Positions 1-50,190 of a DNA stretch of 50,190 bases are shown here, piece after piece. Numbering within the stretch: position 1 is the stretch's first letter; the number at the start of each line of letters is the position of its first letter. Source of the DNA: Actinomycetes bacterium (GTDB lineage Bacteria; Actinomycetota; Thermoleophilia; Solirubrobacterales; Solirubrobacteraceae); NCBI GenBank assembly GCA_021820105.1, contig JAKAED010000009.1, forward strand, positions 1 to 50,190. The letters run 5' to 3'. The notes beneath the pieces are model-generated. The model ran no database searches, was not told the origin of the DNA, and was given only the letters and a program-made list of their open reading frames with translations. The position numbers and the translations under genes are program-made.

Positions 1-106
1 GCCCGCCGCCAGACGGTTTGGCGTGCCGGGGCGGCTGTACCTCCCCGAGCCGCCACATCAGCCCGCCGCCAGACGGTTTGGCGTGCCGGGGCGGTTGTAT
101 CTCCCT
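1..106. repeat. Two tandem copies of a 60-bp repeat unit (second copy partial, about 46 bp), probably continuing left of the window
   Basis: 1-46 and 61-106 are identical except for 3 C-to-T differences: gcccgccgccagacggtttggcgtgccggggcgg[c/t]tgta[c/t]ctccc[c/t]. Each copy contains the hairpin cgcca-gacggtt-tggcg. Confidence 0.85.
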
Positions 107-302
107 GGCACGTGCCCAGCTGACCGTCTTCGGCAGCGATTTCATCCGTGCCAACTGGCCCTCACGGGAGAGTCGTCGTTGCCGCGGGGGCCGAGTCGCG
201 ACGCCTTCCGGATTCGAACCGCAACGGCACGGAGGTCAAGAAGGTGTGCATACCGCCTCGTCCGCCGCGGAGCGGCGCCACGAGCGCCAGAGCCGCCAGC
301 CG

Positions 303-330
303 AAAAAGAGCGACCCGCAAACGCGGGCGC
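303..330 (-). terminator. Intrinsic terminator of tRNA-Ile
   Basis: Minus strand: GCG-CCCGC-GTTT-GCGGG-(T)-CGC followed by TCTTTTT, immediately downstream of the tRNA 3' end. Confidence 0.7.
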
Positions 331-340
331 TGGGGCAGAG

Positions 341-414
<74 letters not shown>

Positions 415-600
415 GATGCAGCGGGCATGTTAGCGCTCCCAAGTGGCACGGGTTGGCAGATGGCCTGCGAACCCCGGCCAGCGGCGGGTGCGCGCCCTGC
501 CCCGCTGAGAGTATGACCTCACAACCGGGCGCGGTGCTCACGTCGGGTGCCCTCGGCGCGGACCAAGAGCGGGGCCGCGACTGGCCAGTCACGGCGAGCT

Positions 601-1476
601 TCAGCCAGACAACCGCTCCGCGAACTCAAGCGCCTCAGCAAGCGTCGCGAAACTCAGCTGCGCCGTGTATCCGCGAGCTCCACCCCGCACCTTGACATCA
701 GCACCGAGGACCCTACCCAGCGCGTCGGCGATGCGGTCTACGGCCTCCTGCTGGTCAGGATGGCCATCACGCCTAAGGCCGGCGCCGCGTTCGCCCGTGG
801 AGGCGGGTGAGTCGCCAGCGGTCCGGGCCCGCGACTCAAGCTCCCGGACAGACCAGGCGTTCGCCACCGCCTGTCGCGCCAGATTCCGGCGCATCGCGTT
901 ATCGGCGACCATTAGCAGCGCGCGTCCGTGGCCCTCGCTCAGCTCGCGACGCTCGAGCAGCTCCAGCGCCTCGTCCGGAAGGTCAAGCAGCCGGATCAGG
1001 TTCGAAACCGCAACCCGGCTCCGTCCCACTCGCAGACCGACCTCCTCACGCGTCAGCCCGAGCTCCTCAACAAGGCCGGCGCAGGCTCGTGCTTCCTCAA
1101 CCGGATTGAGGTCCTCACGCGCCATGTTCTCAATGACCGCCAGTTCCAGCGATGCTGCGTCATCGTGGGTGCGAACGACCGCTGGAACAGCATCCAACTC
1201 AGCCATCTGCGCAGCCCGCCAGCGCCGCTCTCCGGCGATCAGCTCGTACCTTCCACCAGCAACCGGCCTGACCAAGACGGGCTGGATAACCCCGCGAGCG
1301 CGAATCGAGTCGGCCAGGCTCAGGAGCGATTCCTCATCGAACTGACGCCGTGGCTGGTGAGGGTTGGCGGTGATCAGATCCGTTGGGATCTGGCGGAGCT
1401 CCTCCTGATCGTCGCGCGGTGCGGCGGCCAGAATCGCGGCCAAACCCCGGCCCATCCCCTTGTTCTTCTCAGCCAC
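601..1476 (-). CDS. parB: ParB/Spo0J chromosome partitioning protein
   Basis: GERRWRAAQ and NPHQPRRQFDEESLLSLADSI motifs; overlaps the parA stop; GTG start at 1476 chosen over the upstream ORF start at 1518. Confidence 0.93.
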   Translation of the reverse strand: MAEKNKGMGRGLAAILAAAPRDDQEELRQIPTDLITANPHQPRRQFDEESLLSLADSIRARGVIQPVLVRPVAGGRYELIAGERRWRAAQMAELDAVPAVVRTHDDAASLELAVIENMAREDLNPVEEARACAGLVEELGLTREEVGLRVGRSRVAVSNLIRLLDLPDEALELLERRELSEGHGRALLMVADNAMRRNLARQAVANAWSVRELESRARTAGDSPASTGERGAGLRRDGHPDQQEAVDRIADALGRVLGADVKVRGGARGYTAQLSFATLAEALEFAERLSG

Positions 1477-2227
1477 GGGTGGCGACCTCCTTGGCCAGCT
1501 CGAAGTATGCGGCAGCACCCGCCGAGTGGGGATCGTGGTGAATCACGGGCTTGCCATAGCTCGGGGCCTCGCTGATTCGCACATTGCGCGGGATCACGGT
1601 GTCAAAGACCAGTTGTGGGAAGTGGCTGCGGATCTCATTCTGGACGTCCTGGGCAAGGCGCGTGCGGGAGTCATACATCGTCACGACCATTCCAGCGATC
1701 GTCAGCCGTGGATTGAGTTCCCGCTGGACCAAAGACAGGGTGTCCAGCAGTCCTGCAAGTCCCTCCAGCGCAAAGTACTCAGCCTGGACTGGCACAAGAA
1801 CTCGATCCGCCGCAACCAGCGCGTTGACGGTGAGCGGTCCCAGGGAGGGCGGGCAGTCCAGCAACGTGAAGGCGAACCGCTCACGAACCGTACGCAGCGC
1901 CTCCTTGAGGCGGTTCTCCGATCCGGGGATCCTCGGCAGCTCGACATTGGCGCCTGCCAGGTCCGGACTGGCCGGCGCCACCCATAGGTGGTCGATCGCG
2001 CTGGCGACAGCGACCTGATCGATGGTCGCCTCGCCACTCAGCAGCTCGTAGACATTCGGCTCGATGTGCTTCCCCAGACCGACCCCGACGGTTGCATTGC
2101 ACTGCGGGTCGATGTCGACCAGCAACGAGTCGTAGCCCGCTTCAGCGATGCACGCGGCAAGGTTGACCGCGGTGGTTGTCTTACCGACTCCACCCTTCTG
2201 GTTGGCTATTGCGTAGATGGCGCCCAT
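1469..2227 (-). CDS. parA: ParA/Soj chromosome partitioning ATPase
   Basis: Deviant Walker A KGGVGKTTTAVNLA; adjacent to parB. Confidence 0.95.
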   Translation of the reverse strand: MGAIYAIANQKGGVGKTTTAVNLAACIAEAGYDSLLVDIDPQCNATVGVGLGKHIEPNVYELLSGEATIDQVAVASAIDHLWVAPASPDLAGANVELPRIPGSENRLKEALRTVRERFAFTLLDCPPSLGPLTVNALVAADRVLVPVQAEYFALEGLAGLLDTLSLVQRELNPRLTIAGMVVTMYDSRTRLAQDVQNEIRSHFPQLVFDTVIPRNVRISEAPSYGKPVIHHDPHSAGAAAYFELAKEVATRG

Positions 2228-2311
2228 GTTGCTCGCTGCAAGCTAGCGAGTCTGCGCGGGAAGAGCCTCGGATGAGATGCGCCATCTCCCGCTAAATGCG
2301 AGAAAGCGGAT

Positions 2312-3025
2312 TCACGATCTTCCCAGTGGGCGCTTTCGTGCAACGCCGTCGCGTCGAGGAAACCGCTCCGGGGTCTCTGCGACCTTGACCACCACCTGTA
2401 GGTAGCGGTTCGTCGCGCTGGGGTACGGCTGAACCTTCCGCAGCTCACGCACCGCCATCCCAAGGACGTCCGCAGCAGTGTTGAGGGCCGCTTCTGAGCC
2501 GGGATCCAGCAGCCCGCACCAAGCGACCAGCGCGCCATCATGTCGGAGGAGTGGGGCCGCGTACTCTGCCACGACCTCAGGTGGAGCAAGAGCCCTGGCA
2601 GTGACCAGATCCATGGCGCCAAGGCCCTCACGCCAGGTCTCCGCGCGACCGTGAACGATCTCAACGTTCGGTAGTGAGAGCTCGGACACGGCCCTGCGCA
2701 TGAAGTCGCACTTACGGCGGTTCCCTTCTAGGAGCGTCACGCGAGCATTCGGGAGCGCCAACGCCAGGGGAATACCCGGGACGCCGGCACCTGAGCCAAG
2801 GTCGGCTATCCGTTCAGCGGACCGGACCAACTCCAGATCTAAGGCCACCAGTGAGTCCGCCAGGTGGTCGTCGTGAACGCGTTGTGGCTCACGCACCGTT
2901 GTTGGGGCAAACTCGTCGGTCGCCAGCAGAGCACCAAAGCGCCGCAGTTTCTCCAAGACATCGGCGGGCAAGTCAAACCGCTCCCCAAGCGCGCTCAACG
3001 AAGACGGGTCCAGAGCCTCAGTCAT
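2312..3025 (-). CDS. rsmG: 16S rRNA (guanine527-N7)-methyltransferase RsmG (GidB)
   Basis: DLGSGAGVPGIPLALALP SAM-binding motif; syntenic with parA. ATG at 3025 overlaps the stop of the upstream ORF. Confidence 0.9.
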   Translation of the reverse strand: MTEALDPSSLSALGERFDLPADVLEKLRRFGALLATDEFAPTTVREPQRVHDDHLADSLVALDLELVRSAERIADLGSGAGVPGIPLALALPNARVTLLEGNRRKCDFMRRAVSELSLPNVEIVHGRAETWREGLGAMDLVTARALAPPEVVAEYAAPLLRHDGALVAWCGLLDPGSEAALNTAADVLGMAVRELRKVQPYPSATNRYLQVVVKVAETPERFPRRDGVARKRPLGRS

Positions 3026-3389
3026 CCGCCCGCCCCTCGAGTCGGTTCCTTTCCCGCTGGATGAAGGCCCCGTAGCGCTCAACCATTTCATCCAGGCGCT
3101 GAGCCGCGTGGGCATCCCTGCCAGCAGTTAGCTCCGCCTCAAGAATTGGTAGGAGGTCATGTACCAGGACCTGTCCCCGCGCCATCCACTGGTAGTACGA
3201 GCGCCCACCATGGTTGTAGGGACCGTAGAGCTTCGACCTTGGGAAGCGCTCCATGAGCCATCCGAACAGCGCCTCATGCCGCGTATGCATGCGCAAGGTG
3301 ACCTGAGGTTGGCGGCCGTCGCCACCGAACGAGCCCTCGCCGATGAGTAGGCCCACAAGCAAGCCGCGGTCAAAGTCGTTGAGGCTCAA
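3018..3389 (-). CDS. Small LAGLIDADG-type (homing endonuclease-fold) protein, single motif
   Basis: LLVGLLIGEGSFGGDGRQPQVTLRMHTRHEALFGWLMERFPRSKLYGPY resembles the LAGLIDADG core (LxGLIxGEGSF...); TTG start; 8-bp overlap with rsmG. Confidence 0.75.
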   Translation of the reverse strand: MSLNDFDRGLLVGLLIGEGSFGGDGRQPQVTLRMHTRHEALFGWLMERFPRSKLYGPYNHGGRSYYQWMARGQVLVHDLLPILEAELTAGRDAHAAQRLDEMVERYGAFIQRERNRLEGRADD

Positions 3390-3451
3390 GCTGTTGAGGT
3401 TCTAGCGGGAACCTGTTTCACCGTCAAGAAAAACGTGAAACACCCACGTTT
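3390..3451 (-). promoter_or_regulatory. Predicted promoter of the LAGLIDADG-rsmG-parAB unit overlapping separated parS-like half-sites
   Basis: Minus strand: TTGACG-17 nt-TAGAAC-9 nt-TTG start; inverted 8-mers TGTTTCAC (3414-3421) and GTGAAACA (3435-3442); overlapping AAACGTG (3431-3437)/CACGTTT (3445-3451) inverted repeat. Confidence 0.45.
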
Positions 3452-3466
3452 GTCTACACGCTTCGC

Positions 3467-3937
3467 TCAGCCGCGCAGTGGGGCGACGACAAGTCGCCGG
3501 TTCGGCTCTTGGCCCTCTGAGTAGGTCTCCACATCGAAGCGCGTCTTCAGATATTCGTGCACCACCTTGCGCTCCTGCGCGCCCATCGGCTCAAGCGCGA
3601 CGGGCCGCCCCTCCCTGACCGCAGCCTCTGCTGCCTGATCAGCCACGGCCTCCAGGTGCTTCGCGCGCCGCTCCCTGTAGCCGGCCGCGTCCACGGTCAG
3701 CGGCTTGCGCTCGTCGACGCCGCGGAAGGCGATCCTGTACGCCAGGTGCGAGATTGCGTCAATGGTCTGTCCGTGATGGCCGATCAGCAGCCCCAGATCG
3801 TCACCCACAAACTCGGCTGACAGACCGCCATCTGCCTCCTCCACCACGACCTCTGCGTCCACCCCGACCGCATCGGCAATGGTCTCGAGGATCTCCTCCA
3901 GATGCTCGATCGTCTCTGAATCGCTCACGCCGCCCAT
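3467..3937 (-). CDS. jag: Jag/KhpB-type R3H-KH RNA-binding protein
   Basis: GLLIGHHGQTIDAISHLAYR (KH) and ERKVVHEYLK (R3H); follows yidC. Start set at ATG 3937. Confidence 0.9.
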   Translation of the reverse strand: MGGVSDSETIEHLEEILETIADAVGVDAEVVVEEADGGLSAEFVGDDLGLLIGHHGQTIDAISHLAYRIAFRGVDERKPLTVDAAGYRERRAKHLEAVADQAAEAAVREGRPVALEPMGAQERKVVHEYLKTRFDVETYSEGQEPNRRLVVAPLRG

Positions 3938-3944
3938 CCTCTCA

Positions 3945-4922
3945 TCACCTGCGCCGACCGGAGCGCTTGCGCTTCTTGCGAGCCGACGGCGGTGTGCTCG
4001 GGGTGCTGGTCGCGGCTCCCCCCCGACTCTTTCCAGATCCCTGGTCAGATTCACGCGCCCCACGCCGGGCCAGCAATCCGCTGAGCGCACCCAGCCCTGA
4101 CCCTCTTGCCTCACCACCAGCATCACCACCAACCGAAACGTCTGCGGTAGGCGTCGCCGCCACAGGCATTGGTCCCATCAGGCGCTTGATCGTGTACTGC
4201 TGCGCCATCGTCCACGCGTTGGTCGTGATCCAGTACACAATCAGGCCCGCGGGGAACCGCAGGATGAACACCACGAACACAACCGGCAGGACCAACATCA
4301 TGTTGCGCTGGTTTCGGTCCATTGTCGGCGCCGACATCAGCAGCGTCGACGCCACCTGCGTCCCGACGTACAGGAGGACCAGGACCACCAACGTGAGACC
4401 GGTGGCGTTGTTCGTGATATCAGGGATGAACAGGAAGTGGGCGCCACTCGCGTGCGGGCCACAGGCCACAGTCTGGCCCGCGGCCGCCTTCAGCGGGATG
4501 TGGTGCTGAAGCGCGTAAGCCTTCTGATAGGCGATCTCCTTCGCCTTGCAGATGTCGGGACGTAGGGTCGTCTTCAGCGTGTAGAAGAGGCCGATGAAAA
4601 CAGGCAACTGGAAGACCATGGGCAGGCAGGACCCCAGCGGGTTCACCTCGTTCTCCCGATAGAACTTCATCATCTCTTCCTGCTGGCGCTGCTTATCTTG
4701 CTTGTACTTCTGCTGGATCGCCTTCATCTCGGGTTGGAGATGCTGAAGCTTCCGCATCGAATGGAACTGCCGCACCGCCAATGGCACGAGCAGGAGCCGC
4801 ACACACACGGTCAGCAGCACGATCGACCATCCCCACGACACCCCGATCGTGTTGTGGAAGAAGCTGATCACGTGTGCGAACACCGTGATCAGGGGCTGGA
4901 AGATGTTTGCGGTGATGAGCAT
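3945..4922 (-). CDS. yidC: Membrane protein insertase YidC/Oxa1
   Basis: YidC/Oxa1 core (WGWSIVLLTVCVRLLLVPLAVRQFHSMRKLQHLQPEMKAIQQKYK) plus a basic C-terminal tail. Confidence 0.95.
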   Translation of the reverse strand: MLITANIFQPLITVFAHVISFFHNTIGVSWGWSIVLLTVCVRLLLVPLAVRQFHSMRKLQHLQPEMKAIQQKYKQDKQRQQEEMMKFYRENEVNPLGSCLPMVFQLPVFIGLFYTLKTTLRPDICKAKEIAYQKAYALQHHIPLKAAAGQTVACGPHASGAHFLFIPDITNNATGLTLVVLVLLYVGTQVASTLLMSAPTMDRNQRNMMLVLPVVFVVFILRFPAGLIVYWITTNAWTMAQQYTIKRLMGPMPVAATPTADVSVGGDAGGEARGSGLGALSGLLARRGARESDQGSGKSRGGAATSTPSTPPSARKKRKRSGRRR

Positions 4923-4924
4923 GT

Positions 4925-5197
4925 TCAGGTGCCTGGCGCCGAGTTACGCGGATGGAAAAGCCGCTGCTCATCGACGGGATCGAACCCGCCGTGACTCAAT
5001 GGGTTGCATCTCAACAACCTCCAACCGGCAAGCGCAAGCCCGCGCAGTATGCCGAACTTCTCCACAGCCTGCACGGCGTACTGCGAGCACGACGGGTAGT
5101 ACTTGCATCTCTGGCCCAGAAGTGGCGAGAACACTCGCTGATAGCCCTTGATCGGCGCAACGCAGATCGATCGTGAAATCTGCTGAAACCGAGTCAC
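4925..5197 (-). CDS. yidD: Membrane protein insertion efficiency factor YidD
   Basis: IKGYQRVFSPLLGQRCKYYPSCSQYAVQAVEKFG; between rnpA and yidC. Confidence 0.95.
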   Translation of the reverse strand: MTRFQQISRSICVAPIKGYQRVFSPLLGQRCKYYPSCSQYAVQAVEKFGILRGLALAGWRLLRCNPLSHGGFDPVDEQRLFHPRNSAPGT

Positions 5198-5646
5198 TCC
5201 GGATCCCTCCAGGACTCGCCGGCTGGAGCCTCGAGCACAAGATCCGCTTCCTCACCCTCGACCTGCGCCGAAGTACGTCTCTCGGCGACTCCATCAACCT
5301 TGTCGATCAGCACTTGCAGAGCGGCATGAATCCCACTCAGACCCTCCCGCTCAGCGAGTTCTCGCGCGGCAGGCCGCGCGATCACAACCGCGTCGGCTCC
5401 GACCGGGAGTCGGTCCGCCTCAAGAGCGAATGCTTCTCTGAGAAGCCGTTTGACGCGATTGCGGTCTACGGCGCCGCCAACCTTCCTCGACACGGACAGG
5501 CCGAGACGAGGCGGTTCGTCGCCACCTCGCGGAAATACGTACAGCACAAGGTCGCGGCCGGCATGAGACCGGCCGTTCCGCATTACCCGGTCGAAGTCGG
5601 CGCTCCTTGTCAGCCGCCCTCGGCGAGGCGAACGTGCGCCCGCCAC
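5194..5646 (-). CDS. rnpA: Ribonuclease P protein component
   Basis: RLGLSVSRKVGGAVDRNRVKRLLREAFA signature; 4-bp overlap with yidD. Confidence 0.93.
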   Translation of the reverse strand: MAGARSPRRGRLTRSADFDRVMRNGRSHAGRDLVLYVFPRGGDEPPRLGLSVSRKVGGAVDRNRVKRLLREAFALEADRLPVGADAVVIARPAARELAEREGLSGIHAALQVLIDKVDGVAERRTSAQVEGEEADLVLEAPAGESWRDPE

Positions 5647-5653
5647 GGCAAAC

Positions 5654-5788
5654 CTACACCGTGAGGCGCTTGCGGCCCTTGTCGCGGCGCCGCTTCAGTA
5701 CGTCGCGGCCCGCCCGCGTCTGCATACGCGCGCGGAACCCATGAGTACGGGCGCGCTTGCGTTTCTTGGGTTGGTAGGTCCTCTTCAT
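5654..5788 (-). CDS. rpmH: 50S ribosomal protein L34
   Basis: [44 protein letters not shown], 44 aa. Confidence 0.98.
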
Positions 5789-6030
5789 GGCAAATTTCCT
5801 CGGCTCCGGCCGTAGTAGGCACAGCAGTATACGCGCAGTAGCTCCCGCTGCTGTCAGGGCGCTGCACGTCCGACCGATGGTGTAGCAGGCCGGAGAGCTT
5901 TTTCCCGCGCATTGCGTCAACCCCATCCCGCTGCCGCTGCGCGACACAGCCCGCCAGAGCTATATTCGCCACGCCCGGCTGAACGTTCCGGGACCCTCTG
6001 GAATATCTCGACTCAGCCGTTAGGAGCCGC

Positions 6031-7410
6031 TTGGAGTTGCCTGAGCACCTCGCGTTAGCCCCTGCCTGGCAGGAAATACAGAGCCGTCTGCGGTCTACGG
6101 TCGGCGAAGCCGTATACGACTTGTGGCTCTCAGAGCTCCGACTGAGCAGCTGGGATGGGCGCGTCCTGTTACTGGCAGCGCAGAGTGGCACCGAGAGTTG
6201 GATCACAGCTCGGTATGGGGGCCTGTTGGAGCGTTGCGCGTCGGCTGTGCTTGGGACGCAGGCAAAGGTCGCATTCCTGGGTGATCCCGCCGCCGCAGCA
6301 CATTCGGCGCTCACCGCCGCGGGAACCTCTCTGACCGGTTCGGGGAGCACCGACCTCAACCCGCGGCACACCTTTGAGCAGTTCGTCATCGGGGAGAGCA
6401 ACCGTCTTGCTCATGCTGCCTCGCTGGCTGTCGCCGAAGCTCCGGGCCAGGCATACAACCCGCTCTTCCTGCACGCGCCGCCGGGCCTCGGGAAGACACA
6501 CCTGCTTGGCGCGATCGGAAACTATCTCCGCGGGTTCTCGCCTTCAACGACGGTCCGCTACACCACGGTTGAGGCCTTCACGAACGGCTTCATCGCTGCG
6601 CTCAAAGGCCAGGCGCTGGAGCGCTTCAAGCACCTCTACCGAGACGTTGACGTGCTCCTCATCGACGACGTTCAGTTTCTTGCCAGCAAGGCCAGAACTG
6701 AGGAGGAGTTCTTCCACACCTTCAACGCGCTTTACGAGTCCGGCCGTCAGTTGGTGCTGACCTGCGACCGTCTACCACACCAGTTGACCGGGATTGAGCA
6801 GCGACTTCGCGAGCGGTTCGGAGCTGGACTCGTGGCGCATCTCACATCACCTGACTGGAGCACGAGGGTCGCGATCCTGCGGAAGCGGGCCGCGATTGAT
6901 CAAATACACGTACAGGACGACGCAGTCTTCGAACTGATCGCGGAACGGATCACCGACAACATCCGCTCGCTTGAGGGCGCTCTCATTCGCATCGTCGCCC
7001 ATCACTCCCTGACGGGCGACCCGGTCGATACAGCCCTGGCGGCGCGCGTGCTGGACTCGATTAGACCGATAACGGGTGCCGGCCGCAAGCAGGATTCGTC
7101 GGCGGCCGGGAAGCGGGTCGTCACCGTGAACGACATCCAGCGCACCGTTGCTGATCACTTCCAGATTCAGGTTCAGGATCTGATCGGTCCGAGCCGCCTT
7201 GGAACTCATTCCTGGGCCAGACAGCTGGGGATTCATCTGACCCGCGATCTGACCGATCTTCCATTGCAGAGAATCGGGGAGGCGTTTGGCGGGCGCAATC
7301 ACGCGACGGTGCTCCACTCCTGCAAGCGCGTATCAGACAGGATTTCTCTCAACACTGAAGACGCGCAGACGCTTCAAGAACTTCTGGAGACGCTCAGGAG
7401 TCAACAGTGA
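6031..7410 (+). CDS. dnaA: Chromosomal replication initiator DnaA
   Basis: PPGLGKTHLLGAIGNY, LLIDDVQFL and the C-terminal GGRNHATVLHSC signature; TTG start with AGGAG upstream. Confidence 0.96.
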   Translation: MELPEHLALAPAWQEIQSRLRSTVGEAVYDLWLSELRLSSWDGRVLLLAAQSGTESWITARYGGLLERCASAVLGTQAKVAFLGDPAAAAHSALTAAGTSLTGSGSTDLNPRHTFEQFVIGESNRLAHAASLAVAEAPGQAYNPLFLHAPPGLGKTHLLGAIGNYLRGFSPSTTVRYTTVEAFTNGFIAALKGQALERFKHLYRDVDVLLIDDVQFLASKARTEEEFFHTFNALYESGRQLVLTCDRLPHQLTGIEQRLRERFGAGLVAHLTSPDWSTRVAILRKRAAIDQIHVQDDAVFELIAERITDNIRSLEGALIRIVAHHSLTGDPVDTALAARVLDSIRPITGAGRKQDSSAAGKRVVTVNDIQRTVADHFQIQVQDLIGPSRLGTHSWARQLGIHLTRDLTDLPLQRIGEAFGGRNHATVLHSCKRVSDRISLNTEDAQTLQELLETLRSQQ

Positions 7411-7538
7411 CGACCGCCCCTGTTGACAAACTGAGCCGTTGGTCCTGGCGCAAAATCCTTGAAAACTCCCCACAGAGTCCGACTTTTCCACACGGTTACC
7501 GAATCTATGACTTCTAAACCCTCTGAAGGGAGTCCATC
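7411..7538. other. oriC: Candidate oriC segment (dnaA-dnaN intergenic)
   Basis: 128-bp gap in dnaA-dnaN synteny with DnaA-box-like TTTTCCACA (7484-7492, +) and TTGTCAACA (7421-7429, -). Confidence 0.4.
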
Positions 7539-8648
7539 GTGAAGATCACGCTCGACCGCGATGCGCTTCTGACCCAACTTCAAGCCGTGAGCCGGGTCGC
7601 TTCGACTCGCTCTGCGATTCAGGCGCTCTCAGGCGTGCAATTGGCCGCTGTCGCAGGTGGCTGTGAGCTCCGTGCAACCGACACCGACATCTCGCTCCGT
7701 GTCCCGCTTGAGGCTCAGATTGCGCGCGAGGGGACGGTGGTGCTGCCCGCACGGCTCCTGCTGGATGTGGTGCGGGCTCTTCCCCAGCCGGTTGTGACGC
7801 TCGAATTGAGACCCTCCGAGCAGGATGTCGAGGTCATCTCGGGGAACGCGACGTTCCACATCCGAACGCTTCACGGAGAAGACTTCCCGCCGTTCCCGGA
7901 ACTCGATGCGTCTGCGGCGATAGAGATTCCCGTCAGAGCCTTTGTGGAGACCGCCAACAAGGTTTCAGGATCCGCGTCACGCGATGAGACCCGTCCGGTG
8001 CTCACCGGAATCCTCGTCTCAGCGTCAGGCCAGGAGGTCCGCATGGTTGCGACCGACTCCTACCGCCTGAGCGTGAAGGAGACGAGCCTCGAGACGCCGC
8101 TGGATTCCGCCTTTGAGGTCAACATTCCCGCCCGCGCGCTCCAGGAACTGGCGCGGATAGCCTCCCACGCGGAGGATGGAAACCTGACGCTGAGCGTCAG
8201 GAACAGCCAGGTGGTCTTTGCGCTTGGGTCGGTGGTGCTCTCATCCAGGCTCATTGATGGCCAGTTCCCCAACTACCGGCAGCTGTTGCCTGAGACCTTC
8301 GAACATGAGCTCCGTGTCTCCGGTCCCGAGTTGCGCGACGTGGTCAGGCGTGTGAGCCTCCTAGCTCAGAAGAACGCTCCCCTACGGCTCTCCTTCGCTC
8401 CCGGTGAGCTCACCGTATCTGCTCAGACGCCTGATATCGGGGAGGCGCGAGAGTCGCTTCCCGTGAACTTCCAGGGGGAGCCGCTTGAGATCGGCTTCAA
8501 CCCGGAGTTCCTCCGGGATGGTCTGGAAGCCATTGACGACGCCGACGTTCTGGTGAAGCTGATCAGCCCGCTTCGACCTGGTCTGCTCGAGGCTGGGGAC
8601 GCGAGCGGCTTTGTCTACCTGATCATGCCCATCCGCCTGAACGTGTGA
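7539..8648 (+). CDS. dnaN: DNA polymerase III beta sliding clamp
   Basis: Full-length DnaN-like protein ending YLIMPIRLNV; between dnaA and recF. Confidence 0.96.
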   Translation: MKITLDRDALLTQLQAVSRVASTRSAIQALSGVQLAAVAGGCELRATDTDISLRVPLEAQIAREGTVVLPARLLLDVVRALPQPVVTLELRPSEQDVEVISGNATFHIRTLHGEDFPPFPELDASAAIEIPVRAFVETANKVSGSASRDETRPVLTGILVSASGQEVRMVATDSYRLSVKETSLETPLDSAFEVNIPARALQELARIASHAEDGNLTLSVRNSQVVFALGSVVLSSRLIDGQFPNYRQLLPETFEHELRVSGPELRDVVRRVSLLAQKNAPLRLSFAPGELTVSAQTPDIGEARESLPVNFQGEPLEIGFNPEFLRDGLEAIDDADVLVKLISPLRPGLLEAGDASGFVYLIMPIRLNV

Positions 8649-8670
8649 TCTGACTCCCCGTGACCGGTAG

Positions 8671-9789
8671 ATGCGTGTCGTCTCTGTAAGCGCCCGCAAC
8701 TTCCGGAGCTATGAAGCGGCCGCCGCCCCGCTGGGCGGCGGCTTGACCATCGTCTGGGGCTCCAACGGCGCCGGCAAGACCAACCTGCTCGAGGCGGTCT
8801 ACTTTGGCTGCACGGGGAGGTCCTGCCGAACCACCAATGATCGGGAACTGCTGAGATTCGGTGGCGAGGCGGGTCGGGTCGTCGTGCGGTGCGAGGATGA
8901 CTTCGGAGCGCACGAGCTTGGTGTGGGATTCTCGCCTGGGGAGGCCAAGCGCATGTCAGTTGACGGCGCCTCGGTTGAACGGTTGCTGGACTCTCCCCAC
9001 AGACCACTGGTGAGTGTTTTTCTGCCGGATCGTCTCGAGTTGATCAAGGGTGTGCCGGCACTCAGGCGGGCTCACCTTGATCAGTTCGTCACGGCGCTGT
9101 GGCCGTCACGCCTTGCAAATAGACGCGCCTACGCGCAGGCACTGGCTCAACGCAACGCGCTGATCGGCCGCGTGCGCTCCGGGGCCGGATCGCGCAGCTC
9201 CCTGGCTGCCTGGGACGTCAGGTTGGCCCAGGCAGGCATGCAAGTGATGGCCGACCGCCGTGAGGCGGTCTCATTGATCGAGCCCGCATTTGAGGATGTG
9301 GCTGAGCGCCTGGGCCTCGATGGTGAGCCCACAATCGCTTATCGGCCACGATCCCGCGCCACGTCAGTGGCCGAGCTGGCCGAGGAACTGAGTGAGCGCC
9401 TTGAAGGAGATGTGGAACGCGGCTTCACGGAACATGGTCCACACCGAGATGACATCGTCATCTCCCGGTGCGGTCGTTCGCTGCGCACCTACGGCTCACA
9501 GGGCCAGCAGCGGCTGGGGATCCTCTCACTGCTGCTGGCGGAGCGCTCCGTTCTGGCTGCGCACCGACCGTCTGTCCCGCTGATGTTGTTGGACGACGTC
9601 ATGAGCGAACTCGACCATGATCGTCGCGCTGCACTCGTCGGTCTGCTGACGGAAGGCGGCGGGCAGGCCCTGATCACGACCACTGATCTCGATCACGTCC
9701 CAGGGGCCTTCTCATCAGGCGTCGCGCGACTCGCCGTGGCCGGCGGCGCGGTTGTGGAAGATGTCGGCGCCGGATCGGTTGCGCGATGA
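8671..9789 (+). CDS. recF: DNA replication/repair protein RecF
   Basis: NFRSYEAAAAPLGGGLTIVWGSNGAGKTNLLEAVYF and PLMLLDDVMSELD. Confidence 0.95.
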   Translation: MRVVSVSARNFRSYEAAAAPLGGGLTIVWGSNGAGKTNLLEAVYFGCTGRSCRTTNDRELLRFGGEAGRVVVRCEDDFGAHELGVGFSPGEAKRMSVDGASVERLLDSPHRPLVSVFLPDRLELIKGVPALRRAHLDQFVTALWPSRLANRRAYAQALAQRNALIGRVRSGAGSRSSLAAWDVRLAQAGMQVMADRREAVSLIEPAFEDVAERLGLDGEPTIAYRPRSRATSVAELAEELSERLEGDVERGFTEHGPHRDDIVISRCGRSLRTYGSQGQQRLGILSLLLAERSVLAAHRPSVPLMLLDDVMSELDHDRRAALVGLLTEGGGQALITTTDLDHVPGAFSSGVARLAVAGGAVVEDVGAGSVAR

Positions 9790-10118
9790 CTCACCGTCGC
9801 AGGGCTCCGCGCCCCCTGGCCCTGCCGCTCGAGCGTGTCAGAGTCAGGTGGGAGCCGGCCTCGGAGCTTGGTCGCGCGCAAAGTGCTTGGGAGGACGTTG
9901 GCAGGGTGTGGCGAGAGGTTCTGGGCGCTCACGGGTCATACGTGATCGAGCGCGCCACCGCCGTCAGCCTGAAGGCAGGAGTGCTGACGGTGAGCTGCAC
10001 CGAAGCGGTGGTTGCGCAGACTCTCGAGCTTGAGGCGGAGCGAATCATAAGCGGCCTGAACGAGCGGCTCGGAGGACAGCCGGTGCGACGCCTGCGGTGC
10101 GTCACGGGCGGGCGCTGA
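9786..10118 (+). CDS. DUF721 family (DciA-like) protein
   Basis: Small protein between recF and gyrB; VWREVLGAHGSYVIERATAVSLKAGVLTVSCTEAVVAQTLELEAERIISGLNERLG. Confidence 0.75.
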   Translation: MTHRRRAPRPLALPLERVRVRWEPASELGRAQSAWEDVGRVWREVLGAHGSYVIERATAVSLKAGVLTVSCTEAVVAQTLELEAERIISGLNERLGGQPVRRLRCVTGGR

Positions 10119-12704
<2,586 letters not shown>

Positions 12705-12728
12705 TCCAGGCTTAGATAGGAGTAGAAG

Positions 12729-15365
12729 ATGGCGACGATTGACACCCTCGGTGGCGGCAACATCGAGCCGCGCGGGCTCGAGGAGGAGATGCGCTCCGCG
12801 TATCTCGACTACGCGATGTCGGTCATCGTCGGCCGCGCACTGCCGGACGTCCGTGACGGGCTGAAGCCCGTCCACAGGCGTGTCCTGCACGTGATGAACG
12901 AGATGAACCTGCGGCCCAACCGCAAGCACGTCAAGTCTGCGCAGATCGTCGGCGAGGTGATGGGCAAGTACCACCCGCATGGCGACTCGGCCATCTACGA
13001 CACGCTCGTGCGCCTCGCCCAGGACTTCTCGATGCGGTACCCGCTCGTTGATGGCCACGGCAACTTCGGCAACGTCGACGGTTGGCCGGCAGCCGCCATG
13101 CGTTACACGGAGGCGCGCCTGGCGGAACTGGCCGAGGAGATGCTGCGCGACATTGACCGTGACACGGTCGATTTCGTGCCGACCTACGACGGTGGCACGC
13201 GCGAGCCGCTCGTCCTTCCGGCGCGCTTCCCAAACCTGCTGGTCAATGGCTCATCGGGCATCGCGGTCGGGATGGCGACCAACATCCCGCCCCACAACCT
13301 GCGTGAGGTTGTGGCGGCCACGATCGCCTACATCGACGACCCCTCGATCGAGCTCGAGGGTCTGATGAAGTACATCAAGGGACCGGATTTTCCGACGTCC
13401 GGGACGATCCTTGGTCGGGACGGCATCCGCGACGCGTACGCCACCGGCCGCGGCCGCGTACGCGTCCAGGGCAAAGCCCACATCGAGCCGATCGGGCAGG
13501 GCAAAGAGGCGATCATCATCACCGAGCTTCCCTACCAGGTACGCAAGAACGGTGACGGTGGCCTGATCGAGAAGGTCGCAAACCTTGTTGACGACAAGAA
13601 GATCACGGAGATCACTGACGTCCGCGATGAGTCAGACCGCCGCGGAATGCGGATCGTGATCGAGCTCAAACGCGACGCGATTCCCAAGGTCGTTCTCAAC
13701 AAGCTTTACAAGCACACACCGCTGCAGACGACCTTCGGCGTGAACGTCGTCGCGCTGGTTGACAACGTGCCTCGCACGCTCTCCTTACGAGAGGTCCTTG
13801 GGCATTATGTGGATCATCAGCGCGAGGTCGTGGTCAGGCGCACCAAGTACGACCTGCGCCGCGCGGAGGAGCGGGCCCACATCCTCGAGGGCCTGCTCAT
13901 CGCCCAGGACAACCTGGACGAGGTCATAGCCCTGATCCGCGGCTCCGCGGACCCCGAAGAGGCCCGGATCGGGCTGCTGGAGCGCTTCGCCCTCACCGTC
14001 GTTCAGGCTGAGGCGATTCTTCAGCTCACGCTCAGGCGCTTGACCGCCCTGGAGGCGGACAAGATCCGTGCCGAGCACGCCGATCTCGTTGAGCGCATCG
14101 CTGAGCTGCGCGCGATCCTGGGCGATGAGGCGAAGGTCTACGGGCTGATCAAGGAGGAGTTGCAGGAGATCGCCGACAAGTACGGCGACGAGCGGCGCAC
14201 GGAGATCACCTTTGCCGAAGGCGAGATCGACATCGAGGATCTGATCGCCGACCAGCAGATGGTGATCTCGATCACGCACTCCGGCTATATCAAGTCGCTG
14301 CCGTTGTCCACCTACCGCCAGCAGCGACGCGGTGGCGTGGGCGTGATGGGAATGGACACCAAGGAAGACGACTACATCGAGCACCTGTTTGTCACATCCA
14401 CCCATGACTTCCTGCTCTTCTTCACCAATCGCGGCAAGGTCTACTGGCTGAAGGTCTACGACCTCCCCGAGCAGTCCCGAACCGCCAGGGGTCGCGCGCT
14501 GGTCAACCTGCTGCCGCTGCGCGAGGGTGAGAAGGTCCAGTCGGTACTGAACACCCGTGACTTCACCGAGGGCAAGTACCTCGTGTTCGCAACCCGCAAT
14601 GGGATCATCAAGAAGACGGAGTTCCTTGCGTACAACACCCCCATCAAGGCCGATGGGATCATTGCCATCAACATTCGCGATGACGACGAGCTGATCGCTG
14701 TGCGCAAGACAAGTGGGCACGACGACATCATCATGGTCTCGCGTTCCGGCCAGGCGGCCCGCTTCAGCGAGGACAAGGTTCGCGCCATGGGCCGCGACAC
14801 CTCCGGTGTGCGCGGGATGAACGTCGGGCAGCCGGGGAACGCAGTGCTTGCCATGGACGTTGCTCGCGACGATCAGGAGCTGCTGGTCGTCACGGAGAAC
14901 GGTTACGGGAAGCGCACCGCCATCTCCGAGTACCCCGCCAAGAACCGCGACACGATGGGCGTCAAGACCATCGCCCTCACGGAGAACAAGGGCGCGCTCG
15001 CGAGCGCGCTGGTGGTCCGTGAGCACCAGGAACTGGTCTTCATCTCCCAGGAGGGCAAGGTTCAGAGGATCTCCGTGCGCGACATCAGTCGCTACGGGCG
15101 GGCTTCACAGGGCGTCCGCCTGATGAACATCCGTGAGGACGATCAGGTCAGCGCCGTTGCGCTGGTGGTCGAGAGCGAGCCGGCCGCAGATGATGCTCCA
15201 GCCATCGCTGAGTCTGCACCGTTGGCAGACGCTCCGACTCAGGCAGACGAGACCGCGGAGGAAGGTCCTCACCCCGAGGCGCTGGACGAGGACCTTGACC
15301 TGGGCGACATCGACGGTGTCATCGCCGTTGATGACGACGATCCGGAAGCCGCTCCCGAGGACTGA
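12729..15365 (+). CDS. gyrA: DNA gyrase subunit A
   Basis: [42 protein letters not shown], catalytic AAAMRYTE, GyrA box QRRGGVG; acidic C-terminal tail. Confidence 0.97.
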
Positions 15366-15371
15366 GCCTCC

Positions 15372-15641
15372 TCAGGCCGCGTAACGTCGGGCGGCGCGTG
15401 CTCGTGCCGCCGCCGCGACCGTCTCCCGGTCGCGCGCTGGCGCCGCGGTCTGGAGGTCGGCCAGAAGGTGCGCCGAGACGTGGGCGATCTCCCGGACGGC
15501 TCGATCAAACGCTTCCTCGTTGACCTTGGAAGGCCGCGTGAAGCCGCTGATCTTGCGGACGTACTGCAGTGCTGCTGCCTCGATCTCAGCGCTGGTCGCG
15601 GGCGGATCGAAGTTGTAGAGGGTGCGAATGTTTCTGCACAT
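15372..15641 (-). CDS. DUF2277 family protein
   Basis: MCRNIRTLYNFDPPATSAEIEAAALQYVRKISGFTRPSKVNEEAFDRAVREI. Confidence 0.8.
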   Translation of the reverse strand: MCRNIRTLYNFDPPATSAEIEAAALQYVRKISGFTRPSKVNEEAFDRAVREIAHVSAHLLADLQTAAPARDRETVAAAARARAARRYAA

Positions 15642-15684
15642 TCGTGCAGCCTACCGCCCTGCACCCTTGCCACTGGCGCAAAAG

Positions 15685-15716
15685 ACGAGGGGCGCCGTCT
15701 GCACGGCGCCCCTCGT
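15685..15716 (-). terminator. Strong intrinsic terminator hairpin
   Basis: Perfect 14-bp stem ACGAGGGGCGCCGT/ACGGCGCCCCTCGT with a 4-nt loop; followed on the minus strand by CTTTTG. Confidence 0.8.
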
Positions 15717-15900
15717 AACTGCAACGGCTGGCATCGCTGCCCTGGCACTAACGTCGCCGGCGGGACCAGGCCGGCGCCAGAACAGTGGTGTCACGGTTGG
15801 GACTCCGCCAAGGGCGGTCAGCCATCCGACCTAGCGGCCGGACACCTCCAGGGTCCCATAAGTACTGTCAGACAGGTGGACCACCTCCTTTCTCTGGTAG
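15685..15900 (-). ncRNA. Putative structured small RNA / short-ORF transcript (hypothesis)
   Basis: AGAAAGGAGGTGGTCC at 15878-15893 (-), 7-bp hairpin 15755-15776, 5-bp hairpin 15805-15817, ending in the 14-bp terminator. Confidence 0.35.
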
Positions 15901-15987
15901 TCACAACCTTACAACGCGCGGCGGCAGATCGGAACCGCATCGCATGGTTTCAGCTTCAGCGACCCTCCACCCACGCTTTGCGCGGGG

Positions 15988-16578
15988 TCAGGCGGCGAGC
16001 GGAGCGCTGCTGGGCGAACCCAGGTACTGCTTCCAGGTTGCCGGGATGGTTGGGCTCGCCACCTGGATGAAGATGTCTGGGTTCGGGGTTCTGGGCGGAC
16101 GCGCCAGCGCCATTCCCGCCTGACGCGGAAGCGAGTCGCCCTTGCGCCGATTGCAGGGCGCGCAGGCAGCAACGATGTTGTCCCAGGTCGATCCGCCACC
16201 CTTGGACCGGGGGATGACGTGGTCCACGGTCAATTGCGTGCGCGAACCGCAGTACTGACAGGTCCAATCATCCCGTGCAAAGACGGCGCGTCGGGTGATC
16301 TTGCGCCGGTGCGTATCGCGCGGAACCCGGACGTAGCTGACCAGTCGGATGACCGCTGGGCGCGTCAGCGTGGTCGTCGCCGAGTGCAGTTCCCGTTCGG
16401 TCTGCTCAATCACCTCGGCCTTTTCCTTCAGCAGCAGGACGACCGCTCGTCTGACCGTGCAGACGTTTATCGGCTCGTAGCTCGCGTTCAGAACAAGCAC
16501 CCGCCCACCATCAGGTCCGCGTCGGTGGTGCTCGGCGAGCGACGCGGACCGGGGCGGGTCAGGTATGGGAGATCCCAT
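15988..16578 (-). CDS. HNH endonuclease
   Basis: CQYCGSRTQLTVDHVIPRSKGGGSTWDNIVAACAPCNRRKGD (HNH with CxxC pairs). Confidence 0.92.
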   Translation of the reverse strand: MGSPIPDPPRSASLAEHHRRGPDGGRVLVLNASYEPINVCTVRRAVVLLLKEKAEVIEQTERELHSATTTLTRPAVIRLVSYVRVPRDTHRRKITRRAVFARDDWTCQYCGSRTQLTVDHVIPRSKGGGSTWDNIVAACAPCNRRKGDSLPRQAGMALARPPRTPNPDIFIQVASPTIPATWKQYLGSPSSAPLAA

Positions 16579-16795
16579 TGCCGCGAAAGTTTATCGGGGC
16601 GGCGGATGTTTCCTCGTGACTGAACCGTGAAGCTGAGTCAGCCTCCCCTCCGCGTGACGGACCCGAGACCCTGCCCGTCTTTGGGCTGCGGTGAGTCCCC
16701 ACTGACCAAAGTGTCCGGAAATCGACCCACCAAATTAAGGGTGCCGCCGCCTGCGCCGATGGAAGGACTCGCACCCGCAGCCAGGGAGGACGCCA

Positions 16796-18679
16796 ATGGA
16801 TCAGCAAGTTCGATCAGAGCAGTTTCCGGGCTCGGAACGACGCCCCACGGACGACGACGCGCTCAGCGCGGAGGTCAGGGCCCTTGGCGCCTGCCTCCTG
16901 GAGCGCCGAGCCGAGGTGATCGCCCACAGCGAGTCGCTGATCCTCCAGGGGACCAGGCAGCTGGACAGCATCGTGCATGCAAAGATCGCGCGCGTCATCG
17001 AGGTCTCGACCGAGGCCTTTGCCAGATGGATGGCAGGTGAGTCAGAGCAGGTTGCACGCGACGTCGGCCAGGAGGCAGCCGGCATCTTCGGTCAGTTGGC
17101 GGTTCAGCGAGAGGCTCCACTGAACGAGATCGCCAAGCGGACCTTGCGGTGGCGGGACGCGACCAGCCGGGTCATTGACCAGATCGCCCACGAGCTCGCC
17201 TGCAGTGAACCCGCACGACTTCAGGCCCAGCGGATGCTTCAGCGGTCCGCCGACGTCACCGTCATCCGCCTGGGTGAGGCCTTTGAGGCTGAGCGGGGCG
17301 AGGTCGACCTGGAGTTGGCTCGCCGCCAGCAGGAGCTCGTCTTCATGGCCACACACGATGCGCTGACTGGCCTGCCGAACCGCACACTGATCCTTGATCG
17401 CGCCGAACAGTTGATCGCGCGCTCCCGCCGAACACGCAAGCTGTGCGGCGCACTCTTCATCGATCTTGACGGATTCAAGGCCGTCAATGATGGGCTCGGT
17501 CACGGCGCTGGAGACGAGTTGCTACGGGCCGTCGCGGCAAGGTTGGAGCACACGATCAGAGAGGCCGACACGCTCGGGCGCGTCGGCGGCGATGAGTTCG
17601 TGATCCTGGTCGATGATGTGGCCATGGCCGCCGGTCCCGAGATCGTGGCCGACCGGATTCTCGACACCCTGCGGCAGCCCTTTGAGCTCGTGGCGGCCCC
17701 GAGTGGCCGCGTCTCCATAACCGCGAGCATCGGGGTGGCCATCGCTTCCGGACACACCGCCGCCGACCTGCTCCGAGATGCCGACATAGCCATGTATCGC
17801 GCCAAACTGGGTGGTCGCAACCGCCACCGTCTCTTTGAGAGCGGTATGCAGGACGCCGTCCAGACGCGCGTCGAGCTCGAGATGGACCTCCGCGAAGCGC
17901 TGGCGGAGCGGCAATTCCACCTTGTCTACCAGCCAATGGTGGACCTCAACCGGTTGGCGCCGGTGCGAATGGAGGCGCTGCTGCGCTGGCGGCGTCCGGA
18001 CGCGAGGCCCACCGGTCCCGATCAGTTCATTCCGCTGCTGGAGGAGACAGGGCTCATCGCCGAGGTCGGCCGCTGGGTGCTGCGGGAGGCCTCAGCTCGC
18101 TGCGCCGGCTGGGCGCGCGACGGACTCGACATCGGCGTAGCGGTCAACGTGTCGGCGGTGCAGCTGGAGCAGGACAGCTTTGTCGACGATGTCGCCACCG
18201 CGCTCGACGTGAGCGGGCTTGAGCCGTCGCGGCTGACCATCGAGATCACGGAGACGGCGCTGATGCGTGACGCTGATGAGACCGCTCGGCGGCTGCGGGC
18301 CGTCAAGGAGCTTGGCGTCAGACTGTCCATCGACGACTTTGGCACCGGGTACTCCTCGCTCGCTTACCTCCAGCGCTTCCCCGTGGACGAGCTCAAGATC
18401 GATCGCTCGTTCATCGCCCAACTGGAGTCCAGCACTCAACGCGACGCGCTGATCAGCACGTTCGTCCAACTCGGACGGTCGCTCAACATCAAGACGATCG
18501 CGGAGGGGATCGAGGACGAGACGCAGCTTTCAAGACTCCAGGCCGAACGCTGCGACCTCGGCCAGGGCTACCTCTTTGCCCGTCCGATGGAGCCTGAGGC
18601 CTGTCTGACCTTCCTCTGTGACCGGCTGCCTGCCGAGGTCAGGCAGCGGGGAATGATCCCAGCGTCCGCAGGACATTGA
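16796..18679 (+). CDS. Bifunctional diguanylate cyclase/phosphodiesterase (GGDEF-EAL) with an N-terminal helical region
   Basis: GRVGGDEFVILVDD; MEALLRWR; DDFGTGYSSLAYLQRFPVDELKIDRSFI. Confidence 0.95.
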   Translation: MDQQVRSEQFPGSERRPTDDDALSAEVRALGACLLERRAEVIAHSESLILQGTRQLDSIVHAKIARVIEVSTEAFARWMAGESEQVARDVGQEAAGIFGQLAVQREAPLNEIAKRTLRWRDATSRVIDQIAHELACSEPARLQAQRMLQRSADVTVIRLGEAFEAERGEVDLELARRQQELVFMATHDALTGLPNRTLILDRAEQLIARSRRTRKLCGALFIDLDGFKAVNDGLGHGAGDELLRAVAARLEHTIREADTLGRVGGDEFVILVDDVAMAAGPEIVADRILDTLRQPFELVAAPSGRVSITASIGVAIASGHTAADLLRDADIAMYRAKLGGRNRHRLFESGMQDAVQTRVELEMDLREALAERQFHLVYQPMVDLNRLAPVRMEALLRWRRPDARPTGPDQFIPLLEETGLIAEVGRWVLREASARCAGWARDGLDIGVAVNVSAVQLEQDSFVDDVATALDVSGLEPSRLTIEITETALMRDADETARRLRAVKELGVRLSIDDFGTGYSSLAYLQRFPVDELKIDRSFIAQLESSTQRDALISTFVQLGRSLNIKTIAEGIEDETQLSRLQAERCDLGQGYLFARPMEPEACLTFLCDRLPAEVRQRGMIPASAGH

Positions 18680-19496
18680 CTCTGCCGCGCAGCCCGTTCA
18701 GTGCATCGACCACCTGAGGATCACTGTCGCGACCGTCAAGGTCGGCAAAGAACATGTAGCTCCCAAGGCCGGCCCGCAGCGGGCGCGACTCGATGCGGGT
18801 CAGGTTCACACCCCTGAAGGCCAGCTCGGAGAGGCAGCTGACCAGCCAGCCAGGGGATTCAGTCCCCTCACCCCAGAATACGATGGCGGTCTTCCAAGCA
18901 GCTTCCGGGGCGAGTTCCGTTCCAGGCACGCCGATCTGACCGCTGTCACGACTGAGCCAGACGAACCGTGTCTGGTTTCCGGAGACATCCTCGATTCCGG
19001 TTGCCAGCACGACGCATCCGTACAGTTCTGCCGCAAGGCGGGTACCGATCGCCGCCCAACGATGCCGAATCCGCTCGGACACGAGCCGCACGGCCTCAGC
19101 GGTTGAGCTCGACGTCATCACCCGGGCCTCGGGCATGTTGGCGCGAATGTATTCACGGCACTGAGCGGTCGCCTGCGGGTGTGAGATCACGACCTCGATC
19201 TGGTCAAGCGGTAGCGACTCCTGGGCGATCAGGCACTGCTCCACGGCGAGCACGGTCTCGCCGACGATCCTCACATCCTCCGCTTCAAAGACAAGCGCGT
19301 CGAGTGTTACGTTGACCGAGCCCTCCAGCGAGTTCTCGATCGGCACCACTGCCATCTCCACGGCTCCCCTGCTCACGGCCAGGACTGTGTCGTGGATGGT
19401 TTCAAGGGGCCGCAGCTCAAACTGCGGTGCTGACGGCGCGCTCAGCACCGCTGCCTGTGAGAAGGTCCCTTCCGGACCGAGGTAGCCGATTTTCAT
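18639..19496 (-). CDS. pheA: Prephenate dehydratase
   Basis: MKIGYLGPEGTFSQAAV, GNQTRFVWLSR, C-terminal ACT (LSELAFRGVNLTRIESRPLRAGLGSYMFFADLDG). Confidence 0.93.
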   Translation of the reverse strand: MKIGYLGPEGTFSQAAVLSAPSAPQFELRPLETIHDTVLAVSRGAVEMAVVPIENSLEGSVNVTLDALVFEAEDVRIVGETVLAVEQCLIAQESLPLDQIEVVISHPQATAQCREYIRANMPEARVMTSSSTAEAVRLVSERIRHRWAAIGTRLAAELYGCVVLATGIEDVSGNQTRFVWLSRDSGQIGVPGTELAPEAAWKTAIVFWGEGTESPGWLVSCLSELAFRGVNLTRIESRPLRAGLGSYMFFADLDGRDSDPQVVDALNGLRGRVNVLRTLGSFPAA

Positions 19497-19502
19497 CGCG
19501 AC

Positions 19503-20042
19503 TCAGTTAGCCCCTGGCTGGTGCGGCGGATCGGTGCTCACGCGGGCGTCATCCTGCAGCGCCAGCCGCACCGCCTCGTTCTCCTCGGGGGACAACTCCA
19601 ACTCACCCTTCCCATGGCGAACCTGCTTTGCGTAGAGGCGGGCGGTGTCGCGGTGGTGGATCGAGGAGAGGACGATGCCCGACTGCCTGGAGTCCAGCAG
19701 CGCGATCGATGTGGACTGCCTCCCGGACATTTCGCCGTAGGCGTCATAGCGAACCAGCGCTCGGTGTGAGACGGCGCCATCCAGCCGCGCTTCGGCGTGA
19801 TCCATGCGCTGATCCAGCCGCGTGCCGAAGTCCTCCACGTACTGCGCCAACGACTCAAAGGACGACTGCAGGTGCGCGGCGTGTGCGACCAGATCGCGCG
19901 CGCCGTCGCCGAGTACTGCGCGCTGTGCTGCCCTGAGCTTGCGCAGGGCGATGGTGAGCCCGATTGACCAGCCGATAGACACCACGGCGACTGCCCCGGA
20001 TGCGAGCGCCACGATTCCGGCGGTGGTGTTCAAGTTGTCCAC
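19503..20042 (-). CDS. DUF4446 family protein
   Basis: N-terminal TM then VRYDAYGEMSGRQSTSIALLDSRQSGIVLSSIHHRDTARLYAKQV. Confidence 0.8.
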   Translation of the reverse strand: MDNLNTTAGIVALASGAVAVVSIGWSIGLTIALRKLRAAQRAVLGDGARDLVAHAAHLQSSFESLAQYVEDFGTRLDQRMDHAEARLDGAVSHRALVRYDAYGEMSGRQSTSIALLDSRQSGIVLSSIHHRDTARLYAKQVRHGKGELELSPEENEAVRLALQDDARVSTDPPHQPGAN

Positions 20043-20075
20043 GGGCCCAATATAAGACCAGCGGGTGGCGTGGCG

Positions 20076-21242
20076 TCAGTTGAACGTAACGCGGTAGGTC
20101 GCCTTGTTGTTCGCCACGTTGGTCTCCAGCGGAACGGCGCCGATCTTCGCGGTGACGGAGTAGGGGCCCGTGGGTGGCGTTCGAGGCAACGTCACCGTGC
20201 AGGTCGTGGTGCTTCCGCTTGCTATCTGAGGGATTGACGACGTACCGGTGTCGTTCGCTCCCTGGATCGAGACGGAGCAACTGACCGCGTTCTCCGCCGT
20301 CTGACCGCTGTTGGTGACGCTGAGCGTCCAGGTTGTGGCAGAGGCTGCGGACACTGAGTTGGTCTGCGACGAGCTGAGCTCCACGTTGCCGACCGTGACG
20401 TAGTTGAGCTGATCGCCGTGCACGAGGTTGGGTTGGGAGTTGTTGATGTTTGCCTGTGCCGTGGATACGTGCGCCCCAACCTTGGTGGCGATCCAGGTCG
20501 TGTTCAGCCAGCCGAGATCAGAGACCACCTGGCCCGGGTTGATCAGCTGCTGACCCGCGTTGGGCCCAACAGGGATGGCGGCCGCGCGCAGGGCCTTGGC
20601 CAGGTCTGGGGCCACCACCGTCTTGTAGAGCACATCCGACGCGTAGATCTCTGAAGAGCCCACCGAGATCTTGTAGATCGCGTCCTTGCTGGTGTTCGTG
20701 TTGGCTGCGCCCTGCACGTTGTGGGCGATCAAGGAGATGCCCTCCGCTCTCAGTTGCATCACATAGGCCAACCCGGTCTGGGCGGCCGCCATCTGGCTGG
20801 GTGGGTGGAGCGCTCGCGCCTGCAGGAGTTGTTGGTCGGCCTGCTGCACGTAGTAGGGGAGCTTCTGTGCTGCTCCGCTGAGGTTCCCGTTGCCAAGGCG
20901 TTTGAAGACGTTCTGCCCGGTCGCATCGGACTGGCCGATCAGCGTGTAGACGGTCGCGTTGTAGCTCTTCAGCGCCGCCGTGGTGGCGCTTGATTCACAG
21001 CCTTTGATCAGCAGGGCAACGGCCAGCACCACAACCACGACGGCACCGACCGCGATCAAGCGCCTGGTCTGGACCTCTGGTTGCTGGTGATTTCGCGGTC
21101 CGCGCGGCGGTCGGCGCGGCGGTCTACTGGGGCCACCCGGCGGCCGTCCAGAGCCGCCCGAGGTACGCAGCGCCCGGCGCGGACGCGTTGACGCCGGGCT
21201 GACACTTGGCGCGGGCTCATCGGCCTCGTCGAAGAACGACAA
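20076..21242 (-). CDS. Membrane-anchored envelope protein with a C-terminal CARDB-like Ig fold
   Basis: Pro/Arg-rich N-terminus, single TM (LIAVGAVVVVVLAVALLIKG), C-terminal NSGQTAENAVSCSVSIQG...TVTLPRTPPTGPYSVTAKIGAVPLETNVANNKATYRVTF. Confidence 0.6.
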   Translation of the reverse strand: MSFFDEADEPAPSVSPASTRPRRALRTSGGSGRPPGGPSRPPRRPPRGPRNHQQPEVQTRRLIAVGAVVVVVLAVALLIKGCESSATTAALKSYNATVYTLIGQSDATGQNVFKRLGNGNLSGAAQKLPYYVQQADQQLLQARALHPPSQMAAAQTGLAYVMQLRAEGISLIAHNVQGAANTNTSKDAIYKISVGSSEIYASDVLYKTVVAPDLAKALRAAAIPVGPNAGQQLINPGQVVSDLGWLNTTWIATKVGAHVSTAQANINNSQPNLVHGDQLNYVTVGNVELSSSQTNSVSAASATTWTLSVTNSGQTAENAVSCSVSIQGANDTGTSSIPQIASGSTTTCTVTLPRTPPTGPYSVTAKIGAVPLETNVANNKATYRVTFN

Positions 21243-21486
21243 CTGGGTTTCCTGCTCCTTGCGGGATCTTTATGAGACCCCCAGTAATAGCGGCTATCTC
21301 ATTCTGGCAGCAAGTTCGCAAGCGGCCATGCAGTCAAGCTCGCGAGCGGCAACTTCGCAGGGACTGGGGCGCCCGATCCGAACCACCTCTTACGTGCGAG
21401 CAAGCCAGCTTCCAACAATCCGCCGCCGCAGCGAGCCGGCGTCTGACCGTGCTGAGACCGTGGCCACCCGCAGGCAGCCCGAGGAC

Positions 21487-23142
21487 ATGGCGGTCACCCG
21501 CGCTGACGTATCGGGTCCTAGCGGGGAGTCAGACTCGGCAGTCCGCGCCACCCTGGTACTCGATCGCTACCGCCTGATGCGCCGGCTGGGCAGCGGTGCC
21601 TTCGGGACCGTGTGGTCAGCCCGGGACGAGCGGCTGGAGCGGGATGTCGCCGTTAAGGTGCTTCCTCGTGAGCGGGTGATCCACGCCCGCTTCGAACGCG
21701 AGGCCCGAGCTGCAGCACGGTTGCAGCATCCAGCGATCGTGACGCTCTACGAGGCGGCGGTCGATGATGACGGCGCCTACCTTGTCTCCGAACTGGTCCG
21801 CGGCCGTACCCTGGACACGCTCCTGAGTCAGGGCAAGCTCTCAGACCGCGAGATTCTCGAGGTTGGTGTCTCGCTATGCGACGCCCTGGCGCACGCGCAC
21901 AGCCAGGGGGTGATTCATCGAGATGTCAAGCCCTCGAACGTGCTTGTGCCGAGCGGTGCCGCACGCTCGCCGGCGGCGGGGTTTGGTTCAGCCACAGGCG
22001 CCAGGGCGAAGCTCACCGACTTTGGTGTTGCGTACGTGGTCGGGGATGAGGCCCTGACGGAGGCCGGGGACGTTGTCGGAACGCTCGCCTACATGGCACC
22101 CGAGCAGGCCGACGGTCGCGACGTTGGCCCCGAGGCGGACCTCTATTCGTTGGCCCTGGTGTTGTACGAGGCGCTCACCGGCGTCAATCCCCAGCAGCAG
22201 CATGTCCGCCAGCGCGCGGCTCGGGTTCTGCCCCCGCTGCGTCGCCAGCGCCGCGACCTCGGGCGCACACTGGCGGCTGGCATCGACCTGGCGCTCCAGC
22301 CGCGGCCGCAGGCGCGCGGCAGTCTGCTCGATCTACGCGCCACGCTGGTGCGGTCACTCGGTGAAGCCGACGATACCCCGGGGGTCGTCGCTGGGGCCTG
22401 GGGAGCCGATGATGAGCACACCTGGGCTCGTGATGAGGTCGGCTCGCGGTGGCTCAAGAACCCGGACCAACCGCCAGTGCGGTCATGGCTACGCAGCTCT
22501 GGCAGCGACGCTCGTTCTGTCGGTGGCGCACCGTCCTGGCCCGGGCGCGCGCTGAACGCTGTCGGCGCTGGCGTGGGCGCCGCCTGGCTCTGCATCCAGT
22601 TCTGGCAACACCCTCCCGTACCTCCGGCCCTGGCTGGGCTGGCCGGCTCGGTGCTGGCGCTGCTGCTCCCGCTCGCCGGCTCGCTCCTGACCGCGCTGGC
22701 ATTGGGCGCGGTCTCGCTCGCGGCCGCCTTCCCGGCGGTGGTGGCGCTGCTGGGTGGAAGCTGGTGGCGACGAGGATTGGTCGCGGGGATTGGACTGGCT
22801 CTGTTGGTCGCGGTATCACGGATCGCTCGCCACAACCTCTACTGGCTACCCGCTCAGCTTCCTCCGGCGCATCTGCGGTCGCTGGCGCTGGTGGGCGTCT
22901 GGATGGTCGCCGCAGCGGTTCAGCCACTGCTGAGGACGCACCGCTTCCCGCTGCTTGACCTGATGATCTGCGTCCTCTGGTCGGTGGCTGCCGTCATGGC
23001 AACGGAGGCGGCCGGCGCGCGCCCCCTGGTGGGTGAGGTGCCCGGCGCCCTGCTGGGAACCCTCCTCGTCGCCTGGTGGCCACTGCTGCATTTCTTGGAC
23101 AAAACTCGCCAGACCGCACAGTTTTACGACGACGTTGCGTAG
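21487..23142 (+). CDS. Serine/threonine protein kinase with a polytopic C-terminal membrane domain
   Basis: RLGSGAFGTVWSARDERLERDVAVKVL, VIHRDVKPSNVL, TDFGVA; several hydrophobic segments at the C-terminus. ATG 21487 preferred over the 21259 ORF start. Confidence 0.88.
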   Translation: MAVTRADVSGPSGESDSAVRATLVLDRYRLMRRLGSGAFGTVWSARDERLERDVAVKVLPRERVIHARFEREARAAARLQHPAIVTLYEAAVDDDGAYLVSELVRGRTLDTLLSQGKLSDREILEVGVSLCDALAHAHSQGVIHRDVKPSNVLVPSGAARSPAAGFGSATGARAKLTDFGVAYVVGDEALTEAGDVVGTLAYMAPEQADGRDVGPEADLYSLALVLYEALTGVNPQQQHVRQRAARVLPPLRRQRRDLGRTLAAGIDLALQPRPQARGSLLDLRATLVRSLGEADDTPGVVAGAWGADDEHTWARDEVGSRWLKNPDQPPVRSWLRSSGSDARSVGGAPSWPGRALNAVGAGVGAAWLCIQFWQHPPVPPALAGLAGSVLALLLPLAGSLLTALALGAVSLAAAFPAVVALLGGSWWRRGLVAGIGLALLVAVSRIARHNLYWLPAQLPPAHLRSLALVGVWMVAAAVQPLLRTHRFPLLDLMICVLWSVAAVMATEAAGARPLVGEVPGALLGTLLVAWWPLLHFLDKTRQTAQFYDDVA

Positions 23143-23201
23143 CATGAGTGGTTGGACAAGCAGGATCTTCTTCCCGCCATCGACCCAGGCCTGCAAACCA
23201 G

Positions 23202-23996
23202 ATGCCCGTTCTCAGGAGCCTCGAGAGCAAGATCGCCGGACTTGTGGAGGGCACGTTCAGTCGTGTCTTCCGCTCTGAGGTGCGCCCGGTCGAGATCGCA
23301 CGCAAGCTCGCGCGCGAGATGGAGGAGAACCAGTACAGCACGCTATCGCGCACCTACGTGCCCAATGAGTACCGCGTTTACCTTTCGGTCCGCGACCGCG
23401 ACCGCTTCAGCGCGTACGAAGATGCCCTGGCGGATGAGCTCGCCGGCTACCTGCTGGAACATGCACGACGCGAGCGTTTTGCGATGCTCTCGCGTCCGAT
23501 CATCGAATTCTCCACGGATCAGCGTCTGCACCTTGGCGAGTTCGGAATCGAGACCGGCGTCGTAACCCCGGATGACGAGCCGGAGCCGTTGCCAGGACTT
23601 GGGGGCGAGCCGGAACCGCAGGCACGCCCGGAGCCAGAACCCGTGGGACGCACCATGGTTTTCAGCGCGGCGCAGCGGATCGCAGAGCCGCTTGAACAGA
23701 GTCCCACCGCTCGTCCTCAGCGGGCGCTGCTGATCTACGGAGGGCGGCGGCTGATGGTGGGTGCGCGTGGTGCCACTCTGGGCCGCAGCCGAGAGTGTGA
23801 GATCGTGCTGGACGACCCAAACGCATCAAGGCGCCACGCGGAGCTGCGTCCCAGGGGCACAGGCTGGGTCCTCTCCGATCTCGGTTCCACGAACGGCACT
23901 CGGCTCAACGGCCGCACGCTGCACGCGCCGGAGGTGGTGCACCCCGGGGACGAGATCGAGGTCGGATCTTCCCTGATCACCTTTGAGCTCGAGTGA
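23202..23996 (+). CDS. fhaA: FhaA-like protein (DUF3662 + FHA domain)
   Basis: SLESKIAGLVEGTFSRVFRSEVRPVEIARKLAREMEEN; FHA core LGRSRECEIVLDDPNASRRHAELRP...DLGSTNGTRLNG. Confidence 0.92.
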   Translation: MPVLRSLESKIAGLVEGTFSRVFRSEVRPVEIARKLAREMEENQYSTLSRTYVPNEYRVYLSVRDRDRFSAYEDALADELAGYLLEHARRERFAMLSRPIIEFSTDQRLHLGEFGIETGVVTPDDEPEPLPGLGGEPEPQARPEPEPVGRTMVFSAAQRIAEPLEQSPTARPQRALLIYGGRRLMVGARGATLGRSRECEIVLDDPNASRRHAELRPRGTGWVLSDLGSTNGTRLNGRTLHAPEVVHPGDEIEVGSSLITFELE

Positions 23997-24019
23997 GCAT
24001 CCACCTAACCTAGGCGCGA

Positions 24020-24505
24020 ATGCTCCAGCCTGTGTCAGTCGGACTCAAGTTCGGCTTCCTGATCGTCCTGTATCTCTTTCTGCTGTGGGTGGCGGCCAGT
24101 TCGCTGTTCGACCTTCGCCGTGGGTTGGGTGGTCGCGGCCGAGGCCAGGTTCCCGCAGGTGAGCCAACGGGGATCCACCAGACCGTTGACCCCCTGGCGC
24201 TCTTGGAGGGCGACTTTGAACCGAGGTTGGTGGTCGATCACGCCCTGGGGCACGATCCCGGAGTTGCCTACGATCTGATGGAGCCCGTTACCCTCGGCCG
24301 GGGCAGCGTCGAGCTGCGACTGGAAGATCCGTTTGCATCAACCCGCCACGCAATGATCACACGCCAGGGGAGAACAGTGGTGATCGAGGATCTGGGTTCC
24401 ACAAACGGCACCTACCTCAACGGCGAGCCACTCACGGGGCCGCAGCCCCTGCATGACGGTGATCAGATTCGCATCGGTGATTCGCAGTTCACCTACTACC
24501 AGTAA
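24020..24505 (+). CDS. fhaB: FhaB/FipA-like FHA-domain membrane protein
   Basis: N-terminal TM then LGRGSVELRLEDPFASTRHAMI...DLGSTNGTYLNGEPL. Confidence 0.88.
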   Translation: MLQPVSVGLKFGFLIVLYLFLLWVAASSLFDLRRGLGGRGRGQVPAGEPTGIHQTVDPLALLEGDFEPRLVVDHALGHDPGVAYDLMEPVTLGRGSVELRLEDPFASTRHAMITRQGRTVVIEDLGSTNGTYLNGEPLTGPQPLHDGDQIRIGDSQFTYYQ

Positions 24506-24514
24506 CCACCACAG

Positions 24515-25729
24515 ATGCTGAGAGCAGCAGAGACGATCGTAAGAACGCACACCGGACGCCAGCGCCGTGGCAATGAGGATTCAAGCTACGCCGACGCTCA
24601 GGTGTTCGTGGTCGCCGATGGTATGGGCGGTGCTCAGGCCGGCGAGGTTGCCTCGCAGATGGTGGTGGACGCGTTTGCGGCCGGGCTGCCGCAGCAGGGC
24701 ACGCCCGAGGAGCGCCTGTCAGTGGTCGTGCAGCGGGCCAACCGAGAGATACACGCCCGCTCTCGCAGCGAGGCTGAGAGTGCCGGCATGGGGACGACCG
24801 TGACCGCGGCCTACCTCGACAGCGATGCGGTGGTGCTGGCGCACGTTGGCGACAGCCGAGCGTATCTGCTGCGCAACGGTGAGCTCTCACGCCTGACGGA
24901 GGACCACTCGCTGGTGGAGGAACTGCTGCGTGGGGGCAAGCTGACGGCTGAGGAGGCGCTCGAGCACCCCCAACGCTCCGTGATCACGCGTGCGCTCGGG
25001 ATCGAGCCGATCGTTGAAATCGACACGTGGACATATCCGCTGCTGCCGGGGGACATCGTGCTGCTCTGCAGTGATGGCCTCACCTCGATGATCTCGGAGC
25101 AGCAGGTTGAGGAGGTGCTGGTCAGGGCGCCTGATCTGTCCGCGGCCGGCGACGCACTGATCGATGCCGCCAACCAGGCCGGTGGGCGCGACAACATCAC
25201 CGTGGTCCTGTTCAGGGCTGAGTCGGCGACTGAGCAGGCGAACGACACGAACCTTGAGCAGCCGACGGTGATCAGCGCCGGGGCAGCTGTCACCGTGCAC
25301 GACCCGGCTGTTGAGGCCGCGCCGCGTCCGGTGCGACGCGCCCGGCTGCAGGGTCGCAGACCGCACATGCCCGCCGGTTTCGTGCGGCCGGCCGAACAGG
25401 AGCGGCACTTTGGCGTGCTCGGCAAGACCGTGGCCGCGCTGACGGCGGTTCTGGCGGTGCTCTTCATCTTCGGGGGCGCCGGCTACCTGGCCACTCGGCA
25501 GCTCTATTTCCTCGGCACCGATCGGCAGGGAACCGTCGTTATCTACCGCGGGCTCCCATACGTGCTTCCGTTGGGTATCCCGGCCTACGAAACCTTCTAT
25601 GTCTCGGGCGTGCCGGCGTCGACGATTCCGCTGGATCGCCGGGCCGCCCTGCTGAACCACACGATGCGCAATCAGGGCAGCGCGATCCACCTGATCAACC
25701 TGCTGGAGTTGGGTCAGATCAGAAAATGA
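24515..25729 (+). CDS. PP2C-family Ser/Thr phosphatase (PstP/Stp1-like)
   Basis: HTGRQRRGNEDSSY, VVADGMGGAQAGEVAS, AHVGDSRAYLLRNGEL, GGRDNITVVL; C-terminal TM and ectodomain. Confidence 0.93.
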   Translation: MLRAAETIVRTHTGRQRRGNEDSSYADAQVFVVADGMGGAQAGEVASQMVVDAFAAGLPQQGTPEERLSVVVQRANREIHARSRSEAESAGMGTTVTAAYLDSDAVVLAHVGDSRAYLLRNGELSRLTEDHSLVEELLRGGKLTAEEALEHPQRSVITRALGIEPIVEIDTWTYPLLPGDIVLLCSDGLTSMISEQQVEEVLVRAPDLSAAGDALIDAANQAGGRDNITVVLFRAESATEQANDTNLEQPTVISAGAAVTVHDPAVEAAPRPVRRARLQGRRPHMPAGFVRPAEQERHFGVLGKTVAALTAVLAVLFIFGGAGYLATRQLYFLGTDRQGTVVIYRGLPYVLPLGIPAYETFYVSGVPASTIPLDRRAALLNHTMRNQGSAIHLINLLELGQIRK

Positions 25730-27060
25730 GAGCGCGCAACTGGGAGCTGTTCGGCCTGGTCCCGGCGGCACTGTTGGTCTCGGCCGGCTTTGCTGCGATC
25801 TACATCCAGCGCTCAAATCAGCTCTCGACCGTCTCGCTCGTCTATGGCGGGGTCTTCCTCGGGCTGTGTCTGGCCGGACACATCTTCATCCGCATCACCC
25901 TCCCGCACGCGGATCCGTTCATCTTCCCGCTGGTGGCCGTGCTGGCCTGTTTCGGGGTGGTGATGGTCTACCGCATTGACGGGGCGACGCTCGCGCGCCA
26001 GCAGGCGCAGTGGTTCGTCCTGGGCCTGGTGCTGTTCGCGGGCACTGTCCTGATCTTCCGGGATTACCGCAAGCTCGAGAACTACAGGTACCTGATCATG
26101 ATCGGTTCGGTCCTGCTCCTGCTGCTCCCACGGGTGCCGCATGTGGGCGTCTCCACGGGTGGCGCGTACCTGGCGATCCATCTCCCCGGCATCACCTTCC
26201 AGCCGACGGAGATCGCCAAGGTGGGTCTGGTCATCTTCCTCGCCTCCTATCTGCGGGATCACCGTCAGGCGCTGGCCTCGGGGCGCCGGATCCTCGGCTA
26301 CGCCATCCCGCCGCTCAAGCACCTGGGTCCCCTGCTTGTGCTCTGGGGCGCGGCCATGCTCGCCCTGATCGTGATCAAGGACATCGGTTCCTCACTGATG
26401 TTCTATGGGGCGCTGCTGGCGATTCTCTACGTGGCGACCGACCGGATCTCGTTTGTGATCGTCGGGCTGCTGCTGTTCGCGGGCGGAGCGTGGTACCTGG
26501 GAACCCACATCCAGCACATTGATGCGCGTGTCCTGGATTGGCTGCATCCCTTCAGCCCGAAGCTCTACAACGATCCGCTGGGCTCCTATCAGCTCGCAAA
26601 TGCACAGTTCGCCATGGCCGCCGGCGGTCTCTTCGGGCAGGGCTTTGGTCAGTCGTTGCTCGTTGTTCCGGGAACCCACAACCTCTTCATCCCGGTCCCG
26701 AGCACCGACATGATCTACGCGATCATCACCAGTGAGCTGGGCCTGTTCGGCGCTGCCGGACTGTTGCTCGTCTACCTGCTGTTCGTGGCTCGGGGTTTTA
26801 AAGCTGCGATGCTGGCGCGTGACTCGTTCTCAAAGCTCTTGGCGGTCGGCTTGTCCTCGGTCTTTGGGTTGCAGGTGTTTGTGATCGTCGGCGGCGTCAC
26901 CCGCGTGATCCCGCTCACCGGTGTGCCGCTCCCGTTCGTCTCCTACGGCGGGTCCTCGATCCTCGCGAACTTCGTACTGGTCGCGCTCATGCTGCTGGTT
27001 TCGGATCGTGCGCGTCGACCCACGATTCAGCCGCTGCGAAACATGGAGATGGTTCCGTGA
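25726..27060 (+). CDS. FtsW/RodA/SpoVE family peptidoglycan polymerase
   Basis: Polytopic SEDS protein; PSTDMIYAIITSELGLFGA and TGVPLPFVSYGGSSILANFVLVALML. Confidence 0.93.
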   Translation: MRARNWELFGLVPAALLVSAGFAAIYIQRSNQLSTVSLVYGGVFLGLCLAGHIFIRITLPHADPFIFPLVAVLACFGVVMVYRIDGATLARQQAQWFVLGLVLFAGTVLIFRDYRKLENYRYLIMIGSVLLLLLPRVPHVGVSTGGAYLAIHLPGITFQPTEIAKVGLVIFLASYLRDHRQALASGRRILGYAIPPLKHLGPLLVLWGAAMLALIVIKDIGSSLMFYGALLAILYVATDRISFVIVGLLLFAGGAWYLGTHIQHIDARVLDWLHPFSPKLYNDPLGSYQLANAQFAMAAGGLFGQGFGQSLLVVPGTHNLFIPVPSTDMIYAIITSELGLFGAAGLLLVYLLFVARGFKAAMLARDSFSKLLAVGLSSVFGLQVFVIVGGVTRVIPLTGVPLPFVSYGGSSILANFVLVALMLLVSDRARRPTIQPLRNMEMVP

Positions 27061-28568
27061 ACCGCTCCATCCTGCGCCTTTTCATGGTCGTGGTCATGCT
27101 GTTCACAGTGCTGGTCGTGTGGACGTCCCGCTGGACCGTGTTCAGTGCCACCGCGCTCAACAACAACCAGCTGAATCCGCTGCAGTACTACGCCTCGCTC
27201 AAGATCAGGCGCGGCAACATCTACGCGGACAACGGAGCCATCCTCGCACGGTCGGTCAGAGCCACCGGCGGAACGTGGAGGCGCACCTACCCATACGGAC
27301 CCCTCTACGCGCAGACCATCGGCTACTACTTTCCGCAGCTTGGCGCGACTGGACTGGAGGCCGCTCGCAACACTGAGCTGAAGGGTGCGCCCAGCCCGCT
27401 CACCAGCCTGTTTGGCAACTTCAGCAGCGGACCCAAGGTCGGTAACGACGTGTATTCCACGATCGATCCGCGCGCCCAATCGCTGGCGCGGCAGCTGATC
27501 GACCAGACGCTGGCCAAATATCACGGAGTGTCCGGATCAGCGGTGGCGATCGTGCCGCAGACCGGGGCGGTCAAGGTTCTGTACTCGACTCCCAGCTACA
27601 ACGACAATCAGCCCAACTCAAACACCTGTCACCTGCCCAGCTGCAGCGAGTTCTTCGACGCCGTACAGGGCGGCTATCCCCCTGGGTCGACGTTCAAGCT
27701 CGTCACGACGACAGCGGCGCTGAACAGCGGCAAGTTCACGCCCACCTCGACGCTTGCCGGCCCCTCACCGCTGATCGTCTCGGGCGCGCCGTTGCACAAC
27801 GACGGCAACGCCAGCTACCCCGCCGGCACGACGCTGACGGAGGCGCTGACCTTGTCGATCAACACGATCTACGCCCAGGTCGGGCAGCGCGTCGGCGGCA
27901 CGCTGATGGATGAGTACATGCGGCGCTTTGGCTTCTACTCGGTCCCTCCGCTTGATTATCCCGCCGGCCAGATGACACCCAGCGGCGAGCTCTTCTATCC
28001 AGGTCCATGCAACCACAGCAAGAGCGCGCGGCTGTTGCCCCCAACCAGCGGGTGCGTCGACCTGGGCCGGATGTCGATCGGGCAGGACAAGCTCACGGTC
28101 ACGCCGCTGCAGATGGCGATGGTCGTGTCCGCGATCGCCGACAACGGCAGGCTCATGCAACCACGCCTGACCAATCGCGTCGTCAACAATCTGGGTCAGA
28201 CGGTCGAGCAGATCAAGCCCACGGTCGACGATCAGGTCATGAAGCCGGCAATTGCCAAGGAACTGCAACAGATGATGCGCCGCGTTGTGGAAGAGGGGAC
28301 CGGCACGGCTGCCAATCTCTATGGCTTGAACATCGGTGGAAAAACGGGCACCGCCTCAACCGACCTCTGCTATCACGCACCGGCGGTCAGTGGCAACTGC
28401 CCCAACGGGTTGCCCTTGAACGACGTCTGGTTCGTAGGATTCCCAGAGAAGAACCCTAAGATCGCAGTGGCAGTTGAATTGACCGATATTCCCAGTGGCT
28501 ACGGCGGTGTCCAGGCAGCGCCCATTGCGGCCCAATTGATACAGCTTCTCCTGGCGGAGCACCAATGA
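27057..28568 (+). CDS. pbpA: Penicillin-binding protein (PbpA-like transpeptidase)
   Basis: PGSTFKLVTTTAAL (SxxK), SINTIYAQVG (SxN), GGKTGTAS (KTG). Confidence 0.93.
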   Translation: MNRSILRLFMVVVMLFTVLVVWTSRWTVFSATALNNNQLNPLQYYASLKIRRGNIYADNGAILARSVRATGGTWRRTYPYGPLYAQTIGYYFPQLGATGLEAARNTELKGAPSPLTSLFGNFSSGPKVGNDVYSTIDPRAQSLARQLIDQTLAKYHGVSGSAVAIVPQTGAVKVLYSTPSYNDNQPNSNTCHLPSCSEFFDAVQGGYPPGSTFKLVTTTAALNSGKFTPTSTLAGPSPLIVSGAPLHNDGNASYPAGTTLTEALTLSINTIYAQVGQRVGGTLMDEYMRRFGFYSVPPLDYPAGQMTPSGELFYPGPCNHSKSARLLPPTSGCVDLGRMSIGQDKLTVTPLQMAMVVSAIADNGRLMQPRLTNRVVNNLGQTVEQIKPTVDDQVMKPAIAKELQQMMRRVVEEGTGTAANLYGLNIGGKTGTASTDLCYHAPAVSGNCPNGLPLNDVWFVGFPEKNPKIAVAVELTDIPSGYGGVQAAPIAAQLIQLLLAEHQ

Positions 28569-30619
28569 GCGAATTTGAGGCCGGGACTGCAATCGACGGG
28601 CGCTACAGGGTGCTCCATCGCCTGGGCGCCGGCGGCATGGCCGACGTCTACCTGGCCCAGGATGAGCAGCTTGACCGTGAGGTTGCGCTGAAGCTCCTGC
28701 ACCGTCGCTTTGCGGAGGATCCCGGGTTCGTGGAGCGGTTCCGCCGGGAGGCGCAGGCCGCCGCGTCGCTGCAGCACCCCAACGTCGTCAGCGTCTTCGA
28801 TCGCGGCGCGTTTGACGGCACCTACTACATAGCCATGGAGTACCTGCAGGGGCGCACGCTCAAGCGCCTGATCCGTGATGACGCCCCGCTCGAGACCTCA
28901 CGCGCGATCGACCTCACGATCCAGATGCTCAAGGCCGCACGGTTCGCGCACCGGCGCGGCGTGATCCATCGAGACCTGAAGCCGCACAACGTGATCGTCG
29001 ACGACAACGACCACGTCAAGGTCACCGACTTTGGCATCGCGCGCGCCGGCGCATCTGACATGACCGAGACGGGCTCGATCATGGGCACGGCCCAGTACCT
29101 CTCGCCCGAGCAGGCGCAGGGCCACGCGGTCAGTGCGCCCAGCGACCTGTACTCGGTCGGAATCGTGCTCTACGAGATGCTGACCGGCCGTGTCCCATTT
29201 GACGGTGAGTCGCCGGTATCGATCGCACTCAAGCACGTATCCGAGGCACCTGTGCCACCGAGCCAGTTCAACCCGGAAATCCCCTCTGCACTCGAGCAGG
29301 TTGTGCTGTGGGCGCTCAACAAGCAGCCCGCCGACCGTCCGGCTGACGCCGACGAGTTCATCCTCGCACTTGAGCAGGTTCGCGAGGCACTGGCCGCCCC
29401 GGCCGGCGAGGTGACGGCGAGCATGCGAGCGATCTCCGCCGGAGGTTCGTTGATCCCCGCGGCCGAGTTTCCGCACACGAGCATCATGCAACCCGCCGAT
29501 GCCCTCAGCGCCTACGGCGGAGTGACCCGTCCCTCCGTGAACGGGGACCGGCTTGACCGCTATGACGACGAGGACCGTCCCAGCCGACAGAGTTCACCGA
29601 TCTGGCCGTGGATCGCGGGACTGCTTCTGCTTCTGCTGATCGGTGGTGGTGTGGCCGCCTTCGTCCTGACCCGGCCGAAGAAGGCGATCGTTCCGTCGGT
29701 CGTGTATCTCAAGCTCCCGGTTGCGCAGGCTCAGATCCAGAACCGAGGTTTCACGGTCTATGTGATCCCTGAGAATTCGAAGTATCCGAGCGGCGAGGTC
29801 ATCGGCCAGAACCCGCTCGGGCACTCTCGCGCGAAGCAGGGATCGACCGTCACCCTCACCGTCTCACAGGGCCCGGGCACCACCACCGTACCAACGGTCC
29901 AGGGCCTGGATGAGACCGCTGCCAAGGCACAGCTGAAGCAGAATGGGTTGACGCTCGCGCGGGTGGTCAGGCAGTCATCGGGAACGGCCCCTCAGGGGCA
30001 GGTGATCGGTACGGCCCCCGCTGCGGGTGCCAGCGTCGGCAAGGGGCAGGGCGTTGTGCTGTATGTGAGCTCAGGGCTCGCCATGCCGAGTGTGGTCGGC
30101 GACACCCTCGGTGATGCCCAGAATGCGCTCACGCAGTTCACCAATGCCGGTAACCAGATCAAGATCACCTATCAGACGACCACCACCGCGCAGGCGGACA
30201 CGGTCATCAATCAGGCTCCGGGCCAGGGACAGTCGGTTGCCAGAAACGGTGTGATCACGCTGACGGTCGCCAAGGTGCCGGATACCGTCAAGGTCCCGCG
30301 CGTGGTGGGGGAGACGCCGTCTGCCGCGCTGAGCACACTCAGCGGGCTGGGACTCAACGTCGACACGCTCTATAAGACCACGCACAATCCGAGCATGGTG
30401 GGCTTGGTGGTACAGCAGCTCCCAACCTCGCTCAGCATCGTGAAGAAGGGGACCGTCATCTCCATCTGGGTCGGGCAACCGCCGTCCGGCTCCAACGGCG
30501 GTGGAGGCAGTTCGGGGATCGGAGCACCGACCACAGCGACCACCAACCCCTCCTCAGGCACAACGACCACGTCGAACCCTCCGCCGGCGACCACGACCGC
30601 GGCGACCACAACGACTTGA
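28565..30619 (+). CDS. pknB: PknB-type Ser/Thr kinase with four PASTA repeats and a Thr-rich tail
   Basis: RLGAGGMADVYLAQDEQLDREVALKLL, VIHRDLKPHNV, TM, four PASTA-like repeats, TTATTNPSSGTTTTSNPPPATTTAATTTT. Confidence 0.94.
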   Translation: MSEFEAGTAIDGRYRVLHRLGAGGMADVYLAQDEQLDREVALKLLHRRFAEDPGFVERFRREAQAAASLQHPNVVSVFDRGAFDGTYYIAMEYLQGRTLKRLIRDDAPLETSRAIDLTIQMLKAARFAHRRGVIHRDLKPHNVIVDDNDHVKVTDFGIARAGASDMTETGSIMGTAQYLSPEQAQGHAVSAPSDLYSVGIVLYEMLTGRVPFDGESPVSIALKHVSEAPVPPSQFNPEIPSALEQVVLWALNKQPADRPADADEFILALEQVREALAAPAGEVTASMRAISAGGSLIPAAEFPHTSIMQPADALSAYGGVTRPSVNGDRLDRYDDEDRPSRQSSPIWPWIAGLLLLLLIGGGVAAFVLTRPKKAIVPSVVYLKLPVAQAQIQNRGFTVYVIPENSKYPSGEVIGQNPLGHSRAKQGSTVTLTVSQGPGTTTVPTVQGLDETAAKAQLKQNGLTLARVVRQSSGTAPQGQVIGTAPAAGASVGKGQGVVLYVSSGLAMPSVVGDTLGDAQNALTQFTNAGNQIKITYQTTTTAQADTVINQAPGQGQSVARNGVITLTVAKVPDTVKVPRVVGETPSAALSTLSGLGLNVDTLYKTTHNPSMVGLVVQQLPTSLSIVKKGTVISIWVGQPPSGSNGGGGSSGIGAPTTATTNPSSGTTTTSNPPPATTTAATTTT

Positions 30620-31620
30620 GCGTCCGTCACACGATTGCGGTGCTTGGCGGCGGACGTTCGTCTGAGCACGAGATCTCCCTGGCCTCCGCGCGGTCAGTCG
30701 CCGGCGGTCTGCGTGAGGCGGGGCACAGGGTCTTGGACGTTGAGATCGGCCGTGACGGAGTCTGGCGTGAGTCCGGACTCGAGCTGAGCCTTGCTCCGGG
30801 ACGGGGGTGGCCCGGAGTGGACGTGGTCTTTCCCGCGCTGCACGGTCCCTTTGGAGAGGACGGCACAGTCCAGGGGCTGCTGGAGCTGCTTGATGTCGCC
30901 TATGTCGGCGCCGGCGTCCTGGCCAGCGCCGTGTGCATGGACAAGGTGGTGTTCAAGGAACTGATGTCCAGCGCCGGCATCCCGCAGGTTGAGTACCGGG
31001 CGCTCACCGCCCGCGAGTGGGAGCTTGACCGAACCCGGGTGACGGGCACGATCGCCGAGCTTGGCCTGCCTGTGTTCGTGAAACCGGCACGGTTGGGATC
31101 CTCGGTGGGGATCGCGCGAGTGGCGGAGATGAGCGAGCTTGCGGTGGCGCTCGGCCAGGCCTTCACCCACGATCCGCTGGTTATCGTGGAGGCGGCCGCC
31201 CCTGGTATCGAGGTCGAGTGTTCGGTTCTGGGCAACGACGACCCGATCGTCTCGGAGCCCGGTGAAATCCTGCTCGCGGCCGGAGAGGCGGCCTGGTACG
31301 ACTATGAGGCCAAGTACACCCCAGGCGCAATGCAACTCGTCGTGCCCGCTCGCATCTCCGGACTCGCGCGTGAGCGCGTCCAGACGCTGGCTGTGGAGGC
31401 GTTCACCCGCGCCGGCTGTGCCGGCTTGGCGCGCGCCGACTTCTTTGTCGACGGCGACACGGTCCTTGTCAACGAGCTGAACACGATGCCGGGATTCACC
31501 CAGACCAGCGTCTACGGCAAGCTGTTTGACGCATCCGGAATCTCATACGTGGAGCTGCTGGAGCGTCTGGTGGGGCTTGCACGGGACCGCCACATCCGCG
31601 AGCGCGGATACCGCTACTGA
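30616..31620 (+). CDS. ddl: D-alanine--D-alanine ligase
   Basis: VLGGGRSSEHEISLASARSV, LHGPFGEDGTVQGLLELLDVAYVGAGVLAS, VNELNTMPGFTQTSVYGKL; TTG start overlapping the pknB stop. Confidence 0.95.
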   Translation: MSVRHTIAVLGGGRSSEHEISLASARSVAGGLREAGHRVLDVEIGRDGVWRESGLELSLAPGRGWPGVDVVFPALHGPFGEDGTVQGLLELLDVAYVGAGVLASAVCMDKVVFKELMSSAGIPQVEYRALTAREWELDRTRVTGTIAELGLPVFVKPARLGSSVGIARVAEMSELAVALGQAFTHDPLVIVEAAAPGIEVECSVLGNDDPIVSEPGEILLAAGEAAWYDYEAKYTPGAMQLVVPARISGLARERVQTLAVEAFTRAGCAGLARADFFVDGDTVLVNELNTMPGFTQTSVYGKLFDASGISYVELLERLVGLARDRHIRERGYRY

Positions 31621-31630
31621 GCCGGACAGC

Positions 31631-33130
31631 TCAGCGGTACAGCTTGATCTCGTTGATCGATGCGTAGTTGTAGGTGGGGGCGCCCAACTGGGTGATCCAG
31701 ACCAGGTAGTAGCGGTAGCTGTGTGCACCGCTCCAGCTGAACGTGACGGACTGCTTCACGTCTTTGCGAGTTGCCAATGAGCGCCAGTTGCTCTTGGCGA
31801 AGCTGTACAGGTCCGGTTGCTGGTTGGTTCCCCAAACCGTCGCGTTCCAGCCGGGTGTTCTTGTGTACACGTGAAGCTGCCTGGCAGGCGTGGAGGTCGC
31901 GGCGTAGACGTAGATGCCGACGCCCGGCTTGCCAAGCACGCCCCCGTCATAGTGCTCGGTGGCCCAGGCGGTTGCCGGGTTGCCATCCACGGCAAGGGGA
32001 GCAGCCTGATCGTCCTGATAGGTCCCGCCCGAGGTGTAGTCGGGGTTGTAGGCGTGCACACAGCCTGGGCAGATCTGGACACGGATCAGTCGGCTACCGG
32101 CGGCGCCGCTGCCGCCCCCTTTGGAGCCGCCCAGGTGGCCTCCCAGCGCCAGCGCCGCGACCGCCGCAGCAATCACCAGGACAGCCACAAGCGCGACCGC
32201 AAGCGGGCCCCGCGAACTGGATCGCCGGCGCCGCCTGCGCTCCAGCGGGAGTGGTTCAATCACGGCTGTGATCTGGTCTTCGCTGCCGGTGGCGCGATCG
32301 GACTCGATGGCCAGGGCCGTCTCCAGTTCGGCGATCATCTCGGCGTCGTCGGCATAACGCCGGGCCAGATCCTTCTCGGTGGCTCGTTCCACCACCGCCG
32401 CCAGGGCCGGCGACACCTCCGGTCGCCGCTCGCGGACATCCGGCATCGGCTCGCGCACGTGCTTCATCGCCACCGCGACCTGGGTCTCCCCCTTGAACGG
32501 GAGCTCGCCGGTGAGCATCTCGTAGAGCACCACTCCCAGCGAGTAGAGATCGGATTGGACGGTGGCCTTCTGGCCAAGCGCCTGTTCCGGAGCCACGTAG
32601 TCCGTGGTTCCGAGAACCCGGCCGTCTGCGGTCAGCCCGTCCTCCTCAAGTGTCCGGGCGATCCCAAAGTCGGTCACCTTTGCGGTTCCGGCTCGATCGA
32701 TCAATACGTTCTGGGGCTTGACGTCGCGATGGACGACGTTGCGGCTGTGCGCAGCGCCCAGCGCTCGCGCTATCTCAATGCAGTAGGTCAACGCCTCCGG
32801 GATCTCAAGCCGCCCCAGCCGTCTGATGCGCTCCTTAAGCGTCTCGCCGTCCACGCACTCAAACACGATGTACGGCCGGGCATCGTCCTCGCCCGCGTCG
32901 ATCACGTGCACGATGTTGGGATGCGAGAGACGTGCCACCGCCCGCGCCTCCCGCCGGAAGCGCTCGAGCTGATCGGAGTCGGCTGCAACCTCCCGGTTCA
33001 TCAGCTTGATCGCGACGAAGCGCTCAAGCGTCTCGTCGTGCGCCCGGTACACAGTCGACATCCCGCCGGAGCCGATCCGCGACTCCAGCGTGTAGCGACC
33101 GTTCAGCGTGGTACCGAGCAGGCTGCTCAT
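31631..33130 (-). CDS. Ser/Thr protein kinase with an extracellular discoidin (F5/8 type C)-like domain
   Basis: [41 protein letters not shown], then [26 protein letters not shown]...[32 protein letters not shown]. Confidence 0.88.
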
Positions 33131-33224
33131 CTGCTCGTTCTATTGTGAAACACGTTTGTCAAAGCTTGGCAATGGAGCTGTAGCTCGGACCATCCGCCGC
33201 GATGGCGTCCTGCAGGGCTGGCGA

Positions 33225-34319
33225 TCAGTACTGGGTGAGCCTGTCGCTACCGGCGGTGGCGCGGATCCGCATGGTCGTCAGCTCGATCGCACCGCTCTCA
33301 TCGGTGATCTCACCGATTATGGATGTGCCCGGATGGAAGCGCTCCAGCAGGGCCACTGCCTCCTTGGCCTGATCGGCCGGCACCATGGCGACAAAGCCGC
33401 AGCCCATGTTGAACACCTCCCACATTTCGGCGGCTGTGACGCCGCCGTGGCTGGCGATCAGCTCAAACACCGGAGGTGACGGCAGCGGTTGGGTGATCGC
33501 GTAGCCGATGCCCGAGCCGATCCGCCGGAGGTTCATCAGGCCGCCGCCGGTTATGTGCGCCAGGCCCCGCACCTCAAGCCCGCTGGCGATCAGCGCGAGC
33601 ACCGCCCGCACGTAGATGATCGTCGGTTCGAGCAGTGCGTCAGCGACGCTCGGGCCTGCGAGCGCCTCTGGGCGATCGTCAAGGGTCAGCCGGCCATCTT
33701 CCAGCAACGCCCTGCGGGCAAGCGTGAGGCCGTTGGAGTGAACGCCGGAGGCGGGCAGACCGATCATCGCGTCCCCGGGCCGGACGGTGCTGCCATCGAT
33801 GATCCGGTCAAGCTCGACCACGCCAAAGGCGGAGCCGACGAGGTCAAACCCGTACGGTGACGGGTGGCCGCGCAGCACCTCAGGGACCTGGCAGACCTCG
33901 CCGCCGGGGATCTCAACGCCGGCGTCGGCGGCGCCCACGGCGAGACCGCGGCCGATCGCCTCCAGCAATCCCGGGTCGGCCTGTTCCACGGCGATGTAGT
34001 CGAGCAGCGCGAGCGGTCGAGCTCCGACACAGATCAGGTCGTTGACGTTCATCGCCACGCAGTCGATGCCGATCGTGTCGAAGCGTCCGGTCTGCTCGGC
34101 GACGATCACCTTTGAGCCCACGCTGTCGGTCGCGAGCGCGATTCCGACGTTGGGCGCCAGGGGGCCGGGCAGCCGCATGACGCTCGCGTAGTGCCCGGGC
34201 AGCGGCACCGTCAACGACTCGCGCCCGGTCTCGATTGTCTTCAGCACGCTGACAATCGCGGCCACGCCCTGATCGGCCTGCTTTGTGTCGACTCCGGCTG
34301 CCGCGTAAGCGTCGCTCAT
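33225..34319 (-). CDS. purM: Phosphoribosylformylglycinamidine cyclo-ligase
   Basis: GIDCVAMNVNDLICVGARPLALLDYIAVEQ and HITGGGLMNLRRI; start set at MSDAYAAAGVD. Confidence 0.95.
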   Translation of the reverse strand: MSDAYAAAGVDTKQADQGVAAIVSVLKTIETGRESLTVPLPGHYASVMRLPGPLAPNVGIALATDSVGSKVIVAEQTGRFDTIGIDCVAMNVNDLICVGARPLALLDYIAVEQADPGLLEAIGRGLAVGAADAGVEIPGGEVCQVPEVLRGHPSPYGFDLVGSAFGVVELDRIIDGSTVRPGDAMIGLPASGVHSNGLTLARRALLEDGRLTLDDRPEALAGPSVADALLEPTIIYVRAVLALIASGLEVRGLAHITGGGLMNLRRIGSGIGYAITQPLPSPPVFELIASHGGVTAAEMWEVFNMGCGFVAMVPADQAKEAVALLERFHPGTSIIGEITDESGAIELTTMRIRATAGSDRLTQY

Positions 34320-34329
34320 CAGATCATTC

Positions 34330-35157
34330 TCACATGTAATCCGCGCCGCTACGACGGTTGCGCCACAGTCTCCGCAGCGCCAGCGTGCCAAGACCGGCAC
34401 GGTAGACGGCAAACGGTGCCAGAGCGCGGTCACGCTCGACCAGCGCGATCAGCGGCGTCGAGGCGAGCGTTGAGGCAAAGGACGCCGCGACGCCAAGCGC
34501 AAAGGCAGGACCGGCCCCCTCCGGTAGTCCGTGCTGCCACAGACGCAGACACTTGAGTGCGGTCGCCCCCCCGATCACGGGCAGCGCCACGTGGCGGGAG
34601 AGCCGCTCTGCGTCCGCGCGCGCGAAGCGCCGCAGTCGGGCGGCCGTCAGCGTGGCGCCGTTGCGCGAGACGCCGGGAAAGAGCGCGCAGGCCTGGGCGA
34701 TCCCGAGCCAGAGTCCGTCAATTGGCCGAGCATCCTCAAAGCGCCGCTCCTGCGGCTCGCGATCAGCCCAGGCGAGCGCCAGCCCACCCGCAATCAGGCC
34801 GACCGCGATCGTGGCCGGGTTGCCGAGGTAGCGCTCGATCGGACGCTCCAGGCTGAAGCCCACGATCACCGGTGGCAGCAATGAGAGCGCCACCACCGCA
34901 GCGGACTCCAGATTCGCCTCCCGTGCCGCCTGCAGCACCTCATCACGCAGCATCACCACCAGTGCCGCCGCCGTGCCGGCGTGCAGCGCCACCTCAAAGG
35001 CCTTGCGAATCTCAGGATCCGACGAGACTCCGTTGGTGCCGGCCAGCCAGGGTACGAGTGAGATGTGGCCCGAGGAGGAGATCGGCAACAGCTCGGCCGG
35101 GCCGTGCATGAGACCCAGCGCGAGCGCGCTGATCAGACCCGCTCGCGCTGGTGCCAT
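34330..35157 (-). CDS. uppP: Undecaprenyl-diphosphatase UppP/BacA family
   Basis: GLMHGPAELLPISSSGHISLVPWL and LFPGVSRNGATLTAARL; ATGA overlap with the dedA stop. Confidence 0.87.
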   Translation of the reverse strand: MAPARAGLISALALGLMHGPAELLPISSSGHISLVPWLAGTNGVSSDPEIRKAFEVALHAGTAAALVVMLRDEVLQAAREANLESAAVVALSLLPPVIVGFSLERPIERYLGNPATIAVGLIAGGLALAWADREPQERRFEDARPIDGLWLGIAQACALFPGVSRNGATLTAARLRRFARADAERLSRHVALPVIGGATALKCLRLWQHGLPEGAGPAFALGVAASFASTLASTPLIALVERDRALAPFAVYRAGLGTLALRRLWRNRRSGADYM

Positions 35158-35807
35158 CAGCGATAGCGGGAAGTCGCCGGGCTCGCTTCTCCGCGCCTGC
35201 GGTAAAGGCGCAGCAACCACCAGGCGATCAGCACCACACCGATTGCCACCACGGCGTAATCGACGTAGTCGAGGTGGTGCTTCCACTGCTGCCACTGAGA
35301 GCCAACGGCCTTGCCGACCAGCGCCCAGCCGGTGATCCAGACAGTCGATCCGAGCGCCGCCATCGAGACGAAGCGGAGATACGGCATCCGCGCGATACCG
35401 GCGGCGTAGGGAGGAGCGGATCGGAACACGGGAATCAGACGCGACACGGCCACCACGGGTGCGCCGTGGCGCTCGAACCAGCGGTGGGTCAGTTCAATCT
35501 TCTTGTCGTCGATATGCACCGGACTACCGGGTCGAGCGAGCACCTCGTGCAGGCCGAAGTAGCCGATCACGTAGCAGACGCTCGCGCCGAGCACGTCGCC
35601 GAGCACCCCCGCGACGATGATCCCGATGAGCGTCAGATTGTGGGTATCGACGTTGAAGCCCGCGAACATCATGGTCGCCTCTGTCCCGGGCACGATCACG
35701 ACCTGGGACATGACGATCATGAGCGTGACGCCCACGTATCCAAGATCGTGGACGACGTTGGTTGCGAATGTCACGAGCTGAGCCGTGATCGAAGCATCTA
35801 TGAGCAC
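35157..35807 (-). CDS. DedA family membrane protein
   Basis: GVLGDVLGASVCYVIGYFGLHEVL and RHGAPVVAVSRLIPVFRSAPPYAAGIARMPYLRF. Confidence 0.9.
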   Translation of the reverse strand: MLIDASITAQLVTFATNVVHDLGYVGVTLMIVMSQVVIVPGTEATMMFAGFNVDTHNLTLIGIIVAGVLGDVLGASVCYVIGYFGLHEVLARPGSPVHIDDKKIELTHRWFERHGAPVVAVSRLIPVFRSAPPYAAGIARMPYLRFVSMAALGSTVWITGWALVGKAVGSQWQQWKHHLDYVDYAVVAIGVVLIAWWLLRLYRRRGEASPATSRYR

Positions 35808-35863
35808 GGCGCTGAGTGTACGGTTGTGGGGCTCTGATGTCTGTCCTCCTAAGGTCGTAACCG
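35808..35863. promoter_or_regulatory. Divergent pair of predicted leaderless promoters (dedA / DegT)
   Basis: Minus: TACACT (35820-35815)-7 nt-GTG; plus: TAAGGT (35850-35855)-8 nt-ATG; no Shine-Dalgarno on either side. Confidence 0.45.
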
Positions 35864-36952
35864 ATGCCTGTACCTCTGTTTGATACGGAAACCCCGCTTG
35901 CCGACCTCCGGCCGATCATCCTCGAGCGCGTGAGCGAGGTGATCCGCGCCGGTCGCTTCATCCTCGGCCCGGAGGTCAAGGCCTTTGAGCAGGAGCTTGC
36001 CGCCTATGTGGGCGTCGGCCACGCGATCGGTGTGGCCAATGGCACCGATGCGCTCACGATCGCCGCCAGGGCACTGGGCGTGGGCCCCGGGGACGAGGTC
36101 GTGGTCCCGTCCTTCACCTTCTACGCCACGGCTGAGGCGATTGCCGCCATCGGCGCGACGCCGGTCTTCTGCGATGTCGACCGCGACACCCGCAACATCA
36201 CGGTCGAGACGGTCAGGGCGGCCCTCAGCCCAAGGACCAAGGCGGTGGTCGCCGTGGATCTGTTCGGCATGCCCGCCGACATCCCCGCGATCAGGGCTGC
36301 CCTCGGGCTGCCCGTGATCGAGGATGCTGCGCAGGCACTGGGCGCTGACCTGCACGGCGTCAGGGCCGGCGCGCTTGGAGACATCGCGACCTTCTCCTTC
36401 TACCCGTCGAAGAACCTGGGTGCGTTCGGGGATGGTGGCGCGGTCACGACCGCTGACGACGATCTGGCCGAGCGGGTGCGGGCTCTGCGCTTCCACGGCT
36501 CCCGGGACAAGCAGACCTTCGAGTACGTCGGCTACAACTCGCGCCTGGATGAGATCCAGGCAGCGATCCTGCGCGTTCTGCTGCCCCACATCGATGCCTG
36601 GTGCGACGGTCGTCGGGCCGGGGTCCAGGCCTACATCGACGCGGGGCTCGGTGACCACCTTGAACTGGGTGGCGCCCCGCTGGGCGCCACCCCCGCCTGG
36701 CACCTGTACGTTGTGACCCACCCTGAGGCCGATCAGAAGCTGGCACGGCTCAATGACGCGGGCGTCCAGGCCCGGGCCTACTACCGGGTCCCACTGCACC
36801 GCCAGCCCGCGATGGAGCCCTACGTGAACGGGCGCCAGCTGGAGCTGCCGGTGACCGACGAGCTCGCGCGCACCAATCTGGCCCTCCCGATCAGCCCTGT
36901 CTTCAGCCGCGCGCAGGCTGATGAGGTTGTGGCGGCCCTGGCCATCGAATGA
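35864..36952 (+). CDS. DegT/DnrJ/EryC1 family sugar aminotransferase
   Basis: HAIGVANGTDALTIAARALGVGPGDEVVVPSFTFYATAEAI, EDAAQALGA, TFSFYPSKNLGAFGDGGAV. Confidence 0.95.
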   Translation: MPVPLFDTETPLADLRPIILERVSEVIRAGRFILGPEVKAFEQELAAYVGVGHAIGVANGTDALTIAARALGVGPGDEVVVPSFTFYATAEAIAAIGATPVFCDVDRDTRNITVETVRAALSPRTKAVVAVDLFGMPADIPAIRAALGLPVIEDAAQALGADLHGVRAGALGDIATFSFYPSKNLGAFGDGGAVTTADDDLAERVRALRFHGSRDKQTFEYVGYNSRLDEIQAAILRVLLPHIDAWCDGRRAGVQAYIDAGLGDHLELGGAPLGATPAWHLYVVTHPEADQKLARLNDAGVQARAYYRVPLHRQPAMEPYVNGRQLELPVTDELARTNLALPISPVFSRAQADEVVAALAIE

Positions 36953-37950
36953 GGGTCTGGGTCGACCTCACCAATTCCCCGCACGTGCTCGTGCTGGCGC
37001 CGATCATCCGGCGCCTGGAGCGGCAGGGTCATGAGGTGCAGGTGACCGCCCGGGACTTTGCGCAGACGCTTGAGCTCTGTGAACGGCTGGGCATCGGCTA
37101 CTACGCCGTTGGCCACCATCGCGGAGCGGCGGTGACTGACAAGGCCCGCGGGCTGGTGGATCGTTCCTGGCAGCTGGTGCGCTTCGCCATGCGCCGGCGG
37201 TTTGATCTTGCGATCGGCCATGGCTCCAACGACATCAGCGTCGCCGCGAAGCTCCTGCGGATCCCGTGCTCCACCATGTTCGACTATGAGTGGGCAACCG
37301 TTCAGCACAGCGTCAACTGCCGGCTGGCACAGGCCGTCGTCGTGCCGGACGTGATCCCCGTGCAGCGGCTTGCGCGCTACGGGGCTACGGACAAGCTTCG
37401 CCGCTACCCGGGACTCAAGGAGGAGTATTACCTCTACGACTTTGAGCCCGATCCGAAGGTCTTGAGCGAACTTGGCCTGGACCCGGCAGAACCGATTGCG
37501 GTTGTGCGGACGCCTCCCGCCGTCTCCCTCTACCACCGCTTTGAGAACGATCTCTTCGGCCAGGTGCTGATGCGCCTGCAGGGCACCCAGACCGTCGTGC
37601 TCCCGCGTACCCCTCAGCAGCGGGAGGAGCTCTCCCGCACGGGCGGTTTCCTGGTGCCCGAGCACGCGATCGATGCCCAGTCGCTGATCGCCTACGCGGA
37701 TCTGGTGGTCTCAGCCGGCGGAACGATGAATCGCGAGGCCGTTGCGCTCGGCACGCCGGTGTTCACCGTCTTTGAGGGCCGCCTGGGAGCGGTGGACGAA
37801 CGACTGATCGAGGAGGGCCGGCTACGCCGCCTTGAGCGTCCGCAGGACGTGGTTCTGGCCAAGCGGCCGGAGGGGCAGCGGGGCCTTCAGCGGATCCGTC
37901 GTAATCCCCGACTGCTGGTCGATCTGCTCAGCTCGCCGGCCACCGCGTGA
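36949..37950 (+). CDS. DUF354 family protein (GT-B-like)
   Basis: MRVWVDLTNSPHVLVLAPIIRRLERQGHEVQVTARDFAQTLEL; FDYEWATVQH. Confidence 0.85.
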   Translation: MRVWVDLTNSPHVLVLAPIIRRLERQGHEVQVTARDFAQTLELCERLGIGYYAVGHHRGAAVTDKARGLVDRSWQLVRFAMRRRFDLAIGHGSNDISVAAKLLRIPCSTMFDYEWATVQHSVNCRLAQAVVVPDVIPVQRLARYGATDKLRRYPGLKEEYYLYDFEPDPKVLSELGLDPAEPIAVVRTPPAVSLYHRFENDLFGQVLMRLQGTQTVVLPRTPQQREELSRTGGFLVPEHAIDAQSLIAYADLVVSAGGTMNREAVALGTPVFTVFEGRLGAVDERLIEEGRLRRLERPQDVVLAKRPEGQRGLQRIRRNPRLLVDLLSSPATA

Positions 37951-37958
37951 GCTGTGAC

Positions 37959-37975
37959 CGCGCCGCTGCGGCGCG
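37959..37975. terminator. Short hairpin between convergent genes (no clear T-run)
   Basis: CGCGCCG-CTG-CGGCGCG between stop codons at 37950 (+) and 37985 (-). Confidence 0.45.
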
Positions 37976-37984
37976 ATGGCGGGC

Positions 37985-39181
37985 TCACTGCGCGAGCCGG
38001 ATGGCCGGGAAGCCAAGCGTTATGTTCGCCAGCTCCGGCCCGCAGTAGAACCAGTACCGACTCCCGTCAGCCTGGTTGTTGTCGTAAACCCCGCTGTTGA
38101 AGGTGATCGTCGTGGACGTCGACTGCGCGGTGAAGGAGATTGACTCAACGGTGAAGTTCGCCTCCTCCTGACCGCTGATCACCTCGTCCCGGTAGTCCCA
38201 CCACCCGCAGGCGATGTAGTCAGATGGCTTTGACCCGCTACAGACGTCGTATGACGGCGACCAGTTGTCCGCTGAAATCCTTGGCGTGTACTGCGTGTTG
38301 GCGCCGTTGGTGATCCAGACGTCCACCGGGAACTGGTTGCTGGACGGGTAGGGCCAGCCGTTCAGTGCTGGGTTGCCCGTCAGCCAGAAGTTGAGCACGT
38401 AGTCGGCGCCGGGCACCGTGGTGACCGTCTGCCAGATGCCGCCCTCCGTCTGACCGTTGAGATCAACGACCTCCGTGAGGTTGTTTGACGGGACCGGTGT
38501 CGTCGAGCCTGGGGCGTAGCACTGTCCGTTGCCCTGTGATCCCTGACAGGTCTGCAGGTTGACGGTGGTCTCACCGCCCTGGTGGTTGGTGGTGGGGGTC
38601 TCGGCGTTGGATGTCACGTACCAACCGGTCACGGTGTTGACACTGCCGGTGGGCACCGCTTGGCCAGCGGTGTAGGTGCAGTTTGTCGTGCTGGTGTTCC
38701 CGCAGCCGACCGACAGGATCGTGCCGTTGACGTTGGCCGTGGTCCTGTCGACCTGAGCCACGGCCTGCGCCGAGACGCTGCCGGAGCTGAGCCCGAACAT
38801 CGACCCGAAGGGGAGGTTGACCGGTGCGCTCACCTGCGCCTTGGCCTGCACCCCGCTCGGCTCTGAGATGGTGATTGTGGAACTTGGGTAGTTGCTGGAT
38901 GCGGCCGTGGTTCCGTCCCGTTGGACGGTCGTTGTGGGAACGCCGGTGGTGGACATGTCCTGTGCGGCCGCGAGGGCGCCAGCGTCGGCCGCAAGCTGCG
39001 CGCGATGATGGGCGGCCGCCAGCTCCGCCAGGTTGAGTGCGAACGCGGCCACGCCCGCGATCACAAACAGCGCGATGGTGACGATCAACAGCGACTGACC
39101 GGAATCCTGGCGGAGCTGTGTTAGCCCACCGGCCCCGGCCTTAGCCCCCCGTCTGCAAAGTCGCTGCCATCGCATGCTCAT
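37985..39181 (-). CDS. TadE/TadG-like N-terminal anchor fused to a DUF642/choice-of-anchor-like domain
   Basis: DSGQSLLIVTIALFVIAGVAAFALNLAELAAAHHRAQLAADAGALAAAQDM; TEVVDLNGQTEGGIWQTVTTVPGADYVLNFWLTGNPA. Confidence 0.75.
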   Translation of the reverse strand: MSMRWQRLCRRGAKAGAGGLTQLRQDSGQSLLIVTIALFVIAGVAAFALNLAELAAAHHRAQLAADAGALAAAQDMSTTGVPTTTVQRDGTTAASSNYPSSTITISEPSGVQAKAQVSAPVNLPFGSMFGLSSGSVSAQAVAQVDRTTANVNGTILSVGCGNTSTTNCTYTAGQAVPTGSVNTVTGWYVTSNAETPTTNHQGGETTVNLQTCQGSQGNGQCYAPGSTTPVPSNNLTEVVDLNGQTEGGIWQTVTTVPGADYVLNFWLTGNPALNGWPYPSSNQFPVDVWITNGANTQYTPRISADNWSPSYDVCSGSKPSDYIACGWWDYRDEVISGQEEANFTVESISFTAQSTSTTITFNSGVYDNNQADGSRYWFYCGPELANITLGFPAIRLAQ

Positions 39182-39271
39182 TTATCGGCTGGGAGCCGAC
39201 CACTGCTTTAGTGAGCATCGCGCCGCGACGGCTTCGCATCTCTTTAGCGAATTCACAATAGAATCGCCGCG

Positions 39272-41224
39272 ATGAGCCGACGGATCCGATCCGCGGCCTT
39301 GCCCGTCCATCGGCACTCGCTGTTGCAGTTCGTCCTGGACGGCTTCCTGGTCGCCTTCGCCTACCTGCTTGCCTTCTGGCTGCGCTTTGACGACGGGTTG
39401 CCGGCCAAGGGACCGGACGCCAAGTACATCCACCTCTTTGAGCACACCATCTGGTGGGTGGTGCCACTCACGCTGGCGGTCCTGGCCGGCTTCGGCGTCT
39501 ACGAGCGACTGTGGACCTACATCGGACAGCGGGACTTTGAGCAGGTCGCCAAGGGCACCGTCGTCACGACATTGCTCGTGGTGGGCGTCATCGCCCTCAC
39601 GCATCCGGTCATTGCGGTCACGCACAAGGCCGTTCCGCTGCCCGCCAGCGTCGCGGTGCTGTTCCTGCTGCTGATGTCAGCGCTGTTGTCGGGCACGCGC
39701 TTCCTGATCCAGCTCGTGACTGAGGGCAGGATCCGGAACCTCCGCATGGCCAAGGGCACGCGCGAGGTGCTGATCGTCGGCGCCGGTGAGGGTGGGCGGC
39801 TGGTCGTCCGGGAGCTGATGCGCAACCCCGAGCTGCGGATGCAGCCGGTCGGCTTCATCGACGACGATCCGCGCAAGCGCAGGCTCAAGGATGAGTACGG
39901 CCTGCGGGTGCTCGGCACCACTCGCGAGGATGACCTCGCCCGCGTGCTCGACGAGATCGAACCTGACGAGGTGATCATCGCGATCCCGTCCGCCCCGGGC
40001 ACGGTCAGGGCGGCCGTGGTGGGGGCCTGCCGCCGGCGCGGGATACCGGTGCGCACCACCCCGACCGTGTTTGAGATGCTGCAGGATGGCGCTGGGCAGC
40101 TGCGCGTGACGCGGCAGCTGCGTGAGGTGCGGGTGGAGGACATTCTCGGACGCGAGCCAGTGCACATGGAGCTCGAGCGGGTTGGCGCCTACCTCAGCGG
40201 CAAGGTCGTGATGGTCACCGGCGCCGGCGGCTCAATCGGCGCGGAGCTGTGCCGTCAGATCTCGCGGGTCGGTCCGCGCAAGCTCGTGCTGGTCGACCAT
40301 GCCGAGGACAACCTCTTTGAGATCTCTCGCGAGCTGGCGGACGAGCGGCACGTGAACGTTGCGGTGCCTGTGCTGGCCGACTGCAAGGAGGACGAACGCA
40401 TGCGCGAGGTCTTTGCCGAGCATCGGCCTGCGGTGATCTTCCACGCCGCCGCCTACAAGCATGTGGCGATGATGGAGATCAATCCGGTTGAGGCGGTGCG
40501 CAACAACTCGCTGGCGACGCTGTTGATGGCCCGTACCGCGGGGGAGTTCGGGGTGGAGACATTTGTGCTGATCTCCACTGACAAGGCGGTCAAGCCGGCC
40601 ACCGTCATGGGCGCTTCCAAGGCGCTGGCGGAGTGGGCGGTTGAGGCGATGGCCGCGCGCTATCCGGAAACCAGCTACGCGACGGTGCGCTTCGGCAATG
40701 TGCTCGGCTCCTCCGGCTCGGTCGTCCCGATCTTCCGCCGCCAGATTGCTGCCGGCGGCCCGGTGACAGTCACCGATGCGCGTATGGAGCGCTACTTCAT
40801 GACGATCCCAGAAGCTGTCCAGCTGGTGATCCGCTCGGGATCGCTTGCCGAGCAGAGCGGCGAGGTGTTCGTCCTGGAGATGGGCGAGCCGATCAAGATC
40901 CTGACGCTCGCCGAGACGATGATCAGGCTCTCCGGTCTGGAGCCGGGCCGCGATATTGCAATCGAGGTCGTCGGTGCCCGCGCCGGGGAGAAGTTCCAGG
41001 AGGTTCTGCTGAATCCCTATGAGCGGATGCAGCCCACGGCTGCGCAGAAGATCATCCGCGCTGAGCGGCCCCGACTCGATCCGACCTGGGTCAGGGAGAC
41101 GTTCGACCACATCAACCTGCTGGTGCTGGAGGGTGACGCCGCCGCCCTGGCAGAGCATGTCTCGAAACTCGACGCGCAGCGCGCAGCAGGCGGCGCGACC
41201 GCCATTGATGGCCTGGCATCGTAG
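39272..41224 (+). CDS. CapD-like nucleoside-diphosphate-sugar epimerase/dehydratase (polysaccharide biosynthesis)
   Basis: N-terminal TMs; VLIVGAGEGGRLVVREL; VMVTGAGGSIGAELCRQI; FVLISTDKAVKPATVMGASK. Confidence 0.95.
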   Translation: MSRRIRSAALPVHRHSLLQFVLDGFLVAFAYLLAFWLRFDDGLPAKGPDAKYIHLFEHTIWWVVPLTLAVLAGFGVYERLWTYIGQRDFEQVAKGTVVTTLLVVGVIALTHPVIAVTHKAVPLPASVAVLFLLLMSALLSGTRFLIQLVTEGRIRNLRMAKGTREVLIVGAGEGGRLVVRELMRNPELRMQPVGFIDDDPRKRRLKDEYGLRVLGTTREDDLARVLDEIEPDEVIIAIPSAPGTVRAAVVGACRRRGIPVRTTPTVFEMLQDGAGQLRVTRQLREVRVEDILGREPVHMELERVGAYLSGKVVMVTGAGGSIGAELCRQISRVGPRKLVLVDHAEDNLFEISRELADERHVNVAVPVLADCKEDERMREVFAEHRPAVIFHAAAYKHVAMMEINPVEAVRNNSLATLLMARTAGEFGVETFVLISTDKAVKPATVMGASKALAEWAVEAMAARYPETSYATVRFGNVLGSSGSVVPIFRRQIAAGGPVTVTDARMERYFMTIPEAVQLVIRSGSLAEQSGEVFVLEMGEPIKILTLAETMIRLSGLEPGRDIAIEVVGARAGEKFQEVLLNPYERMQPTAAQKIIRAERPRLDPTWVRETFDHINLLVLEGDAAALAEHVSKLDAQRAAGGATAIDGLAS

Positions 41225-41239
41225 ACTGCGGCGATTCAG

Positions 41240-42565
41240 ATGAGCGTTCCGTTCGCCCTCTCCATCCACAGCTTTGTCAACTCGATCGGCGCCTACGTCG
41301 GCTTTGGCTCGATTGTGGCTGTGGCACTGCTCGTCCTGTTGTACTTTGCGCACGCACGGGAGACCGCCACCCTGCGTGAGCGGCTTGACGACGCCCAGCA
41401 GCACATCAGCGGGCTCGAGGCACGGATCTCCCAGCTGCTTCAGTCACAGGGTGCTGCCCGTGGGCGTGTCCCTGGCATGCCGCCGACAGCCCCCGTTCCG
41501 CCGGTGCCAGCGCCCGGTCGCGCCGGCGCTGTGCAACCCCAGGCGGTGCGCCGCGTCCCCAGCCCGGTCACGGCCGCCGCAGGCGCCGCTCCGGTGCCGC
41601 CGGTGCGGCAGGTCCCGGGTCGGCCGCCGGCCGGCCGGAACGGCTTCCCGCCGGCGGCTCCCGTTGGCGTGGGAGCGCCGGCGCTGGCGTCGGCCACCAA
41701 GGTGCTGCCGGAGCCCGCCGTGGCGCCCGGCGCTCCGGCAGCTGACGACACGATCCTCGTACCGGCCGGGGCACAGGCTGCAAATGGGCACTCCGACGCA
41801 CCCTCCGGCCTGGTCGCTCCGGCGAAGCCTCTGACCGCGCGCGCGGCTGCCGCTCCAACCCCGAGCGCATCCCCTCGCGGCTCGCTCCCGCCTCGCGCCC
41901 AGATCGGGGCCGAGCCCGACCCCGAGGAATCGAGCGGCTCGGTGAACATTCGCCGCATTGGGGGCGCCCCGCGAGCTGCCGCCCCGTTCGGTTCGTTGCT
42001 TGATGAGACGCCGCGTGGCGGGCGCTTCGCCGGACGACTGCTGCCGCTGCTGATCGGCGCTGTCGCCATTGCCGTGATCGTCGCCGGCCTGATCATCATC
42101 ACCACCTCCTCCGGTGGCGGCGCCGCGGTGCAGGGCTCGCAGACCAAGTCCGGCCCCACGGGCGCAGCGCTCAAGCAGCAGCATCAGAAGGTGGTCCCGT
42201 TCACCCCCGGAGCTGTGAAGGTGGCCGTCTTGAACGGCACCGCGCAGGCCGGCCTGGCGGGCGCGGTGGGTAAGAAGCTCGGTACCGATGGCTACCGGCA
42301 GGGCACGATCACCAACGCCGCGTCACAGACGCAGACCGCCACCTATGTCTACTACGTGACCGGTCGGGCTCGAGCCACCAACCGCATCGCCGCGTTGCAT
42401 GTGGCCAAAGCTCTGGGGCTCGGCGCGGCGCGTGTGCGTCCCGCCAACCATGCCGCACTGAGCAGCTGCTCGATCAGCGCCAGCGGCGCGGCGCTGGGCT
42501 CGTGTTCGGCAACTGTCATCGTCTCCGTCGGTCAGGACCTGGTGAGCCTGGCAACCGGTGGTTAG
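41240..42565 (+). CDS. Membrane protein with C-terminal LytR_C-type domain, Ala/Pro-rich linker
   Basis: Hydrophobic segments near N-terminus and at LLPLLIGAVAIAVIVAGLIIITTS; VKVAVLNGTAQAGLAGAVGKKLGTDGYRQG. Confidence 0.75.
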   Translation: MSVPFALSIHSFVNSIGAYVGFGSIVAVALLVLLYFAHARETATLRERLDDAQQHISGLEARISQLLQSQGAARGRVPGMPPTAPVPPVPAPGRAGAVQPQAVRRVPSPVTAAAGAAPVPPVRQVPGRPPAGRNGFPPAAPVGVGAPALASATKVLPEPAVAPGAPAADDTILVPAGAQAANGHSDAPSGLVAPAKPLTARAAAAPTPSASPRGSLPPRAQIGAEPDPEESSGSVNIRRIGGAPRAAAPFGSLLDETPRGGRFAGRLLPLLIGAVAIAVIVAGLIIITTSSGGGAAVQGSQTKSGPTGAALKQQHQKVVPFTPGAVKVAVLNGTAQAGLAGAVGKKLGTDGYRQGTITNAASQTQTATYVYYVTGRARATNRIAALHVAKALGLGAARVRPANHAALSSCSISASGAALGSCSATVIVSVGQDLVSLATGG

Positions 42566-42608
42566 CCCCGCAGGTCGGGGCGCCGGCACCATCGCAGCGG
42601 GCGCACAG

Positions 42609-43181
42609 ATGGAAGCGCTACCACTCACACCAGGCGCCCTGCTGCTGGCACGGCACGGGCAGACCGATGACAACCTCGAGCCGCTGCGTGCGCAGGGCTT
42701 CCGCGATACACCGCTCAACGCAGTTGGGTTGGCGCAGGCGCGCGCGCTCGCGGAGCGCGTGGCGCGGGAGTTGGATGTGCGCTCGCTGTGGAGCTCGGAC
42801 CTGTCGCGCGCAGCCACCACGGCCCGCGTCGTGGGCGAGCGCATCGGGCTTGAGGTTGCGCTTGATGAGCGGCTCCGGGAGGGCAACCGCGGCGACTGGG
42901 AGGGGCGCCTGTTCACGGAGATCGCGGCTACGGAGCCGGATCTGTACGCGGCCTGGTTGCGCGGTGGCGCAGGTTTTCGCTTCCCCGGCGGGGAGTCCTT
43001 GCAGGAGCACTCAGACCGTGTCTGGGAGGCGCTTCAGGAGATCCGCGCACAGGGACCACTGCCTGCCATGGTCGTCTGTCACCGCGGGTCGATCCGCACC
43101 GTGCTCTGTCGCTCGGACCCACGTGGCCTGGATGCTTTCCATGACCACGACGTGCCCAACACCGGCGTGGTGGTCTGTTGA
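42609..43181 (+). CDS. Histidine phosphatase (phosphoglycerate mutase-like)
   Basis: LLLARHGQTDDNL, REGNRGDWEG, MVVCHRGSIRTVL. Confidence 0.93.
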   Translation: MEALPLTPGALLLARHGQTDDNLEPLRAQGFRDTPLNAVGLAQARALAERVARELDVRSLWSSDLSRAATTARVVGERIGLEVALDERLREGNRGDWEGRLFTEIAATEPDLYAAWLRGGAGFRFPGGESLQEHSDRVWEALQEIRAQGPLPAMVVCHRGSIRTVLCRSDPRGLDAFHDHDVPNTGVVVC

Positions 43182-45073
43182 TGCGCAGACGCTTTCCCGA
43201 GTTCGTCTTTGCCCTGCTGGTGCTCGCGACGATCGGCGCCTTCTTGCTTGTGCAGGCGCTGAAGACGGCTGATCCGCTGGTGTGGTTCAGGCCGGTGCCG
43301 ATTCCGGCGGTGATTGATCCGATTCACGGCAGGGTGTGTCTGAACAACAGAGGCCAGCCGCTCAATTACCGCCACACCCGGATCACGATCGAGATCAGCC
43401 ATACGGACACCGTCGGCGTCTACATCGTCAACGCCGCCAACGCGGCAGGCCCGACGGTGGCCACAGTCACATCGGGAACCCCGATGCTGGGGAGCGTGCC
43501 CGGCACCAAGCAGTGGCACCCGCGGACATTCACCTGGAATGGGCGCTTGGCCGGCGGCCGCCCCGCTCCGGACGGCACCTATTACTTCCGGATCTTCCTG
43601 CAGAAGCAGGGTAGGACGATCAACCTCTCAGACTCGCCGCTGCAGGTGATGACGCAGGCGCCGAAGGCGAAGGTGGTGGCTGTCAGTCTGCTCGGCCAGA
43701 AGGGTCCTACGACCGGCCCGGTTGTGCTCACACCTCCCCACGGCGAGCTGAAGATCAGCTACACCTCTGGCAGCCACACGCCTGGCGGCTACCGCCGGGT
43801 GTGGGTCGACGTGTACCGCACCGACGTGCAGGGCCCACCGCAGATGGTTGGTCCTCCAATCGCCGCTAGGACCACTGGAACCTGGGCGCGATGGAACGGT
43901 GAGATCGGTGGACAGCCGGCTCCGGCGGGAACCTACCTGTTCGGGCTGACTGCGCAGAACATGGCTTGCGACGTCTCCCATTGGCCGGCCAGATTGCCTC
44001 CGGCTCCCGGAACGACGCCCCACGCGGGGGCCAGCATCCGCTACCTGACCGTCACGCCGCCGCTCACCCCGACAGTCTCGGGCTCACGTGCCGCGGTGAC
44101 GGTCAGCTCTCCGGCGGGCCTGTTCAGATGGAAGCTGCGCCGCACCGGTACCAGGCGCGTGCTTGCTCACGGCGTCGGCCCGGCTGGAGGCGGCACAGTC
44201 GAGGTGAGGATGCCGCGTCGTCGCGCGGGTCTGTACACGCTGTTTGTCAGCTCTGGCAGCCAGAGCGCCGAGGTGCCGCTCGTGGCCTCCAAGGCCGGGG
44301 CCGCGGCCACCCGGGCACCGGTGCTGGTGGTTCTGCCGGCATTGACCTGGATGGGCAACAGTCCGGTTGATGACAACGGCAGCGGCTTTGCGGACACGCT
44401 CAATCGGGGGCGTGCCGCCGATCTGAACCGGCCGCTGGTCGACGGGCCGCCGAGCAGTCTGGGTTCGGACGCCGCCCTGCTGGCATACCTGGATGCTCAG
44501 CGCCTGAGCTACCAGCTCACAACAGACGTTGCGCTCGCTGAGAACACCGGCCCATCGCTGTTTGGTCGCAGTGGCGTGCTGATTGCGGATGGCGCTCAGT
44601 TCGTGCCAAGCTCGCTGGCCGCACACCTGCGCGGCTTCGTCAAGGGCGGCGGACGCGCGCTGGTGCTGGGTGCGGGCTCGCTGCGGGGTGTGAGCAGGCT
44701 GAGTGGCTGGCCCTCAAATCCAAGAGCGAGCGCGCCCAGTCTCGCGTCCACGGACATCTTCGGTGTGCGGCACGGACCCATAACCCCGACCGGAGGGCAG
44801 TTGATCAGCGAGCTCACGGACCAGCTCGGACTGTTCGCGAGCGCCCCGAGCTTCAGCGGCTTCAGTGTGTACCGGCCACTGACTCCGCCAAGCAGCTCAG
44901 CGCTGTCCGCGAGCGGTATCGGCAACCAGTCGGACGCGATTGTCGGCTTCCGTTACGGGAGTGGGATCGCGGTTGAGGTCGGCCTGCCGCAGTTTGGGTT
45001 CGCGCTGGCGCACAACATCGACGCCCAGGGCCTGATCGCGAGCGTCTGGCAGTTGCTCGCCAGCCAGGGCTGA
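43178..45073 (+). CDS. Membrane-anchored protein with FlgD-like Ig repeats and an N,N-dimethylformamidase-like C-terminal domain
   Basis: N-terminal TM; GRLAGGRPAPDGTYYFRIF and GEIGGQPAPAGTYLFGLTAQN; VLVVLPALTWMGNSPVDDNGSGFADTL. Confidence 0.65.
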   Translation: MMRRRFPEFVFALLVLATIGAFLLVQALKTADPLVWFRPVPIPAVIDPIHGRVCLNNRGQPLNYRHTRITIEISHTDTVGVYIVNAANAAGPTVATVTSGTPMLGSVPGTKQWHPRTFTWNGRLAGGRPAPDGTYYFRIFLQKQGRTINLSDSPLQVMTQAPKAKVVAVSLLGQKGPTTGPVVLTPPHGELKISYTSGSHTPGGYRRVWVDVYRTDVQGPPQMVGPPIAARTTGTWARWNGEIGGQPAPAGTYLFGLTAQNMACDVSHWPARLPPAPGTTPHAGASIRYLTVTPPLTPTVSGSRAAVTVSSPAGLFRWKLRRTGTRRVLAHGVGPAGGGTVEVRMPRRRAGLYTLFVSSGSQSAEVPLVASKAGAAATRAPVLVVLPALTWMGNSPVDDNGSGFADTLNRGRAADLNRPLVDGPPSSLGSDAALLAYLDAQRLSYQLTTDVALAENTGPSLFGRSGVLIADGAQFVPSSLAAHLRGFVKGGGRALVLGAGSLRGVSRLSGWPSNPRASAPSLASTDIFGVRHGPITPTGGQLISELTDQLGLFASAPSFSGFSVYRPLTPPSSSALSASGIGNQSDAIVGFRYGSGIAVEVGLPQFGFALAHNIDAQGLIASVWQLLASQG

Positions 45074-45138
45074 CGGGGTTCCGGGAGCAGCCTCTCTACG
45101 CTGCGGCCAGTGCAGCGACGCCTGGGACAGATGCATTG

Positions 45139-46620
45139 ATGAGTGGATACCTGAGACGTCTGCTTGGCGCGCTTGGCGCCTATCAGCTCGCAAGCGTGTT
45201 GCAGAAGCTGCTCGCCGTGCTGCTGCTGCCCGTCTACACCGGGCGGATCGCGCCCGGCGGGTACGGAATCGTTGAGACCCTGGCCACGTTCGTGATCTTC
45301 GTGAGTATCGTCGCCCGCTTCGGGATGATCGAGTCGTTCCTGCGCTACTACTTCAGCGACGAGAACCCCGCCAGACGCGATGCGCTGGTGCGGCGTGCGG
45401 TGCTGTTCACGCTCGTCAGCACGACCGTTGCCTGCGTCGTCCTGATCATCCCGGCCGGTCCGCTGGCGGAGGTCATAACAAGCCGCCAGGTACCGGGTGC
45501 GTTCCGCATCGCCGTGCTGGGAATCTGGTCCTTCACCAACCTCGAGCTGGCGCAGGCGGTGCTGCGAGTGGACGAGCGGCTGCGCGCGTACGCCGTCGTC
45601 AACTCGATCAACGTTCTGGTCACGGTGGCCGCGTCCGTGGTGCTGGTCGTGGGTTTGGGCCGTGGCTATGAGGGACTGCTGATCGCCAACTACGCGACCA
45701 GCACCGTGGTGCTCTTTGGGCTCTGGTTCCACCTCCGCAACCGGCTGGTCTGGACAATCTCGTCGTCAGGCGGGGCCGCTGAGAGCCTGCGAACACTCTT
45801 TCGCTTTGGCCTGCCAACGGTCCCGGCCGAAGCTTCCGTGTATGCGCTGAGCGTGCTCGACCGCCAATACATCGTTCACATCCAGGGTGCTGCGGCAGCC
45901 GGCCGCTACGCGATCGCGATGAAGGTCGCGGGCGCGGTGGCGTTCATTGTCATGGCCTTCCAGTATGCGTGGCCGCCGCTCGCCTACTCAATCACCGACG
46001 ACCATCAGGCGGCCCGCCTGTATTCCCTGGTCACCACCTACTACGCGCTGATCAGCGGTTGGTTCGTGGCGGGGCTCACACTTGAGGATCGCTACATCAT
46101 CCGGGTGCTGACGCCTCATCCTGGCTACTTCGGCTCCTACCGTGCGATCCCCTGGGTCTCGCTGGGGTGGGCGCTGTACGGGCTCTGGGTGGTCCTGCTC
46201 GTTGTTGCCGGCCGCGCGCAGGTGACGCGCCGCAACTTCCCAGCTGCGCTGGTGGGGCTCGTCATCAACATCGTCCTACTTGCCCTGCTTGTACCTCGTC
46301 TGGGGATCGCGGGAGGAGGGATCGCGCTGTGCGGCGCTTACCTGGCGATGCTCGCGGTGATGCATGTGCTGATCAGGCGGGCATTTCCGGTCGGCTTTGA
46401 GTGGAGACGCCTGCTGCAGCTCACGCTGGTCATCGGGGGACTGGCTGTGGCCGGTGACCTGCTGCTGCCCACCTCGGGCCTGGTGGGCTTCCTGGTGCGG
46501 GCAGCGCTCTTCCTCGCGATGCCAACGGTGCTGTGGCTCACCGGATTCGTGCACCGCACCGAGTTGGAGCAGGGGCTCGCGGTGCTGCGCCGCGCGCGGC
46601 AGCAACTGAGGGCGGCATGA
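45139..46620 (+). CDS. Polysaccharide flippase (Wzx/MATE-like, MOP superfamily)
   Basis: Polytopic protein; SGYLRRLLGALGAYQLASVLQKLLAVLLLPVYTGRIAPGGYGIVETLATF. Confidence 0.9.
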   Translation: MSGYLRRLLGALGAYQLASVLQKLLAVLLLPVYTGRIAPGGYGIVETLATFVIFVSIVARFGMIESFLRYYFSDENPARRDALVRRAVLFTLVSTTVACVVLIIPAGPLAEVITSRQVPGAFRIAVLGIWSFTNLELAQAVLRVDERLRAYAVVNSINVLVTVAASVVLVVGLGRGYEGLLIANYATSTVVLFGLWFHLRNRLVWTISSSGGAAESLRTLFRFGLPTVPAEASVYALSVLDRQYIVHIQGAAAAGRYAIAMKVAGAVAFIVMAFQYAWPPLAYSITDDHQAARLYSLVTTYYALISGWFVAGLTLEDRYIIRVLTPHPGYFGSYRAIPWVSLGWALYGLWVVLLVVAGRAQVTRRNFPAALVGLVINIVLLALLVPRLGIAGGGIALCGAYLAMLAVMHVLIRRAFPVGFEWRRLLQLTLVIGGLAVAGDLLLPTSGLVGFLVRAALFLAMPTVLWLTGFVHRTELEQGLAVLRRARQQLRAA

Positions 46621-47519
46621 GCCGGCCTCCGGTGAGCGTGGTGGTGCCCTTTGCTGGGACCACCGAGCAGGCGAGGGAGGTGATCGCGATGCTCCGCCGG
46701 CTCGACACCAGGCTGGATGACGAGCTGATCATCGCCGACAACAGCTGCACGGTGCCCAGGCTGCCGGGGCGGGTGATGGTGGTGGCCGCAGACGGCGAGG
46801 CTTCCGCCGGGCACGCTCGCAACGTGGGCGCTGCCGTGGTCCACAATGAGTGGATCCTGTTTCTGGATGCCGACGTGGTGGCGCCACCGGACCTGCTCGA
46901 CAGCTTCTTTTCGAACTGGATCAGCGATGAGGTCGGCGCGATCACGGGTGACATCGCGGGAATCCCCGACACCAGCACGCTTGCGGCGCGCTACGGCACG
47001 GCCCGTAACTTCCTCGGCCAGCGCGCTCACGTCAACCATCCGCTGCGGCCACGGGCTTCCAGCGCGAATCTGCTCGTGCGACGGGCCGCATTTGAGCAGG
47101 TGCACGGCTACACCGAGGGCATCAGAGCTGCGGAGGACACCGACTTCACATGGCGTCTGCAGCTGGCCGGATGGCAGCTCGCCTTCAACCAGCACGCCGT
47201 GGTGCAGCATGCGTACCGGAGCAGCCTGCGGGAGCTCGGCAGGCAATGGCGCGGCTACGCGGCGGGCGCCCGCTGGCTCGCCCAGCGCTACCCGGAGTTC
47301 AGGCCGGACCCCGGGTTGTACCGTGGGATCCGGTTGATCCTGAATTGGTTGCACATCGGCCCTGGCGTAGACGTCCGCGCCGACGGCCGCTCGTCCGCGG
47401 CCGGGCCGGAACTGTCCGTGCGCGACCGCCTCCAGTTCCTGTTCGTCCAGATCTACCTGGGGATCGAGGAGCAGATCGGCTTGCGGATGTCCAACCAGGC
47501 GGAGAGACGCAGGCGCTAA
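46617..47519 (+). CDS. Glycosyltransferase family 2
   Basis: VSVVVPFAGTTEQAREVIAML; ARNVGAAVVHNEWILFLDADVVAPPDLL; ATGA overlap with the flippase. Confidence 0.88.
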   Translation: MSRPPVSVVVPFAGTTEQAREVIAMLRRLDTRLDDELIIADNSCTVPRLPGRVMVVAADGEASAGHARNVGAAVVHNEWILFLDADVVAPPDLLDSFFSNWISDEVGAITGDIAGIPDTSTLAARYGTARNFLGQRAHVNHPLRPRASSANLLVRRAAFEQVHGYTEGIRAAEDTDFTWRLQLAGWQLAFNQHAVVQHAYRSSLRELGRQWRGYAAGARWLAQRYPEFRPDPGLYRGIRLILNWLHIGPGVDVRADGRSSAAGPELSVRDRLQFLFVQIYLGIEEQIGLRMSNQAERRRR

Positions 47520-48613
47520 TGCGTGTCGACCTCGTCGATCCGCCGGCCTATTCGCTGCCCTATGACCACGCCCTGGCGGTGGCCCTGGCCGGCCTCGGTG
47601 TGGACGTGCGTCTGGTCACGAGCCGCTTCGCGTACGGCTCCGCGCCCGCTCCGGAGGGGTACGTTCGCGAGGAACTCTTCTACCGCCACGCCGTTGGCGC
47701 GGCGGGCTCGCGTCTGCGAGCGCTCAGTAAGCGGGTTGAGCATCCGTTCGACGTGCTCAGGTACAGTCGCGCCGCCGGGCGGCGCGCGGAGGTCAGGCAC
47801 TTCCAGTGGCTGACCGTTCCGCGCCTCGACCTGCGAACGCTGCCGCGGGGTCCAAACGTCCTGACGATCCACGAACCGCTCAAGCGGGATCGGCGTCCGT
47901 TCCCGGCCTCGGCCTTTCGCGCCGTGGAGGCGATCGTGGTTCACACAGATGATGCGCGTCAGCGGGTCATAGCGGACCACGGCCTGGAATCCGACCGGGT
48001 GCACGTGATCCGCCACGGGGTCCTCACCGGCGACCCCGCGCGTGCCGACGGTCAGCTCCCACCGGAGCTGCCCCAGACGGACCTGCCGGTGGTGCTCTGC
48101 TTCGGCCTGATCCGGCCGTACAAGGGGGTTGAGACGCTGCTCCGGTCCTGGCGCGGGATCGCTGACGCGGAGCTCTGGATCGTCGGCCGGCCGATGATCG
48201 ATCTGGCCTCACTGAGACGTGAGGCGCCGCCGAACGTCCGGATCCTGGGACGCTTCGTCACGCCTGCGGAGGAAGCGGCGCTGTTCGCCCGCGCCGACCT
48301 GGTGGTCCTCCCGTACAGGCGCAGCGAACGCTTCGGCTTCTCCGGGGTTCTGGCCACCGCGCTCGGTTGTGGCAAGGCGATTGTGCTCAGCGAGGTGAGC
48401 GGGCTTGATGAGGTGGCAGCAATAGGCGCCGCCAGGGGCGTCGCTCCGGGTGACGTGGACGCGTTGCATGCCGCGCTCGCCGACCTACTGGCTGACGCCT
48501 CAGAACGGGACCGACTCGCCGTAGCGGCCGCGGAGGCGGCCGCGACCGTATATTCCTGGGACGCGGCGGCTCGCGCGACGCTCTCGCTCTACCGGGGGCT
48601 CGCCCGCGGATGA
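47519..48613 (+). CDS. Glycosyltransferase family 4/group 1
   Basis: MRVDLVDPPAYSLPYDHALAVALAGLGVDVRLVTSRF; VVLCFGLIRPYKGVETLLRSW; LPYRRSERFGFSGVLATALGCGKAIV. Confidence 0.9.
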   Translation: MRVDLVDPPAYSLPYDHALAVALAGLGVDVRLVTSRFAYGSAPAPEGYVREELFYRHAVGAAGSRLRALSKRVEHPFDVLRYSRAAGRRAEVRHFQWLTVPRLDLRTLPRGPNVLTIHEPLKRDRRPFPASAFRAVEAIVVHTDDARQRVIADHGLESDRVHVIRHGVLTGDPARADGQLPPELPQTDLPVVLCFGLIRPYKGVETLLRSWRGIADAELWIVGRPMIDLASLRREAPPNVRILGRFVTPAEEAALFARADLVVLPYRRSERFGFSGVLATALGCGKAIVLSEVSGLDEVAAIGAARGVAPGDVDALHAALADLLADASERDRLAVAAAEAAATVYSWDAAARATLSLYRGLARG

Positions 48614-49743
48614 CGGCGGTCACGGTCGCCTTTTGGCTCGCTGTCGGGCTGCTCGTCTACGCACAGCTGGGCTATGCCCTGTTGCTCGCGCTGCTGCACA
48701 AACTCGTTCGTCGCAGAAGGGTTGAGCCGGCGTGGGAGGGCGAGCCGCCCACCATCACAGCTGTCATCGCCGCCTACAACGAACAGCGGGTGATCGCGCG
48801 CCGGATCGCGAACCTGCGTGAGCTGGAGTACCCGCAGGAGCGTCTGCAGGTGATCGTCGCCTCCGACGGCTCAACTGACGCAACGGCGGCACAGGCGCGT
48901 GCGGCAGGGGCTGATCTGGTTCTGGAGTTGCCCCGAGGCGGCAAGATCCGCGCGCAGGATGCTGCCGTTGCACAGGCGACGGGCGAGCTGTTGGTGTTCT
49001 CCGATGCCAACGCGCTCTGGGAACCCGATGCGCTCGTGCGGCTAGTGCACGCCTTTGCCGATCCCAGAGTCGGGTACGCGTGCGGATATGTGCACTTCAC
49101 AGATCACGCCGGAGCCGGAAACCAGGAGGGGCTGTACTGGCGCTACGAGATGTGGCTTCGACAGATGGAGTCTGAGCTGAGCTCTGTCACCTCCGGCAAC
49201 GGCGCGATCTATGCAACGCGGCGGGACGCCTACCTAACGGTCGACCCGCTTGCGGGACACGATCTCTCGTTCCCCTTCAACATGGTCAAGTGCGGCCTGC
49301 GCGCCGTCTACGTCGCCGACGCCCGTGCGACGGAGAAGATGGCACCCACCATCGAAGGAGAGTTCAGCCGGAAGCGCCGCATGGCGCGGGGTACCTGGCC
49401 GACGCTCTTCACCGGTGGACTAATGTCACCCCGGGGCTACACCCCGCTCTACGCGCTGATGATCCTCTCCCATCGCATCCTGCGTTATATGGTGCCCTTC
49501 CTGCACGTGCTGATGCTGGTCACAAACCTCCTGCTGCTGGGTCACGGTGCGATCTATGCGTTCGCGCTGGCCCCGCAGGCGGCGCTCTATCTGGGCGCCG
49601 TCGCGGCTCCGCGGGCGCCGCTCCGTCCGCTGCTGATGGCGCGGTACTATGTGGTGACAAACTCGGCTCTCGCCGTAGGGCTCTGGGACTGGTGGCGTGG
49701 CTACCGTGCGCCCACCTGGGAGACCGTGGAGGGCACGCGGTGA
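48610..49743 (+). CDS. Glycosyltransferase family 2, membrane-associated
   Basis: PTITAVIAAYNEQRVIARRI, VIVASDGSTDATA; C-terminal TM segments. Confidence 0.92.
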   Translation: MTAVTVAFWLAVGLLVYAQLGYALLLALLHKLVRRRRVEPAWEGEPPTITAVIAAYNEQRVIARRIANLRELEYPQERLQVIVASDGSTDATAAQARAAGADLVLELPRGGKIRAQDAAVAQATGELLVFSDANALWEPDALVRLVHAFADPRVGYACGYVHFTDHAGAGNQEGLYWRYEMWLRQMESELSSVTSGNGAIYATRRDAYLTVDPLAGHDLSFPFNMVKCGLRAVYVADARATEKMAPTIEGEFSRKRRMARGTWPTLFTGGLMSPRGYTPLYALMILSHRILRYMVPFLHVLMLVTNLLLLGHGAIYAFALAPQAALYLGAVAAPRAPLRPLLMARYYVVTNSALAVGLWDWWRGYRAPTWETVEGTR

Positions 49744-50190
49744 CACGTCGCGTGCTGGACCTGCTGATCGCCGTGCCGGCGACGATCGTAAGCGCCCCGG
49801 TGGTGGCGGTCTTCTGCGTGCTGATCCGGCTCGAATCGCACGGTAGCCCGATCTTCACCCAGACCCGAGCGGGCCTCGGGGGACGACCTTTTCAGATCTT
49901 CAAGCTGCGCACGATGGTCTCCGGCGCTGAGCACATTGGGGCCGGTCTGGCTGTACTTCAGGGGGACTCACGGATCACCCGCACGGGGGACTTTCTCCGG
50001 CGCTACTCACTGGATGAGCTGCCCAACCTCTGGAACGTGTTGCGGGGCGAGATGTCGATTGTCGGGCCGCGACCGACGCTGATGGGTCAGGTGGAGCTCT
50101 ACACCGAACGCCAGCGAGAGCGGCTGCTGGTGGCGCCCGGAATCACCGGCTGGGCCCAGGTCAACGGGCGGGCATCGCTGCCCTGGTCGG
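49740..50190 (+). CDS. Undecaprenyl-phosphate sugar transferase (WcaJ/bacterial sugar transferase), truncated by the window edge
   Basis: GTG start; PFQIFKLRTMVSGAEH, RRYSLDELPNLWNVLRGEMSIVGPRPT, PGITGWAQVNGRASLPW. Confidence 0.93.
   Translation, partial: MTRRVLDLLIAVPATIVSAPVVAVFCVLIRLESHGSPIFTQTRAGLGGRPFQIFKLRTMVSGAEHIGAGLAVLQGDSRITRTGDFLRRYSLDELPNLWNVLRGEMSIVGPRPTLMGQVELYTERQRERLLVAPGITGWAQVNGRASLPWS

What the first reader, a model, noticed from the sequence alone, without database searches (positions are those of the whole stretch)
3399..3451. Separated parS-like half-sites overlapping the promoter upstream of LAGLIDADG-rsmG-parAB
Seen: TGTTTCAC (3414-3421) and GTGAAACA (3435-3442) are the two exact halves of the canonical parS palindrome TGTTTCACGTGAAACA, here separated by 13 bp. 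A second inverted repeat (AAACGTG/CACGTTT) overlaps it. On the minus strand TTGACG-17-TAGAAC overlays the repeat, so a bound protein would cover the -35 and spacer. By eye I found no intact canonical parS in the window. Inference: a diverged parS, or an operator through which ParB or the LAGLIDADG protein autoregulates the partition genes.
Basis: partly seen in the sequence, partly recalled or inferred. Interest (0 to 1): 0.7.

Follow-up and report, generated by a model that had tools for sequence, protein, structure and literature searches.

The report
Split centromere site with LAGLIDADG partner
In these bacteria the short DNA site that normally marks the chromosome for segregation (parS) is opened by exactly 13 bases and always sits beside a gene for a homing-endonuclease-like protein; the same gene-plus-site pair appears in about ten bacterial phyla in genomes that lack intact parS, which points to an undescribed version of the bacterial centromere.

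Summary
It is neither chance nor one diverged site. The 29-bp element recurs, always with a 13-bp spacer, directly upstream of a 123-aa LAGLIDADG-fold protein gene ("LAG"). In 399 genomes of the class, 52/52 LAG+ genomes have it; the 22/347 LAG- hits look like chance. Exact compact parS is in 2/52 LAG+ (neither near parAB) but 128/347 LAG- genomes. LAG- species of the same genera carry compact parS at the same spot. In 23 LAG+ genomes from other groups and phyla exact compact parS is absent and every genome encodes ParB. I conclude that LAG plus split site is one module that has replaced ordinary parS and probably is the centromere there, with LAG most likely binding across the spacer so that ParB can use separated half-sites. 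Rivals: LAG as a homing endonuclease targeting compact parS, the split site being its resistant allele; or an autoregulatory operator. The promoter reading holds only as a lineage-specific overlay. Binding, cleavage and segregation are untested.

The parts
3414..3442 (-). 29-bp split parS element (read toward LAG: TGTTTCACGTTTTTCTTGACGGTGAAACA)
   Evidence: Exact in sequence; present <=1 mm in 52/52 LAG+ genomes of the class; consensus of 103 elements nGTTyCACGTknnwCnTnACGGTGAAACA
3435..3442 (-). outer ParB half-site A (TGTTTCAC on the minus strand), the end away from LAG
   Evidence: Matches half-parS GTTTCAC/GTTCCAC; T/C variation at the N of TGTTNCAC across phyla
3422..3434 (-). 13-bp spacer, constant length, partly conserved sequence
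   Evidence: Spacings 0-30 scanned in 80 LAG loci; apart from overlapping or weaker near-matches only 13 recurs
3414..3421 (-). half-site C (GTGAAACA on the minus strand), the end next to LAG, the most conserved part
   Evidence: Column counts
3018..3389 (-). LAG: 123-aa single-motif LAGLIDADG protein (LVGLLIGEG), TTG start
   Evidence: AlphaFold2 pLDDT 96.4; Foldseek to I-OnuI, I-CeuI, I-CreI, I-AniI at E about 1e-4; strongly conserved in 25 relatives
3399..3404 (-). -10-like TAGAAC, probably of the LAG promoter in this lineage
   Evidence: Conserved at 17-18 bp from the spacer hexamer in about ten genus members only
3422..3427 (-). -35-like TTGACG inside the spacer
   Evidence: Sequence; the hexamer varies in some relatives that keep the -10
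2312..3034 (-). rsmG (gidB); start uncertain, the open frame extends to 3115
   Evidence: Pfam GidB 7.9e-35; ORF list
1469..2227 (-). parA
   Evidence: Pfam AAA_31 3.1e-56
601..1518 (-). parB, chromosomal Spo0J/ParB type
   Evidence: Pfam ParB_N and HTH_ParB; PDB Spo0J/ParB hits at 1e-49 to 1e-53
3467..3940 (-). jag/khpB (KH and R3H domains), upstream neighbour
   Evidence: Pfam R3H and KH

Best explanation
The element is a split parS, built from two ParB half-sites held exactly 13 bp apart, and it forms one module with the neighbouring LAGLIDADG gene. In LAG+ bacteria this module has replaced ordinary compact parS and probably is the chromosome's centromere. The LAGLIDADG protein, expected to be a homodimer that reads a roughly palindromic site of 20 bp or more, most likely binds across the spacer and brings the two half-sites together so that ParB can load, comparable to an architectural protein in a bipartite plasmid centromere. 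Shown: the exact element, its fixed spacing, strict co-occurrence and proximity with LAG, absence of compact parS, compact parS at the same spot in LAG- relatives, the predicted LAGLIDADG fold, purifying selection, and ParB in all 23 of the more distant genomes. Inferred: ParB binding to the element, LAG binding to the element, and the architectural role.
For: 52/52 LAG+ genomes have the element against a chance-like 22/347 LAG- (Fisher 5e-48). Exact compact core: 2/52 LAG+ vs 128/347 LAG- (p 1.4e-7); inside the family 2/50 vs 23/56 (p 5e-6); the two exceptions are not near parAB. LAG- species of genera that also hold LAG+ species have compact parS beside jag, e.g. G010 with three. 23 more distant LAG+ genomes: no exact compact parS, element in 22 at <=1 mm, ParB in all 23. 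Spacing always 13. Half A varies T/C exactly where parS is TGTTNCAC and half C is nearly invariant, as in canonical parS. ParB of several species bind half-parS heptamers. No split element was found in LAG- lineages, as expected if its function needs LAG. The element is inverted intact in G007 and G026.
Against: No binding or segregation data. All elements lie close to LAG, which also fits an operator or a cis-linked cassette. The acid at the catalytic position is nearly always kept, which a purely architectural protein would not need. ParB shows no LAG-specific change at known parS-specificity positions. A LAGLIDADG dimer spans about 22 bp and might clash with ParB on the half-sites. Compact parS too degenerate for the mismatch limits cannot be excluded, and in some phyla half A plus the inner segment is itself only 1-2 mismatches from parS.
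Confidence: 0.5

Rival explanations
1. LAG is an active freestanding homing endonuclease whose target is compact parS; it cuts parS of LAG- chromosomes and spreads together with a resistant, opened parS (intronless homing). ParB uses the split site unaided.
For: LAG+ genomes lack compact parS; the acid at the LAGLIDADG catalytic position is conserved across phyla; LAG looks horizontally moved: between phyla LAG identity exceeds ParA identity although within the family it is lower, and phyla interleave in the LAG tree; it sits at different spots around parAB; the 13 bp sit at the dyad centre, where LAGLIDADG enzymes cut (4-base centre).
Against: If ParB alone could use the split site it should survive LAG loss, yet no LAG- genome examined keeps one; fixed spacing and a partly conserved spacer need a reader; within the family LAG is one clade, i.e. 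mostly vertical; no LAG in phages, plasmids or viral contigs.
Confidence: 0.25
2. The element is an autoregulatory operator of the LAG gene, bound by LAG and/or ParB; the site merely reuses parS half-sites and covers the LAG promoter.
For: Almost all elements lie within about 215 bp upstream of LAG, mostly in one orientation; a -10 TAGAAC at 17-18 bp is conserved in about ten genus members.
Against: Leaves these genomes without a recognisable parS; promoter not conserved beyond the subset; element inverted in G007 and G026; some elements downstream of LAG (L167, L182, L191); usually two copies at variable distance in other phyla.
Confidence: 0.15
3. Chance inverted repeat or ordinary promoter of the rsmG-parAB operon.
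For: Promoter-like hexamers are present in the window.
Against: Conserved in all LAG+ genomes and across phyla with constant spacing.
Confidence: 0.02

Closest known systems
Chromosomal ParABS centromere parS (TGTTNCACGTGAAACA)
   Same: Same half-site sequences in the same convergent order, same place near jag-rsmG-parA-parB, same T/C degeneracy in one half
   Different: Half-sites 13 bp apart instead of abutting; strictly tied to a LAGLIDADG gene; partly conserved spacer
Plasmid P1 parS with IHF (bipartite centromere; from general knowledge)
   Same: Separated partition-protein boxes that need an intervening DNA-binding protein, if the favoured mechanism is right
   Different: Chromosomal, different boxes, LAGLIDADG protein instead of IHF; partner role not shown
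Homodimeric LAGLIDADG homing endonucleases such as I-CreI
   Same: Fold and single motif with acid at the catalytic position; palindromic site expected
   Different: Not in an intron or intein; linked to parS; cleavage unknown; only remote sequence similarity
WhiA (domesticated LAGLIDADG regulator of Gram-positive bacteria)
   Same: LAGLIDADG domain outside selfish elements, links to cell division and chromosome segregation
   Different: WhiA binds GACAC through a C-terminal HTH and lost catalytic residues; LAG is too short for an added HTH domain and keeps the acid

Membership tests
canonical chromosomal parS | uninterrupted 16-bp palindrome TGTTNCACGTGAAACA | tested here: not met
   13-bp spacer; no compact site within 2 mismatches in the assembly
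canonical chromosomal parS | ParB half-site sequences in convergent orientation | tested here: met
   Exact TGTTTCAC and GTGAAACA, conserved
canonical chromosomal parS | located near oriC/parAB | tested here: met
   Between jag and LAG-rsmG-parA-parB, dnaA about 3 kb away; in L233 and L237 the LAG locus is not beside parAB
canonical chromosomal parS | bound by ParB and required for segregation | not testable with these tools
   Needs ChIP, EMSA or genetics
LAGLIDADG protein | LAGLIDADG fold | tested here: met
   AlphaFold2 pLDDT 96 and Foldseek matches to LAGLIDADG enzymes; Pfam LAGLIDADG_2/_3 only below cut-off
homing endonuclease | acidic catalytic residue at the end of the motif | tested here: met
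   E in nearly all homologues, Q in a few such as L202 and L215
homing endonuclease | cleaves a target that the carrying allele lacks | not testable with these tools
   Absence of compact parS in LAG+ genomes is compatible; cleavage not assayed
sigma70-type promoter/operator | conserved -35/-10 over the site | tested here: inconclusive
   -10 TAGAAC conserved in about ten genus members only

The most novel reading that the evidence does not exclude
A LAGLIDADG protein is an obligatory part of a chromosomal partition system whose centromere is a parS opened by 13 bp; this gene-plus-site cassette moves between phyla and displaces ordinary parS, possibly by homing into it.
Probability: 0.4. Interest if true: 0.92.

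Novelty: new variant of a known kind. Interest (0 to 1): 0.78.

Why it matters
parS is among the most conserved regulatory DNA sequences in bacteria. A recurrent, cross-phylum replacement by a fixed-spacing split site tied to a homing-endonuclease-like protein would show that the bacterial centromere can change hands, would supply the missing parS of lineages that seem to lack one, and gives a direct test of how ParB clamp loading depends on half-site geometry.

Tried and rejected
Promoter or operator of the partition genes as the main meaning: rejected because the dyad, not the promoter, is conserved, and it is inverted in G007/G026. Second inverted repeat AAACGTG/CACGTTT: right arm not seen in relatives. 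An altered ParB explaining the altered site: no LAG-specific change at known parS-specificity positions. Mobile-element origin in phages, plasmids or viral contigs: no LAG homologue found. LAG pseudogenes in LAG- loci: none. Sequence search of LAG against PDB and NCBIfam: no meaningful hit. Literature: of the three papers holding LAGLIDADG, parS and ParB, two concern Streptomyces/WhiA and one an unrelated fungus; none describes this link.

Full report
OBSERVATION. The assembly (4.0 Mb, 264 contigs, 88.9% complete) holds no compact parS within two mismatches and only this one gapped copy.

FOOTPRINTING. parA loci of relatives show the same 29-bp element just upstream of the same small gene in most of the genus. 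Relatives lacking the gene have compact parS, exact or with one or two changes, in the same jag-rsmG interval: G010 (same genus, three copies), G034, G035, G043, G046, G049, G052, G056 and G060. In G007 and G026 the whole element is inverted relative to the gene.

THE GENE. The 123-aa protein (LAG) is not recognised above cut-off by Pfam, NCBIfam or PDB sequence search, but a confident model (pLDDT 96.4) matches LAGLIDADG homing endonucleases such as I-OnuI, I-CeuI, I-CreI and I-AniI. Its motif LVGLLIGEG keeps the acid in nearly all homologues. dN/dS of the two closest pairs is 0.06 and 0.23, and up to about 0.47 in the more diverged pairs listed.

CO-OCCURRENCE. The same 399 genomes of the class were searched for LAG, exact compact core and split element. 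All 52 LAG+ genomes have the split element; 22 of 347 LAG- have a hit, and these look like chance matches (mostly one mismatch, no shared spacer motif; control patterns also give scattered hits). Exact compact core: 2/52 LAG+ against 128/347 LAG-; within the family 2/50 against 23/56. The two exceptions are not near parAB genes; a third compact site, in G027, is on a contig carrying jag, rsmG and parA without LAG, probably a second genome in that bin. In genera with both states, LAG- genomes have compact parS beside jag. On the ParA tree LAG presence needs five changes in the order sample.

OTHER PHYLA. 226 relatives of LAG were found in GTDB genomes. In the best 80 loci, including Acidobacteriota, Gemmatimonadota, Armatimonadota, Elusimicrobiota, Planctomycetota, Chloroflexota, Myxococcota, Binatota, Ignavibacteriota and Acidimicrobiales, the element is upstream of LAG with a 13-bp spacer wherever the upstream DNA is held (L233 and L234 with two mismatches; L188 and L200 are cut off), often in two copies. 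Consensus: nGTTyCACGTknnwCnTnACGGTGAAACA. In 23 such genomes outside the window's family exact compact parS is absent, the element is found in 22 at <=1 mismatch, and all encode ParB. LAG lies at different positions and strands around jag-rsmG-parAB; in L233 and L237 it is away from parAB but still next to its element.

HISTORY. Within the family LAG is one clade, so it is largely inherited there; between phyla LAG identity (55-62%) exceeds ParA identity (52-58%) although the order is reversed within the family (64% vs 75%), and phyla interleave in the LAG tree. This indicates transfer between phyla; saturation of a short conserved protein is an alternative for part of the signal. No copy was found in viral contigs, plasmids or phages.

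MECHANISM. Canonical parS is mainly TGTTNCACGTGAAACA (PMC7022226); in the element the T/C variation sits at that N and the other half is nearly invariant, as if parS had been opened at its centre. Several ParBs bind half-parS heptamers GTTTCAC and GTTCCAC (PMC7022226). The constant spacing needs a reader other than ordinary ParB-parS geometry; multimerising compact homing endonucleases, LAGLIDADG homodimers among them, are constrained to sites with palindromic symmetry, and LAGLIDADG targets are 20 bp or longer with bending near the centre (PMC3943268). That no split site persists without LAG favours a LAG-dependent centromere over a pure homing model, in which a LAG-independent resistant site should outlive LAG. 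The conserved catalytic acid and the lack of compact parS keep the homing model alive. ParB shows no LAG-specific change at known specificity positions (positions from general knowledge of ParB/Noc work).

PROMOTER. TTGACG-17-TAGAAC is present; the -10 is conserved at 17-18 bp in about ten close relatives and not beyond. It probably drives LAG in this lineage, so occupancy of the element could also repress LAG.

LIMITS. All functional steps are inferred. Many genomes are incomplete metagenome bins. Degenerate parS beyond the mismatch limits could exist. In other phyla half A plus the inner segment is itself 1-2 mismatches from parS, and in family f4 and G241 (LAG-) the form GTTTCACGTTTTAC occurs alone, so that segment may be a ParB site by itself with the third half-site added for LAG.

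Noticed in passing
window 1-45 and 61-105: 45-nt direct repeat (96% identical, 60-bp spacing) at the contig start.
   Followed up: no
window 340-414 (-): tRNA-Ile (anticodon GAT) downstream of parB.
   Followed up: no
L105, L108, L109 (family f4) and L283 (G241): LAG- lineages whose parS-like site near parAB is the asymmetric GTTTCACGTTTTAC, identical to the outer half plus inner segment of some split elements; possibly a remnant of a lost LAG module or another parS variant.
   Followed up: partly
L202, L215, L131: LAG homologues with Q instead of E at the catalytic position; L202 also has a mismatch in one half-site, and L131 (G029) has a C-terminus that no longer resembles its relatives plus a third half-site, suggesting decay.
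   Followed up: partly
L252 (G027:C230): Contig with jag, compact parS, rsmG and parA without LAG in a bin that also holds a LAG+ locus: probable contamination.
   Followed up: partly
L233 (Fimbriimonadaceae), L237 (Elusimicrobia): LAG and its element lie away from parAB beside unrelated genes: about 36 kb from parB on the same contig in L237's genome, on another contig in L233's.
   Followed up: partly
L077 and window 3389-3404: The -10 lies only about 6-10 bp upstream of the LAG start codon, suggesting a leaderless LAG transcript.
   Followed up: no

Follow-up and report, generated by a model that had tools for sequence, protein, structure and literature searches.

We show that the window, that is, the whole 50,190-nt stretch of DNA analysed, carries on its minus strand a single-copy gene for a structured RNA of about 219 nt, which has its own conserved promoter and terminator and is homologous to the actinobacterial sRNA Ms_IGR-5. 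What was already known is Ms_IGR-5 itself, as an Rfam family of actinobacterial sRNAs without an assigned function, and no description of an ORF within it was found in the open-licence literature that we searched. What is new is a short ORF whose frame is conserved, the pairing of the second half of this ORF with downstream RNA through helices and a pseudoknot, and the independence of the gene. The initial annotation of this DNA had proposed a compact structured transcript of its own, a small RNA or a regulatory short-ORF transcript, with an extended anti-16S sequence, and had held that homologous loci devoid of conserved structure or peptide would speak against it. The alignments agree with an independent transcript whose 5' end recruits ribosomes and whose short ORF is genuinely conserved, as homologous loci retain both structure and frame; the relation to the Rfam family RF02471 (Ms_IGR-5) was absent from it.

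The transcript is predicted to run from the A of ACCAGAG to the T-run of a terminator (15680..15898, minus strand), with its ends inferred from a conserved -10 element, a conserved ACC/ACAC start and the 3' terminator; the RF02471 match spans 15728-15898 of it. The -10 element in the window is TAAGGT (15906..15911, minus strand), and the sequence TANNNT recurs among homologues: 63 of 102 have it 20-21 nt ahead of the A(A/G)GGAGG motif, as against about 0.001 per position downstream. Sequence and fold indicate an intrinsic terminator at the 3' end (15680..15716, minus strand), whose stem of 14 bp, with arms at 15716-15703 and 15698-15685, encloses a GCAG loop and is followed by CTTTT, and the perfect 14-bp terminator annotated earlier at 15685-15716 is present.

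In the window, the RNA gene sits between a gene for an HNH endonuclease (16578-15988, minus strand; PF01844/PF14279) and a DUF2277 gene (15641-15372, minus strand; PF10041), which lies between the RNA and gyrA on the same strand as the RNA, and gyrA (12729-15365, plus strand) is convergent with the RNA. The order HNH then RNA, with gyrA convergent, holds in the window's genus, whereas in most genera of the family gyrA is followed by the RNA on one strand and HNH is convergent, that is, on the opposite strand; the link to the HNH gene that had been drawn at first is not supported and was rejected. In loci of the mycobacteria/Streptomyces type, a label inferred from model scores and the literature, no neighbour of the HNH or gyrA type turned up within about 1.5 kb. 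Neighbour order and orientation vary between genera, and no regular same-strand downstream gene was found. Because genera differ in how the RNA is oriented with respect to gyrA and HNH, we conclude that the RNA is an independent gene and not the leader of one particular gene. The flips in orientation occur between genera of one family (L034-L056; 12729-16578 in the window) and amount to local inversions of small size within a gyrA-HNH-pheA neighbourhood that is itself stable. Among the RNA loci searched, the window is the only one in which DUF2277 was detected beside the RNA.

The 5' end of the RNA contains an extended anti-16S, or Shine-Dalgarno, sequence, AGAAAGGAGGTGGTCC (15878..15893, minus strand), as the initial annotation had seen. 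The 16S genes of same-genus genomes end in GGCTGGATCACCTCCTTTCT, and 16 of 16 positions of the anti-16S 16-mer can pair with this tail, 15 of them as Watson-Crick pairs and one as G.U. The 14-mer AAAGGAGGTGRTCC has one occurrence in the 4-Mb source genome, which is an incomplete assembly of 264 contigs. Of 199 genomes in the window's class, 115 carry the 15-mer GAAAGGAGGTGGTCC, as do 64 of 94 genera; a genome that has it nearly always has one copy, and a reversed control of the 15-mer has zero occurrences across the same genomes; the 5' motif is therefore not due to chance. In the alignment of the loci, conservation continues for about 200 nt beyond the anti-16S motif, and on this comparison the 15-mer is the predicted 5' end of a conserved RNA.

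At Rfam gathering thresholds, the window yields only a tRNA, with no match at the RNA locus, and the relation to Ms_IGR-5 emerges instead at an E-value threshold. RF02471 matches 15898-15728 over model positions 1-184 of 184 with 36.2 bits (E 8.8e-7), which falls below the gathering cut-off of 45 bits. Across the window's phylum, 48 of 247 genomes have a match at E<=0.001 and 22 are above the cut-off, with up to 176 bits, and 0 of 14 control genomes are matched; a relative from another genus of the window's family (G035) scores 45.5. Given that scores grade across the phylum in this way, homology to Ms_IGR-5 is likely, though the window misses the curated cut-off. A sister-lineage locus (L033) scores just 11 bits, which argues that the Rfam model misses the sister-lineage subtype. 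The window RNA shares with Ms_IGR-5 the 5' anti-16S sequence, the ORF end (GAGGTG..CGCTAG), the positions of the elements P1, P2 and PK1 described below, and its standing as a stand-alone gene, but it differs in having a longer ORF, a bulged P1 and a U-run terminator, and its element PK2 is not established in the Ms_IGR-5-type set. The first helix of Rfam's Ms_IGR-5 has non-standard pairs in the window, and the Rfam consensus drawing does not contain the P1/P2/PK1 arrangement. Transcripts of Ms_IGR-5 have been reported in S. lividans (PMC8079986) and S. avermitilis (PMC8780764), and ribosome footprints on it in M. abscessus and M. smegmatis (PMC4974804).

The short ORF of the window RNA runs over 14 codons from CTG to TAG, LSDSTYGTLEVSGR (15831..15875, minus strand), with a first residue that is presumably fMet, and its start lies 8 nt after AGGAGG, where an ORF of about this length had been noted before. 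An in-frame ORF is present in 103 of 103 distinct homologues, a set of related sequences in which this and the following counts are inflated, and the position of the stop codon, just after the GAGGT motif, corresponds between them, the codon being TAG in 87, TGA in 12 and TAA in 4. The first near-cognate start after GGTCC is in frame with the stop in 95 of 103, where one third is expected, the stop having been chosen regardless of frame; two apparent exceptions are artefacts of the choice of stop, and the frame is open in every sequence. From a near-cognate codon, frame 0 is open in 102 of 102 sequences, as against 1 of 102 and 28 of 102 in the other frames. The homologues have 18 different combinations of start offset and length, the conserved ORF being 10-15 codons long, and in the sister lineage the stop is displaced by 1 nt relative to GGAGGT with the frame still open. 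Start codons among the 103 are TTG (39), GTG (25), CTG (14), ATC (14), ATG (6), ATT (4) and ATA (1), such that 97 are non-AUG. An overlapping GTG, which the initial annotation had offered as a further start in the window, was rejected as a conserved start, since start offsets in homologues vary out of register with it.

The encoded peptide is loosely conserved, as MSDSxxGTLEVxGR in the window type, ..RTREVAxR in actinomycetes and ..TGSGGTSG in the sister lineage. For the previously proposed peptide STYGTLEVSGR, the amino acids are thus only partly conserved, and the ORF and its stop are conserved better. Third codon positions do not vary clearly more freely than the other two, as expected if RNA structure dominates, and the case for selection on translation therefore rests on frame, start and stop. 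For the same reason, what is conserved appears to be mainly that the ORF is translated up to a fixed stop, and less the peptide.

We named the elements of the structure (P1, P2, P4, PK1 and PK2) from the sequences and then counted them on 22 window-type sequences. Over 30 pairs, 94.5% of cells are paired as against 28-46% in slid controls, a percentage that is biased because the structure was drawn from the same sequences. The stronger part of the evidence is covariation, with double changes in 11 pairs as against 3.7 in shuffles. None of the shuffles comes up to the observed data in paired cells, in double changes or in covariation score, although such counts are not probabilities, since the sequences are related. 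In 12 sequences of the mycobacteria/Streptomyces type, the equivalents of PK1, P1 and P2, together with a long closing helix, have 86.4% pairing and 37 double-change cells where 15 are expected.

All elements are on the minus strand. In PK1, the 5' strand GGGACC (15852..15857), which forms ORF codons 7-8, pairs with GGTCCC (15762..15767) in the loop of the hairpin P4, with 97.7% of cells paired and double changes in 3 of 6 pairs. P4, GCCGGC-CTGGTCCC-GCCGGC (15756..15775), presents this loop and has 97.3% of cells paired and double changes in 4 of 5 pairs. In P1, GGTGTCCGG (15838..15846), which overlaps the last ORF codons, pairs with CCGTGACACC (15787..15796), which has one bulged base; 92.9% of cells are paired and 2 pairs have double changes, and for the equivalent helix in the mycobacteria/Streptomyces-type set the values are 89.2% and 4 pairs. 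In P2, CCGCTAG (15831..15837), which includes the stop codon, pairs with TTGGCGG (15805..15811) in 90.9% of counted cells. PK2 joins GGCTG (15819..15823), in the loop of P2, to CAGCC (15726..15730), and in the window's lineage 94.4% of cells are paired with this CAGCC / CCAGTC site, including GC to UA and GC to CG changes. By inspection of the sequence, CTGTTCTGGC (15776..15785) is complementary to GCCAGGGCAG (15737..15746), forming a putative P3 in a region that aligns poorly. Of the two hairpins annotated at the outset, at 15805-15817 and 15755-15776, both exist, but the former competes with the better supported P2 (15837-15831 / 15811-15805). The minimum free energy (MFE) fold of the window RNA differs from this structure and is pseudoknot-free, and the comparative pairs were preferred to it; given an MFE z-score of only -2.68, our case rests on the comparative evidence.

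The ORF end GGAGGTGtCC (15838-15846) resembles the Shine-Dalgarno sequence GGAGGTGGTCC (15878-15893), and due to this resemblance the 3' strand of P1 can also pair with the Shine-Dalgarno sequence in some relatives. Local self-pairing of the Shine-Dalgarno sequence, AGGTG-GTC-CACCT (15886-15874), had been suggested as well; it is present in the window but confined to it and two same-genus loci, and was rejected. In the sister lineage (f7, L006-L033), one 3' segment, CGCTGGTAACC, has two possible partners: the end of the ORF, GGTACCAGCG (95.4% of cells), and a site downstream, GCCAGCGT (96.7%). The two pairings are mutually exclusive and look like a two-state switch. The covariation test is weak in this lineage because the sequences are too alike.

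Since the 5' strands of PK1, P1 and P2 lie within the ORF, a translating ribosome must open all three. On the basis of this geometry, we lean, with somewhat better than even confidence, toward the hypothesis that the RNA is translation-gated, with translation of the ORF melting the fold. Ribosome traffic probably switches the shape of the RNA. Counted from the start codon, PK1 starts at about +14 to +20, and the edge of an initiating ribosome's footprint falls about where PK1 begins. We propose that pairing over 15-16 bp at the Shine-Dalgarno sequence would capture a 30S subunit, that initiation at the near-cognate codon would be slow and conditional, and that the initiating ribosome would halt just short of PK1. 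Once elongating, the ribosome would melt PK1, P1 and P2 and would terminate inside the core. As the core helices would be melted in this process, the folded and translated states would be mutually exclusive, and the trans activity or lifetime of the RNA could then report ribosome availability or initiation.

Some of the same features would suit a ribosome decoy or a role in hibernation, in which the anti-16S duplex, the weak start codon and the leading-edge pseudoknot together would trap 30S subunits or initiation complexes and productive translation would not follow, as might happen in stationary phase. Anti-16S complementarity of 15-16 bp, non-AUG starts in 97 of 103 homologues, a PK1 that begins at the edge of the initiating ribosome and the ribosome footprints on Ms_IGR-5 all fit such a trap. 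Nevertheless, a pure trap would not require an ORF that is kept in frame and ends at a conserved stop, and very high RNA abundance would be required to titrate ribosomes, and we consider this explanation unlikely. The ORF is itself accounted for if the RNA is an ordinary mRNA for a micropeptide of 12-15 aa, with the 3' structure merely stabilising the message. The presence of the ORF in every homologue is consistent with this, as are the recurring motifs SDS...GTLEV.GR or REVA.R and the encoding of serine as both TCN and AGY. We judge it quite unlikely, however, given that the sister lineage retains the RNA motif but has an unrelated peptide end (GSGGTSG), that there is no third-position excess, and that PK1, P1 and P2 fall within the ORF.

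That Rfam annotates the family as an sRNA, and that the gene is stand-alone with a terminator, would also agree with a trans-acting base-pairing sRNA in which the anti-16S match and the ORF are by-products of another constraint. Such a constraint would leave the frame, the set of start codons and the interchange of stop codons unexplained, and the 5' motif matches 16S along its whole length, which makes this reading very improbable. Lastly, a leader-like short ORF, alternative hairpins and a terminator make up the classic layout of an attenuator, and DUF2277 is next on the same strand, so that the RNA might act in cis on a neighbour gene (HNH or DUF2277 here, others elsewhere). This we regard as the most improbable of the explanations, because neighbours and relative orientation vary, with gyrA then RNA and HNH convergent in most genera, DUF2277 was detected beside the RNA in the window only, and there is no regular same-strand downstream gene among those found.

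RNAs of the Ms_IGR-5 type, annotated as non-coding sRNAs, carry a frame-conserved ORF that is locked into a pseudoknotted core and preceded by a very strong docking site for ribosomes, in a range that takes in mycobacteria, Streptomyces and deep-branching relatives. The function of the RNA is now directly testable via the start codon, the stop codon and the fold. These features suggest that bacteria may have dedicated RNAs for reading out ribosome availability, and an alphaproteobacterial parallel hints at widespread use of the same trick.

This parallel is CC2171 (RF01867), an alphaproteobacterial sRNA that has the same 5' sequence, GAAAGGAGGTGATCC, followed by a conserved short ORF, structure and a terminator. 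It differs from the window RNA in its peptides, in a GTG start at fixed spacing and in its fold. On the CC2171 model the window scores 27.2 bits against a gathering cut-off of 75, mostly from the shared 5' motif; as this model has matches at E<=1 in six control genomes, one of them over the cut-off, weak matches were ignored. An exact scan for GAAAGGAGGTGATCCAGTGTC gave at least 120 stretches (L142-L261), nearly all titled as alphaproteobacteria. Among the matches listed, the CC2171-type ORF runs from the immediate GTG to a stop in 115 of 116 distinct sequences, and its lengths cluster by group. One such group, with 18 codons in 37 sequences among these matches, has TAG in 16, TGA in 11 and TAA in 10 at one conserved stop place. 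Third positions are again not freer in the matches listed, and the peptide sequence is variable. It is a tentative possibility, on balance doubtful, that Ms_IGR-5-like and CC2171-like RNAs, whether as two branches or by convergence, belong to one widespread class of free-standing RNAs with a 5' complement of the entire 16S tail and a short ORF, in which translation to a fixed stop, and not the peptide, would switch the fold, so that they would sense free ribosomes or the fidelity of initiation.

With tmRNA, the window RNA shares only a short ORF within a pseudoknotted stable RNA. It has no tRNA-like domain, and its translation would start on its own Shine-Dalgarno sequence; ARAGORN found no tmRNA in the window, and there was no Rfam tmRNA match. 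SgrS and RNAIII are dual-function sRNAs, in which a regulatory RNA also carries an ORF. The window RNA is distinct from these in that its ORF and structural core overlap, where theirs are separate, and in that its anti-16S sequence spans the whole 16S tail.
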